From assembly GCA_029209985.1 (NCBI GenBank), contig JARGNZ010000015.1, forward strand, positions 1-64,000: a stretch of DNA of 64,000 nt, given 5' to 3'. The stretch comes from Parvibaculaceae bacterium (GTDB lineage: Bacteria; Pseudomonadota; Alphaproteobacteria; Parvibaculales; Parvibaculaceae). Both the position numbers and the translations under genes were made by a program. Each line of letters opens with the position of its first letter. Within the stretch, counting starts at the first letter, position 1. The notes beneath the pieces were generated by a model that was given only the letters and a program-made list of their open reading frames with translations, was not told the origin of the DNA and ran no database searches. Positions 1 to 64,000 of this stretch are shown one piece after another.

Positions 1-1
1 C

Positions 2-94
2 TCTGGCCACATTTCGAAACACGGAAAAGCAAGGGCGACTTGGTATGAAGTAATGGACGCAGGTCGCTATCGCACGGACAAGACTGTCAGCTGA
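2..94 (+). pseudogene. possible IS110-family transposase C-terminal fragment (cut by window edge)
   Basis: An open frame enters from the window edge and ends at TGA 92-94, giving 30 residues. It begins SGHISKHGKARATWYEV, which resembles the SGHIS(K/R)xG...YEA segment near the C-terminus of IS110/IS116 (Transposase_20) transposases. The reading is short and weak: the next conserved residues cannot be recognised and the frame stops early, so it would be a relic rather than a working gene. It could also be the end of an unrelated protein that lies mostly outside the window. Confidence 0.22.
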
Positions 95-440
95 TCTCCA
101 CCAACAACTTCAACATCATTGTACATTCAGAGCAGAACACATCTGTACCGCGCACCTAACGCGCTGTGAGCTAAGCCAAGCAACACACTGAGTGCATTCA
201 ATTCATAGATGGGAGAATGGGAGCAAGGAAGGGAGGCGCCTGCCTCTAGGACGCGTCGTCAGCAAACTGGAGACACAAAATAGAGGCCAACATGACAAGG
301 CGCTTATAGAGCGTCTGCAAGCCTTGGCCTTACGGCTTAGCAGTCGTTTTTCGCGAGAGGGTTGATTTTCTAGTGGTAGCTATCTGGTAGCTTTTCCATT
401 TCAACGATTAATTAAAAATCAGCTAAGTCGTTGATTTGAA
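95..440. other. intergenic stretch downstream of tRNA-Lys
   Basis: I see no supportable gene in either strand here. The tRNA-Lys 3' end faces this stretch. On the tRNA strand a short inverted repeat (TCAACGA ... TCGTTGA, roughly 405-435) encloses a T-rich run and may end tRNA transcription. A direct repeat GGTAGC-tatct-GGTAGC lies at about 376-392. The 3' flank of a tRNA is a common integration target, so this may be old accessory DNA, but no integrase or attachment duplication is visible. Confidence 0.4.
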
Positions 441-516
441 TGGTGAGCCCAACAGGGTTCGAACCTGTGACCTACTGATTAAAAGTCAGCCGCTCTACCA
501 GCTGAGCTATGGGCCC
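441..516 (-). tRNA. tRNA-Lys (anticodon TTT)
   Basis: Read on the minus strand, this 76-nt sequence folds as a full cloverleaf. The acceptor stem GGGCCCA pairs with TGGGCTC (one G-T pair), the D arm is GCTCAGCTGGTAGAGC, the anticodon loop CTTTTAA gives anticodon TTT, and the T arm contains GGTTCGAACC. The 3' CCA is encoded. It is the first clear gene of the window and has its own promoter upstream. Confidence 0.97.
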
Positions 517-556
517 CCACCAAAGGGTGTCGCGCTATTGCTTGGCGACGGAGCGG

Positions 557-585
557 AACATATGAATAAGAGCGGGCTTGGTCAA
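557..585 (-). promoter_or_regulatory. sigma70-type promoter of tRNA-Lys
   Basis: On the minus strand TTGACC (580-585) is separated by exactly 17 bases from TATGTT (557-562). The -10 element lies about 40 bases before the 5' end of the mature tRNA-Lys, a normal distance for a tRNA leader. The match to the housekeeping sigma consensus is good, and no other gene start competes for it. Confidence 0.6.
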
Positions 586-661
586 CCCCAAATAGGCGAA
601 ATTTGCTTTATTTTGCGGGTAGTTGGCAAAAACCCAGCCAAACCCGGAATTGTCCACATTT

Positions 662-1792
662 TTAGGCTTCACCGGCCTCCTGATCGGCTTTGAACTGACG
701 ATAAAACGCCCCAAAACGGCCCTCAGAAATGGCGTCACGCATTTGTGCCATCAGAGATTCGTAATAAGCAATGTTGTGCCATGACAAGAGCATCAAGCCG
801 AGAATCTCTCCGCTCTTCATCAAGTGATGCAGATAAGCCCGCGAGTAGTCCCGTGACGCTTCACATGGACCATTGGGATCGATTGGACGCTCATCTTTTG
901 CATGCTTAGCATTTTTCATATTCAGTTTGCCATAGCGGGTGAAGATTTGTCCGTGGCGGCCAGAGCGTGTGGGCATCACACAATCAAACATATCAACCCC
1001 GCGCGACACAGCCTCCACAAGGTCGTCAGGCGTGCCCACACCCATCAAGTAGCGCGGTTTCGCCTTAGGCAGCAGCGGCGCTGTAAAGTCGAGCACCTCC
1101 AGCATGGCCTTCTGCCCCTCGCCCACGGCCAACCCGCCAATGGAATATCCTGGGAAACCGATCTCTTGCAGACCCGCTGCACTTTGCTCGCGCAAGTGCT
1201 GGTACACGCCCCCTTGAACAATGCCAAACAAGGCTTGGCCCGGCAGCCTGTGGGGCTGACTTACAAAGGCATCCTTAGAACGCTTGGCCCAACGCATCGA
1301 CAGCTCCATCGACACCCGTGTTTGTTCCTCTGTCGCAGGAAACGGCGTGCATTCATCCAGCACCATCTGAATGTCCGAGCCAAGTAAGCATTGGATCTCA
1401 ATGCTCCGCTCTGGGGTCAGCATAAATTTGCGGCCATCAATATGAGATTGGAAGGAAACCCCCTCCTCGGTCATTTTACGCAGCTTAGACAGTGACATCA
1501 CCTGGAAGCCACCGGAGTCCGTCAAAATCGGCCCAGACCAATTCATAAATTTATGCAAACCGCCAAGCGCCGCAATCTCTTCTGCGCCGGGGCGTAACAT
1601 CAAGTGATATGTATTCCCCAACACAATATCCGCGCCAGTTTCTTTCACTTGCTCTGGATAGAGCGCCTTCACCGTACCCGCTGTCCCAACAGGCATAAAC
1701 GCAGGCGTTTGAATATCGCCACGGGGCGTATGGATAACCCCACGCCGAGCCGCACCATCTTGCGCCATCAAGTCATAGGTAAAGTCACTCAC
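662..1792 (-). CDS. tgt: queuine/preQ1 tRNA-guanine transglycosylase
   Basis: Tgt exchanges guanine 34 of tRNAs with GUN anticodons for preQ1 in queuosine synthesis. The 376-residue length is normal. The substrate-pocket motif TDSGGFQ is at about residues 91-97, and the nucleophile is Asp270 in [14 protein letters not shown]. The usual C-terminal zinc site (CxCxxC plus His) is degenerate: at about residues 308-313 only the middle Cys310 remains, the others being Gly308 and Ser313, although the following YSRAYLHHL block and His339 are intact. I recall similar loss in some rhizobial Tgt proteins, so it may be lineage-specific rather than inactivating. queA lies 12 bases upstream in the same direction, so the two probably form a queuosine operon. 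Confidence 0.96.
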
Positions 1793-1804
1793 AATCGAAA
1801 CTTT

Positions 1805-2878
1805 CTAGTTAGAAGGGTTGGCGCCAAAAATTAGGCAGCCGTCACCATAAGAATAAAACCGGTAGTCGTTGCCAATCGCATGGGAATAGGCCGCTTGCAT
1901 TTCATCTAAGGAGCGAAAGGCAGACACCAACATAAACAGGGTAGACTTAGGCAGGTGAAAGTTGGTCATCAAAATATCAACCGCATTGAACTGATACCCG
2001 GGCGTGATGAAAATATCAGTATCCCCCGACCATACTTTAAGCTCACCATCACGTGCCGCACTTTCCAACAAGCGCAAAGAAGTGGTCCCAACCGCCACCA
2101 CACGGTTGCCTCGTGCGCGAGCTGTATTTAATTGATCAACAACTGCTTGAGATACGACACCCCATTCAGCGTGCATCTTATGGTCTGCTGTCTCATCCAC
2201 CGAAACCGGCAAGAACGTGCCAGCCCCCACATGCAAAGTCACTTGCGCAGTCTCAACACCTCGCGCCGCCAAGCTGTCCATCATGGCGGGTGTAAAGTGA
2301 AGACCTGCCGTCGGGGCAGCAACAGCCCCCGCCGCTTTGGCAAAAAGCGTTTGGTAGTCTGCAGCGTCTTGAACATCCATCTCGCGTTTGCTGGCGATAT
2401 ATGGCGGAAGTGGCATTTCCCCAAGTGCTAAAATGGCATTATCGAGTGCAGGGCCAGACTGCGAGAACGCAAGCTCCACCTCGCCGCCTTCACGAGTCAA
2501 AACCTCCGCAGACAGATCATCTCCAAAATGGATCACATCCCCCGGTTTCAACCGCTTGGCGGGACGACAAAAGGCCACCCAATGAGAGGCGTCATTGCGT
2601 TTATGTAGGGTCGCTTCAATTTCGGCGATACCGTCCTTGTGTGCGCCTCCTACCACACGCCGCCGCGTGCCGCGCAGTCGCGCAGGAATAACCTTCGTGT
2701 CATTGTAGACCAGCACGTCGCCAGGCTTTAGAAAAGAAGCAAGATCGCCCACACACTCATCTTGCAAATGTCCCTCTTTCGGACCAATCACCAATAAACG
2801 TGCGGAATCGCGCGGCCGTGCAGGACGCAATGCGATATTTTCTTCGGGTAAATCAAAATCAAATGCGTCAACACGCAT
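1805..2878 (-). CDS. queA: S-adenosylmethionine:tRNA ribosyltransferase-isomerase
   Basis: QueA moves the ribosyl part of S-adenosylmethionine onto preQ1-tRNA to make epoxyqueuosine, the step directly after Tgt. The 357-residue protein is of normal length. It starts [16 protein letters not shown] and contains the family blocks [34 protein letters not shown] and [10 protein letters not shown]. It is co-oriented with tgt and separated from it by only a few bases, consistent with co-transcription. Upstream, the terminator after the cyclophilin gene isolates the pair. Confidence 0.97.
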
Positions 2879-2966
2879 GGTTACATCCCTTTGGGAGTAT
2901 TCGCATTCAAGCGCAACGGAAACAGCAGAGCAACATGTTCAAGCCCCGTGCGGCAAATGCCTAATG

Positions 2967-2990
2967 AAAAACCGGGCCCGAAGGCCCGGC
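2967..2990 (-). terminator. rho-independent terminator after the cyclophilin gene
   Basis: On the minus strand a 7-bp GC stem (GCCGGGCC/GGCCCGG) closes on a TTCG tetraloop and is followed by TTTTTC. It begins about 20 bases after the stop codon of the cyclophilin at 3011. It therefore probably ends the gyrA-coaD-ppi transcript before queA. Confidence 0.85.
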
Positions 2991-3010
2991 TTTATCGACC
3001 GTAAAGTGCC

Positions 3011-3484
3011 TTAAGCCGCGTCAGCAGCCACAGACATTTTAACAATTTTATCTGGATCAATCACAGGCTCGCCGCGCTTAATGCCATCAACAAAGTCCAT
3101 CCCGTCGATCACTTTACCCCAAACGGTATATTGACCGTCAAGGAATGTCGCATCGCCAAAGCAGATGAAGAATTGGCTATCAGCGCTATCTGGGTTTTGC
3201 GAACGGGCCATTGAGCACACGCCGCGCGTATGCGGCTCGCTTGAAAATTCAGCCGCCAAGTTTTTGCCAGAACCGCTGGTGCCTGTGCCGGTAGGATCGC
3301 CACCTTGCGCCATGAAGCCTTCAATCACCCGGTGGAAAACGATCCCGTCGTAGAATCCTTCCCGTGCCAATTCTTTAATGCGTGCTACGTGGTTTGGAGC
3401 CAAGTCAGGACGTAATTCAATCGTTACCCGACCAGATTCCAAGTCCAAAAACAGTGTATTTTCAGGATCTTTGATATCAGTCAT
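3011..3484 (-). CDS. ppiB: cytoplasmic peptidyl-prolyl cis-trans isomerase, cyclophilin type
   Basis: A cyclophilin that speeds proline isomerisation during protein folding. The 157 residues have no signal peptide. The active-site blocks are clear: FHRVIEGFMAQGGDPTGTG at about 50-68 (catalytic Arg52, Gln60) and a SADSQFFI block near 100. It is a tandem paralogue of the next gene upstream, which does carry a signal peptide, giving a cytoplasmic and an exported cyclophilin side by side. The start ATG follows a purine-rich AAGAGAAAAC. Confidence 0.94.
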   Translation of the reverse strand: MTDIKDPENTLFLDLESGRVTIELRPDLAPNHVARIKELAREGFYDGIVFHRVIEGFMAQGGDPTGTGTSGSGKNLAAEFSSEPHTRGVCSMARSQNPDSADSQFFICFGDATFLDGQYTVWGKVIDGMDFVDGIKRGEPVIDPDKIVKMSVAADAA

Positions 3485-3519
3485 GTTTTCTCTTTCATAA
3501 AATGTGCCCGCAGAGAGAC

Positions 3520-4095
3520 TTAATCTTGAGGATCAGCCGCAACGCGCATCTTGATAATCTTATCTGGGTTTGCAGGTGGTTCCCCAACCGCAATCTTATT
3601 GACATGTTCCATACCAGAAACCACTTCCCCAAAAATGGTGTAATTCCGGTCTAGAAAGCTCGCATCATCAAGCGTAATGAAGAATTGGCTGTTGGCGCTA
3701 TCTGGGTGCTGGCTACGTGCCATCCCCAAAACACCCGCTGAGCCAAATGATGCTACATTGGTAAACTCTGCCCGCACGTCAGGATAGTCAGACCCACCTC
3801 GGCCAGTGCCGGTTGGATCGCCTGTCTGCGCCATGAAGCCCGGAATAACGCGGTGGAAAATGATCCCATCGTAAAACTTTTCACGTGCCAGCGTTTTGAG
3901 ACGCGCAACATGTTTCGGGGCAAGGTCAGGGCGTAGCTTAATCACCACAAGCCCTTCATCTTTCAAATAGAGGTTCAATGTATTTTCTGGATCAAGCGCA
4001 CCTTCTTCAGCTTGTGCAACACCAGCAACAGAAAGGACCATCAACAAGGCAAGGCTGCTTGCAATAGCAGCAAAGGTCTTGTTCAAAAACTGCAT
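3520..4095 (-). CDS. periplasmic cyclophilin-type peptidyl-prolyl isomerase
   Basis: This 191-residue cyclophilin starts with a Sec signal peptide: a short basic end, a hydrophobic run at about 8-26, and a probable AQA cleavage site near residue 29. It then has the same catalytic blocks as its neighbour (FHRVIPGFMAQTGDPTGTG and SANSQFFI). It should act on proteins folding in the periplasm. It is 35 bases upstream of the cytoplasmic copy and 14 bases downstream of coaD, so a shared transcript is likely. The pair looks like a duplication followed by gain or loss of the signal peptide. Confidence 0.93.
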   Translation of the reverse strand: MQFLNKTFAAIASSLALLMVLSVAGVAQAEEGALDPENTLNLYLKDEGLVVIKLRPDLAPKHVARLKTLAREKFYDGIIFHRVIPGFMAQTGDPTGTGRGGSDYPDVRAEFTNVASFGSAGVLGMARSQHPDSANSQFFITLDDASFLDRNYTIFGEVVSGMEHVNKIAVGEPPANPDKIIKMRVAADPQD

Positions 4096-4109
4096 GGAAT
4101 TCTCCTAAA

Positions 4110-4616
4110 TCAACTTTTTTCGGCAAAATGCGCCAACAGAGCATCTGCCACACTTTGTGGAACAAATTGTGTCAAATCACCACCCATCGCCGCAATCTGA
4201 CGCACCAATGTAGAGGAGATAACCTGAAGCGCAGGTGAAGCGGTTAAAAAAGCCGTTTCAACATCTGGCGCCAAAATCGCATTCATCCCCACCATTTGAG
4301 CTTCATATTCGTAATCAGACATGCCCCGCAAGCCACGTAAAATCAATTGCGCGCCCGCTGCACGCGCCGCCTCAACAACCAAGCCGTTAAAAGAGACAAC
4401 GCTTACTTGCCCCCCTGCGTCTTTGGCCATTTGGAAGGTTTCTTTTTCAATCAAAGCTTTGCGTTCGTCGAACGTCAACATAGCCTTCTTGCTCGCATGC
4501 ACCCCAATGCCGACCACCACATGATCAACCACCCGGAAAGACCGTTTGATGATATCGAGATGACCCAAAGTAATCGGATCAAAACTCCCCGAATAAAACC
4601 CAATACGTTTACTCAT
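4110..4616 (-). CDS. coaD: phosphopantetheine adenylyltransferase
   Basis: CoaD adenylates 4'-phosphopantetheine to dephospho-CoA, the penultimate step of coenzyme A synthesis. I choose the ATG at 4616, giving 168 residues starting [15 protein letters not shown] longer reading would add 26 residues that only shadow gyrA. The nucleotidyltransferase motif [10 protein letters not shown] is near residues 9-18 and the second motif ISSTLVR is near the C-terminus. The start overlaps the gyrA stop by 8 bases, indicating translational coupling. Confidence 0.96.
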
Positions 4617-7467
4617 TGCCACCCTCATTCCCAGAAGCCGCCCCATCATCCGAACTGCTCTCTTCAGTGGTATCTTCCTGATCGGACATATCACCTAAAT
4701 GCTCAACCGAAACGACGTGTTCCTCAGCATCGGTGCGGAAAATTGTAACCCCTTGCGTGGCCCGGCCCGCAACACGCACATCGTAGACTGGGCATCGGAT
4801 CAACTGGCCCCCATCGGTAACGAGCATAATTTCGTCTTGCTCCTCCACAGGGAAAGACGCGATCAACGGACCGTTCCGCTTGGTAACCGCCATTGCAATG
4901 ATACCCTTACCGCCTCGGCCAGAGGTCCGATATTCATAGCAAGACGTACGCTTACCAAAGCCATTCTCACTCACAGTCAGAACAAATTGCTCGCGTGCAC
5001 CAAGTTCAGCGTAGCGTTCTTGGCTCAAGGCTGCCTCGTCGTCGCTCTCCCCGTCCTCATCGAGCACAACTGCATCTTCAATCTCTTCGCCGCTTTCTGC
5101 GCGGCGCATGGCATTGGAATGCTTGAGGTAAGACCGCGCTTCCGCCGGATCAACATCCACATGCCGCAAAATCGCCATTGAAATAGCCGTATCATCGCCG
5201 TCTAGTTTCACACCGCGCACACCTGTTGACGTGCGGCCCGTAAAGACCCGAACGTCCCCAACGCTAAAGCGAATGCAGCGCCCGCTTCCTGTGGTGAGCA
5301 AGACATCATCATCGATCGAGCACACCCCAACACCGGCAATGCCGTCGCCTTCATTCAACTTCATGGCAATTTTGCCGTTCCGGTTGATTTGCACAAAGTC
5401 GGAAAGTTTATTGCGTCGCACGTTACCCAATGTGGTGGCGAACATCACGTCCAGCTCAGCCCAGCTTTTCTCATCTTCTGGCAATGGCAGAACGGTGGTA
5501 ATCGTCTCTCCCTGCTTCAATGGCAAGATATTGACCATCGCCTTGCCTTTGGCTTGCGGGGTCGCAAGCGGCAAACGCCATACCTTGAGTTTGTAGACCA
5601 TGCCCGTTGAGGAGAAGAACAGCATCGGTGTATGGGTATTCGACACAAATAATTTCGAGACAAAATCTTCGTCTTTGGTCGACATGCCAGACCGGCCCTT
5701 ACCACCACGCCGCTGCGCACGGTAAGTAGAGAGAGGCACCCGTTTAATGTAGCCTTGGTGGCTCACTGTAACGACCATATCCTCACGTTGGATAAGGTCT
5801 TCATCTTCCATGTCATTTTCAGACTCGCCGATGATCGTCTTACGCGGCGTTCCAAACTCGTCCCGGATGGCAGCAAGTTCGTCTTCAATAATTTGCATAA
5901 CCCGAGGGCGTGAGCGCAAGAGGTCAAGATAGTCCTCAATGCTCTCGCCCAATTCTTTCAACTCATCGCCAATTTCGTCACGACCCAGAGCTGTCAATCG
6001 CTGCAATCGCAATTCCAAAATAGACCGGGCTTGTGTTTCCGAAAGCTTATAAGTGCCGTCGTCTTGCAACTTATGGCGCGGGTCCGCAATCAATTCGATC
6101 AACGGCGCCACGTCTTTTGCAGGCCAATCTCGTGCCATCAAACGCTCACGCGCTGTCGCAGGGTCAGGTGCAGTTCGGATCAGGTGAATGACCTCATCGA
6201 TATTGGCAACGGCAATAACCAACCCAACCAACACATGCGCCCGGTCCCGTGCTTTATTGAGCAAGAACTTGGTCCGGCGGGTCAACACCACTTCGCGGAA
6301 ATCAACAAAGGCTTTGATGAACTGACGCAAGTCCATCACTTCAGGTCGCCCATGGTCCAGCGCCAACATGTTGGCCCCAAACGTAGACTGCAACTGGGAA
6401 AAACGATAAAGCTGATTCAGCACAACATCCGGTACAGCATCCCGGCGCAGCTCAATTACCACCCGCATCCCTTGGCGGTCAGACTCGTCGCGCAAATCAG
6501 AAATGCCTTCAACACGCTTCTCACGCACCAGCTCTGCAATCTTCTCAATCATAGAAGATTTGTTCACCTGATAAGGAATTTCCGTGATGATAATCGCATG
6601 GCGGTCTTTACGAACTTCTTCAATTTCGCATTTACCGCGCATCACAATAGAGCCGCGCCCATTGTGGTAAGCACCTCGAATACCTGTGCGGCCCAGAATG
6701 ATCCCGCCAGTTGGAAAGTCAGGACCCGGAATAATTTCATTCAAGGCATCAATGCTAATCTCAGGATCATTAATTAAAGCGATACAGCCGTTGATGACTT
6801 CGCTCAAATTGTGTGGCGGAATGTTCGTTGCCATCCCCACAGCAATCCCGCCCGCACCGTTCACCAAGAGGTTCGGAATTTCAGCAGGCAGAACCCGTGG
6901 CTCGCTTTCAGATCCATCATAGTTATCTTGAAAGTCGACGGTCTCTTTATCAATATCAGCCAATAAGTGGTGCGCAACCTTACCCATGCGCACTTCGGTA
7001 TAACGCATCGCAGCGGCCGGGTCACCGTCTACGGAACCAAAGTTACCTTGACCATCAAGCAGTGGTAGTCGCAAGGAAAAGTCCTGCGCCATACGCACTA
7101 ACGCATCATAAATAGCTTGGTCCCCATGAGGGTGATATTTACCCATCACGTCACCAACGATACGGGCAGACTTTCTGTAAGGCTTGTTCCACTCATATCC
7201 GTTTTCATGCATTGCATACAGAATACGGCGGTGAACGGGTTTAAGCCCATCGCGTGCATCCGGCAGCGCACGTGACACAATCACACTCATCGCATAATCG
7301 AGATAAGAGGTTTTCATCTCTTGCTCGATGGTAATTGGCATGACGTCTTTTTCTGGAGGCGGCATATCGCCTGCCCCGCCAGTTACGCCATTCCCAGCAT
7401 CCCCGCCATTGCTTTCAGCAGCTACAACTTCAGTCTTTGGAGTGTTTTCGTCAGATGTGTCGGACAA
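4609..7467 (-). CDS. gyrA: DNA gyrase subunit A
   Basis: GyrA is the DNA-cleaving subunit of gyrase and, with GyrB, introduces negative supercoils. The catalytic tyrosine is Tyr156 in AAMRYTEVR, and the GyrA box QRRGGKG marks the C-terminal wrapping domain. At 952 residues it is longer than the E. coli enzyme. The extra length is a Gly-rich N-terminal extension (about 40 residues), an acidic insertion in the C-terminal domain (blades separated by [18 protein letters not shown]) and an acidic tail. In the quinolone-resistance region, Gln117 sits where E. coli has Ser83, while Asp121 matches Asp87. It is the head of a gyrA-coaD-cyclophilin transcript. Confidence 0.97.
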
Positions 7468-7869
7468 ACGTCAAACCTTCAAAAAGCGCCCCCGGCAAAG
7501 CGATCGAACCGACTGTTCAATCAGCACAATGGGACGCGAAAAATATGCCTTAATTTCCGAGAAAATGCGGGTCCGAATCCCGCCCGGAAAGTTGTCCAGC
7601 AAACTAGCAAATATGACACCAGAGAGCAACGCCCATCCGCCCGTCCAAACCCATCGTAACCCATTGAAATATAATGAAAAAATATAGAAATTCAAACACA
7701 CGCAACGGAAACCAAATTTCCATCCACCAAAAGTCGAATATCGAACCAAGAATCCCTTCAAATACCATCCTTCAAGCCCCATAAACACACCGGCCTAAAC
7801 AAAAGAGCCCGCCAATTAAGGCGAGCTCCAAAAATCTCTGATCCCGTGGCGTGGGATATCCCAAACGTC
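7468..7869. other. intergenic region between ssb and gyrA, no gene seen
   Basis: These 402 bases follow the ssb stop and form the leader of gyrA, both on the minus strand. A 105-codon frame exists on the minus strand, but its composition is unlike a protein and it has no recognisable motif. The only structured element is the tRNA-like hairpin at 7554-7590. A gyrA promoter is expected here, but I cannot assign one confidently. Confidence 0.5.
7554..7590 (+). other. tRNA-minihelix-like hairpin in the gyrA leader
   Basis: A 6-bp outer stem (TTTCCG 7554-7559 with CGGAAA 7585-7590) encloses a 5-bp stem (GCGGG 7567-7571 with CCCGC 7579-7583). The inner loop is seven bases, TCCGAAT, nearly the TTCGAAT of a tRNA T loop. 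As a whole it looks like an acceptor stem plus T arm with the D and anticodon arms missing. There is no CCA end. It may be a tRNA relic or a regulatory hairpin of gyrA. Confidence 0.3.
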
Positions 7870-8397
7870 TTAAAAGGGAATTTCATCGTCCATGTCTTGG
7901 TTAAACGACCCGCCGCCACCTTGGCCCCCCTGACCGCCGCCTTGGCCACCAGAACCACCACCATAGCCGCCATCATTGTTGCCGCCACCGTAACCACCAG
8001 AAGAAGAACCGCCGCCACCGAAGTCGCCGCCGCCTTGGCCACCACTACGGCCATCCAGCATGGTCAAAGTCGAATTGAACCCTTGTAGAACAACTTCGGT
8101 GCTATAGCGATCTTGGCCGCTTTGGTCCTGCCATTTACGGGTTTGAAGCTGGCCCTCGATATAAACCTTCGCGCCTTTTTTCAAATATTGCTCACACACA
8201 CGGCATAAACCTTCATTGAAAATCACAACACGGTGCCATTCTGTGCGCTCTTTACGCTCCCCAGAATTCTTATCGCGCCATGTTTCAGAGGTGGCGATGC
8301 GCAGATTAGCGATTGGACGCCCATCTTGTGTATTGCGGATTTCAGGGTCAGCGCCCAGATTACCAACCAGAATAACTTTATTGACGCTGCCGGCCAT
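7870..8397 (-). CDS. ssb: single-stranded DNA-binding protein
   Basis: SSB coats single-stranded DNA in replication, repair and recombination. I use the ATG at 8397, giving 175 residues starting [15 protein letters not shown], the usual family start; an upstream reading adds seven unrelated residues. The OB fold covers about residues 1-112. It is followed by a Gly/Gln/Ser-rich linker and the acidic partner-binding tip MDDEIPF. It is divergent from a GNAT-uvrA pair, and the shared intergenic region carries a LexA box, so SOS control of ssb is possible, though the box lies about 210 bases away. Confidence 0.97.
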
Positions 8398-8608
8398 ATG
8401 AAATCTCCAAATTCTCAAGGACTGCGCTAGTATTTATGAGGTCGTAACCCCACTTATCCCACGCAGTAAAATACAGAAGGTGACCCTAACTGAATCGTTC
8501 AGCTGACGCCATGCCCCAAATTGAACTGTCCACAACTGATGCCTTCCCCAAAGGCCAACAGATGTCGGTCAAAATCTCAGCCTTGTCAGAATCGATCAAA
8601 ACTGATTT

Positions 8609-8623
8609 GTTCTCATTATGTTC
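8609..8623 (+). promoter_or_regulatory. LexA (SOS) operator, alphaproteobacterial type
   Basis: GTTC (8609-8612), seven bases, GTTC (8620-8623): an exact match to the direct-repeat SOS box known for alphaproteobacterial LexA. It lies 28 bases before the chosen start of the acetyltransferase gene and about 600 bases before uvrA, in the ssb/uvrA divergent region where SOS control is well known. It also overlaps an ATG at 8618, which argues that this ATG is not the acetyltransferase start. Confidence 0.7.
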
Positions 8624-8650
8624 ACCAGTCCCTCGGAGTCAATCATTGCC

Positions 8651-9169
8651 ATGAGCCAGCTCACAACCTCCAGATTGTCTCTTGCCCCCTACCAAGAGGA
8701 CGAGGCGCCGCTGATGCACCGCTTAACCAGCGATCTACGGGTCTTCTTTTGGCTGAACGCACCCATGACCTTAAAACAAACTCAAACGGTGCTTGAGGCA
8801 AAGCGCGCAATGTTTGCGGAGAAACAACTTGGCTGGTGGACGGTTCGCGAAACAGCAACGGGCACATTTGTGGGGCAAGCGTGTCTGCAAACCCTACCAG
8901 AAACCGGGGAACCTGAAATCGGCTATCACTTTATTCCAGAGTTCCAAAACAAAGGCTACGCAACAGAAGCCGCCGCCAAACTGTTAGACCACGGCTTTTG
9001 TACCCTAAATCTACCCCGCATTGTCGCAGTTATCTTACCGGATAACGCACCGTCCCAAGCAGTCATGAAAAAACTTGGTCTTCAATATGAAAAAGACATG
9101 ATGAAAGCCAACCTGCTTCACAATTATTTTGCGTTCGAGCGTCGAGATTACCTCGCGCAAAAAGCCTAA
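8651..9169 (+). CDS. RimJ/RimL-type GNAT N-acetyltransferase, probably SOS-controlled
   Basis: A 172-residue acetyltransferase of the GNAT fold. It has an N-terminal [19 protein letters not shown] strand, a [20 protein letters not shown] acetyl-CoA loop region at about 90-115, and [18 protein letters not shown] near the end, all typical of the RimJ/RimL subfamily. Its substrate (a protein N-terminus or a small amine) cannot be told. I take the ATG at 8651 because the upstream ATG at 8618 lies inside the LexA box. uvrA begins 54 bases downstream on the same strand, so both genes may be read from one SOS promoter. Confidence 0.82.
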
Positions 9170-9223
9170 ACTGCCATATTACTTAAATCACAATCGCCTG
9201 ACCGAAAGCCAACTGAGTACAGC

Positions 9224-12200
9224 ATGCAAAAGAACCTCGTTATTACAGGTGCCCGTGAGCACAATCTGAAAAACATCAGCATTGAACTGCCGCGCGACAA
9301 GCTGGTCGTGATTACGGGCCTTTCAGGCTCAGGAAAATCATCCTTGGCTTTCGACACAATTTACGCTGAAGGCCAGCGCCGCTATGTAGAAAGTCTTTCT
9401 GCATACGCCCGGCAGTTTTTGGAAATGATGCAAAAGCCGGATGTCGACCAGATCGACGGCCTGTCACCCGCCATTTCCATTGAACAGAAAACCACCTCCC
9501 GCAATCCCCGCTCGACGGTGGGCACAGTCACGGAAATCTACGACTATATGCGCCTGCTGTGGGCGCGGATCGGCATTCCCTATTCACCGACAACCGGCCT
9601 ACCCATCGAAAGCCAAACCGTGAGCCAAATGGTCGATAAGATTATGGCCCTTCCAGAAGGCACCCGGCTTTATCTCCTCGCCCCCATCGTGCGGGGCCGC
9701 AAAGGCGAATACAAAAAGGAATTTGCCGAGCTGATGAAGAAGGGGTTTCAGCGGGTCAAAATTGACGGCACATTCTATGAATTAGAAGACTCTCCTGCCC
9801 TCGACAAAAAATTCAAACATAATATTGATGTTGTTGTGGACCGCCTCGTCGTACGTGAAGACCTCGGCAACCGAGTTGCAGATTCCATGGAAATCGCCCT
9901 GCAATTAACCGATGGCATCGCCGTGGCTGAATTGGCCGACAAAACCGACGATGAAACAGACCCAGAACGCATAGTCTTTTCGTCACGCTTTGCCTGCCCT
10001 GTCTCCGGCTTTACAATCGACGAAATCGAACCCCGCTTGTTCTCCTTCAACAATCCATTTGGCGCGTGCCCCTCATGCGATGGTTTGGGCACCCAATATA
10101 TCATCGACCCAGAACTGGTGATCCCGGATGCAAATCTTTCAATGAAAGACGGCGCTGTCGCTCCGTGGTCAAAATCAACCTCGCCCTACTACACCCAAAC
10201 CCTCCAAGCCATTGCCGATCATTATGGGTTTTCCTTCTTTGACCCTTGGAACAAAATTCCCAAGCAGGGCCGCCAAGCCGTGCTTTATGGGTCTGGAGAA
10301 GATGTCATTACCTTCTCCTACGATGATGGTATGCGCTCATACAAAACCAAAAAGCCATTTGAAGGGGTGATCCCAAATTTAGAACGCCGCTGGCGCGAAA
10401 CCGATAGCGCGTGGTCCCGTGAGGAAATTGAGAAATTCCAAGATGTAACCGCCTGTGACAGTTGCAACGGCTACCGGCTCAAAGACGAAGCCCTTGCGGT
10501 TAAAGTGGACCACAAACACATCGGCGAAATTTCACAGCTTTCGATCAAAGACGCGAACACATGGTATCTCGACCTTGAAAAGCGTCTCACCAAAAAACAA
10601 AGAGCAATTGGCGAACGTGTCCTTAAAGAAATTCGCGAACGTCTCCACTTCCTCAACAATGTTGGCTTGGACTACCTGTCTCTGTCACGTAATTCTGGCA
10701 CTTTGTCTGGTGGGGAATCCCAACGCATTCGGCTTGCCTCACAAATTGGCTCTGGCCTAACCGGTGTCTTATACGTCCTTGATGAGCCATCCATCGGCCT
10801 GCACCAACGCGATAATGATCGCCTGCTAGAAACCCTTAAACGCCTTCGTGATTTAGGCAATACCGTCATCGTCGTAGAGCACGATGAAGATGCCATTCGC
10901 GCCGCTGATTATGTTGTAGATATCGGGCCAGGTGCAGGTATTCACGGGGGAGAAATCACCGCCAAGGGAACACCCAAACAAGTCATGTCCAACCCGGACA
11001 GCCTAACCGGGCAATACCTGACAGGCGTGCAACAAATTGAAGTGCCGTCCGCCCGCCGCCCTTTTTCAGAGAAACGCGCAGTGTCTGTGCACGGCGCCAA
11101 AGGTAACAACCTCAAAAATGTGAGCGCCACCATTCCACTCGGTACATTCACCTGTGTCACTGGCGTGTCAGGCGGTGGCAAATCAACCCTGCTCATCGAA
11201 ACCATCTATAAAGGCATGGCCCGCAAGCTTAACAACGCCCGCGACCATCCCTCATCATTTGATCGCCTTGAAGGGTTAGAGCATCTCGATAAAATCATCG
11301 ACATTGACCAGTCGCCGATTGGCCGCACCCCGCGCTCCAACCCCGCCACATACACCGGTTCCTTCACACACATCAGAGACTGGTTTGCAGGATTGCCCGA
11401 AGCAAAAGCCCGTGGCTATAAACCCGGTCGCTTTTCTTTCAACGTAAAAGGCGGACGGTGTGAAGCCTGCCAAGGGGACGGTGTTATCAAAATTGAAATG
11501 CACTTCCTGCCAGATGTGTATGTGGAGTGCGACACCTGCCACGGGGCGCGTTACAACCGCGAAACCTTAGAAGTAAAGTTCAAAGATAAGTCCATTGCAG
11601 ACATTCTTGATATGACAGTTGATGAAGCCGCGTCCTTCTTTAAAGCGGTGCCAACCGTACGCGAGAAAATGGACGTGCTCAAACGTGTTGGCTTGGGCTA
11701 CATCAAAGTAGGCCAGCAAGCCACCACCCTATCAGGGGGGGAGGCACAACGGGTCAAACTTGCCAAAGAACTTTCCCGTCGCGCAACAGGCCGCACTTTT
11801 TACATTCTTGACGAACCAACCACCGGTCTTCATTTTCATGATGTTAAAAAGCTCCTCGATGTTCTCCATGAGCTTGTCGATACCGGCAATACAGTCGCAG
11901 TGATTGAACACAATTTGGAAGTTATCAAGACAGCCGATTGGCTTATTGACCTTGGCCCTGAAGGCGGCGATGGCGGCGGTGAAATCGTGGCTGTTGGCAC
12001 ACCAGAAGAAGTGGCCGAAGAACCACGCTCCTACACCGGGCACTATCTCAAAGAAGTTCTAAAACGTCAGAAAGGACGCGGCCCTGCCCGCAAAGTTTCT
12101 CAAAGAATTCAAGTGCCCATCCCGCCCACAGCTGCTGAACGCAAAGCCGCTGCAAAAAGTGAAGCTGCCCAAAAGAAGACCGCCGCCAAAACAACAAAAA

Positions 12201-12286
12201 AGACAGCCGTAAAAAAGAAAACAGCAATAAAGAAAACAACAACCAAAAAGACACCATCCAAGGCTCGTAAGAAGGCGGCGGAATAG
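9224..12286 (+). CDS. uvrA: excinuclease ABC subunit A
   Basis: UvrA is the damage-sensing ATPase of nucleotide excision repair and loads UvrB. It has two ABC modules: Walker [10 protein letters not shown] near residue 33, a second one GVSGGGKST in the second half, and two LSGGE signatures. The C-terminal zinc finger (CEAC ... CDTC) is intact, while the first one has CPVS in place of CxxC before ACPSC. The protein ends in an unusual tail of roughly 47 residues (from about 973) made almost only of Lys, Ala and Thr, like a histone-H1/AlgP-type DNA-binding tail. The GNAT gene lies directly upstream with an SOS box before it. Confidence 0.97.
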
Positions 12287-12367
12287 AGGTTGAATGTCGT
12301 CGACATAAAAGCGCCATGATCTGACAGATAAATCGCCTAAGGGAAAGCGCGACATTGGGGGAAACAT

Positions 12368-14425
12368 ATGTCACTGAACAGAAGACGTCTCTTGCAATTC
12401 ATGGCGGCAGGCAGCACCGGTCTTTTTGCAGGCATGGCCAGGCTTCCCTTTTGTCCACGCACGCAAGTCGCCCACGCCTCTCCGGCAGAAGATGAGTATT
12501 GCCACTTTCCTCAAGGCGTGGCGTCTGGCGATCCGCAACCAGATGCCATCATGTTATGGACACGTGTTGAAAAGCCTAGCGACCTCAAAGCCCCCATTGA
12601 TCTGGTTGTGCAACTTTCATCAACGCCGGATTTTCAAACCGTCATTATTGAACGTATTTTACGAGCTGAAATTGAGAGCGATCACACGGTTCGGTTTCTC
12701 GCAGAGGGCCTAGAGCCTGACACTCCATATTTTTATCGCTTCATCGCAGGCAACAGCACCCATCACACCGTCGGACGCACCCGCACAGCACCAGCCCCCG
12801 GCACAGATCGTGACATTCGTTTTGCCTATGCATCATGCCAAGGCTATGAGGCCGGCTTCTACGGTGCTTGGCGGACCTTAGTAGAAGAGGACAAAAAACG
12901 AGCACCCGAAGAGCAGTTAGACTTCATTCTCCATCTAGGGGATTTCATCTACGAAATGATTGGTGATGTGCCACCCGAACGCCAACCAGCACGCAACATC
13001 CCGCCCTTTCCCGATGGCAGCGAAAAATTCCCAAGTGGCACCAAATCTTATTGGCAAGCAGATGCTCAATACGCTGTTACGCTCGCCGACTATCGCCACC
13101 TCTATAAAACCTATCTAAGTGATCCAGACCTACAAGCCGCCCGCGCCCGCTTTCCTTTTGTGTGCACGTGGGACGATCACGAATTCACCAATAATGGCTG
13201 GCAAAGCCACGGCACCTATTTCGGCGATGGACAGCCAGCCCAACAACGAAAAGTGGCCGCCAACCAATCATGGTTTGAATTCATTCCCTGTATTTTGACC
13301 GCCGACTTCAAAAAAACAGATGTCTCCAACGCCGACATGGGCGCACCAGATGCCTCCCTTCTGCACCAAGGTTCAGACAATGTTAGCGCCCTCGAAAGCC
13401 TCACAATCTATCGCAAGCAAAGTTGGGGGGAACGCTTAGACCTTGTCATCACAGACACCCGGTCCTATCGCTCTCAACCTGTCCTCACCCAAGAAGTAAA
13501 AGAGCTCATCAAAGGGGCGCCGACACCCCCCATCCGCTTGGTGCGCGAATTAGATGCGGGTAAAACAGCCCATGATGGCAGCCCCAATGGCGAACTCATT
13601 TATGGCGATACCCGCCTCCCCAACCCACGCAAAGACAGCCCACCGGGAACTTGCTTAGGTGCTGTGCAGAAAGAATGGTTCAAAGAAACCATGGCCCGCT
13701 CAAAAGCCAAATGGCGCATTTGGGGGAATTCAATCCCCATGGTTTCGCTCCGCTTAGACATGGACAATATGCCGTTCACCGATTTTGAAGCCGGCTACAT
13801 TGGCACAGATGCGTGGCAAGGGTTCCCATCTGAGGCATCAGAACTTGTCACCTTTTTACAAACCCACGCCATCACCAACACTATTTCATGCGCCGGAGAT
13901 CATCACACATTTGCCGTTGGGCGTATCCCGGTAGACCTTGATGGCACCGACTATGCACTACCAGAATTTACCGTTGGTGCCATTTCCTCCGGCGACATGT
14001 TTACCGGAGCAGAACGCTCAACACGAGCAAACGAAACCTTTCACAAAGTCGCCCAATTTTCATCCGACAACGGACCAATAGTTAACTGGGACAATACCCT
14101 GCTTAATGGGATACGCAGCGCATTACTGGCCGCCTATACCGGTTCCATTTCAATGGCAAAATGGGTTGCCAACGACAAGGTCAATCCCGGATTGAGCTTT
14201 GTCGACTCCCAAGGGCATGGCTTTGCAACCGTGCATGTAAAGTCTGATGATGTGGTGATCACCTTCATCAACGTAGGCGACATAACACGCGATGCCGGGC
14301 CGAACGGCAAGCCAATTCTGCGCGCAACACAGTTTTCCGTTCCCGCATGGAGCAAGGGTGAAACCCCGAAAATTTCAAAACCTGAAACCGTGATAGGCAC
14401 GCCCAATTTTGCTTTCAGCGACTAA
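12368..14425 (+). CDS. PhoD-like alkaline phosphatase/phosphodiesterase, Tat-exported
   Basis: The protein (685 residues) begins SLNRRRLLQFMAAGSTG, a twin-arginine signal followed by a hydrophobic stretch, so it should leave the cell folded through the TatABC system encoded at 27.7-29.3 kb. An N-terminal PhoD_N strand domain (FPQGVASGDPQPDAIMLWTRV) precedes the metallophosphatase part, with HLGDFIYE, TWDDHEFTNNGW and AGDHHTFAVG as metal-binding blocks. Known relatives release phosphate from diesters and use Fe/Ca. The start follows a strong GGGGGAA ribosome site. It is longer than usual for the family, and no Pho box was seen upstream. Confidence 0.85.
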   Translation: MSLNRRRLLQFMAAGSTGLFAGMARLPFCPRTQVAHASPAEDEYCHFPQGVASGDPQPDAIMLWTRVEKPSDLKAPIDLVVQLSSTPDFQTVIIERILRAEIESDHTVRFLAEGLEPDTPYFYRFIAGNSTHHTVGRTRTAPAPGTDRDIRFAYASCQGYEAGFYGAWRTLVEEDKKRAPEEQLDFILHLGDFIYEMIGDVPPERQPARNIPPFPDGSEKFPSGTKSYWQADAQYAVTLADYRHLYKTYLSDPDLQAARARFPFVCTWDDHEFTNNGWQSHGTYFGDGQPAQQRKVAANQSWFEFIPCILTADFKKTDVSNADMGAPDASLLHQGSDNVSALESLTIYRKQSWGERLDLVITDTRSYRSQPVLTQEVKELIKGAPTPPIRLVRELDAGKTAHDGSPNGELIYGDTRLPNPRKDSPPGTCLGAVQKEWFKETMARSKAKWRIWGNSIPMVSLRLDMDNMPFTDFEAGYIGTDAWQGFPSEASELVTFLQTHAITNTISCAGDHHTFAVGRIPVDLDGTDYALPEFTVGAISSGDMFTGAERSTRANETFHKVAQFSSDNGPIVNWDNTLLNGIRSALLAAYTGSISMAKWVANDKVNPGLSFVDSQGHGFATVHVKSDDVVITFINVGDITRDAGPNGKPILRATQFSVPAWSKGETPKISKPETVIGTPNFAFSD

Positions 14426-14485
14426 GCCTCATCGCACATACCGAAAACGAACCCGTAACTTGGCAATGACATAGGGACAAAATAA

Positions 14486-15913
14486 ATGACCATCAAAGAA
14501 TATAGCACCTACGACGGCGTCGACTTGGGTGAGCTTGTGCGCAGTAAACAAGTCAGCGCGAGCGAACTTTTAGAAACCGCGATAGCGAAAACCGAAGCGC
14601 TCAATCCAAAGCTCAATGCCGTTGTCACCCGGTTCGACGATCAAGCCCGCCAAGCAGCCAACGCCCCCATCGACGGCCCATTTTCCGGCGTCCCTTTTCT
14701 TCTAAAAGACATTTTAGGCGACTATGCAGGCATAGAAACGCGCAGCGGGTCACGCTATTTAAGCGGCCAACCGGCCTTGGTCGATAGCACTCTCACGGCA
14801 CGCTTCAAAGCCAGTGGCGTCATTCCATTTGGCAAAACCAATGTCCCAGAATTTGGATTGCTACCAACAACAGAAAGCCTGCTATACGGCCCCGCCCATA
14901 ACCCTTGGAACCCTGACTATATCACCGGCGGTTCATCCGGCGGATCAGCCGCAGCCGTGGCCGCTGGGATTGTTCCAATGGCGCATGCCAATGATGGGGG
15001 TGGCTCTATTCGCATTCCGGCGTCCTGTTGCGGCCTAGTTGGCCTCAAACCCACACGGGCCCGTAATCCGTTAGGCCCAAACCTTGGGGATGTGATGAGT
15101 GGGCTCATTCAAGAACACATCGTCAGCCGCACAGTCCGGGACACCGCCCAAATGCTTGATTGCACCCAAGGGCCAGAAATCGGTGCGCCCTACGCAGTGA
15201 CACCCCCCACAGGTCCCTATAGGGACGAAGTCTCAAAACCTGTCGGAAAATTGAGGGTCGCATTTACCAAAACAGATATTGCCGGTAATCCTCTTGATCC
15301 TGAATGTACGGCGGGCGTTGAAAAAACAGCCAAGCTGTTGGAAAGCTTAGGCCACCATGTCGAAGAAACCATGCCAGATCTAGACCAAAACATTCTCTCC
15401 CAATCCTTCCTTGCGGTTTGGGCATCCGGATTGGCCATGCAGGTCGAAGCCGTCACCATGTTCACAGGCAAGGCCCCCGGCCCTGATGACATCGAACCTT
15501 TATCACGCGCATTGCTGGAAGTCGGACAAAACACCCCGGCCGGTCAATACCTCCTCGCCGTGGCCATGCTTCAAGATATGACCCGCAAAATAGCCCTATT
15601 CCAACAAACCTACGATGTATGGCTTACCCCTACCTTGGGTAAACCTGCCCTACCAATTGGGACGATTGATGTACGAAATGGTAATCTGGAAGAGGCAATG
15701 GCCCCCGTCATGGATTTTTCACCATTTACAGCTGTGATGAATGCAACCGGACAACCCGCCATTACCCTGCCATTGCATCAATCCCAATCAGGCCTCCCGA
15801 TCGGCATGATGTTCGCCGGGCGTTTTGGCGAGGAAGACCTGCTTCTCCGGTTGGCCGCGCAATTAGAGCAAGCCGCCCCATGGAAAGACCGAAAACCGAA
15901 AATCTGGGCCTAA
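14486..15913 (+). CDS. amidase-signature family amidase
   Basis: A 475-residue hydrolase of the amidase signature family. The Ser-cisSer-Lys triad is readable: Lys in FLLKDI (about residue 75), Ser in [11 protein letters not shown] (about 153) and the nucleophile Ser in [10 protein letters not shown] (about 177). It has no GatB partner nearby and no signal peptide, so it is a stand-alone cytoplasmic amidase rather than GatA. The substrate is unknown. The start follows AGGGACAAAATAA. Its 3' end runs to 50 bases before the trmFO start, and the two may be co-transcribed. Confidence 0.88.
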
Positions 15914-15931
15914 AGCTGTTTGAAAGCTTTT

Positions 15932-15965
15932 ATGAGGGGGGCGCAATATGCTATGTCCCCCTCAT
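15932..15965 (+). promoter_or_regulatory. hairpin covering the trmFO ribosome site and start codon
   Basis: ATGAGGGGG (15932-15940) is perfectly complementary to CCCCCTCAT (15957-15965), giving a 9-bp stem with a 16-base loop. The right arm includes the first two bases of the chosen trmFO start codon (ATG 15964-15966), and the left arm holds the only strong Shine-Dalgarno-like stretch, 24-30 bases upstream. Folding would hide both. It could be a translational switch, or it could bring a distant ribosome site close to the start. Confidence 0.45.
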
Positions 15966-17397
15966 GAACAACACATCAAAAACCCCGCAAAACACGTCTC
16001 CCGTTCACGTTATTGGGGCTGGCATGGCAGGCTCCGAAGCCGCATGGCAGCTTGCAGAAGCCGGCCAGCCTGTCGTGCTTCACGAAATGCGCCCCATCGT
16101 CAAAACTGACGTTCATCAATCCGAAGGCTTTGCAGAGCTGGTCTGCTCAAACTCCTTTAGGTCCGATGATTGGCAAAACAATGCCGTCGGCCTTCTGCAC
16201 GAAGAAATGCGCCGAGCAAATTCCATCATCATGAAGGTCGCCGAATTGGCCAAAGTACCCGCCGGGGGTGCATTGGCAGTAGACCGCGAAGTCTTTTCGG
16301 CAGAAGTCACCCGCCTCCTCGAAAACCATCCAATGGTCACCGTTGAACGCGGCGAACTTTCGACGATCCCCCCAGAAGAATGGGACAACGTCATCATTGC
16401 CACTGGCCCGCTCACATCCGATGCCTTGAGTGCTGCCATCGCAAAAGTTACCGGCGGCGACGATTTGGCATTCTTTGATGCGATTGCGCCAATCATTCAT
16501 ATTGATTCAATCGATTTCTCAAAGTGCTGGTATCAGTCTCGCTACGACAAAATAGGTCCCGGCGGCACAGGCAAAGACTATATCAACTGCCCGTTGAGTG
16601 AAGAGCAGTACAATACTTTCATCGACAGCTTGTTAGAAGGCGACAAAGTTGACTTCAAAGAGTTTGAAGAAAACACCCCCTATTTTGAAGCCTGCTTGCC
16701 GATCGAAGTCATGGCGTCACGAGGTCGCGAAACCTTGCGCTTTGGGCCGATGAAACCAGTCGGCTTGACCAATGAGCACGACCCTCAGGTCAAGCCTTAC
16801 GCCGTTGTACAGCTCCGCCAAGACAATAAATTAGGCACGCTCTACAACATGGTTGGCTTTCAAACAAAGTTACGTCACGGGGAACAGAAAAGAATTTTCC
16901 AAACCATCCCAGGCTTGGAAGGCGCTGAATTTGCAAGACTGGGCGGCTTACACCGGAACACCTTCATCAACAGTCCTAAACTTTTGGACCCAATGATGCG
17001 TCTTAAAGTCATGCCACGGCTCCGCTTTGCCGGACAAATCACAGGCGTGGAAGGTTACGTAGAAAGCGCCTCAATGGGCCTACTCGCGGGCCGGTTTGCC
17101 GCCGCCGAGCGCAGAGGTGAAACACCAACGCCCCCACCAGCAACAACTGCATTCGGCGCCCTGCTCAGCCACATCACCTTAAATGCAGATCAAAAAACAT
17201 TCCAACCCATGAATGTAAACTTCGGGCTCTTTCCTGATCTTCCGCCATTGCTCGATGAACGAGGAAAACGCCTGCGCGGGAAAAACAGATCTCAAGCACG
17301 CAAACACGGCATGACCAGCCGTGCCTTGGCCGATCTGGCCACATGGTTGGGCATAGAGCAGCCCGTGCTTGAGACAGAAGAAACAAAAGCGGACTAA
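15964..17397 (+). CDS. trmFO: methylenetetrahydrofolate-tRNA (uracil-54-C5)-methyltransferase
   Basis: TrmFO makes ribothymidine 54 in tRNA using methylenetetrahydrofolate and FAD. I use the ATG at 15964 (477 residues); an earlier ATG at 15880 would overlap the amidase. The FAD-binding motif [13 protein letters not shown] lies at about residues 16-28, followed by HEMRP and [10 protein letters not shown], and in the C-terminal part [12 protein letters not shown] and [13 protein letters not shown]. The start codon lies in a 9-bp hairpin. The 3' end overlaps the convergent squalene/phytoene synthase-like gene by 4 bases. Confidence 0.95.
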
Positions 17398-18260
17398 AAA
17401 CGTCTGCTTAGGGAGCACCTCATAAGGCGAAGTTGACGGCGAAAGGCCAAAACTTCGCCCGTGCCCTGAAACGGTTCAAACTTGCGCGAACGCATTTTCA
17501 ATAAATACAGACCAATAAAACACGCCGGAAACAAAGCGGGCAATAAAGCTTGGTTTGGTTTGCGCAACAGCCGCCGCGCGTTCACCAACCGCGTCTCAGC
17601 TTCCCCGGCCATATCATCAATCACCGCACGTAAGCCGGGACGGCAAGTGCCCGCCAGAATATCTGCGGTCTCGACCTCATGCTGAGCAAGCAAACTTTCA
17701 GGCAACATCACGCGCCCCTGTGCTGCCATCGGACCAATCGACCGTAAGGTGCCGGTCAAGCCATATGCCTCCCCAAGTAATTGTACGGTTTCGGCTTCTT
17801 CTGGCTCAAAGCTCCGCCCATACTTTTGCTTAAGCAAGGCCCGTCCTGCCACAACCATCAAAAGCATCGAAGTACTATGCAAATAAGAAAGCAAATCCGG
17901 CAGGTCAACAAACATGCCATCATCCAAGTCTTGCTCTCGCCCATCGATCAAGCCGTGCAGCCCTTCTCGTTCGTAAAGGCCAGCAGAGATGGGCGCAGCT
18001 AACGCCTCCACCACTTCGTGCCCGCGTGGTTGCGGACCATCGAAAAGCTGATCAATCGTATCGCGCCACCACTGCAATCGAATTTGCCCCAACATGGGTT
18101 CACTTACAGTTTCACGGATGCGCGCGATTTCTGTTTGAAAGGCATAGAGAGGAATAAGCGTCCGGCGGGCATCATCCGGTGTCATCAACAGGGTCAAATA
18201 CCGGTCATGATCGCGCAAGCGGACCAATTCCAGACAGTGATTTAATACAGCATTATCCAC
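17394..18260 (-). CDS. squalene/phytoene synthase-like protein, NDUFAF6-type
   Basis: A 288-residue protein of the squalene/phytoene synthase fold. It has the block [26 protein letters not shown] (residues about 42-67, key residues E49, R53 and the terminal QWW), but it lacks the Asp-rich DxxxD catalytic motifs of true prenyl synthases. This is the pattern of the mitochondrial complex I assembly factor NDUFAF6 and its alphaproteobacterial relatives. Together with the Mth938-domain gene at 19135 (NDUFAF3-like), it points to a role in respiratory complex I assembly, by inference only. No other terpenoid gene is in the window. Confidence 0.8.
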
Positions 18261-18281
18261 GTCGCCACCTCACAAAGCAGT

Positions 18282-18314
18282 CAAAAGACAAACGGGGCCG
18301 CAATGCGACCCCGT
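18282..18314 (-). terminator. probable terminator after the PuuD-like gene
   Basis: On the minus strand ACGGGG pairs with CCCCGT, with an inner CGC/GCG extension beyond one mismatch. It is followed by TTTGTCTTTT. It lies 22 bases after the stop of the gene at 18337 and before the NDUFAF6-like gene. It therefore probably separates the latter from the secDF transcript. Confidence 0.65.
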
Positions 18315-18336
18315 CAATCTCAAGAAGGTCGCCCTT

Positions 18337-18939
18337 CTAGTAAATATTCTGCGCAGAAACCATTGCAAAAAGCATTGGAATAGACAGCAGCGTATTTGTC
18401 CGAGAGAACAACATCGCTGTGCGTGCTGCAGCAGGCTTTGCACTTGCATCTGCTTCAACAAGGCCCAATGCGATTTTTTGGTTTGGCCAAATAACGAACC
18501 AAACGTTGAACCACATGATAACGCCAAGCCACATGCCAATGCCGATTGCGATGTTTTTCTCAACATCAAAATCTTCGATTGCACCCAAAGTAAACGCTTC
18601 GAGCAAATAGCCATTCATGGCAGCAACAATAATACCAGTGACGATAGTGCCCATAGCGCCCCAACGGAACCACCAAAGAGCAGCCGGTGCGATCACTTTA
18701 CCAATGGCAGGTTTCTGCTCATCAGGAATATTTGGCATGTTTGGAATTTGAACAAAGTTGAAATACCAAAGCAAACCAATCCACATCACACCACAAAGAA
18801 CGTGAAGCCAACGGAACACGAATGCACTAAATGAGTGGTCAAAAGAGCCACCCCAATTAGCAAACATAAGTACGAGAACTGCTGCAAGAACGAACCCGGC
18901 AATAACCGTGTTACGCAGCGAGGATAAGATAGCAGCCAT
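18337..18939 (-). CDS. integral membrane protein, PuuD/urate-oxidase N-terminal-like
   Basis: A 200-residue membrane protein. I use the ATG at 18939 because GGGGGAGG lies eight bases before it. It has about four to five hydrophobic segments (near residues 8-28, 40-60, 88-110, 130-152 and 178-196). FRWLHVLCGVMWIGLLWYFN holds a membrane His next to a GxxWIG turn, resembling the membrane domain of PuuD-type urate hydroxylases, but the protein is short and lacks their cytochrome c part. A haem-binding or redox role is possible; a urate role is not shown. It lies between the Mth938 and NDUFAF6-like genes. Confidence 0.7.
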   Translation of the reverse strand: MAAILSSLRNTVIAGFVLAAVLVLMFANWGGSFDHSFSAFVFRWLHVLCGVMWIGLLWYFNFVQIPNMPNIPDEQKPAIGKVIAPAALWWFRWGAMGTIVTGIIVAAMNGYLLEAFTLGAIEDFDVEKNIAIGIGMWLGVIMWFNVWFVIWPNQKIALGLVEADASAKPAAARTAMLFSRTNTLLSIPMLFAMVSAQNIY

Positions 18940-19042
18940 ATGAAGGCCTCCCCCTAAAAACTGAAATTGATCGGTGACGGACACTCAATCAAACAAAAGG
19001 CTGATCGTAATCGGCGGCCTCTGTTCCCAAGAGCAAACACGT

Positions 19043-19126
19043 CTAGCAACTCAACTGAGTCGCCTTTTCTAGCAAATCGTAGAATTTTTGGAGGGAAAAG
19101 CCAAGTAAAACAGTCAGGTAATTGCC
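19043..19126 (-). pseudogene. possible relic of a Maf-type C-terminus
   Basis: A 27-codon minus-strand frame ending at TAG reads GNYLTVLLGFSLQKFYDLLE and a few more residues. It resembles the last strand and helix of Maf/YceF nucleotide pyrophosphatases (GxYxTVxGLPLxxxxxLL). There is no start codon or N-terminal part, and the frame runs into the end of the Mth938 gene. It may be a leftover of a deleted maf gene or a chance resemblance. Confidence 0.2.
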
Positions 19127-19134
19127 CGTTGCAA

Positions 19135-19515
19135 TTAATCGACCGCAATCAACGCCGCAGCGACACGCCGCCCTTCACTCAACAGCACATTATAGGTGCG
19201 CGCTGCCGCACCTGTATCCATCACATCCCAGTTGATCGCCTGTTCATTGAGAGCATCTCGCACAAAAACACTTGGTCTGATCAATCCAACGCCAGAGCCA
19301 ACAAGCAATACATCAAAGTTGTTTTTAGCTTTAATCAAGCCAGACAAATCACCCAGCCCAATTGAGGCAACATCAACCGGGGGCCACAGCACCGGGTCAC
19401 TCTCCGGGCACAACACCAACGACCCAACATAGCGTTGACCGCCCAACCGAAATCCACCATCTCCATAGGCGTCAACCGCTGGTTGACGCGCATATGTGGG
19501 AGTTGAGAAATCCAT
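19135..19515 (-). CDS. Mth938-domain (DUF498) protein, NDUFAF3-like
   Basis: A 126-residue protein with the Mth938 fold. It has GGFRLGGQRYVGSLVLCP at about 20-37, DVLLVGSGVGLIRPS near 68-82 and MDTGAAARTYNVLLSEGRRVAAALIAV at the end (key residues G102, Y106, N107, E111, R113). The human complex I assembly factor NDUFAF3 has the same domain, and alphaproteobacterial copies are known beside secF, as here (14 bases downstream). The gene therefore probably belongs to the yajC-secD-secF transcript. No catalytic function is established. Confidence 0.88.
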   Translation of the reverse strand: MDFSTPTYARQPAVDAYGDGGFRLGGQRYVGSLVLCPESDPVLWPPVDVASIGLGDLSGLIKAKNNFDVLLVGSGVGLIRPSVFVRDALNEQAINWDVMDTGAAARTYNVLLSEGRRVAAALIAVD

Positions 19516-19529
19516 TGAACGGCCTCTTC

Positions 19530-20462
19530 CTATGCGTCTTTCTCAGAAGCTTGTGCTCCCTCTTCGGCCCAGTCGCGTTTAACGCCTAAAATCAACAACA
19601 ACGGCGCGGCGATAAAGATGGAAGAATATGTTCCCACCAAAACGCCCCAAATCATTGCGAAGGTGAAGCCACGAATAACCTCCCCCCCAAAGATGTATAG
19701 CGCAAGCAAAGCCAAAAGCGTCGTCACCGAGGTCATAACAGTACGCGAGAGCGTTTCATTGATACTCAGGTTCAACAACTCAGCAAGATCCATGCGTTTG
19801 AACTTACGCAAGTTTTCACGCACCCGGTCATAAACAACTACAGTGTCATTCATTGAATAGCCGACAATGGTCAAAATAGCCGCGATGATGGATAGATTAA
19901 ATTCCAACTGCAGCACAGAGAAGATGCCAATAGTCAAAACCACATCGTGGATCAGAGCTGCCACAGCACCGACAGAAAACTGCCACTCAAACCGAAACCA
20001 AATATAAATCAGCATCAGAAACACAGCGAGCACAACAGCAAGCGTTCCAGCTTCAACCAACTCGCCGCTTACTTTAGGTCCCACAACTTCTGTGCGTCGA
20101 TAATCAACCCCGTCGCCCAAAGCTGCCCGAACCACCTCAACGACCTGTTGGTCTTGCTCGGCGGTTTCATTTTGTTGCTCAATTCGAATGAGGACCTCAG
20201 AAGGACCACCAAACTCTTGAACGACAACATGGCCTAGATCGAGAGAATCTAATTTTTGTCGAATACCCGCAATATCTGCTGGTCCTTGCGTCCCGATTTC
20301 AATCATCGTGCCGCCAACAAAGTCGATGCCGTAATTAAGGTCCCGCGTCACATAGATACCAATAGACGCAACAACAGCGAGAGCAGAAATAACAAAAGCG
20401 ATGTAACGCAATTTAACAAAATCAATGGCCGTCTTCGCGGGGACCAATTTAAGTTTCTTCAT
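19530..20462 (-). CDS. secF: protein translocase subunit SecF
   Basis: SecF, with SecD, uses the proton motive force to help pull exported proteins through SecYEG. I take the ATG at 20462 (310 residues, MKKLKLVPAKTAIDF) because AAGGAG lies seven bases upstream. It has six membrane segments, a periplasmic P1 loop after the first, the family motif YGIDFVGGTMIEI at about 43-55, and GYSMNDTVVVYDRVREN in the fourth/fifth segment region. It lies 10 bases after secD, a normal secDF operon. Confidence 0.97.
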   Translation of the reverse strand: MKKLKLVPAKTAIDFVKLRYIAFVISALAVVASIGIYVTRDLNYGIDFVGGTMIEIGTQGPADIAGIRQKLDSLDLGHVVVQEFGGPSEVLIRIEQQNETAEQDQQVVEVVRAALGDGVDYRRTEVVGPKVSGELVEAGTLAVVLAVFLMLIYIWFRFEWQFSVGAVAALIHDVVLTIGIFSVLQLEFNLSIIAAILTIVGYSMNDTVVVYDRVRENLRKFKRMDLAELLNLSINETLSRTVMTSVTTLLALLALYIFGGEVIRGFTFAMIWGVLVGTYSSIFIAAPLLLILGVKRDWAEEGAQASEKDA

Positions 20463-20472
20463 GGGTGTCTCC

Positions 20473-22080
20473 TTAAAGATCAAGTGCTGCAGGACGTCGA
20501 CGCATAAACCAAAGCGCCACCATCATTCGCGTGACCGTAAAGGCCGTGAAGACGGACGTGAGAATCCCAATGGCAAGAGTTACAGCGAACCCTTTAACCG
20601 GCCCAGAGCCGAGTTGGAACAAAATTGCCGCCGCAATAAAGGTCGTAATATTGGCATCCAAAATGGTTGTCAGAGCCCGTGAATAACCAACATCAATGGC
20701 ATTCAACGCAGACTTCCCATTCGCGATCTCTTCGCGTATGCGCTCAAAAATCAACACATTGGCATCAACCGCCATCCCGATGGTCAAGACCACACCAGCG
20801 ATCCCCGGTAAGGTCAACGTCGCGCCCAAAATAGAAAGCACCGCACCAATCAAAGCCACATTGATGATCAGTGCCACATTTGCGAACACACCGAACAACC
20901 CGTAGGACAAGGTGATATAAATAATCACCGCAGCAAAACCAATAAGCGCCGCAATCTCCCCCGCCGCCACAGAGTCAGACCCAAGTTCGGCCCCGACAGT
21001 GCGTTCTTCCAAAATCTTCAGCGGCGCAGGCAAAGCCCCCGCACGCAACAGCACTGACAGATCATTGGCTGATTGCACCGTGAAGTTTCCGCTAATCTGC
21101 CCAGAGCCACCCAAAATAGGTTCATTAATCCGAGGCGCGCTAATCACTTTTTTATCCAATAGAATGGCAAAGGGGCGTCCCACATTATCCGTAGTCGTTT
21201 TCCCAAATCGTTTTGCCCCAGCCGTATCAAACCGGAAGGTCACAACCGGCACACTATTTTGGTCAAAGCCAGGCTGAGCATCGACCAAGTTTTCGCCGCT
21301 CACAATCGCCCGTTTTTCCAAAAGCAATTCAGGCGCATAACCCGTTTCCACCATCGGCGCAATAAAGCTGCCATTCGGTACACGGCCTTGGCGCGCTTGC
21401 TCAACCGTCATGCTCATGTCCACTAGGTGAAACGAAAGTTTAGCGGTCTGTCCAATAATGGCCTTCAACCGCTGAGGGTCATCAAGGCCGGGAACTTCAA
21501 TGATGACCCGGTTGTCACCTTGGCGCTGAATGCTCGGTTCAGTCGTACCCAGCTCATCAACCCGACGACGTAAAATTTCGATTGATTGCTGAACTGCGGC
21601 TAATTTCCGCTGAACAATAGCCGGTTCCGTCAATTCTAAAGTGATCAAGCCTTCGTCGGTTGCCGAAATATCAAGATCCGATTGCGTGGCACCAAACACC
21701 CCGCCCCCAACAGGCGCAGCAAGCTCACGTAAACGCGTGCGCGCCTCATCAAGCTGGCTCAAATCACGCACCCGTACAACAACGCTATCATTGGCAACAG
21801 AAAGCCCCGTGTAACCAATGCGCGGCTCTTCGCGCAAGGCAACCCGTGCATCAGACTGCAACCCTTCCAGCTTCTCGCGAATGACAACATCCACGCCCAC
21901 TTCTAAAAGCAAATAGGAACCACCCTGAAGATCGAGGCCCAGCACAATCTGGCTCTGTGGCACCCAACTAGGCAGGCTTGCCAAATCCTCTTTATTGAAG
22001 AAGTTTGGCGCAACGTAGACCAACCCCAAAAGGGAGACCAAGCTGACCAGAATTATTTTCCAGCGGGCGAATCGAAGCAT
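20473..22080 (-). CDS. secD: protein translocase subunit SecD
   Basis: The 535-residue partner of SecF. An N-terminal membrane helix (about 8-27) is followed by LGLDLQGGSYLLLEV, a large periplasmic region (about 50-350) including PGLDDPQRLKAIIGQTAKL, and five C-terminal membrane segments with TLPGIAGVVLTIGMAVDANV (about 430-449) and IFERIREE. A 175-base leader with strong inverted repeats separates it from yajC upstream. Confidence 0.97.
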   Translation of the reverse strand: MLRFARWKIILVSLVSLLGLVYVAPNFFNKEDLASLPSWVPQSQIVLGLDLQGGSYLLLEVGVDVVIREKLEGLQSDARVALREEPRIGYTGLSVANDSVVVRVRDLSQLDEARTRLRELAAPVGGGVFGATQSDLDISATDEGLITLELTEPAIVQRKLAAVQQSIEILRRRVDELGTTEPSIQRQGDNRVIIEVPGLDDPQRLKAIIGQTAKLSFHLVDMSMTVEQARQGRVPNGSFIAPMVETGYAPELLLEKRAIVSGENLVDAQPGFDQNSVPVVTFRFDTAGAKRFGKTTTDNVGRPFAILLDKKVISAPRINEPILGGSGQISGNFTVQSANDLSVLLRAGALPAPLKILEERTVGAELGSDSVAAGEIAALIGFAAVIIYITLSYGLFGVFANVALIINVALIGAVLSILGATLTLPGIAGVVLTIGMAVDANVLIFERIREEIANGKSALNAIDVGYSRALTTILDANITTFIAAAILFQLGSGPVKGFAVTLAIGILTSVFTAFTVTRMMVALWFMRRRPAALDL

Positions 22081-22160
22081 TGGTGAAACCGACTTTCTTG
22101 AAAGTGAAACGGACCGAAAGGCAAAGAAGCCTTAAAGGCATGCGGCTTAAAACTGTTTCA

Positions 22161-22209
22161 GGCGCCAAGCAAATTATAGATCCAAAAGAATTCTACAAAA
22201 CTTGGCGCC
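22161..22209 (-). repeat. inverted repeat in the yajC-secD leader
   Basis: GGCGCCAAG (22161-22169) is answered by CTTGGCGCC (22201-22209), a perfect 9-bp inverted repeat with 31 bases between. On either side are two smaller hairpins: CACCC/GGGTG at about 22220-22240 and AAGGC/GCCTT at about 22120-22137. All lie in the untranslated 175 bases between yajC and secD. They could form an attenuator, an mRNA-processing site or an export-sensing leader. Confidence 0.4.
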
Positions 22210-22255
22210 CAAGACGGGCACCCAAATACGCAGGGTGTATTCAATTCTCAGCTAA

Positions 22256-22594
22256 TCAAGAATTCGAATTAGCAGCAACTGGTGCTGTTTTAGAGCGCAC
22301 AGTAGAAATGGTGGACCGCATAACGCGCACGCGTACATTTTCAGCCAGCTCAACTTCAACTTCGTCGGAGCCATCTTTGACTTTCGTCACTTTGCCAAGA
22401 ATGCCGCCAGCCGTAAGCACTTCATCACCACGGCGCATACCAGAAACCATTGCGGCATGTTCCTTCGCGCGCTTCTGCTGCGGACGGATCAAAAGAAAGT
22501 AAAAAATAACGCCCATAATTGCCAAAGGCGCAATCATTTCGAGCATTCCGCCGCCAGCGGAGGCATCAGCTGCAAAAGCAGGTGTAATAAACAT
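22256..22594 (-). CDS. yajC: preprotein translocase accessory protein YajC
   Basis: YajC is the small single-span subunit that associates with SecDF. The 112 residues start with a short Ala/Gly-rich segment, then a membrane helix at about 20-38 (MIAPLAIMGVIFYFLLIRPQ), the RPQQKRAKEH turn and the soluble domain with RRGDEVLTAGGILGKV. ATG 22594 follows CAGGAG. It heads the yajC-secD-secF cluster. Confidence 0.95.
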   Translation of the reverse strand: MFITPAFAADASAGGGMLEMIAPLAIMGVIFYFLLIRPQQKRAKEHAAMVSGMRRGDEVLTAGGILGKVTKVKDGSDEVEVELAENVRVRVMRSTISTVRSKTAPVAANSNS

Positions 22595-22758
22595 GAGAAA
22601 CTCCTGTCACGGGCCCGGTGTGAGCCAATCTCGTTGCGCCGGACTATACCGGGCCAAATCAGCTTTGCAAACTGCTCAAACACTCTTAAAGGCTTGTTTG
22701 AACGCCATTTTTCGCGCATTTTCCTCCCGCCTTCAATAAATCAGCGATGAGAGAGATC

Positions 22759-23631
22759 ATGCCCCAACAAAACCAAGACAATCCGGACCTTTTGCCCCTC
22801 CTCACGCGGATTGCAGATGCCTTGGATCGCATGGCCCCTGAGACCCAAAAAGCCCCCCGTCTCGATCAAGCCGAAGCCTTTAGTTGGGACGCCAGCACCA
22901 ATCAACTGGTTCCCGTTCCTAAAGTTGCCCGAGTCGATTTATTACTGCTGCAAGGCATCGCACAGGTACGCGATATTCTGATTGAAAATACCCGGCGTTT
23001 TGCCCAAGGCTTGCCTGCAAACAATGCCCTTTTGTGGGGCGCGCGCGGCATGGGTAAAAGCTCGCTGGTCAAAGCGGCTCATGCACACATTAATGCACAA
23101 TCTGAGCAGTCACTCCTATTGGTGGAAATCCACCGGGAAGATATTGAATCCCTTCCCCATTTGATGAACATCATTCGTGGCAGGGCTGAGCGTTTCATCA
23201 TTTTCTGCGATGATCTCTCTTTCGACCAAGATGACACCACCTATAAATCTCTCAAAGCCGTCCTCGACGGTGGCATTGAAGGCCGCCCCGCTAACGTCAT
23301 TTTCTATGCGACCTCAAATCGTCGTCACCTCATGCCGCGTGACATGATCGACAACGAGCAGTCAACGGGCATCAACCCTTCCGAAGCCATTCAAGAAAAA
23401 GTCTCCCTCTCAGACCGTTTTGGCCTCTGGCTCGGCTTCCATAATTGCTCGCAAGACGAATATTTGGCGATGATTGAAGGCTATGTTGCTCATTTTGAGC
23501 TTCCCATCGAGACAAACGACCTACACGCCCGCGCCATTGAGTGGACGGCCACACGCGGCGCACGCTCAGGCCGTGTTGCATGGCAATTTGTCCAAGACCT
23601 TGCAGGTGAATTGGGAAAACCACTCGATTAA
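22759..23631 (+). CDS. DUF815 family AAA-type ATPase
   Basis: A cytoplasmic ATPase of the DUF815 family with no firmly known function. Walker A is GARGMGKSSLVKAA (about residues 94-107), Walker B FIIFCDDLSF (about 151-160), and a sensor-like FYATSNRRHLMPRD follows near 188-201. I use the second ATG (22759, 290 residues), which has GAGAG before it; an ATG at 22747 would add four residues. It is on the opposite strand to all its neighbours, between yajC and the M23 lipoprotein, a position it also holds in many alphaproteobacteria as far as I recall. Confidence 0.85.
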   Translation: MPQQNQDNPDLLPLLTRIADALDRMAPETQKAPRLDQAEAFSWDASTNQLVPVPKVARVDLLLLQGIAQVRDILIENTRRFAQGLPANNALLWGARGMGKSSLVKAAHAHINAQSEQSLLLVEIHREDIESLPHLMNIIRGRAERFIIFCDDLSFDQDDTTYKSLKAVLDGGIEGRPANVIFYATSNRRHLMPRDMIDNEQSTGINPSEAIQEKVSLSDRFGLWLGFHNCSQDEYLAMIEGYVAHFELPIETNDLHARAIEWTATRGARSGRVAWQFVQDLAGELGKPLD

Positions 23632-23682
23632 TAGAGCGACATCTGAAAGTGGTAAGTGACGCAAGGCGGTGCGGCAGCACGT

Positions 23683-24768
23683 TTAAGTGTTAGCAAACAC
23701 TTTGAGCGGATCAACTGGCTTGGCCCCTTTGCGCAGTTCAAAATGAACTTGCGGAGTGGTTACGCTGCCGGTCTGGCCAGCCCGTGCAATCAGGTCCCCT
23801 TTACGCACGGTTTGGCCCCGCTTCACCAGCAATTCTTTATTATGGGCATAAGCACTGACCCAGCCATTATCATGGCGCACAAGGAGTAGGTTTCCATAGC
23901 CTTTCAGCTCATTGCCCACATAGGCGACCACACCATTCTGCGCCACCCGTACCGGAGCCCCCTCTGGCACGGCAATGTTGACACCATCATTGTGCAAGCC
24001 ATTCCCTTTAGCTCCGAATTTTGACAGAACTTTTCCTTCTGCAGGCCACAAAAAGACACCGCTAGAAGGTGGAGGAGAGGACAGCGCCGGTTTAGAGCGA
24101 GGCGTTGGCACAGAGCCGCTCGCCACTTGTGTCGTAGAAGAAGAAGCTGTGCCCGGCATTTTTAAGCGTTGGCCCACATAAAGCTGACTTGTATTGCTCA
24201 GGCCGTTCGCCGCTGCAATGTCGCTGGGCCGTAAATTATGTGTCCGCGCCACGCCATAAAGCGTGTCCCCCCGTTGCACAACATAGGTGCTTCCCCCTGC
24301 TGCATTGGGACGGGCGGATACATTTCGGCTCAGCGTAGAACGTGGCACAGGCCGCGCATAAGTCGCCCGTTGTTGCCGAGCTGGCGCAACACGCGACCCT
24401 TTAGCCGGAACAACAATCTTTTGACCTGAATAAATTTGGTAAGGTCGCGACAGGCCATTTGCAGCCGCAAGCTCAGATGTTTTGGCATCATGGTCGGCGG
24501 CAATTTGGCTAAGCGTATCGCCAGATGCCACAGTCACTGAATAAGTATTCGGGGAAATTCGGTGTCCAGGCCGTTTCGCTGGAGTGCGCACAGAACTAGA
24601 CGCAGATCCTTTGCGATAATTTGAGGTTTGGGAGGAGTTGTTGTAATCGTATTGCGCGTCCCACCAAGGGTCCGAGCTACCTGCACACGCTGTCAAACCA
24701 AGCCCGGTCAGAACCAACAAAGCAGAAAAAAGACCGCGTTTCACTGTGCCTCTCACTACATCCATCAT
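23683..24768 (-). CDS. LysM/M23-domain lipoprotein, LytM-type cell-division factor
   Basis: A 361-residue lipoprotein with lipobox LTAC at about residue 25. Two LysM peptidoglycan-binding domains (about 77-122 and 163-207) precede a C-terminal M23/LytM domain (about 245-358). The M23 metal site is degenerate: the first HxxxD pair reads NDGVN and the HxH motif reads QVHFE, so the domain probably does not cut cell wall itself. It more likely activates an amidase, as NlpD, EnvC and DipM do. It lies after pcm in the surE-pcm-nlpD order known from many proteobacteria. Confidence 0.88.
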   Translation of the reverse strand: MMDVVRGTVKRGLFSALLVLTGLGLTACAGSSDPWWDAQYDYNNSSQTSNYRKGSASSSVRTPAKRPGHRISPNTYSVTVASGDTLSQIAADHDAKTSELAAANGLSRPYQIYSGQKIVVPAKGSRVAPARQQRATYARPVPRSTLSRNVSARPNAAGGSTYVVQRGDTLYGVARTHNLRPSDIAAANGLSNTSQLYVGQRLKMPGTASSSTTQVASGSVPTPRSKPALSSPPPSSGVFLWPAEGKVLSKFGAKGNGLHNDGVNIAVPEGAPVRVAQNGVVAYVGNELKGYGNLLLVRHDNGWVSAYAHNKELLVKRGQTVRKGDLIARAGQTGSVTTPQVHFELRKGAKPVDPLKVFANT

Positions 24769-24783
24769 ATCGTTCCACCTTGT

Positions 24784-25450
24784 TTAGCCTTCGCGTGCAA
24801 CTCCCTCTACCAAAGGAACAAAGCGCACATCGAGTAAGTCTTCTTGTTCAAAACCCGTATCGGTACGTGTTAGTCGCAACAGCTTCTGCTCTCCGCGTCT
24901 CTGCGGATTGTCCACCGGTACAACCATGATGCCGCCAACTTTCAATTGTTCAAGCAAGTTCAACGGAATTGCTCCCGCAGCCGCTGTGACAATTATCCGG
25001 TCAAAAGGTGCCTGCTCAGGCCAACCTTTTGCGCCATCACCTACCATCGCAGTGACATTGTGGATTCTTATGCCTTCTAAACGGTTAACGGCATCCCGCA
25101 TTAACGTGCGATATCGCTCAATTGTGTACACACGGCGGCACAAAAGAGACAAAATGGCCGATTGATAGCCAGATCCTGTGCCAATTTCGAGCACTTTCAT
25201 CCGGTCGCCCACGCGCAATTGTTCGGTCATATAGGCGACAACAAAAGGCTGAGAAATGGTCTGCCCACACTCAATCGGCAAAGGGTGATTGTCGTATGCC
25301 TTCGCCTTGAAGGATGTGGAAATAAACTCATCGCGCGGAATGCGCTCAATAGCGGACAAAACATCGTTGGCGCGAATGCCCTGCTTACGCAATTCCATAA
25401 TGAGAGAGATTTTGTTGGTTTCGCCGTCTTCATCCAAGCTCATCTCGGCC

Positions 25451-25458
<8 letters not shown>
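24784..25458 (-). CDS. pcm: protein-L-isoaspartate O-methyltransferase
   Basis: Pcm methylates isoaspartyl residues of aged proteins to start their repair. I use the ATG at 25458 (224 residues). The SAM-binding motif VLEIGTGSGYQSAIL is at about 82-96, and the substrate motif PLPIECGQTISQP at about 54-66. The start overlaps the surE stop by 8 bases, so surE and pcm are coupled. A second PCMT-like gene lies at 45571. Confidence 0.95.
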
Positions 25459-27554
<2,096 letters not shown>

Positions 27555-27683
27555 CTATAGGGATCTGAAGGGCGAATCGCGCCCGGCACAAGCGCCTGTG
27601 CCCTCTTATATACGGGCCCAAACTTGCCCCGTCCAGCATCGGAACGGAAGCATCAAATATCTATCGAGAAGAAAGAACGTGGC

Positions 27684-28517
27684 TTACGGCGCTGGTGGAT
27701 GAGTTTCCCCGCCCTCATCTGGACCATCCATATTTGAAGGGTCTTCGTCGTCCGCGCTCGCCCGTTTCTTTTCAATCATCATGACGGCAAAGATTGAAAT
27801 CTCATACAAAATCATCGTCGGCAGCGCCAAACCTACTTGGCTGATAATATCCGGCGGGGTCATCACAGCCGCGACAGCGAACACAGCAACAATCGCGTAT
27901 TTTCGGCCTTTTCTAAGCTGAGCTGCATTCACAATTCCAACCCGCGCCAACAGGGTCAACACGACCGGCAATTGGAAACAAAGCCCAAAAGCAAAAATCA
28001 GCAGCATGATCAGCCCAAGGTATTCACTCACGCGTGGCAATAGTTCAATCGCCGCCTGCCCGTCTCCCCCAGCCTGCTGCATACCAAGAAAAAACGTAAA
28101 CGCCAATGGCATAATGACGTAATAAACCAAGCTACCGCCTGCAATAAACAGGACTGGCGTCGCAACCAAATAGGGCAAAAACGCCCCACGTTCCTGCTTA
28201 TAAAGCCCAGGAGCCACAAACATATAAATTTGGGAAGCAATCACCGGGAACGCAAAGAAGATAGCCCCGAAAAGAGCCAGTTTAAGCTGGGTGAAAAAGT
28301 ATTCTTGAGGAGCCGTGAAGATGAGCCTTAGCCCTTCTTGGTCGCCCGCTGCACGTTCATAGGGATAAAGCAGAATATTAAAAATGTTCTCAGCAAAGTA
28401 AAAACAGACCCCAAACATCACAACAATCGCCGCGACCGACCAAATCAACCGGGTGCGTAGCTCAATCAAATGGTCCATGAGTGGAGCTTGAGACGCCTCA
28501 ATATCAACATCACTCAT
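27684..28517 (-). CDS. tatC: Sec-independent protein translocase TatC
   Basis: TatC is the signal-peptide-recognising subunit of the twin-arginine translocase. The 277 residues start with the conserved PLMDHLIELRTRLIWS at about 12-27 and have six membrane segments, with FFAFPVIASQIYMFVAPGLY at about 94-113. The C-terminus is an extended hydrophilic tail rich in Asp, Glu and Pro. It overlaps tatB by 4 bases. The PhoD-like protein at 12368 is a likely substrate. Confidence 0.97.
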   Translation of the reverse strand: MSDVDIEASQAPLMDHLIELRTRLIWSVAAIVVMFGVCFYFAENIFNILLYPYERAAGDQEGLRLIFTAPQEYFFTQLKLALFGAIFFAFPVIASQIYMFVAPGLYKQERGAFLPYLVATPVLFIAGGSLVYYVIMPLAFTFFLGMQQAGGDGQAAIELLPRVSEYLGLIMLLIFAFGLCFQLPVVLTLLARVGIVNAAQLRKGRKYAIVAVFAVAAVMTPPDIISQVGLALPTMILYEISIFAVMMIEKKRASADDEDPSNMDGPDEGGETHPPAP

Positions 28518-28969
28518 ACCGCAGTTTTCCCGTCTGCTTCCGCCTTGTCGACAGTGCCCTTCATGCTGTCCGTGTCCTTCGGCTCAGCGTCCGCAGCCAG
28601 AACATCGGGCGCGCTTGCCACAGGAGCCGCGCCAAACTTATCGGCGGCGGCCTCTGCTTTTTCCATCAAAGCTCGTTGGTTTTTTTCCATTGCGTCAAAC
28701 TCATCAGGATCGATCGCCTCACCAACAAGCTTTTTAACTTGCTGCGTGGGGGAAACCTCTGACAGGTTTTTCTTGAGATCGCGCAGATCATTCAGTTCGG
28801 TTTCGCGCGCCATGTCGCTAATACCGTCCTGAAACTCACGCGCCATACTGCGCATTTTCGCGGTATAGCGCCCAATGTTACGCAACATAACGGGCAAATC
28901 TTTGGGGCCAACAACAATAATTGCCAGCACTGCCAGAACAAGAATTTCAGACCAACCGATGTCAAACAT
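28514..28969 (-). CDS. tatB: Sec-independent translocase protein TatB
   Basis: TatB bridges TatC and TatA. The 151 residues begin MFDIGWSEILVLAVLAIIVVGPKDLP: one membrane helix, then the GPKDLP hinge and the amphipathic helix LRNIGRYTAKMRSMAREFQ. A long charged region follows (to about 100) and ends in an Ala/Asp-rich tail. It starts 77 bases after tatA and overlaps tatC by 4 bases. Confidence 0.95.
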   Translation of the reverse strand: MFDIGWSEILVLAVLAIIVVGPKDLPVMLRNIGRYTAKMRSMAREFQDGISDMARETELNDLRDLKKNLSEVSPTQQVKKLVGEAIDPDEFDAMEKNQRALMEKAEAAADKFGAAPVASAPDVLAADAEPKDTDSMKGTVDKAEADGKTAV

Positions 28970-29046
28970 CAGACAACACCCAAAGACAGAAAATCAACAA
29001 AGCGGCCCAAAGGGCGACGCTGGATTAAGCTCACACCAATCCAAAA

Positions 29047-29265
29047 TTAGGATGTTTTTTCTTTGGACTGTTCTTCATCTTCCACTTTAGCGGTGGCAGA
29101 AGTCTCAATGTTTTTAGGCTCTTCCACTTCTTCGCGAAGACCTTTGCGAAAACTGGTGACACCCTTGGCAACATCTCCCATCAATTCAGAGATTTTGCCG
29201 CGACCGAAGAGCAATACAATCAACACGACCACGATGATTATCTGCCACGGACCAATGCTTCCCAT
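29047..29265 (-). CDS. tatA: Sec-independent translocase protein TatA
   Basis: TatA forms the size-variable pore of the twin-arginine system. The 72 residues begin [25 protein letters not shown], with the FGRGKI hinge and an amphipathic helix ([14 protein letters not shown]), then an acidic-basic tail. ATG 29265 follows TGGAGAA. It is the first gene of tatABC and lies 227 bases after scpB. Confidence 0.95.
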
Positions 29266-29282
29266 TTATGTTCTCCAAATAT

Positions 29283-29298
29283 CAGCTTATTTAAGCTG
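29283..29298. repeat. palindrome CAGCTTA-tt-TAAGCTG in the tatA leader
   Basis: A perfect 7-bp inverted repeat with a two-base centre lies about 18 bases before the tatA start codon. It might be an operator, or a small RNA hairpin near the ribosome site. No T-run follows it on the minus strand, so it is a poor terminator. The rest of the 227-base scpB-tatA gap shows only a loosely spaced AACCCCG/CGGGGTT inverted repeat near 29400-29445. Confidence 0.3.
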
Positions 29299-29492
29299 GA
29301 ATACACTTTAATACTGAGCACTAACTCTCAGACATCATTGCAGAAATTTGCTTTAGTTGCAATTCAACCTCAAATAGCTCTCAACATAGATATAGTGCCG
29401 GAACCCCGTCGCCGCCAGTAGCAATTGTCCAAAGCTGCGGGGTTTTACCCCCACTCACGTCAAGAGAATTTGAACAAGCAGGATCCACTCAC

Positions 29493-30548
29493 TCAATCTT
29501 CGTTCTTGGATTGCTCTTCGTGATCGTCCAATGCCTCGCCATATTCCTCGGGCGCTTCATCTTCAAAATCACCATCTCCGTCACCACCAGTTTCCGATGG
29601 GTTCGGCACAATAAAGGTTGGCGGCAAGTTGGCTTCCAACATGCCAGAACCCTTTAGCTCCTCCAATCCTGGAAGATCGGAGATGGTTTCCAACCCAAAA
29701 TGGATCATGAATTCATCGCTGGTGCCGTAAGTCACGGGTCGGCCCGGCGTGCGACGACGCCCGCGCAGACGAATCCACGTCGTTTCCATCAGCACGTCGA
29801 TCGTCCCTTTAGAAACACTCACGCCCCGGATATCTTCGATCTCCGCTCGTGTCACCGGCTGATGATACGCAATAATCGCCAATGTCTCCAAAGCAGCCCG
29901 GCTGAGCTTTTTCTGCTCAACAGCCTCGCGCCGCATCAAAAATGATAGATCTTCAGCCGTGCGCAGCATAAATTTGTCTGCCACACGCACCAAATTCACG
30001 CCTCTGTTTTCGTAAGCAGTTTGCAGATCTTCAATCAGCGCACCAACATCAGCCCCTTCGGGTAACCGCGCCGCAATACTGTCCACGTCTAATGGTTCCG
30101 CAGCCGCAAAGAACAACGCCTCCACCATGCGTAATTGTTGTGCAGGGTCATGTAAGGGGAACGGCTGCGAGGGCTCTTCCTCGTCGGCCTGAGCGGCTTC
30201 AGGCACTGCAACTAAATGAGGCTCTTCTTCACCCGCGTCAGCGTCATTTTCAACATCACCGTCCCCACCGTCCGCCGCTTCAGCGTCGCCCAGTGTTTCA
30301 TTTGATGTTTCATCCGATAGTGAGGCAGCGTTTTCAACCGCGCCCTCTTCCTCAGAGGTCACTTCAGAGTCATCCTCTAACTCATTCATATCAGGGGCTT
30401 CTGCATCATCCTCACCCATATCCTCATTCACGTCTGCCGGCTCGCCCGCAGCAGTCGCTGTGGCCTCAGTAGCCTCAGATACATCCTGCGCTTGCGCATC
30501 CTCGTCTTCACACATTACTTCAGGTTTTGTTTCAGGTGTTTCGCTCAT
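29493..30548 (-). CDS. scpB: segregation and condensation protein ScpB with long acidic extension
   Basis: ScpB is the winged-helix kleisin partner of the SMC-ScpAB condensin. The family core runs from about residue 136 (QQLRMVEALFFAAAEPLDV) to about 315, including LETLAIIAYHQPVTRAEIE and GRPVTYGTSDEFMIHFGL. Before it lies an unusual stretch of about 130 residues, very rich in Asp, Glu and Ala; a second acidic tail of about 35 residues closes the protein (351 in all, against about 200 in many bacteria). The start overlaps the scpA stop by 4 bases (ATGA), which supports the long form rather than an internal start at Met141. Confidence 0.93.
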   Translation of the reverse strand: MSETPETKPEVMCEDEDAQAQDVSEATEATATAAGEPADVNEDMGEDDAEAPDMNELEDDSEVTSEEEGAVENAASLSDETSNETLGDAEAADGGDGDVENDADAGEEEPHLVAVPEAAQADEEEPSQPFPLHDPAQQLRMVEALFFAAAEPLDVDSIAARLPEGADVGALIEDLQTAYENRGVNLVRVADKFMLRTAEDLSFLMRREAVEQKKLSRAALETLAIIAYHQPVTRAEIEDIRGVSVSKGTIDVLMETTWIRLRGRRRTPGRPVTYGTSDEFMIHFGLETISDLPGLEELKGSGMLEANLPPTFIVPNPSETGGDGDGDFEDEAPEEYGEALDDHEEQSKNED

Positions 30549-31534
30549 TCTTCACTCGCCTCGCCATTAGGGGTTTCAGGCGATTGGTTAGATTTTTGAG
30601 GCATTTTCGCATCGCGGCCTGCCCGACGCCGCACATAAACCGGCTCAAAGTGGTTCATTTGCTTAATCTCAAGATGCCCGTGCTTCACCAGTTCCAAGGT
30701 CGCACTAAACGTGCTTGCAATTGCGCTGCGTCGCTTTTCCGGTGAGGTGTAGCCCGGCGGCAAAAAGGACTCGATACGGCCCCAATCGATCACAATGCCG
30801 AGCATATTTTCAATACGGTTACGCGCCTCTTCAATAGAGAGAACGGGAAACTTTTTCGGCTCCCATTTCGGTTCATGCCCACGCAATCGCTGGTTTACGT
30901 ATGCCTTCAACAAGTCATACATTTTGCCTTGCCACTCAGGGGTTTTGATGACCCGCACACCCTCAGGCATGCCACGTCCAAACACGGAGACACCCATCCG
31001 ATGACGCGCCATAAGGTCTTGGCTTGCCTTACGCATGGCTTCAAGGCGGCGTAGTTGGAATGCCAAAATGGCCGCCATTTCTTCACCCGACGGGCCTTCT
31101 TCTTCATCAGGAGGTGGCAGCAGCAGTTTCGATTTCAAGAAGGCCAACCAAGAGGCCATCACAAGATAATCTGCTGCAAGGTCCAACTCTAACCTCTTAG
31201 CATTATTGATAAACTCAAGATACTGATTGGCCAGTGCCAAGATCGAAATCTTGGTGATGTCCACCTTCTGAGTGCGGGCCATAGCCAACAACACATCCAA
31301 CGGACCTTCATACCCATCAAGATCAACAATCAGCCCATCGTCTGGCATCGGTGCCTTAGGTGCACCCTCATCTTCTTGAAATCCATCAGCTTGCGGTCTG
31401 TCCGCCGCTTTGTCACTCTCAGCCTCTGTCACCACGCCTTCATCACTCGGCACAACATCAACCGCCCCCCCAGCGCTGTCATCAGCGTCAGATGGAGGTT
31501 GGTCATCAGGTGCGTCGGGCGGTGTTTCACTCAT
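30545..31534 (-). CDS. scpA: segregation and condensation protein ScpA
   Basis: ScpA is the kleisin that closes the SMC ring. The core starts near residue 68 with VDLDGYEGPLDVLLAMARTQ, then KVDITKISILALANQYLEFI and LVMASWLAFLKSKLLLP; the C-terminal winged helix includes SAIASTFSATLELVKHG. An acidic Asp/Pro-rich extension of about 65 residues precedes the core, like that of ScpB. Translationally coupled to scpB; nagZ lies 101 bases upstream. Confidence 0.94.
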   Translation of the reverse strand: MSETPPDAPDDQPPSDADDSAGGAVDVVPSDEGVVTEAESDKAADRPQADGFQEDEGAPKAPMPDDGLIVDLDGYEGPLDVLLAMARTQKVDITKISILALANQYLEFINNAKRLELDLAADYLVMASWLAFLKSKLLLPPPDEEEGPSGEEMAAILAFQLRRLEAMRKASQDLMARHRMGVSVFGRGMPEGVRVIKTPEWQGKMYDLLKAYVNQRLRGHEPKWEPKKFPVLSIEEARNRIENMLGIVIDWGRIESFLPPGYTSPEKRRSAIASTFSATLELVKHGHLEIKQMNHFEPVYVRRRAGRDAKMPQKSNQSPETPNGEASEE

Positions 31535-31635
31535 AGACTAAATCACGGAATCAAATTTATTAACGGGTAAGCAACCTTTATACCCCGGCGAGGGCACTGC
31601 GCCTATGACCATTCTATGTGAAGTTGGGGGTAACT

Positions 31636-32664
31636 TTAGGCCAGTTTTCCGCGAAGTTCTTCAAAACGCTCAAGAGAGGCAACTAAATCAATGCCTTCTG
31701 GCGTTCTCAGTGCCTTTTCAGCAGCAGTTGCCCGCTTCAACGACGCTCCAGAAAGGGACGAAAGCTCACCGGCAATCTCCGTCATTTGCGCCATATCACC
31801 GTTACAGTGCAAAATCACATCGCACCCGGCCACAAGAGACGCCTGCACCCGTGAGGCATAACTGCCCCCTAGCGCCTTCATGGACAAGTCATCCGTCATA
31901 ATCAAACCCTGATACCCAATCTCGCCCCGCAATACTTTTTTGATCACTTTTGCAGAGGTTGTTGCAGGGGCAGCGTCATCGATCGCTTCGTAAATAACAT
32001 GCGCCGTCATCGCCATCACAACGTCTTTAAGGGCGGCAAAAGGCTTGAAGTCCGTGGCAGACAGCTCATCATGCGGCGTGGCCACGCGCGGTAGTTCCAG
32101 ATGAGAATCCACACCAGCACGCCCATGTCCCGGAATATGTTTGATAATCGGCAGAACCCCGCCCGCCAAAAGGCCGTTCGCAATCGCGCGTCCAATCGGC
32201 ACCACAACATCCTCATCGCGCCCATATGCCCGGTTGCCGATAACGTCATGCGCTCCTTCAACCGGCAAATCCAAAATCGGCAAACAATTGACGTTCACAC
32301 CAACATCGATCAGCTCTTGCGCGATCAGCCGTGCTCCAAGCCACGCAAATTCCAATCCCGTGTCATTGTCTGCTTCAAACACCTTCCCATAAGCACGGCC
32401 TTCAGGGTAAGCGCGCCAATGGGGTGGCTTGAGCCGTGCAACACGACCGCCTTCTTGATCGATCAAGATCGGCGTGTTCTCCCGGCCCGTAATTTCACGC
32501 ATACTAGCAGTCAGCGCCCGCACTTGCTCCGGCGTCTCAACATTACGTGCAAAAAGAATAAATCCCCATGGCTGCACCTCACGAAAAAACGCTATTTCTT
32601 GCGCCGTTAAGACAAGGCCCTCACAGCCAAAAATTGCATTATTTATAGATGATGACGGCATCAA
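31636..32664 (-). CDS. nagZ: beta-N-acetylhexosaminidase NagZ
   Basis: NagZ (glycoside hydrolase family 3) removes N-acetylglucosamine from anhydromuropeptides in cell-wall recycling. The 342 residues contain the signature KHIPGHGRAGVDSHLELP at about 176-193, with the general-acid His loop, DQEGGRVARL near 69-78, and the nucleophile region LIMTDDLSMKAL at about 248-259. No signal peptide, so it acts in the cytoplasm. It lies 6 bases after the SPOR-domain gene. AmpG/AmpD genes are not in the window. Confidence 0.95.
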   Translation of the reverse strand: MMPSSSINNAIFGCEGLVLTAQEIAFFREVQPWGFILFARNVETPEQVRALTASMREITGRENTPILIDQEGGRVARLKPPHWRAYPEGRAYGKVFEADNDTGLEFAWLGARLIAQELIDVGVNVNCLPILDLPVEGAHDVIGNRAYGRDEDVVVPIGRAIANGLLAGGVLPIIKHIPGHGRAGVDSHLELPRVATPHDELSATDFKPFAALKDVVMAMTAHVIYEAIDDAAPATTSAKVIKKVLRGEIGYQGLIMTDDLSMKALGGSYASRVQASLVAGCDVILHCNGDMAQMTEIAGELSSLSGASLKRATAAEKALRTPEGIDLVASLERFEELRGKLA

Positions 32665-32670
32665 ATACCC

Positions 32671-33603
32671 CTATCGCTTACGAACCAAACAGCCTTGACC
32701 GCGCGTTTTCAACTGCGCACAAACCTGAGTAGCTTTTTCTTTAGAGGCGAAAAATCCCATTCGCAAACGGTAATAAATCCCCTTATCTCCAAGGTCTGCC
32801 CGTTGCAAATCAGGCTGCATCCCGTCTAACAAATCAGAATGTTTGGAACGTAACGCGGCAAACTCCGCATTAGCCGTCGCCACATCTCTAAAGGCAGCAA
32901 TTTGGATAACATACTCCCCGCTCGCAGCAACCGTTGGCACAGGAGCTGGCCGCGTCACAACACGAGCCGGAACAGTGCTGGCCGTAACCGTTTTGCTTTT
33001 GCTCACATCTCCTGCCGCCGCATTAGCATCCGAACGAGGCGGCACCAACCGGCGTGGCTTTGCGGCAGGCATTGGCACCTGCTTTTCAGGCTGGCCCGCA
33101 CGGGCCGTTTGCTGTTGGCCGCCGATAACAAGTGACCCCGCAGAAGACGGAATTTCCAACGCAGGAGGCAAGGTCTCTAAATTGTTTTTAGATGTTTCAG
33201 GCACATGGTTGGGAACCCGGGCAATATCGATGGGTTCCTCAGAGCGCGGCAACAATCGCTCAATGCCATTATCCAATGCTTCTGCACCAGAAATCTTGTC
33301 ATAGATACGCTTGTCGCGGTGGGGGAACTGTTGGCCGCCCGGATCTTCTGGGGCCATTTTTACAGGGGTTCTATCTGCTTGAATAAGCGGCGGGCCAGAT
33401 TGCGCCCCCTGCTTCATGCCCTGTTGATAGGCAAGAAATACAACGCCTGCAAAGGCCGCAATAACAACAATCGCTCCCAGAAAAAGCAACGGTCCGCGCC
33501 GACGAGGCCCCTCATCGGTCGCATCATAGGTGTGGTACTCATCCGCCGGTGACGCAGCAAACTGGCCACCGCGGTCTTCGTCATCATAATCATAACCGGG
33601 CAT
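32671..33603 (-). CDS. SPOR-domain membrane protein
   Basis: A 310-residue bitopic protein with a hydrophilic Asp-rich N-terminus, one membrane helix at about 38-58, a Pro/Ala-rich periplasmic linker and a C-terminal SPOR domain (about 227-308, GEYVIQIAAFRDVATANAEF). SPOR domains bind glycan strands stripped of stem peptides, found at division sites, so a septal role is likely. The position between argS and nagZ is typical of alphaproteobacteria. The start touches the argS stop (TAAATG). Confidence 0.9.
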   Translation of the reverse strand: MPGYDYDDEDRGGQFAASPADEYHTYDATDEGPRRRGPLLFLGAIVVIAAFAGVVFLAYQQGMKQGAQSGPPLIQADRTPVKMAPEDPGGQQFPHRDKRIYDKISGAEALDNGIERLLPRSEEPIDIARVPNHVPETSKNNLETLPPALEIPSSAGSLVIGGQQQTARAGQPEKQVPMPAAKPRRLVPPRSDANAAAGDVSKSKTVTASTVPARVVTRPAPVPTVAASGEYVIQIAAFRDVATANAEFAALRSKHSDLLDGMQPDLQRADLGDKGIYYRLRMGFFASKEKATQVCAQLKTRGQGCLVRKR

Positions 33604-35370
33604 TTAGCGCATCTCCTCAATCGGTTCTACCCCCAGAACCCCCAGTCCTGCTGCCAATACGCATGCAGCGGCCCGAATCAATGCCAACCGCGCCAGCGTA
33701 GCACCCTTGTCCTCTTTCACAATAAACCTGAGGTCCGGGTGGTCTTTCCCCTTATTCCACAAAGAGTGAAACGCACCAGCCAAGTCATACAGATAAAAGG
33801 CAATCCGGTGCGGCTCGTGGGCGTCGGCCGCAGATTCCATAACTCTTGGGAAAGCCGCCATTTGTTTAATCAACGCCAACTCAGCATCATCAGAGAGTTT
33901 TGACATATCCGCACCAGACAAAGCGGCGTCAGACAAGTCCTCGCCCGCAAAGCCTTTCTCTTCATCCGTGCCATTGCGCAGCACCGAACAAATACGTGCA
34001 TGTGCATATTGCACATAAAATACCGGATTATCCCGAGACTGCTCCGTGACCTTTGCGAAATCAAAATCCAATGTTGCGTCGTTCTTCCGATACAGCATCA
34101 TAAACCGCACAACATCCCGGCCCACTTCTTCCACCACTTCCCGCAAGGTGACGAAGTTCCCGGACCGCTTAGACATTTTGACTGGCTCCCCATTGCGCAA
34201 CAGGCGCACGAGTTGGCAAATCTTCACGTCCAACACATCGTTGTTAGATCCAGTGACAGCCCGCACCGCTGCACTCATCCGCTTAATATAGCCCGCATGG
34301 TCAGCGCCCCACACATCAACTTGGTTGGTGTAGCCGCGATTGTATTTATCAAAGTGATAGGCAATGTCCGGCGCAAAATACGTCCAGCTGCCATCAGATT
34401 TCTTCAAAGCCCGGTCAACATCATCGCCAAACTCAGTCGATTTGAAAAGCGTTTGGGGCCGCGCTTCGTAATCTTCAACAGTTTTGCCTTTGGGTGGTTC
34501 CAAGACACCCTGATAGATCAGCCCTTTTTCATCGAGCAGCTTCAATGTCTCTTCAACAGCGCCGGATTCATGCAAAGAGGTTTCTGAGAAAAACACATCG
34601 TGTGTAATACCCAAAGCAGCCAAATCATCGCGGATCATGTCCATCATCATCGATGTGGAGAGCGCCCGCACCTCAGGCAGCCAATCCGCCTCTGACTTTT
34701 CCAACAAAGCCTCACCATGGTCAGCCGCAAGCTTCTGGCCAACCGGAACCAAATAATCCCCTGGGTACAATCCTTCAGGTATAGCCCCAATGTCTTGCCC
34801 TAAGGCTTCGCGATAGCGCAAAAAGGCACTCCGCGCGAGCACGTCCACTTGGGCACCGGCATCATTGATATAATATTCCCGGCACACCTCGTGGCCCGTT
34901 TTCTCCAACAAATTAGCAAGCGCATCCCCAAACACAGCGCCCCGCGTGTGCCCAACATGCATAGGACCGGTCGGATTAGCCGATACATATTCCACGTTGA
35001 CTTTAGCCCCTTGGCCTAAGTTGGATGATCCATAGCCTGCCCCTGCTTTTAGGACATCACTCACCTGCCCCTGCCAAAAAGCATCGCTCAGCGACATATT
35101 GATGAAGCCCGGCCCTGCAATATCAACAGATGAGAATTGCCCCGTTGCAGTCAGTTTCTCAGAAATCTTACCCGCAAGATCACGCGGTTTCATGCCCGCC
35201 GCTTTGCTCAAGACCATAGCCGCATTGGTTGCCAAGTCCCCGTGGGAGGCATCGCGCGGGGGTTCAACCGCCACTTTATCGAGCACAATATCGCTCCCCA
35301 ACACCCCCTCAGCCTGTAAGGCGTGGAGTTGGTCCAGAAGAACAGAGAGAAAGTGTTGAAAGATATTCAT
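33604..35370 (-). CDS. argS: arginyl-tRNA synthetase
   Basis: A class I synthetase that charges tRNA-Arg. I use the ATG at 35370 (588 residues, [14 protein letters not shown]); a GTG 12 bases upstream is possible but not better supported. The HIGH-type motif is [15 protein letters not shown] at about residues 118-132, and the KMSK-type motif [13 protein letters not shown] lies at about 369-381. The C-terminal DALR anticodon-binding domain closes the protein. It is followed directly by the SPOR gene. Confidence 0.96.
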
Positions 35371-35486
35371 GCGGAAAGTCACTTGTGTCTGAAGTTACCA
35401 AATCGAAGGACATACATACCGCCCCAGCCAAAAAGAAACCAGTCTTTTCAAGCTCTTAAAAGCAAGCACCCGACGAAGGCACCGCT

Positions 35487-36722
35487 TTAGGATCGCTCAC
35501 CGTGCAAATCAAACAAACGCTCATGTTCTTCAATCGCAAACCGATCCGTCATCCCCGCGATAAAGTCGCACACACGCCGGGCAGACTTCATGCCGCCCGC
35601 CCCATCACACCCAAGCTGCCATTCCGGTGGCAACAGGTCAGGCTCGCTATGGAATAAGGCAAAAAGATCCCGCACCACCCGCTTTGCTTTGCTCATAGAG
35701 CGGTTGACCTTGTAATGGCGATACATCCGCGCAAACAAAAACTCCTTGAGAGCTGCATCATTGGCCGCCATTTCCTCAGAAAACGTCACCAATTGCCGAT
35801 CCATGTGGCGTACATCGTGCGCGCTTTGCGGCTTATATATAGCCACTCGGTCCCGTGTGGTCGCAATCATATCCCCAACCATGGTCCCAATCATTTCTCG
35901 AATGGATTCATGGATGATCCGGCTACGTTCCACCGTGGGATAGCGATCTTGCGTGCGCCCAAAGATTTCCCCAACCATCGGAACAGCGAGCAAATCCTCA
36001 AGGGAGAACAAGCCTGCCCGCAAACCATCATCAATGTCGTGGTTATTATAGGCAATATCATCGGCAAGGGCGGCAACCTGCGCCTCCGCAGACGCAAAAC
36101 TTTCCAGCTCCAAATCCTGTTGTTCGGCATATTCCACAATCGCACGGGGTAAATCATCCACGCCACGCCCGGGAAAAACCATCGGCCCATTATGTTTCAC
36201 AATGCCTTCAAGCGCTTCCCACGACAGGTTCAACCCATCAAATTCGGCGTAGCGATGCTCAAGCTTCGTCAAAATCCGCAGGGTTTGAGCATTGTGGTCA
36301 AAGCCCCCAAAGCCGCTCATGCAATCATCTAATGCTTCCTCGCCCGCATGCCCGAAGGGCGTATGCCCCAAATCATGCGCAAGCGCCAAAGCTTCAGCCA
36401 AATCTTCATCCAAGCCCAATACCCGCGCAACAGAACGGGCAATTTGAGCAACTTCAAGCGAATGAGTTAAACGCGTGCGGTAATAATCACCCTCGTGATA
36501 GACAAAAACCTGCGTTTTATATTTCAAACGGCGAAACGCAGCACAATGGATGACCCGGTCCCGGTCCCGTTGATAGGGGGTCCGCGTCAAGCTTTCAGGC
36601 TCAGAAAACAGCCGGCCACGGGTTTCCGTCGCATTTACGGCAAAAACCGCAGTAGCAGCAGGGTTTTTAACAGATGTAATAACCCGATTATGTGAACGAT
36701 TGACCATTGGAAAAGAAACCAT
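35487..36722 (-). CDS. dgt: dGTP triphosphohydrolase-like HD-domain protein
   Basis: A 411-residue HD-superfamily protein of the Dgt type, which cleaves dNTPs to deoxynucleoside and triphosphate. The metal residues are visible: TRLTHSLEVAQIARSVAR (His), ALAHDLGHTPFGHAGEEAL (HD) at about 112-130, and ADDIAYNNHDIDDGLRAG near 217-234. It belongs to the shorter, E. coli-unlike subgroup common in alphaproteobacteria. It is the first gene of the long minus-strand block and is divergent from erpA. Confidence 0.93.
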   Translation of the reverse strand: MVSFPMVNRSHNRVITSVKNPAATAVFAVNATETRGRLFSEPESLTRTPYQRDRDRVIHCAAFRRLKYKTQVFVYHEGDYYRTRLTHSLEVAQIARSVARVLGLDEDLAEALALAHDLGHTPFGHAGEEALDDCMSGFGGFDHNAQTLRILTKLEHRYAEFDGLNLSWEALEGIVKHNGPMVFPGRGVDDLPRAIVEYAEQQDLELESFASAEAQVAALADDIAYNNHDIDDGLRAGLFSLEDLLAVPMVGEIFGRTQDRYPTVERSRIIHESIREMIGTMVGDMIATTRDRVAIYKPQSAHDVRHMDRQLVTFSEEMAANDAALKEFLFARMYRHYKVNRSMSKAKRVVRDLFALFHSEPDLLPPEWQLGCDGAGGMKSARRVCDFIAGMTDRFAIEEHERLFDLHGERS

Positions 36723-36797
36723 CTCACCTATATAAAAGATGTTCTATACTGCCAGAACGACCTTACGCATTCCTAACAGTGATATGTAGAAAATACC

Positions 36798-37160
36798 ATG
36801 AGCGAAAGCATTACCATCGAACTGCCCGGCCAAGGTGAACCTATTTCCCTTTCCGAAAATGCCGCGAAGCAGATCAACACGCTTCTCACCAAAGAAGAAG
36901 AAGGCACGATGCTGCGCATCTCCGTCTTGGGTGGTGGGTGCTCAGGCTTTTCCTACAATTTCTCCTTTGATGGGAATAAGCAGGATCATGACCTTGTCTT
37001 GGAACGCTCAGGCGCAACGGTACTCATTGACGAAGTCTCCCAATCGTATCTCGGCGGCTCTGAAATTGACTATGTAGATGATTTGATCGGCTCAGCCTTC
37101 AAAATCAACAACCCAAACGCAACGGCCAATTGCGGGTGCGGTACATCTTTCTCGGTCTAA
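36798..37160 (+). CDS. erpA: iron-sulfur cluster insertion protein ErpA
   Basis: An A-type iron-sulfur carrier that hands clusters to target proteins. The 120 residues have all three ligand cysteines: GGGCSGFSY at about 48-56 and NCGCGTSFSV at the end. A-type carriers in the erpA-dgt arrangement are usually called ErpA; IscA is the alternative. It is divergent from dgt with 75 bases between. Confidence 0.92.
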   Translation: MSESITIELPGQGEPISLSENAAKQINTLLTKEEEGTMLRISVLGGGCSGFSYNFSFDGNKQDHDLVLERSGATVLIDEVSQSYLGGSEIDYVDDLIGSAFKINNPNATANCGCGTSFSV

Positions 37161-37272
37161 GCCCCCATTTCTCAGTCTAAACCCAGACGCCCCATTCTAC
37201 TGTCCCTCCGCTTATGGTATCAAAGCGGAGCGCTGTGACTCGGCACGCGCGCTCTTCAGACACGGACAGAAT

Positions 37273-38079
37273 ATGAAAATCGCAAGCTTCAACGTCAACT
37301 CAGTCAAAGCCCGCCTCAACAACCTGACCCAATGGTTGAGCGAAACAAATCCAGATGTTGTTTGCCTGCAAGAATTAAAATGTGTTGATGAAGCCTTCCC
37401 GCGCGAAGCCATTGAAGACCTTGGATACAACGTCGCAGTGCATGGCCAAAAAACCTATAACGGCGTTGCTATCCTTTCCAAATTCCCAATGGAAGATGTC
37501 ACCCCCCGCCTCCCCGGTGACGACAGCGACGAGCAAGCCCGCTACATCGAAGCCCTCATCTCCACCGGCACCACACCCATCCGCGTTGGTGGACTGTACC
37601 TGCCCAATGGCAACCCAGTTCACACAGAAGATGGCGCGTTGCACGAAAAATACACCTACAAATTGGCGTGGATGGACCGCTTAATTAAACACGCAGAAAT
37701 CTTGCTCACCTTAGAAGAACCATTTGTACTGGCGGGCGATTACAACATCATCCCTCAAGCTGAAGACTGCCATAAACCATCCGCATGGAAAGACGATGCC
37801 CTGTTCCGCCAAGAAAGCCGGGACAAGTTCCGCAAGCTTATAAACCTTGGCCTCACAGATTCATTTCGTGCCTGCCACACAGAGCCCAACCGCTATACAT
37901 TCTGGGATTATCAAGCCGGCGCATGGCAAAAAGACAACGGCATTCGCATTGACCATTTGCTTCTTTCCCCGCAAGCAGCCGACATGTTGAGCGCCTGCGA
38001 TGTAGACAAAGAAATACGTGGCCGGGAAAAACCTTCCGACCACGTACCAATCTGGATTGAACTAGATATCCCTGAGTAA
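37273..38079 (+). CDS. xth: exodeoxyribonuclease III
   Basis: An AP endonuclease/3'-exonuclease of the EEP fold used in base excision repair. The 268 residues start MKIASFNVNSVKARLNNL and carry CLQELKC (metal Glu, about 35-41), YNGVAILSKFP, LAGDYNIIPQAEDC (catalytic Asp and Asn, about 153-166) and the end SDHVPIWIELD with the catalytic Asp-His. A short hairpin (CTCCGCTT/AAGCGGAG, 37206-37230) lies in the gap after erpA. Confidence 0.95.
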   Translation: MKIASFNVNSVKARLNNLTQWLSETNPDVVCLQELKCVDEAFPREAIEDLGYNVAVHGQKTYNGVAILSKFPMEDVTPRLPGDDSDEQARYIEALISTGTTPIRVGGLYLPNGNPVHTEDGALHEKYTYKLAWMDRLIKHAEILLTLEEPFVLAGDYNIIPQAEDCHKPSAWKDDALFRQESRDKFRKLINLGLTDSFRACHTEPNRYTFWDYQAGAWQKDNGIRIDHLLLSPQAADMLSACDVDKEIRGREKPSDHVPIWIELDIPE

Positions 38080-38096
38080 CATCCTCTAGGCGTGGG

Positions 38097-38786
38097 TTAA
38101 GCCACGTCGCCTCGCACGGTACGCACGCCCGCAAAGATAAGCTGTACGAGCCAAGGGATACCAGCACCCAGCGGAATAAGGACGCCATATTGCGCAGGCA
38201 AAGCCAGCGATAAAACTGTTGTTGCCGCCAAAACGATAACAACGGCACCCACCGTTTTCCAAACAACGCTCCCCTGACCAAGCAGGTAAAGTCCAACGCC
38301 CATACTGCCAATCATGATGGAAAGGAACTTTGCCCAAACCGGATAGATCAGTAGATCCAAATTTTTGGCAGCCTCAAGGTCCAACGTCAGCCCCAACAAA
38401 ATGCTATTTTCGTAGGCATCCGATAGCGCGGCCAGCACTCCAAAAAACGCAAAGCCAAGCCAAAGCTTGCGTCCACTCACCCGGTGCGCAGCAAGAAAAA
38501 ATGTGCTGATAAAAAGCCCATACACGGCCATAAACAAGAAGTCCCAACGGTTTCCCAAATCCATACCGCTGATACGCGCAGCCCGCGCTTCATCATCGAC
38601 TTGGCCAAAAATGGCCTGCAAGTCTGCAACCGAGCGAGCCATTTCAAAAGCGATAACGGGCGCGCCATACCCTGCAGCATAGCCTGCTCCGTCTTGCGGA
38701 AACATCCCGCCCATCAAAACAGAAAGCCCAATTACCCCAAGTCCCAAAACCAGGCAAACAGCCCACCAATTAGTTTGTTTTTGCAT
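38097..38786 (-). CDS. membrane protein of unknown function
   Basis: I do not recognise this 229-residue protein. It has about five or six hydrophobic segments: about 8-28, 83-104, 110-128, 145-170, 178-196 and 200-220. A soluble Ala-rich loop with FEMARSVADLQAIFGQVDDE lies between the first and second, and a polar DAYEN motif lies within the membrane part. Its end faces xth and its start faces the EthD gene 120 bases away. The composition and good start (AGGGGAGAG upstream) make it a likely real gene. Confidence 0.7.
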   Translation of the reverse strand: MQKQTNWWAVCLVLGLGVIGLSVLMGGMFPQDGAGYAAGYGAPVIAFEMARSVADLQAIFGQVDDEARAARISGMDLGNRWDFLFMAVYGLFISTFFLAAHRVSGRKLWLGFAFFGVLAALSDAYENSILLGLTLDLEAAKNLDLLIYPVWAKFLSIMIGSMGVGLYLLGQGSVVWKTVGAVVIVLAATTVLSLALPAQYGVLIPLGAGIPWLVQLIFAGVRTVRGDVA

Positions 38787-38906
38787 TTGCTCTCCCCTTT
38801 TAATTTTATGAGCGGATCAGCTCGTTGGGTGAAGTCTTACTCGACAACAAACCTCTATCTGCCTACCCTAACGCAACTCAAAAATAAAACACAGGATCAG
38901 CCAAAC

Positions 38907-39287
38907 ATGATCAAACTCACTTTCTGCCTACACAGAAAACCCGGCCTAACAATTGAAGAATTTCAAGATTACTGGCTGAACAATCACGCGACCCTAGTGA
39001 AGAGCCACGCAAAAGCTTTGCGCATTCAGCGCTATGTTCAAGCCCATTCAAGCGACCCAGCTTTCAGCGATGCCTTGCGGAAACCACGCGCAGGCGACTT
39101 AAATAAAGCACCTGAAATTTTTGATGGGGTGGCTCAACTATGGTTCAACTCATTTGAAGACATGGCCGCTTCCTCAAATGATCCCGCCGCCATTCAAGCA
39201 GGCAAAGCATTGTTAGAGGACGAGGCAAAGTTCATCGACCTCCCCCGCTCGCCCTTATGGTTCAGCCAAGAACATGAAATTTTCTAG
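38907..39287 (+). CDS. EthD-domain protein
   Basis: A 126-residue small alpha/beta-barrel protein. MIKLTFCLHRKPGLTIEEFQ followed by DYWLNNHATLVKSHA is the EthD pattern (F-x-x-Y-W-x-x-x-H). I take the ATG at 38907; an open upstream frame has no family similarity. EthD proteins often act beside ether or ring-cleaving oxidases, but no such gene is next to it, so its role is unknown. Confidence 0.8.
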   Translation: MIKLTFCLHRKPGLTIEEFQDYWLNNHATLVKSHAKALRIQRYVQAHSSDPAFSDALRKPRAGDLNKAPEIFDGVAQLWFNSFEDMAASSNDPAAIQAGKALLEDEAKFIDLPRSPLWFSQEHEIF

Positions 39288-39296
39288 AAACTGAAC

Positions 39297-40022
39297 TTAC
39301 CGAGCCGGGTTTGATTTCTTCCACGCTTGCGCCCGCACTTTGCCTTCCGCCACGTGCTCAGCTGTCACCTTAAACTTGAGGTCACTCTCAGCTTTACGGA
39401 TCATATCTTGCGGACCATCGGCTCCAAATTCTCGGGCAAGTTCCAAATACATTGCGCCCTTATAAGGATCCTCAATCACGCGGTCGCCGTTGGCATAAAT
39501 ATACCCAAGCTCAATCAAGGCAGGCACATAGTGTTTTTTCGCTGAAAGAAGGAGCCACCTATTTCCTTCCGCGCCCGATTTCATCAAACCGCCATAGCCT
39601 GCACGGTGCATAAGCCCCAGATGATACTGAGCGACTGGATGGAAATGCTCAACAGCCGCCTTATCCAACCACTGCAATCCAAGCTCTGCATTCGGTTCTA
39701 TCTCGGCCTCTTCGCTTCCCTCCAAATAAATAAAGGCAAGCGCAATTTGCGCATCGGCAATGCCGTCTTCACTGGCTTGAGAAAGGTACTGGATCGCCTT
39801 CACGTCAGAAGCTTCAACACCGTTTCCCGTCTGGTAAAGCGTCCCCAATAAATAGGCAGCCAGTCCGTTGCCATTTTCCGCATCTTGTGCCCACTCAGCC
39901 GCCGCTAAATCCACCTTACCTTCGCTAAACAAGCTCATGCCTACATTAACGTCCGCATAAGCAGAGGAGGCAACAAACCCAAACAAACCGGCTAAAACAG
40001 CACTACGAAACAAACGAACCAC
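39297..40022 (-). CDS. exported Sel1-repeat (TPR-like) protein
   Basis: A 241-residue secreted protein. I use the GTG at 40022 because GGAGG lies seven bases upstream and the protein then starts with a compact signal peptide (VVRLFRSAVLAGLFGFVASSAYA) instead of 25 unrelated residues. Sel1-like repeats follow, for example NGNGLAAYLLGTLYQTGNGV, DAQIALAFIYLEGSEEAEI and HPVAQYHLGLMHRAGYGGL. Such repeats bind partner proteins; the partner is unknown. It lies after valS on the same strand. Confidence 0.85.
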   Translation of the reverse strand: MVRLFRSAVLAGLFGFVASSAYADVNVGMSLFSEGKVDLAAAEWAQDAENGNGLAAYLLGTLYQTGNGVEASDVKAIQYLSQASEDGIADAQIALAFIYLEGSEEAEIEPNAELGLQWLDKAAVEHFHPVAQYHLGLMHRAGYGGLMKSGAEGNRWLLLSAKKHYVPALIELGYIYANGDRVIEDPYKGAMYLELAREFGADGPQDMIRKAESDLKFKVTAEHVAEGKVRAQAWKKSNPAR

Positions 40023-40135
40023 AGTATTTCCTCCAGGGAATATCAGAACACCCCACCCTAACGAAAAAACGGCGCCTCTACCACATTCCTGTGACAAAGC
40101 ACCGTTTTAACAATCAAGACGGAGGTCGTTCACAT

Positions 40136-42817
40136 TCAGCCGACAAGCTTTTTCATCCGTTCAAGCGCATCTTCCTGCTTCACAAGCTTTTCTTGTGCAT
40201 CGCTCAGCTTAACGCGTTCTTCAGCCACAACCGCTGGCGGCGCTTTAGCCACAAACTTTTCATTGCTCAATTTACCAGAAAGCTTAGCAATATCGCCCTT
40301 GATCACACCGACATCTTTCGTCAGCCGGGCAATCTCCGCGTCCAAATCAATGGCACCAGCAAGAGGCATCAACAAAGTCGCTTCATCAAGCACCGTTTGC
40401 ACACAGCCTTCAGGGGCAGCCCCTTCATGTACCGTCACTTCGGTCAACCGCGCCAAGCGTTGCAACAAGCTCAAGTGCGTTGCCAATCGGCGCTCACTGT
40501 CCTGCGAAGCCCCAGACATCAACAAAGGAATTTTATTGCCAGCGGGCACATTCATCTCAGAGCGCACAGAACGAATTTCAGTGATAAAGCGCACCACCCA
40601 ATCCATTTCTTGTTCAGCCACTTCATCAATGAGGCCCGTGTAAACAGGCCATGGGGCCAACATCAACATGCCATCACGTGGCGCGCCAACTTTACCCGTT
40701 TCCTGCCACAGCTCTTCCGTTTCAAAAGGCATCACAGGGTGTAGCATCAACAAAATCTGGTCAAGCACCCAAGCCGATGTTGCCCGTGTTTCAGCAATAG
40801 CGGCTTCATCTTCCCCAAAGAAAATAGGTTTGATGAATTCCAAGTGCCAATCACAGAACACATTCCAGATGAAACGATACAACACATTGGCTGTCTCGTT
40901 AAAACGGTAAGATTCGATGCTCTCCGTCACTTTCGCAACGGTTTGTGCAACCTCACTGACAATTGCTTTGTTGACTGTCAATTTAACCGTAGACGGATCA
41001 AATCCTTCAACGCGCACACATTCGTTCATTTCACAGAAACGCGCCGCATTCCAAAGTTTTGTCCCGAAATTGCGATAGCCTTCAACACGCGACGTTGACA
41101 ATTTAATGTCACGCCCTTGCGCCGCCATCGCCGTCAGTGTGAAACGTAAAGCATCCGCACCGTATTCTTCCACGAGGTCGAGCGGGTTAATAATATTCCC
41201 CTTCGACTTGGACATTTTGGCGCCCTTCTCGTCCCGCACAAGTGCGTGAATATAGACAGTATGGAACGGCACCTCATCCATAAAGTGCATCCCCATCATC
41301 ATCATCCGCGCAACCCAGAAGAAGATAATGTCAAAGCCCGTCATCAACACATCAGTTTGATAATAGCGCTCAAGTTCCGGCGTTTTTTCAGGCCACCCCA
41401 ATGTGGAGAACGGCCACAATGCAGAAGAAAACCACGTATCTAAAACATCCGGATCCCGCTCCAACTCAACCGGCTTGCCGTAATGAGCGATCGCCTGTGC
41501 CTGCGCATCTTCTTCCGATACGCCCACAAAAATCTCACGGTCTGGACCATACCATGCAGGAATACGGTGTCCCCACCAAAGCTGACGAGAAATACACCAC
41601 GGCTGGATATTATTCATCCATTCAAAATAGGTTTTATCCCAATTCTCAGGAACAAATTTCGTTTTGCCAGACTTCACCGCTTCGATGGCCGGTTGCGCCA
41701 TCGTTTTGGCATCCACGTACCATTGGTCCGTTAGGTAAGGCTCGATAACAACCAATTTCGACTTTTCATCATAAGGCACCATCAGCGTATGGTCTTCGAC
41801 CTTAGCTAAATGCCCCGCGGCTTCCATATCCGCCAAAACTTTCTTGCGCGCTGCAAACCGCTCTAAGCCACGGTAAGCTTCAGGCACTTCATCATTCAGA
41901 TGAGCTGTCTCAGTTAAAATGTTGATCATTTCCAGATCATTGCGTTTGCCAACTTCAAAGTCATTGAAGTCATGCGCAGGCGTAATTTTCACCGCACCAG
42001 AGCCTTGCTCTGGGTCCGCATATTCATCCGCAACAATTGGGATGCGCCGCCCCACAAGTGGTAAGATAACGTATTTGCCAACCAAATCTTTATAACGCTC
42101 ATCGTCCGGGTGTACCGCAACACCGGTATCGCCGAGCATTGTTTCAGGCCGCGTGGTCGCAACTGTAATCGTGCGCCCCTCTTCCCCTTCAATAGGGTAA
42201 GTGAAATGCCACATGCTGCCTTGCGTCTCGATGTTCTCAACTTCAAGGTCTGAAACCGCCGTTTGCAAACCCGGATGCCAATTCACCAAACGCTTATCCC
42301 GGTAAATCAAGCCCTCTTTGTGCAACTGAACGAACACTTTCAGAACCGCTGCAGACAGCCCCTCATCCAGCGTGAAACGCTCACGGCTCCAGTCACAAGA
42401 CGCACCCAAACGCCGTTGTTGTTCCAAAATAGTGCCGCCGGATTCATTCTTCCATTGCCACACCCGGTCAACAAATGCCTCCCGGCCCATGTCCCGCCGG
42501 TGTTGATTGCCTTCTGCTTCCAGTTGTCGCTCAACCACCATTTGCGTCGCAATGCCCGCATGGTCCATGCCCGGTTGCCACAGCACATCGCGTCCGCGCA
42601 TACGCTCAAATCGGATCAAGATATCTTGTAACGTATTATTGAGCGCATGGCCCATGTGCAAACTGCCGGTCACATTTGGGGGCGGAATGACAATGCAATA
42701 AGGCTCAGCTCCCGCTTCAACGCGCTCAGTACGGCCGCCCTTAAAGGCCCCGCTATCTTCCCAAGCTTTATAAAGCCGCGTTTCTACGTCTTGTGGCTGA
42801 TAACTCTTTTCCAGCAT
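40136..42817 (-). CDS. valS: valyl-tRNA synthetase
   Basis: A class I synthetase that charges tRNA-Val. The 893 residues have the HIGH-type motif PPPNVTGSLHMGHALNNT at about 46-63, an editing domain with TTRPETMLGDTGVAVHP at about 217-233, and KMSKSKGN near 534-541. The last 65 residues form the usual coiled-coil arm (ARLTKDVGVIKGDIAKLSGK). The valS-popZ-tolC-pcm order fits alphaproteobacterial synteny. Confidence 0.97.
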   Translation of the reverse strand: MLEKSYQPQDVETRLYKAWEDSGAFKGGRTERVEAGAEPYCIVIPPPNVTGSLHMGHALNNTLQDILIRFERMRGRDVLWQPGMDHAGIATQMVVERQLEAEGNQHRRDMGREAFVDRVWQWKNESGGTILEQQRRLGASCDWSRERFTLDEGLSAAVLKVFVQLHKEGLIYRDKRLVNWHPGLQTAVSDLEVENIETQGSMWHFTYPIEGEEGRTITVATTRPETMLGDTGVAVHPDDERYKDLVGKYVILPLVGRRIPIVADEYADPEQGSGAVKITPAHDFNDFEVGKRNDLEMINILTETAHLNDEVPEAYRGLERFAARKKVLADMEAAGHLAKVEDHTLMVPYDEKSKLVVIEPYLTDQWYVDAKTMAQPAIEAVKSGKTKFVPENWDKTYFEWMNNIQPWCISRQLWWGHRIPAWYGPDREIFVGVSEEDAQAQAIAHYGKPVELERDPDVLDTWFSSALWPFSTLGWPEKTPELERYYQTDVLMTGFDIIFFWVARMMMMGMHFMDEVPFHTVYIHALVRDEKGAKMSKSKGNIINPLDLVEEYGADALRFTLTAMAAQGRDIKLSTSRVEGYRNFGTKLWNAARFCEMNECVRVEGFDPSTVKLTVNKAIVSEVAQTVAKVTESIESYRFNETANVLYRFIWNVFCDWHLEFIKPIFFGEDEAAIAETRATSAWVLDQILLMLHPVMPFETEELWQETGKVGAPRDGMLMLAPWPVYTGLIDEVAEQEMDWVVRFITEIRSVRSEMNVPAGNKIPLLMSGASQDSERRLATHLSLLQRLARLTEVTVHEGAAPEGCVQTVLDEATLLMPLAGAIDLDAEIARLTKDVGVIKGDIAKLSGKLSNEKFVAKAPPAVVAEERVKLSDAQEKLVKQEDALERMKKLVG

Positions 42818-42954
42818 GTCAGTTCTCTTTTACCGCCGTCTCAGCACGAGCCAGCATTAGGGTGTTAGGTATATTTTGAGCCGTTTAGACCATATGCACC
42901 CGGCTCTCGCAAGTGGCCCCGCAGCGCACAAGCCTTGGTACAGCATCCAAACGA

Positions 42955-42990
42955 AAAAAGCCGCTATTTCCAACGAAATAGCGGCTTTTT
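42955..42990. terminator. strong bidirectional terminator between popZ and valS
   Basis: AAAAAGCCGCTATTTC (42955-42970) pairs perfectly with GAAATAGCGGCTTTTT (42975-42990) around a CAAC loop. Flanking A and T runs allow termination on both strands. It lies 18 bases after the popZ stop, so popZ is separated from valS. Confidence 0.9.
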
Positions 42991-43008
42991 ATTCAAAAAA
43001 TCAATCGA

Positions 43009-43707
43009 TTATGATCGACGGCGCGCTACCCGTTCAATTTCTTCTTTGACCAGTTCTTGCACCACACCCGGTAGATTCTCATCCAACCAAGCTTTCAACA
43101 TAGGCTTGAGCATTTGCGCAACAAGGTCTTCAAGCGTACGATTGCTGCCGGAAGATGTCAGCATAGAACTCGCTAAAGCGCCAAATGCTGCCGATGTGGC
43201 TTGCTCTGTATCGTTAGAGAGCAACCGATCATCCTCAATTTCAGAGACTGGCTCGGCTTCTGCTTCAAATTCCGCTTCTGGCTCAGGGGCAGCTTCCACC
43301 ACCTCTTCAATTTCTGGTTCCGGCTCAGGCTCAGCAAAAGCAATATCATCCTCTTCAATTTCTGGCTCAGGCTCAGGCGTAGGTTCTGGCTCAGGAATTG
43401 GTTCCGGCTCTGGCATTGGCTCAGGCTCAGGCTCGGGTTCTGGTTCTGGTGCAGGCTCAGGTTCCGGCATTGCTTCTGTAAGCTCCATCACATCGTCAGC
43501 TTCATCGGCTGGTGTCAGCTCAAGCACATCTTCCTCAACCGGTGGCTCTTCAACAACAGGCACTTCTTCAACTGGAGGCTCCTCAACGACAGGCGCTTCT
43601 GCCTGCGCGGGTGCATCTTCAGGCCCACCATCTTCAGAAATGATCTTGCGAATAGACGCTAAGATCTCTTCCATGGTTGGTTCTTGTCCTTCAGTTTGAT
43701 TACTCAT
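43009..43707 (-). CDS. popZ: polar organizing protein PopZ (DUF2497)
   Basis: PopZ forms a polar matrix that anchors centromeres and cell-cycle regulators in alphaproteobacteria. The three-part layout is clear. An N-terminal helix ([17 protein letters not shown], about 11-27) is followed by a long disordered acidic, Pro/Glu-rich middle with runs of EPEP repeats (about 28-150), and by the C-terminal helices ([20 protein letters not shown], about 190-209, then [13 protein letters not shown]). The middle is longer than in Caulobacter (232 residues in total). The terminator isolates it from valS. Confidence 0.92.
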
Positions 43708-43822
43708 GTCACGTGTTCCCGAGGAAAGGTCAAAGGTCAGGGCACATTAGAGCGGGAGGTCGCAATTGCCAATGGGACATCCCGCATCAAGCCCGTGTGA
43801 GACTATTATCGCTGGTTTTAGT

Positions 43823-45223
43823 TTACTCCGCGTTACCAAAACCAATCCAGCTACCTGAAACTTCATCATAATTGTCTTTTGGATCATAAATCGGCACGTT
43901 CAAATCCAATTTTTGTGCACTCAATTGGCCCGTCGCACTAATCAACGAATATCCTGCCACATATTCATCCCGGTGAGAGCGCACTAATGATACCTGCGCA
44001 TCAACCAATTCTTGTTCAGCGTTCAGCACATCCAAGGTGGAGCGTGAGCCCACTTGAAATTCTTGGCGAACACCTTCCAGCGCAATTTCGTTAGCCCGAA
44101 CTTCTGCAGAGTTGGACCGAATGGACGCTTGCGTCAACCGAAGTTGCTCCCAAGCATTCACCACAGCTTCCTCTACTTGACGTAAAGTCCCCGCAACATT
44201 CAACCGGTTTTGAGCATGTGTTTGCTTGGCTTGGCGAATGGTCGAATATTCAGCACCCCCTTGATAAAGCGGCACACTCAAGACAGCCGTCACACTGGCT
44301 TCTTCATTCCGGTCAATAGCCGCCGTTGGGTTATCGCTATAATCGTAACTCGCTTGCAGGCTCACGGAGGGCAGCAATGCACCCTTTGCAACCGTCACAG
44401 CATGTTTTGCTGCCCGCTCCGCATGACGTACAGCCGCCAAGGATGGGTTATTGTCGATCGCAATTTGCATGGCTTCGGCTTGGCTTGCAGGCAAAGGCGG
44501 CAAAGGCGGTGGCGCATCCAACGTTCCAGGCTCACGCCCAACAATACGCACATAAGCAGACCGACTGCTAACCAATTCCACTTGAGAAGAAATGAAAGTC
44601 GCCTCTGCCAAGCTCAACCGAGCCTCAGCTTGTGCAACGTCTGTCCGCGTCAATTCACCAACGCGGAACCGGTCTTCTGTCGCTTCTAGTTCGCGCTTTA
44701 GAACCTTGACATTTTTCTCCTGCAATTCCACCAAAGCTTCATTGCGCAAAACGTCCATAAAAGCCGTTACGGCATTGAGCAGCGTTGTTTGCTCAACATC
44801 TCGCAAGGACTCGCGACCTGCTTTCACAGACTCACGCGCCTGACGGGTGCCGTATAACGTACGCCCCCCGGTAAAAATATTTTGGGTCAATGTCAAAGAA
44901 CCCGTCAGCGGTCTAGAATCGGACTGTGCAACTCCTCCACTGGTGTCGGTTTCAGTCTCTTGATAGCCATAGGTACCTTGCCCGTTCAGTGTTGGGCGCC
45001 AGCCAGCAACAGCCTGGGGCACAGCTTCATCTGTGGCCCGTTGTCCGGCACGTTCAGCCAACAGCGCAGGATTGCTGGTGTAAGCCGCCTCCATTGCTTC
45101 AAACAATGAATCCGCCTGAGCGCTATTCGCCCCCACCAAAGTCGCAAGACAAAACGATGCCAGCGCTGTGCTGCCCATCATTCTACGTACAAGAGACACT
45201 TTTTTTGCTGGTACACGCTGCAT
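43823..45223 (-). CDS. tolC: TolC-family outer-membrane efflux/secretion channel
   Basis: A 466-residue outer-membrane channel of the TolC family with a signal peptide (hydrophobic run about 17-31, cleavage near NSAQA 38). It has the two internally repeated coiled-coil/strand halves: AYTSNPALLAERA and GWRPTLNGQGTYGY in the first, AIDNNPSLAAVRHAERAAKH and LLPSVSLQASYDY in the second, and the family block VGSRSTLDVLNAEQEL. It serves type I secretion or RND efflux; no partner transporter is in the window. Its leader is 347 bases long. Confidence 0.93.
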   Translation of the reverse strand: MQRVPAKKVSLVRRMMGSTALASFCLATLVGANSAQADSLFEAMEAAYTSNPALLAERAGQRATDEAVPQAVAGWRPTLNGQGTYGYQETETDTSGGVAQSDSRPLTGSLTLTQNIFTGGRTLYGTRQARESVKAGRESLRDVEQTTLLNAVTAFMDVLRNEALVELQEKNVKVLKRELEATEDRFRVGELTRTDVAQAEARLSLAEATFISSQVELVSSRSAYVRIVGREPGTLDAPPPLPPLPASQAEAMQIAIDNNPSLAAVRHAERAAKHAVTVAKGALLPSVSLQASYDYSDNPTAAIDRNEEASVTAVLSVPLYQGGAEYSTIRQAKQTHAQNRLNVAGTLRQVEEAVVNAWEQLRLTQASIRSNSAEVRANEIALEGVRQEFQVGSRSTLDVLNAEQELVDAQVSLVRSHRDEYVAGYSLISATGQLSAQKLDLNVPIYDPKDNYDEVSGSWIGFGNAE

Positions 45224-45570
45224 TATCTAAACTCTCCGATCACCGTTGATTGGCATTTCGTTTTCAAAGCACACCGTTCCATTCTTGTCGTCAAAACAGA
45301 AACCCCATACGAGGGCTGGCGAGTTGAAAGAATATTCCGCGCAAATCTTGGGCTTGTTTGGTAACTGCTTTGTTAACGTTACCGAAATTAGACCATTTTC
45401 TTTAGGAAAAATAGACAGAACACCCGTTAATCGGAAATTCATCCCCATGATAGGCCCGCAAATGAGGTCAATCGGCGTTTCTAAGATCGACCAACCATAT
45501 CCGCATGAGAGATTGACGCGCAGTCAAACCCTCATCAAACCGTTTCATGTCGTGGCATATGGGGCGTTTG
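45224..45570. other. tolC leader region, no gene seen
   Basis: The 347 bases between the PCMT-like gene and tolC (both minus strand) hold short frames of up to 117 codons, none with recognisable features. A small palindrome-like stretch GTAACGTTAAC lies near 45371-45381. The length suggests that tolC has its own promoter and perhaps a regulatory leader, but I cannot place a promoter reliably. Confidence 0.4.
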
Positions 45571-46239
45571 TTAAAAAACAAAACCCTTTTCAATTTTGAA
45601 ACCCGGCAACTCAGGAACCGAAGCATCAAATTCTTCACGGCTTGAAATCGACCCATCCGCGCAACGCATAAAGAGCATGGCTTTACCCGCGTGATCCTTT
45701 TGAAGGATCGTTACCAACCTGCCGTTGGGGCCAAGTTGTGCCAGCAAAGAATCCGGCACGTCTTCCACAGCCCCATCAATAAAGATGATGTCATAAGGCC
45801 CCTGCGCACCAACGCCTTCGCTCAAAGGCCCCGTCACCACAGCAACATTGTCCGCGCCCAAGGCAGAAAGTGTTTCGGTCGCATGGGCGGCTAAAGCTTC
45901 GTCGGCTTCAAGCGCAACAACCGTATCCGCCAATTGACCAATGACAGCCGAGCTATAACCAGTGCCAGCGCCAACAACCAAAGCCACATGGCTTTTTTCA
46001 ATCTGCGCCAAATCCGCCAATTTGCCAATCACCCGTGGCTCCATCAACGACCGCACACCTTCTTCGGTCCGCGCAATTTCAAGGCCACGGTCATGGTAAG
46101 CGATGCTTCGCTTGTCACTTGGTACAAATTGCTCCCGTGGGATTGCGCTCATCGCCACCATCACGGCTTGATCAACGATACCAGAGGGCCGGACTTGTGA
46201 TTCTACCATATTGTGGCGGGCAGCTTGAAAATCGCTCAT
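45571..46239 (-). CDS. PCMT-family methyltransferase (second isoaspartate-type paralogue)
   Basis: A 222-residue protein of the isoaspartate methyltransferase family, clearly different from the pcm at 24784. The SAM motif reads VALVVGAGTGYSSAVIGQL (about 85-103) and the N-terminal block is MVESQVRPSGIVDQAV followed by IPREQFVP. It lies upstream of tolC, as often in alphaproteobacteria. Whether it methylates isoaspartate is uncertain, because the substrate motif near residues 40-60 is altered. Confidence 0.85.
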   Translation of the reverse strand: MSDFQAARHNMVESQVRPSGIVDQAVMVAMSAIPREQFVPSDKRSIAYHDRGLEIARTEEGVRSLMEPRVIGKLADLAQIEKSHVALVVGAGTGYSSAVIGQLADTVVALEADEALAAHATETLSALGADNVAVVTGPLSEGVGAQGPYDIIFIDGAVEDVPDSLLAQLGPNGRLVTILQKDHAGKAMLFMRCADGSISSREEFDASVPELPGFKIEKGFVF

Positions 46240-46459
46240 GAATATCTCTTAGATGCTGGTGGCCACACCAAAGCGCATGGACACGGAGAAGAATTAGGTC
46301 TGTCGGTAGGGCTACTCATAAACGCAGTGGAGAACGAACCACACCGACTCAACGAGATTGCCCCTAATCTGATCCGGTTATACTGGCCTCTCACCCGGAA
46401 AACAAATGGCCCTTAGATGAATTAGTGCAATCTTTCCTAAATTCGATGCATATTCTCAA

Positions 46460-46488
46460 TTGTATATTAGAAACTTAATTGCTATAGA
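46460..46488 (+). promoter_or_regulatory. sigma70-type promoter of tRNA-Cys
   Basis: TTGTAT (46460-46465), 17 bases, TATAGA (46483-46488). The -10 element ends 26 bases before the tRNA 5' end. The stretch is AT-rich and no other gene starts nearby on this strand. Confidence 0.5.
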
Positions 46489-46514
46489 CCGGCTCTCGAA
46501 AGACAAAAGTCGGC

Positions 46515-46588
46515 GGCCACGTGGCGGAGTGGTGACGCAACGGATTGCAAATCCGTGTACTCCGGTTCGATTCCGGACGTGGCCTCCA
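46515..46588 (+). tRNA. tRNA-Cys (anticodon GCA)
   Basis: A 74-nt cloverleaf. The acceptor stem GGCCACG/CGTGGCC is perfect, the anticodon stem CGGAT/ATCCG carries the loop TGCAA with anticodon GCA, and the T arm is TCCGGTTCGATTCCGGA. The 3' TCCA includes the U73 discriminator expected for Cys and an encoded CCA. Confidence 0.97.
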
Positions 46589-46740
46589 TTTTTGTAATAT
46601 TCGGCTTATTTCCTCACATTTTGAACTGACCGCATCGCATTTAACACGCAGAACGTGTTGCCTAAACATGGGCACAACGCGAATTGTGCGTAGCCTGTAT
46701 ATATATCCATCTATTCGCTGTGCAGCTCCGCGAGACGAAT

Positions 46741-48060
46741 CTATGCCAAAGCACGCCGACTCATGATTTCATCATTTGAGTTTTTCCTCGCCTTAAAGCG
46801 ATCAGCCGCCAAAATGCACCCCCAGCTGCTGCCAAAAAGGAAATAGAGGTGGCGCCAATTATCAACATCAATGATAAGCGCCTCCCCCACATGGGCCATC
46901 GTCACCGCTAATGAAATCATCAAAAACCCACGGCCCGGAAAATCAATTTTCAGCGCCCCTAGCCCACGCACAAAGGTGAGAACAAGAAAGCCCAAATAAC
47001 TCAAAATCGACAAGTAGCCCCCCGCGACAAAAATGCTCAAATAAACATTGTGCGGGTCCGTGGCATAAAGCCCCGACCATTGCGCCGGACCAATCCCCAA
47101 TGGATTACTCGTTCCCACTTCCAACGCTCGGGCTTGCGTCCAAAACCGCCCTTGCTCTTCCACATCATAAGATTGCACAAGCGAAAAACGGTCAATGAAG
47201 TGCGCCGCAACCACAGGGTCACTCAAAGCAAATGAAATCACGGCAACGGCCACAACCACCAAACCAATCAACAAGAAGAGAAGCCGGTCAGTTTGCTGCT
47301 TGCCGTGCGGCGTCGCCAACATAAAGCCCACATAAAAGAGCAATGAAACAATCAGGTTTGCCCACGCTCCCCGTGAAAAGCTGAGAAAAAGTCCCAGAAT
47401 AAGCGTCCCAACAACAGGAAACAGTAATACATCGCGTCCCCGTCGTGTAAGGGTCAACTTGTGCAGCACATAAAGCACTGGCGCGACCAAATACGGACCA
47501 AAAACATTGGGATCGTTAAACGTCGCCGTCGGACGGTCATACCGTAAAAAGAACTGATAGTTCGGAATGGCGTGAAAATATGCCAGCGTACCAATCGCAG
47601 CGGCAATAAAAGCTGCCAGCAGATAGCCATTCCACAGCACTTGAAGGTGACGATGCGGGTCCGCACAAATGACGCTGGTAAAAAAGATAAAAGTCAAAAT
47701 CAGATAGATAACAACGACCGTATAACTTTGGGCCTCACTAGGCGTATGAGCCTTAAAACTCCCGACAGCATACCCAACCAACAACAGCCCCCAAAACAGC
47801 ATCGGCCACGCCAAGCCCTTGGGCAAGCGCAGCCCAAACAGAAAGAAGCTTGCCACCATCGGCACCATCAACAGATCGTAGAACGTTGGTTGCGCAACTT
47901 CCTTCACATCACTTTTCAAATAGAAGCTAATTGACATCACGACGAACAGGGCAGCCAATGCAATGTTGGCCCATACGCCTTTGTGCCAAAAGGCTTCCTG
48001 CCCGTCACGCTCAACACGCGGGGCACTTGGTGCAGGTTGCATTGCCCAGCCATCGCTCAT
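46741..48060 (-). CDS. O-antigen ligase/polymerase-like membrane protein (Wzy/WaaL family)
   Basis: A 439-residue polytopic protein with about eleven hydrophobic segments. Its largest periplasmic loop (near residues 275-330) holds RFWTQARALEVGTSNPLGIGPAQWS and DPHNVYLSIFVAGGYLS, the conserved pattern of the O-antigen ligase/Wzy_C domain with its PHN motif. It probably polymerises or ligates the polysaccharide made by this locus. It overlaps the glycosyltransferase gene by 4 bases. Confidence 0.85.
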   Translation of the reverse strand: MSDGWAMQPAPSAPRVERDGQEAFWHKGVWANIALAALFVVMSISFYLKSDVKEVAQPTFYDLLMVPMVASFFLFGLRLPKGLAWPMLFWGLLLVGYAVGSFKAHTPSEAQSYTVVVIYLILTFIFFTSVICADPHRHLQVLWNGYLLAAFIAAAIGTLAYFHAIPNYQFFLRYDRPTATFNDPNVFGPYLVAPVLYVLHKLTLTRRGRDVLLFPVVGTLILGLFLSFSRGAWANLIVSLLFYVGFMLATPHGKQQTDRLLFLLIGLVVVAVAVISFALSDPVVAAHFIDRFSLVQSYDVEEQGRFWTQARALEVGTSNPLGIGPAQWSGLYATDPHNVYLSIFVAGGYLSILSYLGFLVLTFVRGLGALKIDFPGRGFLMISLAVTMAHVGEALIIDVDNWRHLYFLFGSSWGCILAADRFKARKNSNDEIMSRRALA

Positions 48061-49244
48061 GCCGAACCTGCTTTCCCTAAGCCGCCGTTCGTCACGTTCC
48101 CCGCCGCTTCCCGGTCCAATTCCTCCAACAATTCGCTATAAAACCGGTTGATTTGCGTGACCATATGATGAGCCGAAAAGCCGGACAACATCTGCCTACG
48201 CAACTCTGCTGCCACCACATGATACCCATCCGGTGCATCCAAAAAGGCAGTCATCGCACGCGATAAAGCCGCAACAGATTTCGGTTCAATCAGGCGAGAA
48301 GACAACGTCCCAAATATCTCGCCAATGCCCCCAACGTCAGTGGTGATAAGCGGTCGAGAGGCCCCTGCCGCCTCCAAAACTACATACGGCAAAGATTCGT
48401 GATGCGACGGCATCACCACACAGCGGCCCAAAGCAAAAGCCGCCCGTGCAGGCATAGGCGCTTCAAACCGCACGCAGTCTTCCAAGCCAAGCGAGCGCGC
48501 CTGCGCTTTGAACATCTCCGCATCAGGACCAGACCCAACCAAAACGGCCGTAACCGGCTTTGACAGTTTCAAGATTGAGAGCGCCTCAAGCAGCTCCCCC
48601 ACCCCTTTAAGCGTCCGCAACTCGCCTAAAAAGACAAAGTCAGCAGCCGTTGCAGAAGTTTCAAGAGAATCAAACTCAGAGGCCGTGATGCCATTATGAA
48701 TGACCCTCACCTGCTCCGGCATTTTACCAATAATCTGGGAAAAGCGGTCTTGCCCAAATTGAGATTCAAAAATAATGCCTTCAGTCCGCCGCAATAAAAA
48801 CCGCTCAACTGAGTGGTACAAAAGCCCCGCAGGACTACGCGGTGAAAAATGAAGGGATCCCCCATGCGGTGTATAAAGCCGAACACGCCCCTTGGCCTTT
48901 GGCATCAACCGCGCGTAAGCCCCTCCCTTTGCACCATGTCCATGCACAACATCAGGAAGAAGCCGCTCGGTTACCTCACGCAAAGCGCGCACAGCATGAA
49001 CATCGCCCACTCCCGCATGCCGGCTCATAGAAATCCGGTGTACCCCTAACGAACAATGGTCCGCCAACTCATCTAATCGGCCCTCTGATAAGGGATCAGA
49101 GGCATTCCTTTCACACACAACGCCAACATCATACCCAGCCTCAGCCTGTCCTTGAACAACATCGCGCACATGGCGGAAAAGCCCCCCTAAGGGAGCCCGC
49201 ATCGTATGCAACACACGCAATCTGGGAAGAAAAAAACCGTCCAT
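48057..49244 (-). CDS. GT4-family glycosyltransferase
   Basis: A 395-residue GT-B-fold glycosyltransferase. The N-terminal half has LHTMRAPLGGLFRHVRDVVQ and VHGHGAKGGAYARL (donor/acceptor loop). The C-terminal half has FVFLGELRTLKGVGELLEAL and the GT4 EX7E region around MPSHHESLPYVVLEAAGASR (about 287-306). It adds a sugar to the lipid-linked intermediate of the exopolysaccharide. Only one such enzyme is in the locus, so others must be encoded elsewhere. Confidence 0.88.
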   Translation of the reverse strand: MDGFFLPRLRVLHTMRAPLGGLFRHVRDVVQGQAEAGYDVGVVCERNASDPLSEGRLDELADHCSLGVHRISMSRHAGVGDVHAVRALREVTERLLPDVVHGHGAKGGAYARLMPKAKGRVRLYTPHGGSLHFSPRSPAGLLYHSVERFLLRRTEGIIFESQFGQDRFSQIIGKMPEQVRVIHNGITASEFDSLETSATAADFVFLGELRTLKGVGELLEALSILKLSKPVTAVLVGSGPDAEMFKAQARSLGLEDCVRFEAPMPARAAFALGRCVVMPSHHESLPYVVLEAAGASRPLITTDVGGIGEIFGTLSSRLIEPKSVAALSRAMTAFLDAPDGYHVVAAELRRQMLSGFSAHHMVTQINRFYSELLEELDREAAGNVTNGGLGKAGSA

Positions 49245-49253
49245 GGTGCCTCG

Positions 49254-49823
49254 TTAGAAAAACCGTTCTTCAATTAAAATCGTATCGCCCGGCAAAACTG
49301 AATGATTAGCGGGCACCCTCAATTCAACGATGCTCTCATTGCGCTTACGCGTAATCAGCGCATCAGATTCATTGGCCCGAAACGTAAAACCACCCGCAAT
49401 CGCCACAGCAGTTTGCACCGTCATCCCAGACACAAAGGGGAATTGGCCGGGTCTGTTCACCTCGCCCAAAATAAAGAAGGGCCGGTAGTTGAGAATTTCC
49501 ACGCTCACATTCGGATTGCGAAGCAATGTTTGCCCTAAAATGGCAACCAATTCGGTTTCAAGCTGCTGGGTGCTTAACCCACGCGTTTGCACAGGCTCCA
49601 TCAAAGGAATGGAGATAAACCCGGACCCATCAACCGCATATTCCCCCGAAAGGTCCTCTTGCCCGAAAATCACAATACGGAGCTGATCACCGCTATCGAG
49701 GGCATAAGGTGTGCTGGCTTCAGCAAGGGGCTGAGTGCTGACAACAGAGCTACTCGCACACCCGCCCAAACTGACAGCCAAGACTCCGATTATCCCTATG
49801 AAACGAACCACAAACCCTGGCAT
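49254..49823 (-). CDS. polysaccharide export outer-membrane lipoprotein (Wza/BexD type)
   Basis: A 189-residue lipoprotein with lipobox SLGGC at about residues 18-22, then a poly-export domain (YALDSGDQLRIVIFGQEDLSG) and one SLBB domain (FFILGEVNRPGQFPFVSGM). It is shorter than E. coli Wza and lacks its last transmembrane helix domain, like BexD/GumB types. I use the second ATG (49823), which has AGAGGA at a normal distance. First gene of the minus-strand EPS trio, divergent from the co-polymerase gene. Confidence 0.88.
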   Translation of the reverse strand: MPGFVVRFIGIIGVLAVSLGGCASSSVVSTQPLAEASTPYALDSGDQLRIVIFGQEDLSGEYAVDGSGFISIPLMEPVQTRGLSTQQLETELVAILGQTLLRNPNVSVEILNYRPFFILGEVNRPGQFPFVSGMTVQTAVAIAGGFTFRANESDALITRKRNESIVELRVPANHSVLPGDTILIEERFF

Positions 49824-49910
49824 CGTCATTCCTCTCTATATTGCTCTTGCTTAAAATTAGGCTGCTAGGGTTAATAAAGATTGAGTTTCCAACCAGTCTG
49901 CTCAGCTAAA

Positions 49911-49928
49911 TGCATGTAATTACCTGCA
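49911..49928. promoter_or_regulatory. palindromic candidate operator between divergent EPS genes
   Basis: TGCAtGTAATTACcTGCA is an 18-bp palindrome with a single mismatched pair around the perfect core GTAATTAC. It lies about 90 bases from the export-lipoprotein start and about 115 bases from the co-polymerase start, in the middle of their shared intergenic region. A dimeric repressor or activator bound here could control both transcripts. I did not find a second copy at the other genes of the locus. Confidence 0.4.
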
Positions 49929-50042
49929 AAACGGCCAACATTAAGAAATTCGTTACCTAAACGACATTTACTAAGCTTGTCTCAGATTCTGTTTTGAGCA
50001 CCTCATGAGGGCGACCTCGCGTTAAGGACAGCAGTTAAGTAA

Positions 50043-52223
50043 ATGGCAGAACGCAATACATCAGCACTCGCACCAAATCAGGTTATCTTCGGAGACCGGC
50101 GTCGCCGCACCTCTGAGGCTGATGGCGCGGGCGACATCAACCCATGGGAGTTGATGCGAGGCATTTGGGCACGCAAAGAGATTGTTCTGATGACGTTTCT
50201 TGCGGTCTTCGCTCTAGGCATTTTTTGGTTGAGCACTCTTGTACCAACCTACACTGTCGAAACTTTACTCTTGATCGAACCGCGCATCGGAGAGATTTCA
50301 CGCTTTGACGAAACAAATAATTTGAGCACACCAGACAAAGGTTTTGTCGAAAGTGAAATTCAAATCATTTCTTCATATGAGCAGTTGAACAAACTTGCCG
50401 AAAAGCTGTCGCTCAGTACATATCCAGAATTTGCACAACAGAAAAAAACCAAAGACAAAACGGGCGTGTCGAAAGTTTCAACAGTCCCAAGCACACCAAC
50501 AAAGCTTGTTGAAAAACTGCGCGAAAATCTCAATATCATGCGCCGTGGAGAATCTCGGGTTATCTCCATTCAGTACACGTCTAAGGACCCAGTTCTCGCA
50601 ACAAAAATTGCCAATGAGCTGGCCACCCTCTACATTCAACAACAAATCTCAGAGCGCATGACCGTGCACCGGCAAGCGATCGATTGGTTGTCTTCACAAA
50701 TTGAAAGCCTGCGCAAAAGAACCACAACGTCTGAAACCGCTGTTGAAAGTTTTAGAACGAAATCTGGTTTGTTTGAAGCCAATGGCGCAACATTGCCTCA
50801 ACGCGAGCTCTCAGAAGTCAGCACACAACTGGTCTTGGCAGAAGCTGCACAATCTGAAGCAACAGCGCGCTTAGAATTGGCAGAGGACCTAATCGCCTCC
50901 CCAGAAGGCCGTGACAGCGCCGCCGAAGTTTTGCAGTCCTCCCTCATCCAAACCTTGCGGGCGCGGGAAGTTGAAATCAAAGCACAAATCAGCGAGATGT
51001 CGACAAACCTCTTGCCGCAACATCCGCGCATGGTGACAGCTCAAGCCAATTTGAGAGATTTGCAGTCAGAGATTGAATCCGAGATTACCAAAATTCTGCA
51101 AGCCTTGGAAAATGAATCCCAAGTGGCAGCTGCACGGGTGGCCTCCCTGCACCGCAATGTCAATCGCCTCAAAAGAAAACTGGGCCTGATGAACAAAGAG
51201 GAAGTGACCTTACGCGCATACGAACGCGAGGCCGCAGCCAACAGAACATTGCTCGAAAGCTTTCTCACCCGTTACGAGGAGGCACTTGCGCGTATGCAAG
51301 CCGATACACAAGCGGCGAATGCGCGTATTCTATCCAAAGCTCACACGCCGCTTAATCCCTCTTTTCCACGCAAAACACCAATGCTCATTCTCACAATCTT
51401 AGGGGCCGTATCATTGTCCCTTATGGTGGCCTTTGTGATGGAAGTATTCTCGTCTGGTTTTCGCACAGCCGATCAAGTGGAGCGCATTACGGGGATGCCC
51501 TTCCTAGGTCTTTTGCCTAAGGCGCGCGGCAATAACCCTGCAACGGCCGCTGCCGAAGTTCTCCATGCACCAAATGGTTTAATGGCAGAAAGCTTGCGCG
51601 GCCTTCTCGGTCACATCTTGTTAGCCCAAGTTGATGGTCGCCCTGCAAAAAGCCTGTTGGTAGCATCATCCGTACCCGGAGAAGGAAAATCTCCTGTAGC
51701 CATGGGCCTTGCCCGTATTATGGCCATGGGTGGTTATCAGGTTCTCGTCATCGATGCAGATATGCGGCGTCCCGTTCAAAGCTATATCGCCGGGATTGGC
51801 AACGGCCCCGGTTTGGCTGAGCTTTTGTCTGGCCGCGCTGAATTTATGCAAACAATTCGTCAAGATACTGCCTCCACCGTGCACGTTCTCCAGACAGGTG
51901 GAGAACTTGGAAACTCCACAGCCGCTCTTGGTTCCGAGCGCATGGCATGGATTATGGACACCCTTGGAAAACGATATGACTTCATCATTGTAGATTCACC
52001 CGCCATGAGCACAGCCGCTGATGGACAAGTCTTGGCGCGTATCTGCGACCTCACCTTGTTGGCTGTCCGTTGGGGTGTTACGGATCGGAAAGTAGTGCAG
52101 CGGGTTCTCAAAACCCTCTCAAGCGGCTCAGGTCGCCGCGCAGGCATCATGCTCACCGGCGTGGACATGAAGCGGTATCGCAAACGCGGCGCACAAACCG
52201 TTTTGGATCCAAACCTGCGTTAA
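50043..52223 (+). CDS. polysaccharide co-polymerase/tyrosine-kinase fusion (Wzc/GumC-like)
   Basis: A 726-residue inner-membrane protein that sets chain length and works with the export lipoprotein. It has a Wzz-type N-terminus with a membrane helix at about 46-67, long periplasmic coiled coils (about 190-420, GNVR-type), a second helix near 440-462, and a C-terminal ATPase. The ATPase shows Walker A VPGEGKS at about 542-548, Walker A' VLVIDADMRRP near 568-578 and Walker B DFIIVDSPA. The C-terminal tail carries only one Tyr (MKRYRKRG), not the usual tyrosine cluster of BY-kinases, so kinase self-control may be lost or different. Confidence 0.9.
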   Translation: MAERNTSALAPNQVIFGDRRRRTSEADGAGDINPWELMRGIWARKEIVLMTFLAVFALGIFWLSTLVPTYTVETLLLIEPRIGEISRFDETNNLSTPDKGFVESEIQIISSYEQLNKLAEKLSLSTYPEFAQQKKTKDKTGVSKVSTVPSTPTKLVEKLRENLNIMRRGESRVISIQYTSKDPVLATKIANELATLYIQQQISERMTVHRQAIDWLSSQIESLRKRTTTSETAVESFRTKSGLFEANGATLPQRELSEVSTQLVLAEAAQSEATARLELAEDLIASPEGRDSAAEVLQSSLIQTLRAREVEIKAQISEMSTNLLPQHPRMVTAQANLRDLQSEIESEITKILQALENESQVAAARVASLHRNVNRLKRKLGLMNKEEVTLRAYEREAAANRTLLESFLTRYEEALARMQADTQAANARILSKAHTPLNPSFPRKTPMLILTILGAVSLSLMVAFVMEVFSSGFRTADQVERITGMPFLGLLPKARGNNPATAAAEVLHAPNGLMAESLRGLLGHILLAQVDGRPAKSLLVASSVPGEGKSPVAMGLARIMAMGGYQVLVIDADMRRPVQSYIAGIGNGPGLAELLSGRAEFMQTIRQDTASTVHVLQTGGELGNSTAALGSERMAWIMDTLGKRYDFIIVDSPAMSTAADGQVLARICDLTLLAVRWGVTDRKVVQRVLKTLSSGSGRRAGIMLTGVDMKRYRKRGAQTVLDPNLR

Positions 52224-52281
52224 ACCAACAGGTCCGAGACCATTCATGCATGCACGTCATATGAATCACTGATCAACGCGG

Positions 52282-53658
52282 TCAGGATAGTTTTGGCCAA
52301 TTAAGAAAGACAAAACTTGTCATGCCAAGGCGCCGTTTCAGCATAATCACCAACAACGACGTTCCCACCACATACGACAAAGCCGTCGCCATGGCCGCCC
52401 CCTGCATACCGTAGTCTGGGATCAACAACGCGTTGAAGCACAAGTTCACAATCCCCGCAGTCCCTAAAGCCATCAGCGATGCATTCTGATTGCCAGTCAT
52501 ATTCAATAAATACTCAATAGGCCCAACCGTGTTGCGCACCAACAAGCCACCAACAAGAATAATCATGGCCACATAGCCAACTTCGAAGCCTTCCCCAAAC
52601 CAACTCAAAACCCACGGGCCAAAAGCCAACAAAAACAGGAATGCCCCAAGTGTTGGCCAAAACATGAGATGCGCAATGCCTTTCATAAACGCATTCAGCT
52701 CATCAAGAGCACCCAATGCATGAAGACGGGAAAAGCGCGGCGCGGCAATCGACACCGCAGCAAATTGAATAAAGCACACGAGATTATGAATACGCGTTGC
52801 GGAGAAATAAACGCCCACAACATCGGGGTCCTTAAAGTACCCCAGCATAATCATATCCATATTGGCTAAGATCAATTCAAATGTGCAGATCAAAATAAGC
52901 GGCGCTGAATAAATCACCCATGCCCGTGTTTGGTATGCAGGCTCAGCCGCCACAACTGTTTTTTTAATTTTGTGCGACAACAAAACCCGTTGCACCGTCA
53001 TGGAAACAGCAATCGCGGCAATCGCCGCCCAAATAGCCATGACCGCATTCGCCGACCCATAAAGAAAATAACCAGCGCCTGTAAAGAGCACCACCATGAG
53101 GGGGCGGAAAATATAGTTGGGCACATAGGCAAAGTTCATCCAACCAAAGCCGCGCGCCACTCCTTCTTGCACATCAGCTACAGAAAATAACGGGACAAAA
53201 ATCATCCCTGTGAGCAGCGGTAAAACGTAATACGCTTCTATTTGATCTGATAGCAGCCAAATCACGAGGGCGCCCATCAAGGCCGAAGCAATACTGGAAA
53301 CAATAGGTAAGAACGTGACCACACGCATGACGCCGTGAAGGTGTGGCCAATCTTCTTTGCCTAGATATTCAGCGACAAATTTTACAGCCCCGTCATTCAG
53401 GCCCATGGGCGCGACAAGCGCCAACATATAGATCCACACCCAAACATAAGCGTAAATGCCATATTCAAAAAGACCCAACCAGCGCGCTAGAAAGATTTGC
53501 ACAAGCAGTGTGCCAAGCCCGCCCGTCAGGCGAATGGCCATCACTAAGCCAGCCCCCTTTAAGGTAGAAAGAAGGTCTGCGGCTTCCAAACGCGCCACCA
53601 CCCGCTCAAACTTAGAACGCAAGGTCGTCTTCTCTGTGGGTATCTCGGGGGCAGACAT
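52282..53658 (-). CDS. polysaccharide flippase (MATE/Wzx-like)
   Basis: A membrane protein of about 458 residues with roughly fourteen hydrophobic segments, of the MOP/polysaccharide-transport family. LVMAIRLTGGLGTLLVQIFLARWLG and NDGAVKFVAEYLG are typical of Wzx-like flippases, which turn lipid-linked repeat units over the inner membrane. I use the ATG at 53658; a GTG 33 bases upstream is possible. The cytoplasmic N-terminus is about 35 residues. It lies between the co-polymerase and acyltransferase genes of the EPS locus. Confidence 0.87.
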   Translation of the reverse strand: MSAPEIPTEKTTLRSKFERVVARLEAADLLSTLKGAGLVMAIRLTGGLGTLLVQIFLARWLGLFEYGIYAYVWVWIYMLALVAPMGLNDGAVKFVAEYLGKEDWPHLHGVMRVVTFLPIVSSIASALMGALVIWLLSDQIEAYYVLPLLTGMIFVPLFSVADVQEGVARGFGWMNFAYVPNYIFRPLMVVLFTGAGYFLYGSANAVMAIWAAIAAIAVSMTVQRVLLSHKIKKTVVAAEPAYQTRAWVIYSAPLILICTFELILANMDMIMLGYFKDPDVVGVYFSATRIHNLVCFIQFAAVSIAAPRFSRLHALGALDELNAFMKGIAHLMFWPTLGAFLFLLAFGPWVLSWFGEGFEVGYVAMIILVGGLLVRNTVGPIEYLLNMTGNQNASLMALGTAGIVNLCFNALLIPDYGMQGAAMATALSYVVGTSLLVIMLKRRLGMTSFVFLNWPKLS

Positions 53659-53707
53659 GCCTACACTTAAACTCCTTGGGCGCTTTGACACGCAATGCTA
53701 AACCGCA

Positions 53708-54994
53708 TTAAGGCAGCTTAGCGCGCACAGCAGCAACCTTTGCCCGTGCTTTGCGATACATTTCCCACAATGCAGGTGTCTGCTTGATAAACCGTTTCAT
53801 TTTGCGCTGAACCAGGTGCGGAGCAACAAAAATCAGGCCCAATAAGCTATTTGCCGACAAGTGATCGTAAAGATCAATGCTGCTATCGGCCCATGAAAGC
53901 TTATACCGCTCATCGCCGATGGTAAAATCAAACACATCAATGTTGTTTTCCGCAGCCCATTTAATGATTTTATTAAGCTGAAATGTGCCCGGCGCAAAGC
54001 GTGAGAGTTCATTTTGAACGTAAGACGCCATCACATAGTAGTAGCGACCTTTGAAGACGATGCCCCAATTTGTCGCTTGGCATTCATCATTGACCCGCAA
54101 CTCAGTCACTTGCGTAATGTGGCGCGTATCATCTTGGGTCGCCAGAGCGCGGTAAAAATCTCCATTGCCATTCTGCTCAAAAATATTGGCAACACCCATA
54201 GCCGCAAAGCTTTTTGTCTTCATATCAATCAAGCGATTGATACAGGCTTTGATCTCATCCACGTCTTCATGCACAAGAAAATCAATCGGCCCAGCTTCCG
54301 TCAACTTGCGTTCTCTTTTGCGCTCACGTGCACGCCCGCTTTTGCTCTTCTTGTCTGCGTATAGCTCATCAAAGTCAGGAACCAAGGAGACGCTATGGGC
54401 ACCACTTGCATTCACTGAATGGCTCAGCTCCAACATCGGGTTGCGCTGTCCACTCACCAACTCTGGCTGCTTTGAAAGATCGGACACATCAAAGGAAGGC
54501 AAAGTCCGTAAAATCTCACGCCACAAGGCTTTGAACTCACCAGCGGCAATGTGCTTGCGAAAAGCTTTAGAGAGCAACGGCGCATTATAGTCGGCCAAAG
54601 GAGTGCCCAACCAAGCAAGGCGGTGCACCATAGAACTGCGCACAATCGCCAGCGGCAGCATGAACAAAACCTCACCGGCACCAGAACGGCCAATAACAAT
54701 CGCAGGCTCATATTTGAGTTGTTCACCAATGCATGTCAGCCATGTAGAAAGCCACTCATAGGATTGAAACACATAGCAATCCCCTTCGGTCTGCAATTTT
54801 AACCAAATATCTTTGATTTCAGACAAGTCATGATGAAGCGATAACTGCACTGGCGAACGGTCCTGCGTGGTTTTCCCAGGCAACCCAACCGGTGAAAGAC
54901 GGCGTGCCTGACCTTTATGATCGCTCATCCCCGTCGTATCGCGAAGATAAATATCAGACGTTGCTTTTGAAATGCCTTTTTCAACAAGTGCCAT
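53708..54994 (-). CDS. BioF2/FemAB-type acyltransferase (CelD-like) of the EPS locus
   Basis: A 428-residue protein. I use the ATG at 54994, with GGAG six bases upstream; a start 33 bases earlier is possible. Two GNAT folds in FemAB arrangement are suggested. The C-terminal one (about 225-400) includes MASYVQNELSRFAPGTFQLN and DVFDFTIGDERYKLSW, as in Acetyltransf_6 proteins found in cellulose and capsule loci. It probably adds an acyl or aminoacyl group to the polysaccharide. It is divergent from the deacetylase gene, with 163 bases between. Confidence 0.8.
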   Translation of the reverse strand: MALVEKGISKATSDIYLRDTTGMSDHKGQARRLSPVGLPGKTTQDRSPVQLSLHHDLSEIKDIWLKLQTEGDCYVFQSYEWLSTWLTCIGEQLKYEPAIVIGRSGAGEVLFMLPLAIVRSSMVHRLAWLGTPLADYNAPLLSKAFRKHIAAGEFKALWREILRTLPSFDVSDLSKQPELVSGQRNPMLELSHSVNASGAHSVSLVPDFDELYADKKSKSGRARERKRERKLTEAGPIDFLVHEDVDEIKACINRLIDMKTKSFAAMGVANIFEQNGNGDFYRALATQDDTRHITQVTELRVNDECQATNWGIVFKGRYYYVMASYVQNELSRFAPGTFQLNKIIKWAAENNIDVFDFTIGDERYKLSWADSSIDLYDHLSANSLLGLIFVAPHLVQRKMKRFIKQTPALWEMYRKARAKVAAVRAKLP

Positions 54995-55156
54995 TTTGAG
55001 CTCCAAAACTGTTCCAATTTGAAACATTTTTCTGTGTGAATGCTACTGTCCTCAATTATTTCTCAATAAAGAACAGTCATTCTTGTTTTAGGAGAAGCGT
55101 TGCAAGCCGCGTGCTAGTTAGCGCTTTAAGGGCACCCAGACTAAACGAGCATTAAG

Positions 55157-56206
55157 ATGAATCAGACGGCTTTATTGAAAAAAGTCATGGCAATGATGCA
55201 CATGACAAGACTGCATCACCTCGCGCCAGAATCCGTGCAAGGTGTCGGCGTCATTTTCATGCTGCACCGCGTGCGCAAAGAGCCTGTACCAGAGTTTTCG
55301 CCCAATCGAATTCTTGAGATCACCCCTGAGTTTTTAACAGATGTAATCGATCTCGCAAAATCACTCGATTACGATATCGTCACCCTCGATGAAGCAATCC
55401 ATCGTCTGCAACATCGTAAATTCAAACGCCGGTTTGCCACTTTCACACTTGATGATGGTTATGAGGACAACGTCACCCAAGCCTTACCCGTTTTTGAACG
55501 CAACGATGTGCCCTTTACTGTTTACCTAAACTCCGGCATGCCAGACGGCACCGCAGAGTTATGGTGGTTAGGTTTAGAACAAACCATCCAACGCGCAGAA
55601 CACCTTACCTGCACACTGGAAGGCATTCAGTACGACTTACCGTGCACAACAGCTCAAGAAAAAGATGCCGCCTTTTCGACCCTCTATTGGCCAGTACGGC
55701 GTTTACCTGAAACCGAAATACGAGATTTCGTCCGCGAGTTAGCGGCCCGTCACGACATTGAATTGTTGAGCATCACCCGTGAAGCATCCATGAGTTGGGA
55801 CCAAGCCCGTGTTCTCCATGCACATCCGCTTGCCACTGTAGGCTCCCATACGGTCGATCACTTTGCCATGCGCAATCTTGACGAACTAACCGCCCGTCGT
55901 GAGGTGCTCCAATGCAACCGCCGGATTCAAGAAGAGCTGGGTTTTATGCCAGAGCACTTTGCCTATCCCTATGGGGATGCAAGCTCGGCTGGAAAGCGAG
56001 ATTTCAAAATAATCCAAGATTTGGGGTTCAAAAGCGCTGTCACAACCCGCAAAGGCTTGTTGATGCCCAAACACGGCAAAGCATATACATCCCTGCCGCG
56101 CCTCTCACTCAATGGGGATTATCAGGACCTCAGGTTTATTGAAGTTTTACTCAGCGGACTGCCCTTCGCGATGGCACAAGCAATCCCAAAATTTGGCACA
56201 GGCTGA
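55157..56206 (+). CDS. polysaccharide deacetylase (NodB homology)
   Basis: A 349-residue carbohydrate esterase 4 protein. The metal/catalytic block FATFTLDDGYEDN is at about 94-106 (catalytic Asp and metal Asp) and the second block VGSHTVDHFAM at about 230-240 (two metal His). FAYPYGDASSAGKRD follows near 272-286. There is no clear signal peptide, so it may act on the lipid-linked unit in the cytoplasm or be exported without a classical signal. It removes N- or O-acetyl groups and so works opposite to the divergent acyltransferase. Confidence 0.87.
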   Translation: MNQTALLKKVMAMMHMTRLHHLAPESVQGVGVIFMLHRVRKEPVPEFSPNRILEITPEFLTDVIDLAKSLDYDIVTLDEAIHRLQHRKFKRRFATFTLDDGYEDNVTQALPVFERNDVPFTVYLNSGMPDGTAELWWLGLEQTIQRAEHLTCTLEGIQYDLPCTTAQEKDAAFSTLYWPVRRLPETEIRDFVRELAARHDIELLSITREASMSWDQARVLHAHPLATVGSHTVDHFAMRNLDELTARREVLQCNRRIQEELGFMPEHFAYPYGDASSAGKRDFKIIQDLGFKSAVTTRKGLLMPKHGKAYTSLPRLSLNGDYQDLRFIEVLLSGLPFAMAQAIPKFGTG

Positions 56207-56242
56207 GCGCATCATCCCGTGATGGCACCGCCTGTCACATGC

Positions 56243-56485
56243 TTAGCTGCCAGAGGTCTTGCGGGCGCGCCACCAGCGCAGCACCCGCACCTCAAGCTGT
56301 CGGCGCATACGCCGCACAAAGGGCAAGTCAATCGACAAGACCAGCATTCCGAGTGGAATCATCCAAAACCCTAAAACCGGTAAAAATCCGAGTATTCCCC
56401 CAATCACAAGCAAAATACCCAACATCACTCGAATCAAAGGCGAACCTGGCAAAGGAATCTTTCGTCCAGAAAACTTTAAGTGCAC
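56243..56485 (-). CDS. small conserved membrane protein (tandem helix hairpin)
   Basis: An 80-residue protein with one helical hairpin in the membrane: VMLGILLVIGGILGFLPVLG (about 20-39) and WMIPLGMLVLSIDLPFVR (about 41-58). A very basic C-terminus (RRMRRQLEVRVLRWWRARK) follows. The GFLPVLGFWMIPLGMLVLS run is of a kind I recall as conserved in alphaproteobacterial hypothetical proteins. Its function is not known. It stands alone between the deacetylase and tRNA-Asn. Confidence 0.75.
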   Translation of the reverse strand: MHLKFSGRKIPLPGSPLIRVMLGILLVIGGILGFLPVLGFWMIPLGMLVLSIDLPFVRRMRRQLEVRVLRWWRARKTSGS

Positions 56486-56682
56486 TCATTCGTCCATTTC
56501 AAAACAGGTAAAATGGGTCAAAACCCACATAATATGCGATCCGCCATGAGCAAAAAGCCTTGCTCTGACGCAGTTTTAGGAAATAAGCACACAAAATGGC
56601 AAAAACAAGTCATTTTGGCTAGCATCTCTCAAAAGAACTTGCTATATCCGCGTTCATCAACGGATACCAACCGCTGATTTGA

Positions 56683-56758
56683 TCCCCAGTAGCTCAGTTG
56701 GTAGAGCAAGCGACTGTTAATCGCTTTGTCGCTGGTTCGAGTCCGGCCTGGGGAGCCA
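56683..56758 (+). tRNA. tRNA-Asn (anticodon GTT)
   Basis: A 76-nt cloverleaf with acceptor stem TCCCCAG/CTGGGGA, D arm AGCTCAGTTGGTAGAGC, anticodon stem GCGAC/GTCGC-type with loop CTGTTAA (GTT), T arm GGTTCGAGTCC and an encoded CCA. A strong terminator follows five bases later. Confidence 0.97.
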
Positions 56759-56763
56759 ATTCT

Positions 56764-56795
56764 AAAGGCCAGTTCTTCACGGAACTGGCCTTTTT
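56764..56795. terminator. terminator after tRNA-Asn, also facing the spike-fibre gene
   Basis: AAAGGCCAGTTC (56764-56775) pairs perfectly with GAACTGGCCTTT (56782-56793) around six bases and is followed by TT on the plus strand, giving TTTTT in all. It ends the tRNA-Asn transcript. On the opposite strand it lies about 22 bases after the stop of the convergent spike-fibre gene and could serve both. Confidence 0.85.
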
Positions 56796-56817
56796 CATTG
56801 CCTCCATTCCTAGCCGC

Positions 56818-58917
56818 TCAATGCACTTTGAGAGACTGAATGGTTTTGACCCCCGCCATTGCGGCAAGGCTCAACCGATCAATACCGTTGGGATAATCGA
56901 GCGCCCCCGGCGATAGGTCCGCTAAATAAACTTCATTCAAAAACACAGAAAAATAGGTCCCGCCGTCCGTCCCCGTTACCTCAAGTCGGAAGGTCGCTTC
57001 AATGTCATCAGGCCAATTGGTAGCCGATGCAGCTTCATACAAAGTAGCCCCCTCTTTTCGGATGCATAAGCTCACCGCCCCACCACTCGTTCTGCGGAGC
57101 TCAACACAATTATTGCCGTTTCCGTCCACCAGCAGGACCGCATGTTGTCCAGCCGTCCTGCCAAAAGCAGCCCGCTGCTCAACAACAACGCCGGGTTTAA
57201 GCTCCCGCAGGCTTGCACGATGAATATCAAAATATGCGCCGGAAGCATCGCAAAACCCAGCCGCGCCAAAATATAATGTTGGGGCGCTCGCCACAAAAAA
57301 AGCCTCCAGCACCACTCCAGCATCCGGCGTGTCATAAGACACATTCAACAGATAAGGCCCGTCGTGCACCCCCTCTGTTTCTCCCACACGCACAGAAAAT
57401 GTATTCGTTCCAACAGACATGTTCCCCGTATCGCCAGAAAATTCAGCCGCATAAACTTTCCCCGCACACACAGCCACCGGCACCGACGCACTTGGGTTTT
57501 CCCACCCCGTCAACGCCACCTGAAGGTGCCCATCCACAACGCTTAAAGCACTGCTGCCATTGCCGACCCATCCATCTGTCGTCACAAATCCCTCGGCACC
57601 CTGAAAGACAAATTCTTTAGGATGCAAATCCCCCTGATGGTCATACTCATCCCATGGCACGACCTGCCGCAACCCTGCAGCAACAGCGATCACACCTTCT
57701 CCCACAACAGATGAAAATGGACCAACCCCGAGCACCGGCACTGCGACGGCAAAGGCAGGTGTAAACTCAAATGTAATTGTGTAGATGTCCCCGTCCAATC
57801 GTTGCTCCAGAATGTCAACGACACAGCCTGTTTGTTCGGTAACCGTTAAGCTGCCCGCAAGACCGCTCAAATGAGCGCTAACAAGTGTCGTCTCCGTATC
57901 ATTCAAAACAAGCAAAGCCTTACCAGATGTACCGACCTTATAAGTGACGTCACCTTTATAAGTCACTCCCTCGCTCCAAGCACGGGCCGAGGTTATGGCC
58001 CGATGTTCAACCCCGCCGCCACTCTCAACATGCACGACCCCATCGAGCCCTGCTGTTACCGTAGCCCCAAATGCTGACCATTCATCAGGATGTGCCCCAT
58101 AATACAGCAGGTTTTCACCCACCCCTTTTTCAAGCACAGGGCAATCAGCCAACCGCGTGCCCTCTGCATGAGGGGATAAGCTTGCCTGATTGGTGACATC
58201 CATCCAAAGAACATAAATAAATTCGCCCCCCTCAAGTACAGGCTGCGTAACCCCGGCAGCATTCGTAAGGGCCAGCCCTGCGTTTTGGGCACCTCCTGGA
58301 CTATCGTCCACAGCCCAAATCAGATACCACCCATCAGCAAGCGGCATCGCGCCCGTTTCAACAACAGATTCTGGAACGTGCACAAAAGCAGCGCTATCAA
58401 AATCAAACACCGAATAAGGCGTTGATCCCAAAGTAAGCGACCGTAAACCCACGTATGGATAATTTCCCTTTTTCACAACCGCCGATACGGTGTGCAGCCC
58501 CGCTATGACCGTCAGGCTTTGTCGAACAAAAACGTAACCGGACGTGGATAGCACCTCAACCTTGGTCACCTGATCTAAATTGGCGGGGTTACTCAAAGCA
58601 ACCAAACTACCCGAAACATTCGCCCCATAAGCCCACGCTGCATGGCAGAGGTTGGAAGGGTTAGAGAATAAGTTTGTCACCTCCCCACTCACCTGCACCC
58701 CATTCCCGTCTAGCATCACAAGCTCACCAGCCGCATATTCACGGTAACGTCCATCATCGTGAAGCCCCCACCCGCACGACGCTCTTTCTTCCGTCAACCG
58801 TGCAAGCGCATCACTTGGATGAAATTGATTGAGGTTAAAATTAAAGACAGCGCGCCACCCCGACCACCACGCAGAAAACCGATTGGCCAGACCAACCCCA
58901 AAAGAAAAGCCGTGCAT
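56818..58917 (-). CDS. phage/GTA head-spike fibre-like protein
   Basis: A 699-residue beta-rich structural protein, presumably on the surface of a virus-like particle. It shows the pattern of head-spike fibres: an N-terminal anchoring part (about 1-70), a repeat unit with VTNLFSNPSNLCHAAW, VKKGNYPYVGLRSLTLG and LADGWYLIWAVDDS (about 80-210), further jelly-roll-like modules, and a lectin-like C-terminal domain (AAFGRTAGQHAVLLVDGNG, FRLEVTGTDGGTYFSVFLNE). It lies just after the spike-base gene with a TGATG junction, as GhsA/GhsB of the Rhodobacter gene transfer agent. No other phage gene is near. A prophage tail fibre is the alternative. Confidence 0.7.
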   Translation of the reverse strand: MHGFSFGVGLANRFSAWWSGWRAVFNFNLNQFHPSDALARLTEERASCGWGLHDDGRYREYAAGELVMLDGNGVQVSGEVTNLFSNPSNLCHAAWAYGANVSGSLVALSNPANLDQVTKVEVLSTSGYVFVRQSLTVIAGLHTVSAVVKKGNYPYVGLRSLTLGSTPYSVFDFDSAAFVHVPESVVETGAMPLADGWYLIWAVDDSPGGAQNAGLALTNAAGVTQPVLEGGEFIYVLWMDVTNQASLSPHAEGTRLADCPVLEKGVGENLLYYGAHPDEWSAFGATVTAGLDGVVHVESGGGVEHRAITSARAWSEGVTYKGDVTYKVGTSGKALLVLNDTETTLVSAHLSGLAGSLTVTEQTGCVVDILEQRLDGDIYTITFEFTPAFAVAVPVLGVGPFSSVVGEGVIAVAAGLRQVVPWDEYDHQGDLHPKEFVFQGAEGFVTTDGWVGNGSSALSVVDGHLQVALTGWENPSASVPVAVCAGKVYAAEFSGDTGNMSVGTNTFSVRVGETEGVHDGPYLLNVSYDTPDAGVVLEAFFVASAPTLYFGAAGFCDASGAYFDIHRASLRELKPGVVVEQRAAFGRTAGQHAVLLVDGNGNNCVELRRTSGGAVSLCIRKEGATLYEAASATNWPDDIEATFRLEVTGTDGGTYFSVFLNEVYLADLSPGALDYPNGIDRLSLAAMAGVKTIQSLKVH

Positions 58918-59183
58918 CAGAAGAACCCCACAATGGTTGTTGCCGTTGTGCCGGTTGCCAATATTTTCTTGATGCGCCCTCCATAATCGACACCTGCAAT
59001 CCGGCCTGGCAACACAACGCTTTCAGTATCGTCAACAAACACAACTGCCAGATCGCCTGACCCGCCCACCGTATAACCGCGCAACGAAGAGCTCAGCTCT
59101 GCCGCATCGTTCGGGGTAATTGTCACAGCGCGTACCGCCGGACTGCTAAGCCCAACAGCATGGTTTTCAAATTTATCCGCCAT
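58917..59183 (-). CDS. GTA head-spike base protein (Rcc01079 family)
   Basis: An 88-residue protein. I take the ATG at 59183 (MADKFENHAVGLSSP), with AGGA before it; a longer frame adds 15 unrelated residues. The blocks AVTITPNDAAELSSSLRGY, VGGSGDLAVVFVDDTESVVL and the end RIKKILATGTTATTIVGFF match what I know of the Rcc01079-type spike base, which attaches spike fibres to gene-transfer-agent heads. The TGATG overlap with the fibre gene suggests translational coupling. In Rhodobacter these two genes are also outside the main GTA cluster. Confidence 0.78.
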   Translation of the reverse strand: MADKFENHAVGLSSPAVRAVTITPNDAAELSSSLRGYTVGGSGDLAVVFVDDTESVVLPGRIAGVDYGGRIKKILATGTTATTIVGFF

Positions 59184-59416
59184 CCAGAAATCCTCTCCAT
59201 CGTAGGCGCTCTCCATCAAGCGCTTCATTTTTCAAGAACCGCAATCGTCACACAGTTTTTAGAAGCGGGAATAACTCCCAACAGAAGGGTGAATATTGGA
59301 ATGAGTGACGAAGAGGTCGAGACCAATTTCGTTCCAAAGACGATGTTCCCAAGCAGCTAAATCATCCTTGCCGGGGTCACCTGCCGGGCCTAAAATAAAG
59401 TCCCTAAATTGGAGCC

Positions 59417-60064
59417 ATGTCCTTGCCAAAAAAGTTAGAACCAAGCAAACGCACCCTTGAGGATGTAGATGTCATCTCCCGCGAGGTTGTTTTCAAAGAA
59501 TGGAGCACAGTTGAAAAGGCAACTTTTCGCCATAAACGCTTCGATGGCACATGGTCAGCCCCCGTGACACGCGAACTGCATTATGTTGGTGAAGTCGTCA
59601 ATGTCTTAGCATGGGACCCAAGCACAGATTATGTGGTCCTTGTCGAGCAATACCGTCCCCCCGGCATTGTCCACAACGAAGCATCTTGGTTGTTTGAATG
59701 CATTGCAGGCCTAATCGACACCGACAATGAAACACCCGCAGATGTGGCTCGCCGCGAAGCAGAAGAAGAAGCCGGGTGCACCCTTCACGACCTGCAATTA
59801 ATCTCCCACCTATACACATCACCGGGAGCATGGACCGAAAAATCTTATCTATTTTTGGCCCAAGCAGACCTCTCAAACGTGGGGGGATTGCACGGATTAG
59901 AACATGAGCAAGAAGACATTCGCGCCGTTACCGTTCCCCATGAAGAGGCCATGAGGGCCGCAAATGATGGCCGTATCCGCGACGCAAAAACCATTCTCAT
60001 GTTGCAATGGTTGGCCTTAAACAAAGAAAAACTTCTAAAAACCGACGGATTCAAAATTTTGTAG
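59417..60064 (+). CDS. NUDIX hydrolase, ADP-ribose pyrophosphatase type
   Basis: A 215-residue NUDIX enzyme. The Nudix box runs from about 97 to 119 (GLIDTDNETPADVARREAEE then EAGC), with all the metal-binding Glu residues. VVLVEQYRPPGIVHNE upstream and YTSPGAWTEKSYLFLA downstream are typical of ADP-ribose/ADP-sugar pyrophosphatases (NudF group). GGAG lies directly before the start. cysK follows 90 bases later on the same strand. Confidence 0.9.
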   Translation: MSLPKKLEPSKRTLEDVDVISREVVFKEWSTVEKATFRHKRFDGTWSAPVTRELHYVGEVVNVLAWDPSTDYVVLVEQYRPPGIVHNEASWLFECIAGLIDTDNETPADVARREAEEEAGCTLHDLQLISHLYTSPGAWTEKSYLFLAQADLSNVGGLHGLEHEQEDIRAVTVPHEEAMRAANDGRIRDAKTILMLQWLALNKEKLLKTDGFKIL

Positions 60065-60154
60065 CCCCGCCACAGCACACTGAGTTGCAAATCACCCGCT
60101 GGAACCGCTAATGTCGCAAAACACAAAATTAAATTTGAGTAGGTAGAGCGGAAC

Positions 60155-61159
60155 ATGGACATTAAACACGGACTGATTGACTCGATCGGGAACACCCCCC
60201 TCATCCGCTTGAAAAAGGCTTCAGAAGAGACCGGTTGCGACATTTACGGCAAGGCCGAGTTCATGAATCCCGGACAGTCTGTGAAAGATCGTGCAGCCCT
60301 CTTCATCATCCAAGATGCCCTTGCGAAAGGCACTCTGCAACCGGGCGGCGTTATTGTGGAAGGCACCGCAGGGAACACCGGAATCGGCCTCGCACTTGTC
60401 GGCAATGCTCTTGGTTTTCGCACTGTCATCGTTATTCCAGAGACCCAGTCTCAGGAAAAGAAAGACATGCTGCGCTTGTGTGGCGCTGAATTAATCGAAG
60501 TGCCAGCCCTACCCTACAAAGATCCCAATAATTACGTAAAATATTCTGGCCGTTTGGCACAAGAGCTGTCCGCCTCAGAACCCAATGGTGCGATCTGGGC
60601 CAATCAATTTGATAATGTTGCCAACCGTCAGGCGCACATTGAAACCACAGGGCCAGAAATCTGGGACCAAACGGATGGCAAAGTCGACGGCTTTGTCTCC
60701 GCTGTCGGCACAGGCGGCACGCTGGCGGGCACCGCCATGGCGCTTAAAGACCGGAACAAAGACATCCAAATTGCCCTCGCCGATCCGATGGGTGCCGCCC
60801 TTTATAATTATTACAAAAACGGAGAGCTAAAAGCTGAGGGCACCTCCATTACCGAAGGTATAGGCCAAGGCCGCATTACTAAAAACCTGGTAGACGCCCC
60901 CATCGATCACCCATTCCAAATCAGCGATAACGAAGCACTGCCCATCGTCTTTGACCTCCTCCAGCACGAAGGCTTGTGCCTTGGGGGCTCAAGCGGCATC
61001 AACATTGCTGGTGCAATCCGACTCGCCAAAGAAATGGGGCCCGGCCATAAAATTGTTACTGTGCTATGCGACTACGGCACGCGCTACCAAAGCAAAATGT
61101 TCAACCCAGCCTTCCTCAAAGAGCAAGGGCTTCCGGTGCCAACATGGTTGGATAAATAA
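60155..61159 (+). CDS. cysK: cysteine synthase A (O-acetylserine sulfhydrylase)
   Basis: A PLP enzyme that makes cysteine from O-acetylserine and sulfide. The PLP lysine is in NPGQSVKDRAALFI (about residues 38-51), the phosphate loop in GTAGNTGIGLAL (about 70-81) and the substrate loop near GTGGTLAGTAMAL (about 187-199). The 334 residues are a little longer than E. coli CysK (323). The stop overlaps the sulfurtransferase start (TAATG), so the two sulfur genes are coupled. Confidence 0.94.
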   Translation: MDIKHGLIDSIGNTPLIRLKKASEETGCDIYGKAEFMNPGQSVKDRAALFIIQDALAKGTLQPGGVIVEGTAGNTGIGLALVGNALGFRTVIVIPETQSQEKKDMLRLCGAELIEVPALPYKDPNNYVKYSGRLAQELSASEPNGAIWANQFDNVANRQAHIETTGPEIWDQTDGKVDGFVSAVGTGGTLAGTAMALKDRNKDIQIALADPMGAALYNYYKNGELKAEGTSITEGIGQGRITKNLVDAPIDHPFQISDNEALPIVFDLLQHEGLCLGGSSGINIAGAIRLAKEMGPGHKIVTVLCDYGTRYQSKMFNPAFLKEQGLPVPTWLDK

Positions 61160-62019
61160 TGGCACCCCAGTTGGCATCCCCCCAATTGGTCTCCACACAG
61201 TGGGTTGCGCAAGCCTGTGCGAGCAACACCCCGCCTAAGATTTTAGATGCCTCATGGTATCTACCGGCAATGAGTCGTAACGCCCTTGAGGAATTTCACA
61301 CCCAACGCCTACCCGGCGCCTGTTTTTTTGACATCGACCGGGTGAGTGATACCAGCAGCCCCTATCCCCACATGCTGCCGTCCTCTACTGAATTTTGCGC
61401 AGAAATGTCGACTCTTGGCATTGGGCCAAAGGATCATGTCGTAATTTACGATGGCGCGGGTATTTTCAGTGCGCCGCGCGTATGGTGGACCTTTAAAGCC
61501 ATGGGACATAACGCCGTCTCCGTCATGGATGGCGGTTTGCCAAAATGGATGCGCGAAGACCATCCCCTTGAAGTGGGTGCGCCAACACTCCCCACTCATA
61601 CGCCCTACACAACAACCCAAAACACCGCACGGGTCTGCTCCCAAAAAGACATCTATGAGAACCTTAAAAACGAAACCCATCTGGTCATCGATGCCCGACC
61701 TGCACCGCGTTTTGCCGGCGACGTTGCTGAGCCAAGACCCGGCCTCGCAAAGGGGCACATTCCCAACAGCCTCAATCTCCCGTTTGCAGAGTGCCTAACT
61801 CCAGAAGGCACCTATCATCCCCCAGCAGCACTAGAGGCCCTCTTTGCAAACCTGAACGTGCCAGCTGAGGCGCCACTTATCACCAGCTGTGGATCAGGCG
61901 TTACCGCCGCCATTATCTTCCTCGCCTTGTCTCTAACTGGACGAGAAGACCTCAGTCTCTATGATGGGTCATGGGCTGAATGGGGCAGCATCCAAGGCTT
62001 GCCCATTGAATCTTCTTAG
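61159..62019 (+). CDS. sseA: 3-mercaptopyruvate/thiosulfate sulfurtransferase
   Basis: A two-domain rhodanese of 286 residues. The catalytic Cys is in ITSCGSGVTAAI (about 239-250); the Gly-Ser-Gly-Val-Thr loop is typical of 3-mercaptopyruvate enzymes rather than thiosulfate types. The N-terminal domain has LDASWYLP and the CFFDIDRVSDTSSPYPHMLP block; the second has VIDARPAPRFAGDVAEPRPG. It is coupled to cysK by a TAATG overlap, which points to cysteine/sulfur handling. Confidence 0.92.
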   Translation: MAPQLASPQLVSTQWVAQACASNTPPKILDASWYLPAMSRNALEEFHTQRLPGACFFDIDRVSDTSSPYPHMLPSSTEFCAEMSTLGIGPKDHVVIYDGAGIFSAPRVWWTFKAMGHNAVSVMDGGLPKWMREDHPLEVGAPTLPTHTPYTTTQNTARVCSQKDIYENLKNETHLVIDARPAPRFAGDVAEPRPGLAKGHIPNSLNLPFAECLTPEGTYHPPAALEALFANLNVPAEAPLITSCGSGVTAAIIFLALSLTGREDLSLYDGSWAEWGSIQGLPIESS

Positions 62020-62070
62020 AAGACCACAAGCAGCATTCTTTAGACGTATCAAAGTAGAAAGTGCACGCCG

Positions 62071-62589
62071 ATGGGTAAAAAACACACCACAACAGTAACC
62101 CATTTAGAAATGAGTACCGCCCCATCGCTGCATTGCCCGCCCCCCTCTGGGCGCATTGCCCTGATGCGTGCCAAAGATCCAACAATACATTTTTACCGCT
62201 ATATACATGACACCATTGGGCGCGATTATATGTGGGTCAATCGCCGCAATTTATCCGACGAAGCTTTGGGTGACATCATTAGAGATGACGCTGTGGAGAT
62301 TTATATTTTTTATAAAGACGGCGTCCCAGCCGGTTTTTTTGAATTGGATTTTCGCAAACCACAAAAGGCAGAATTTGCCTTTCTCGGAGTGATGCCCGAA
62401 TTTATCGGCCAAAACATTGGACGCTATCTATTGGTCGAAGGCATCAACCGCGCGTGGCAGCAAGACATCAAACAGCTGATCATTCAGACCTGTACTTTTG
62501 ATCACCCTCGCGCACTGGGCCTCTATCAACGCCACGGCTTTACGCCCTTCGCCCAGCAACAAACAACCCTAGAAGAGCCAGATGCCTAG
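62071..62589 (+). CDS. GNAT-family N-acetyltransferase
   Basis: A 172-residue GNAT protein. The core strands and the acetyl-CoA loop are at about 108-125 (AFLGVMPEFIGQNIGRYLLV), followed by IIQTCTFDHPRALGLYQRHG FTPF as the usual strand-helix end. The N-terminal MWVNRRNLSDEALG block resembles acyltransferases acting on small molecules. The start is uncertain (an in-frame ATG 39 bases later is possible). It converges on the amino-acid transporter genes. Confidence 0.82.
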   Translation: MGKKHTTTVTHLEMSTAPSLHCPPPSGRIALMRAKDPTIHFYRYIHDTIGRDYMWVNRRNLSDEALGDIIRDDAVEIYIFYKDGVPAGFFELDFRKPQKAEFAFLGVMPEFIGQNIGRYLLVEGINRAWQQDIKQLIIQTCTFDHPRALGLYQRHGFTPFAQQQTTLEEPDA

Positions 62590-62605
62590 CCCTTACATTG
62601 TCTGA

Positions 62606-63355
62606 TCAATCATTGAAAATTTGAGCGAGGAACGCTTGGGTCCGCTCACTTTGCGGCGCGTCAAAAAACGCACCCGGCGCATTGGCCTCAATGATTTCGC
62701 CTTCATCCATAAAGACAACACGGTCGGCCACACGGCGGGCAAACCCCATCTCGTGGGTCACAACAATCATCGTCATGCCCGTGTCTGCCAAGTCTGTCAT
62801 TACGTCCAGCACCTCTGCCACCATTTCTGGATCAAGCGCTGATGTCGGCTCGTCAAACAACATCACCTTAGGCTCCATACACAACGCCCGCGCGATAGCG
62901 ACCCGTTGCTGCTGACCACCTGAAAGTTGACCGGGGAATTTGTCTGCCTGTTCTGGAATTTTGACCCGTTCCAGATACTTCATCGCCATCGCCCGCGCAT
63001 CCACCTCTTCCATTTCCTTCACCCAAACAGGTGCCAACATGCAGTTTTCCAAAACGGTCATATGAGGAAAAAGATTAAATTGCTGGAACACCATGCCCAC
63101 TTCACGCCGAACAGCTTCAATGTCCTTGATGTTCTCATCCAGCTCAATGCCATTGACTGTGATATCACCCTTTTGGTGATGCTCAAGCTGGTTGATACAG
63201 CGGATCAGGGTAGACTTACCAGACCCAGACGGACCCACAATAACGATCCGTTCTCCCTCGCGCACTTCAAGCGTCACATTGCGCAACGCATGGAAGTCCC
63301 CGAACCATTTATGCAAGCCATTAATATCAATCACGAGTTTTTGTGAAGGTGCCAT
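62606..63355 (-). CDS. aapP: polar amino-acid ABC transporter ATP-binding protein (AapP/GlnQ)
   Basis: The 249-residue ATPase of a polar or general L-amino-acid importer. Walker A is GPSGSGKST (about 40-48), the Q-loop [11 protein letters not shown] near 89-99, the signature [15 protein letters not shown] near 144-158, and Walker [15 protein letters not shown] near 164-177, then the H-loop [10 protein letters not shown]. It lies 15 bases after the permease gene. The AapP name rests on the AapM-like partner; a GlnQ-type role cannot be excluded. Confidence 0.9.
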
Positions 63356-63370
63356 GGATTTCTTCCGCCA

Positions 63371-64000
63371 TTATCGTTGATTGAAGCTCACCCGCTTCTC
63401 AACAGAAACGGAATAACGCGACATACTAAAACAGAAGACCCAGAAAATGAGCGCCACAAACACATAACCGCTCATCGCGGTTTGCGGGCTGGCCCAGTTC
63501 GGGTCCGTGAAATTTGATTGCACAACGCCAAGAAGGTCAAACAAGCCAACAATCATGACAAGGGTTGTGTCTTTGAATAGGCCAATGAACGTATTCACAA
63601 TGCCCGGAATAACGATCCGAAGCGCTTGCGGCATCACAACCTGAAAAATTGTTTGCCAATAGCTCAAGCCGAGCGCCCGCGCAGCTTCATATTGCCCCTG
63701 TGGAACTGCCTGCAAGCCCCCTCGAATGACCTCAGCCATATAAGCCGATGAAAACAGTGCCACACCGATCAACGCACGAAGCAACTTATCGACCGTCACC
63801 CCATCTGGTAAAAAGAGCGGCAACATCACACTGGCCATAAACAACACGGTGATTAGCGGGATACCACGCCAAAACTCAATAAACAGCACAGAGAAAATGC
63901 GCAAGACAGGCAAGTCTGAACGACGCCCAAGAGCCAACAAAACCCCTAAAGGAAGCGACGCGACAATACCCGTAATTGCCACAACCAATGTGACAAGCAA
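63371..64000 (-). CDS. aapM: amino-acid ABC transporter permease (AapM-like), 5' end outside window
   Basis: The C-terminal 209 residues of an inner-membrane permease; the frame stays open to the window end. The coupling motif is [20 protein letters not shown] (about 103-122), and membrane segments lie near 1-20, 33-55, 78-98, 130-150 and 183-200. The pattern [22 protein letters not shown] is that of the AapM/BztC rather than the HisM branch. The substrate-binding protein and second permease should lie just beyond the window. Confidence 0.85.

Follow-up and report, generated by a model that had tools for sequence, protein, structure and literature searches.

What is a head-spike gene pair doing on a contig that appears to carry no other part of a phage or gene transfer agent (GTA)? 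The window that we analyzed is a stretch of 64,000 nucleotides from a 3.09 Mb Parvibaculaceae genome and makes up contig C26 (67 kb) except for its last 3.3 kb. Among its open reading frames (ORFs) of at least 150 aa, none was recognized as a capsid, portal, terminase, or tail gene, in keeping with the earlier claim, and reading of these ORFs together with the last 3.3 kb revealed no phage structural gene on C26. The two coupled ORFs, the TGATG junction between them, and the adjoining tRNA-Asn were all found where they had been described, with both ORFs on the minus strand:

46741..56206, no strand assigned: Wzx/Wzy-type exopolysaccharide (EPS) locus (Wzy_C, GT4, Wza-like, Wzc-like, Wzx, GNAT, deacetylase; Pfam matches over curated cut-offs)
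56683-56758, plus strand: tRNA-Asn(GTT), a neighbor only (ARAGORN)
56818..58917, minus strand: head-spike fiber, GhsB/Rcc01080-like in role, 699 aa (NF048003, TGATG overlap, N-terminal motif)
58888..58914, minus strand: fiber residues 2-10, HGFSFGVGL, predicted five-point-star peptide plugging the base pentamer (RcGTA register)
58917..59183, minus strand: head-spike base, GhsA/Rcc01079 family, 88 aa (NF048002, PDB 6tb9, structural model)
59110..59183, minus strand: approximate capsid-docking N-terminal segment of the base, about 24 aa (identity to Rcc01079; PMC7296036)

Both spike ORFs are intact and tightly coupled, the stop codon of the base overlapping the fiber start (ATG at 58917) in the TGATG. 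The base starts at the ATG at 59183, with GGAGAGG just upstream; an alternative reading from 59228 gives 103 aa. The GC content of the module is 0.53, versus 0.51 in the window. A 61-aa open frame without an assigned family (59259-59444, minus strand; GDPGKDDLAAWEHRLWNEIGLDLF...) lies between the spike base and a nudix gene and could be a gene remnant.

The Base Belongs to the Rcc01079 Family and Has an RcGTA-like Docking Segment

The 88-residue protein, which had been taken for a spike base, matched NF048002 ("spike base, RCAP_Rcc01079 family") well above the curated cut-off (79.5 bits against 28, E = 1.7e-22) over positions 1-84 of the 85 in the model, and it also matched PHROG 12296 (1.4e-16). 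Its best match in the PDB was 6tb9, the RcGTA base Rcc01079 (E = 2.3e-9). An AlphaFold model built from 51 sequences (pLDDT 91.5) gave 6tb9_A1 as the top Foldseek match (TM 0.84/0.88, rmsd 1.6) and the spike base of phage Carin1 as the second, and the protein is predicted to have the jelly-roll fold of Rcc01079. The assignment as a spike base is thus upheld by both sequence and modeled fold.

In RcGTA, the N terminus of the base docks on the capsid (PMC7296036), and we divided the protein after residue 24 on the basis of this published role. The window base and Rcc01079 share 62% identity in the docking segment, more than any other of the 118 bases, versus 36% in the remainder; the viral mean for this segment is 35%, and the maximum among 91 viral or prophage bases is 58%. 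Bases from isolated modules were nearer to Rcc01079 than viral or prophage bases in the docking segment (p = 0.005) and not in the rest (p = 0.51), as judged by a Mann-Whitney test, which ignores phylogeny. The alignment places Ser in the window base at the position of RcGTA Glu12, a residue that coordinates a cation in capsid docking (PMC7296036). Because this cation reinforces attachment, and because Glu is likewise missing at this position in several bases whose genomes bear a GTA, we did not treat the residue as family-defining.

The Fiber Carries a Putative Anchor Peptide

A fiber had been predicted downstream of the base, and the 699-aa protein does match NF048003 above the curated cut-off (50.8 bits against 36, E = 2.8e-13). 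As NF048003 is not specific to spikes, and also has matches in controls from E. coli and B. subtilis, the fiber call rests equally on the position of the gene after the base and on the N terminus of its product. Cryo-EM of RcGTA shows fiber residues 2-10 (IALGLGLGL) as a star that fits into five hydrophobic pockets in the base pentamer (PMC7296036). Residues 2-10 of the window fiber, HGFSFGVGL, follow this alternation without a shift in register, with His in place of Ile at the first position. A strict form of the alternation pattern opens only 11 of 4290 background ORFs but 12 of the 54 viral fibers that adjoin a spike base. We found no phage homologue of the fiber by tblastn, no homologue in the fetched loci by phmmer, and no sequence match among solved structures; a single-sequence model had a pLDDT of 32 and was not interpreted. 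No signal peptide was evident by eye in either the base or the fiber.

A Complete RcGTA-type Cluster Is Encoded on Another Contig

The original prediction held that the pair forms a GTA head spike, and the family matches above the cut-offs are joined in support by the outcome of a search for a GTA cluster, in which the genome was probed one protein family at a time: contig C42, separate from C26, carries a full RcGTA-type head-tail cluster. It runs from small-terminase-like, TerL, portal, protease, and HK97 capsid genes through connector, head closure, tail tube, and tape measure genes to DUF2460, hub, and NlpC/P60 genes and a 1303-aa GTA_TIM megatron (484 bits), after which comes a DUF2793 gene. 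The major capsid protein matches Rcc01687 of RcGTA at 5.5e-91, and for all 15 GTA query proteins the relatives G003, G005, G006, G009, and G012 have counterparts in their own GTA clusters. The DUF2793 gene that follows the megatron gene corresponds to L013 1455-2198; in another locus (L049 4023-6079), a DUF2793 protein, a spike base, and a fiber are encoded in a row beside glycosyltransferase-like genes.

The genome also contains two prophage regions, one on contig C37 (terminase, major head protein, and tape-measure-like genes) and one on contig C36 (tail sheath). The expectation that there would be no neighboring prophage holds for C26, where none was recognized; the two regions on other contigs qualify it. 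By reading, the large tail-end genes of the C37 prophage could be its own fibers. A look for shared promoter motifs such as GafA or CtrA sites had also been proposed; the upstream DNA of the module and of the GTA cluster contained no CtrA half-site (TTAA) and no shared 10-mer.

The spike base is rare, occurring in 11 of 389 genomes class-wide. All 14 named genomes that have an isolated module gave a GTA_TIM match, versus 42 of 389 genomes across the class, a comparison that leaves out a fifteenth locus (L051) read as phage context and that draws on a sample biased toward GTA-like bases, the first spike-base alignment having been too diverse for database scans and a narrower one having been used. 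This co-occurrence and the docking segment, the most RcGTA-like of 118, both favor assignment of the module to the resident GTA.

The family is also common in viral contigs (230 confirmed relatives). One prophage (L017, G009:C1 at about 1.86-1.88 Mb) has its own spike base and a 750-aa fiber, and the same genome has an isolated GTA-type spike locus. At L018 9883-12234, in G006, a spike base has no fiber downstream, where there are other ORFs, one of them on the opposite strand; this suggests fiber loss. An isolated spike base in Jiella (L054 7550-10255) is preceded, at a distance of about 1 kb, by a gene for a phage-type lysozyme/amidase, and the two may belong to a joint module for lysis and spike. 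At G427:C39 14076-18758, two NF048003 matches fall within a single open frame of 1150 aa, a few kb from a second GTA_TIM match in a shorter frame; this suggests a fiber within a second GTA-like cluster.

Isolated Spike Genes Recur Beside Exopolysaccharide Genes

The module had been placed a few kb from an EPS locus. The locus is indeed nearby, but that distance understates its nearness: the polysaccharide deacetylase gene ends at 56206, 0.6 kb from the spike module, with the tRNA-Asn between them. In R. capsulatus, the spike genes adjoin the capsule genes and are regulated together with them (PMC10218006). Homologues of Wzc or Wza were found at 11 of 20 isolated spike loci versus 0 of 40 random 20-kb windows. 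After collapsing to genera, they were present within about 10 kb in 8 of 17 isolated spike lineages versus 0 of 40 (Fisher p = 1.5e-5), with the window's own EPS proteins as queries and the random windows drawn from eight of the same genomes. The searches were made in six frames because in GC-rich loci gene calling by longest ORF selects the wrong frames. Polysaccharide-related neighbors of other kinds (sugar transferase, Wzx/Wzy-like, UDP-glucose dehydrogenase, or sulfotransferase genes) occur in five further genera; we kept these out of the test because they were chosen by eye. The proposal that the EPS product is a candidate spike receptor is thereby strengthened beyond what had been supposed, both by the R. 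capsulatus precedent and by recurrence in other genera, and the adjacent EPS is the proposed receptor of the window spike. A limited search of the GTA literature turned up the R. capsulatus case only and no statement of a general linkage.

In three genomes (L031, L032, and L034, in G277, G217, and G147), a spike base and long fibers are encoded inside EPS loci. G147, and likewise G333, whose module (L033) lies beside polysaccharide genes, had no match to GTA_TIM, DUF2460, or the GTA-type capsid query; in G277 and G217 there is a GTA-like cluster that lacks a GTA_TIM match. In the EPS loci of three Rhodobacteraceae-type genomes (L041, L050, and L056, near 10000-11200), the base is followed by an apparent SppA-like protease gene and no fiber, and these read as orphan bases.

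The Module Was Probably Acquired Independently of That in a Sister Genus

Within Parvibaculaceae, the base occurs only in the window genome and in all seven members of the sister genus g3. The isolated spike locus of g3 (e.g., L015, L016, and L022) likewise consists of a base and fiber outside the GTA cluster of GTA-bearing genomes. It differs in lying beside murA, in being preceded by a PHROG_1544 protein, and in its fibers, and no EPS genes were found near it, unlike the window module. The g3 bases form one clade (98/88) with the window base outside it; the latter groups with Paracoccaceae and viral bases in a tree built from few columns and with rough support. Inheritance from the g3 locus was considered, and the other site, the other fiber, and the separate clade argue against it. 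The simplest reading is that the window module was probably acquired independently.

Next to the module lies a nudix-cysK-sulfurtransferase block that is conserved in the family. No tRNA-Asn was found near this block in the relatives scanned, and in the relatives inspected the ORFs upstream of it are not spike genes. Integration at the tRNA-Asn is not supported: the 3' end of the tRNA gene has no second copy in the window, even with up to 3 mismatches allowed, and no flanking repeat fits. Because there is no attachment-site duplication, we do not take the nearness of the tRNA-Asn as evidence of integration.

Discussion

The module is likely to be a trans-encoded head spike of the RcGTA-type GTA whose structural cluster lies elsewhere in the same genome. 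In this model, the spike would co-assemble with the resident GTA capsid, five base subunits docking through their N termini on each capsid pentamer, and each base pentamer would hold one fiber, anchored by the alternating hydrophobic N-terminal peptide. The rest of the fiber would be flexible and variable, probably with several carbohydrate-binding domains, and would bind reversibly to a surface polysaccharide of the recipient as the initial contact. The sugar recognized would most plausibly be the EPS of the adjacent locus, and expression of the module would be coordinated with that of the GTA. We count against this reading the position of the base in the tree, the replacement of Glu12 by Ser, the two prophage regions, the lack of a shared promoter motif, the unspecific NF048003 match, the lack of a fiber homologue, and the unpredicted fold of the fiber.

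The pair could instead be a remnant of a lost prophage, kept by chance beside the tRNA and now unused. tRNAs are common integration sites, the base family is widespread in viral contigs and has a member inside the G009 prophage, and the window base groups with viral bases. We nevertheless consider such an origin improbable: no other phage gene was recognized on the 67-kb contig, no att duplication was found, both ORFs are intact and coupled with a GC content close to that of the window, the docking segment is unusually RcGTA-like, and isolated modules track genomes with a GTA. The module might also serve the C37 or C36 prophage in trans. Those prophages do exist, but they lie on other contigs, C37 may have fibers of its own, the phage spike pairs that we saw (L017 and L036) sit inside their phage, and the docking similarity points to a GTA capsid, making this arrangement very unlikely. 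Least probable of all is a role apart from any particle, for example in a cell-surface or secreted polysaccharide-binding complex. The recurrent placement of modules inside EPS loci would fit such a role, as would the modules of G147 and G333, for which the searches gave neither GTA_TIM nor DUF2460 nor a GTA-type capsid; however, neither protein has a signal peptide evident by eye, the base keeps its capsid-docking segment and the fiber its anchor peptide, and the association with GTA genomes again points to a particle.

A trans-encoded GTA spike is a known kind of module. GhsA/GhsB (Rcc01079/Rcc01080) of Rhodobacter capsulatus resembles the window pair in the family, fold, and size of the base, in the adjacency of base and fiber with an alternating hydrophobic fiber N terminus, and in being encoded apart from the head-tail cluster and beside a capsule or exopolysaccharide locus. 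The window system differs in its longer fiber (699 aa versus 325 aa), in the Ser that replaces the docking Glu12, in the tRNA between the module and the EPS genes, and in having no CtrA half-site found upstream. Phage head-spike pairs (the L017 prophage, RcapNL, and Carin1, PDB 8cjz) have a homologous base, with an adjacent fiber in L017, but lie within a phage genome and have a docking segment that is on average less RcGTA-like. The module adds a second Parvibaculaceae lineage to those with trans-encoded spikes, and it suggests that spike replacement takes place through uptake from phages.

Beyond the module itself, the recurrent linkage of spike genes to genes for a putative receptor stands out. 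On how costly GTA production might be guarded against exploitation by non-kin or cheaters, it has been argued that specific receptors confine GTA delivery to close relatives (PMC10883770). We tentatively raise the idea, which may well not hold, that linkage of GTA spike genes to a receptor-polysaccharide locus is a general, selected arrangement in Alphaproteobacteria that forms a co-inherited, greenbeard-like ligand-receptor pair. If so, gene transfer would be aimed at cells bearing the producer's own polysaccharide, and spike and receptor could be exchanged together. General inheritance of spike genes with the receptor locus would provide a simple genetic basis for kin targeting.
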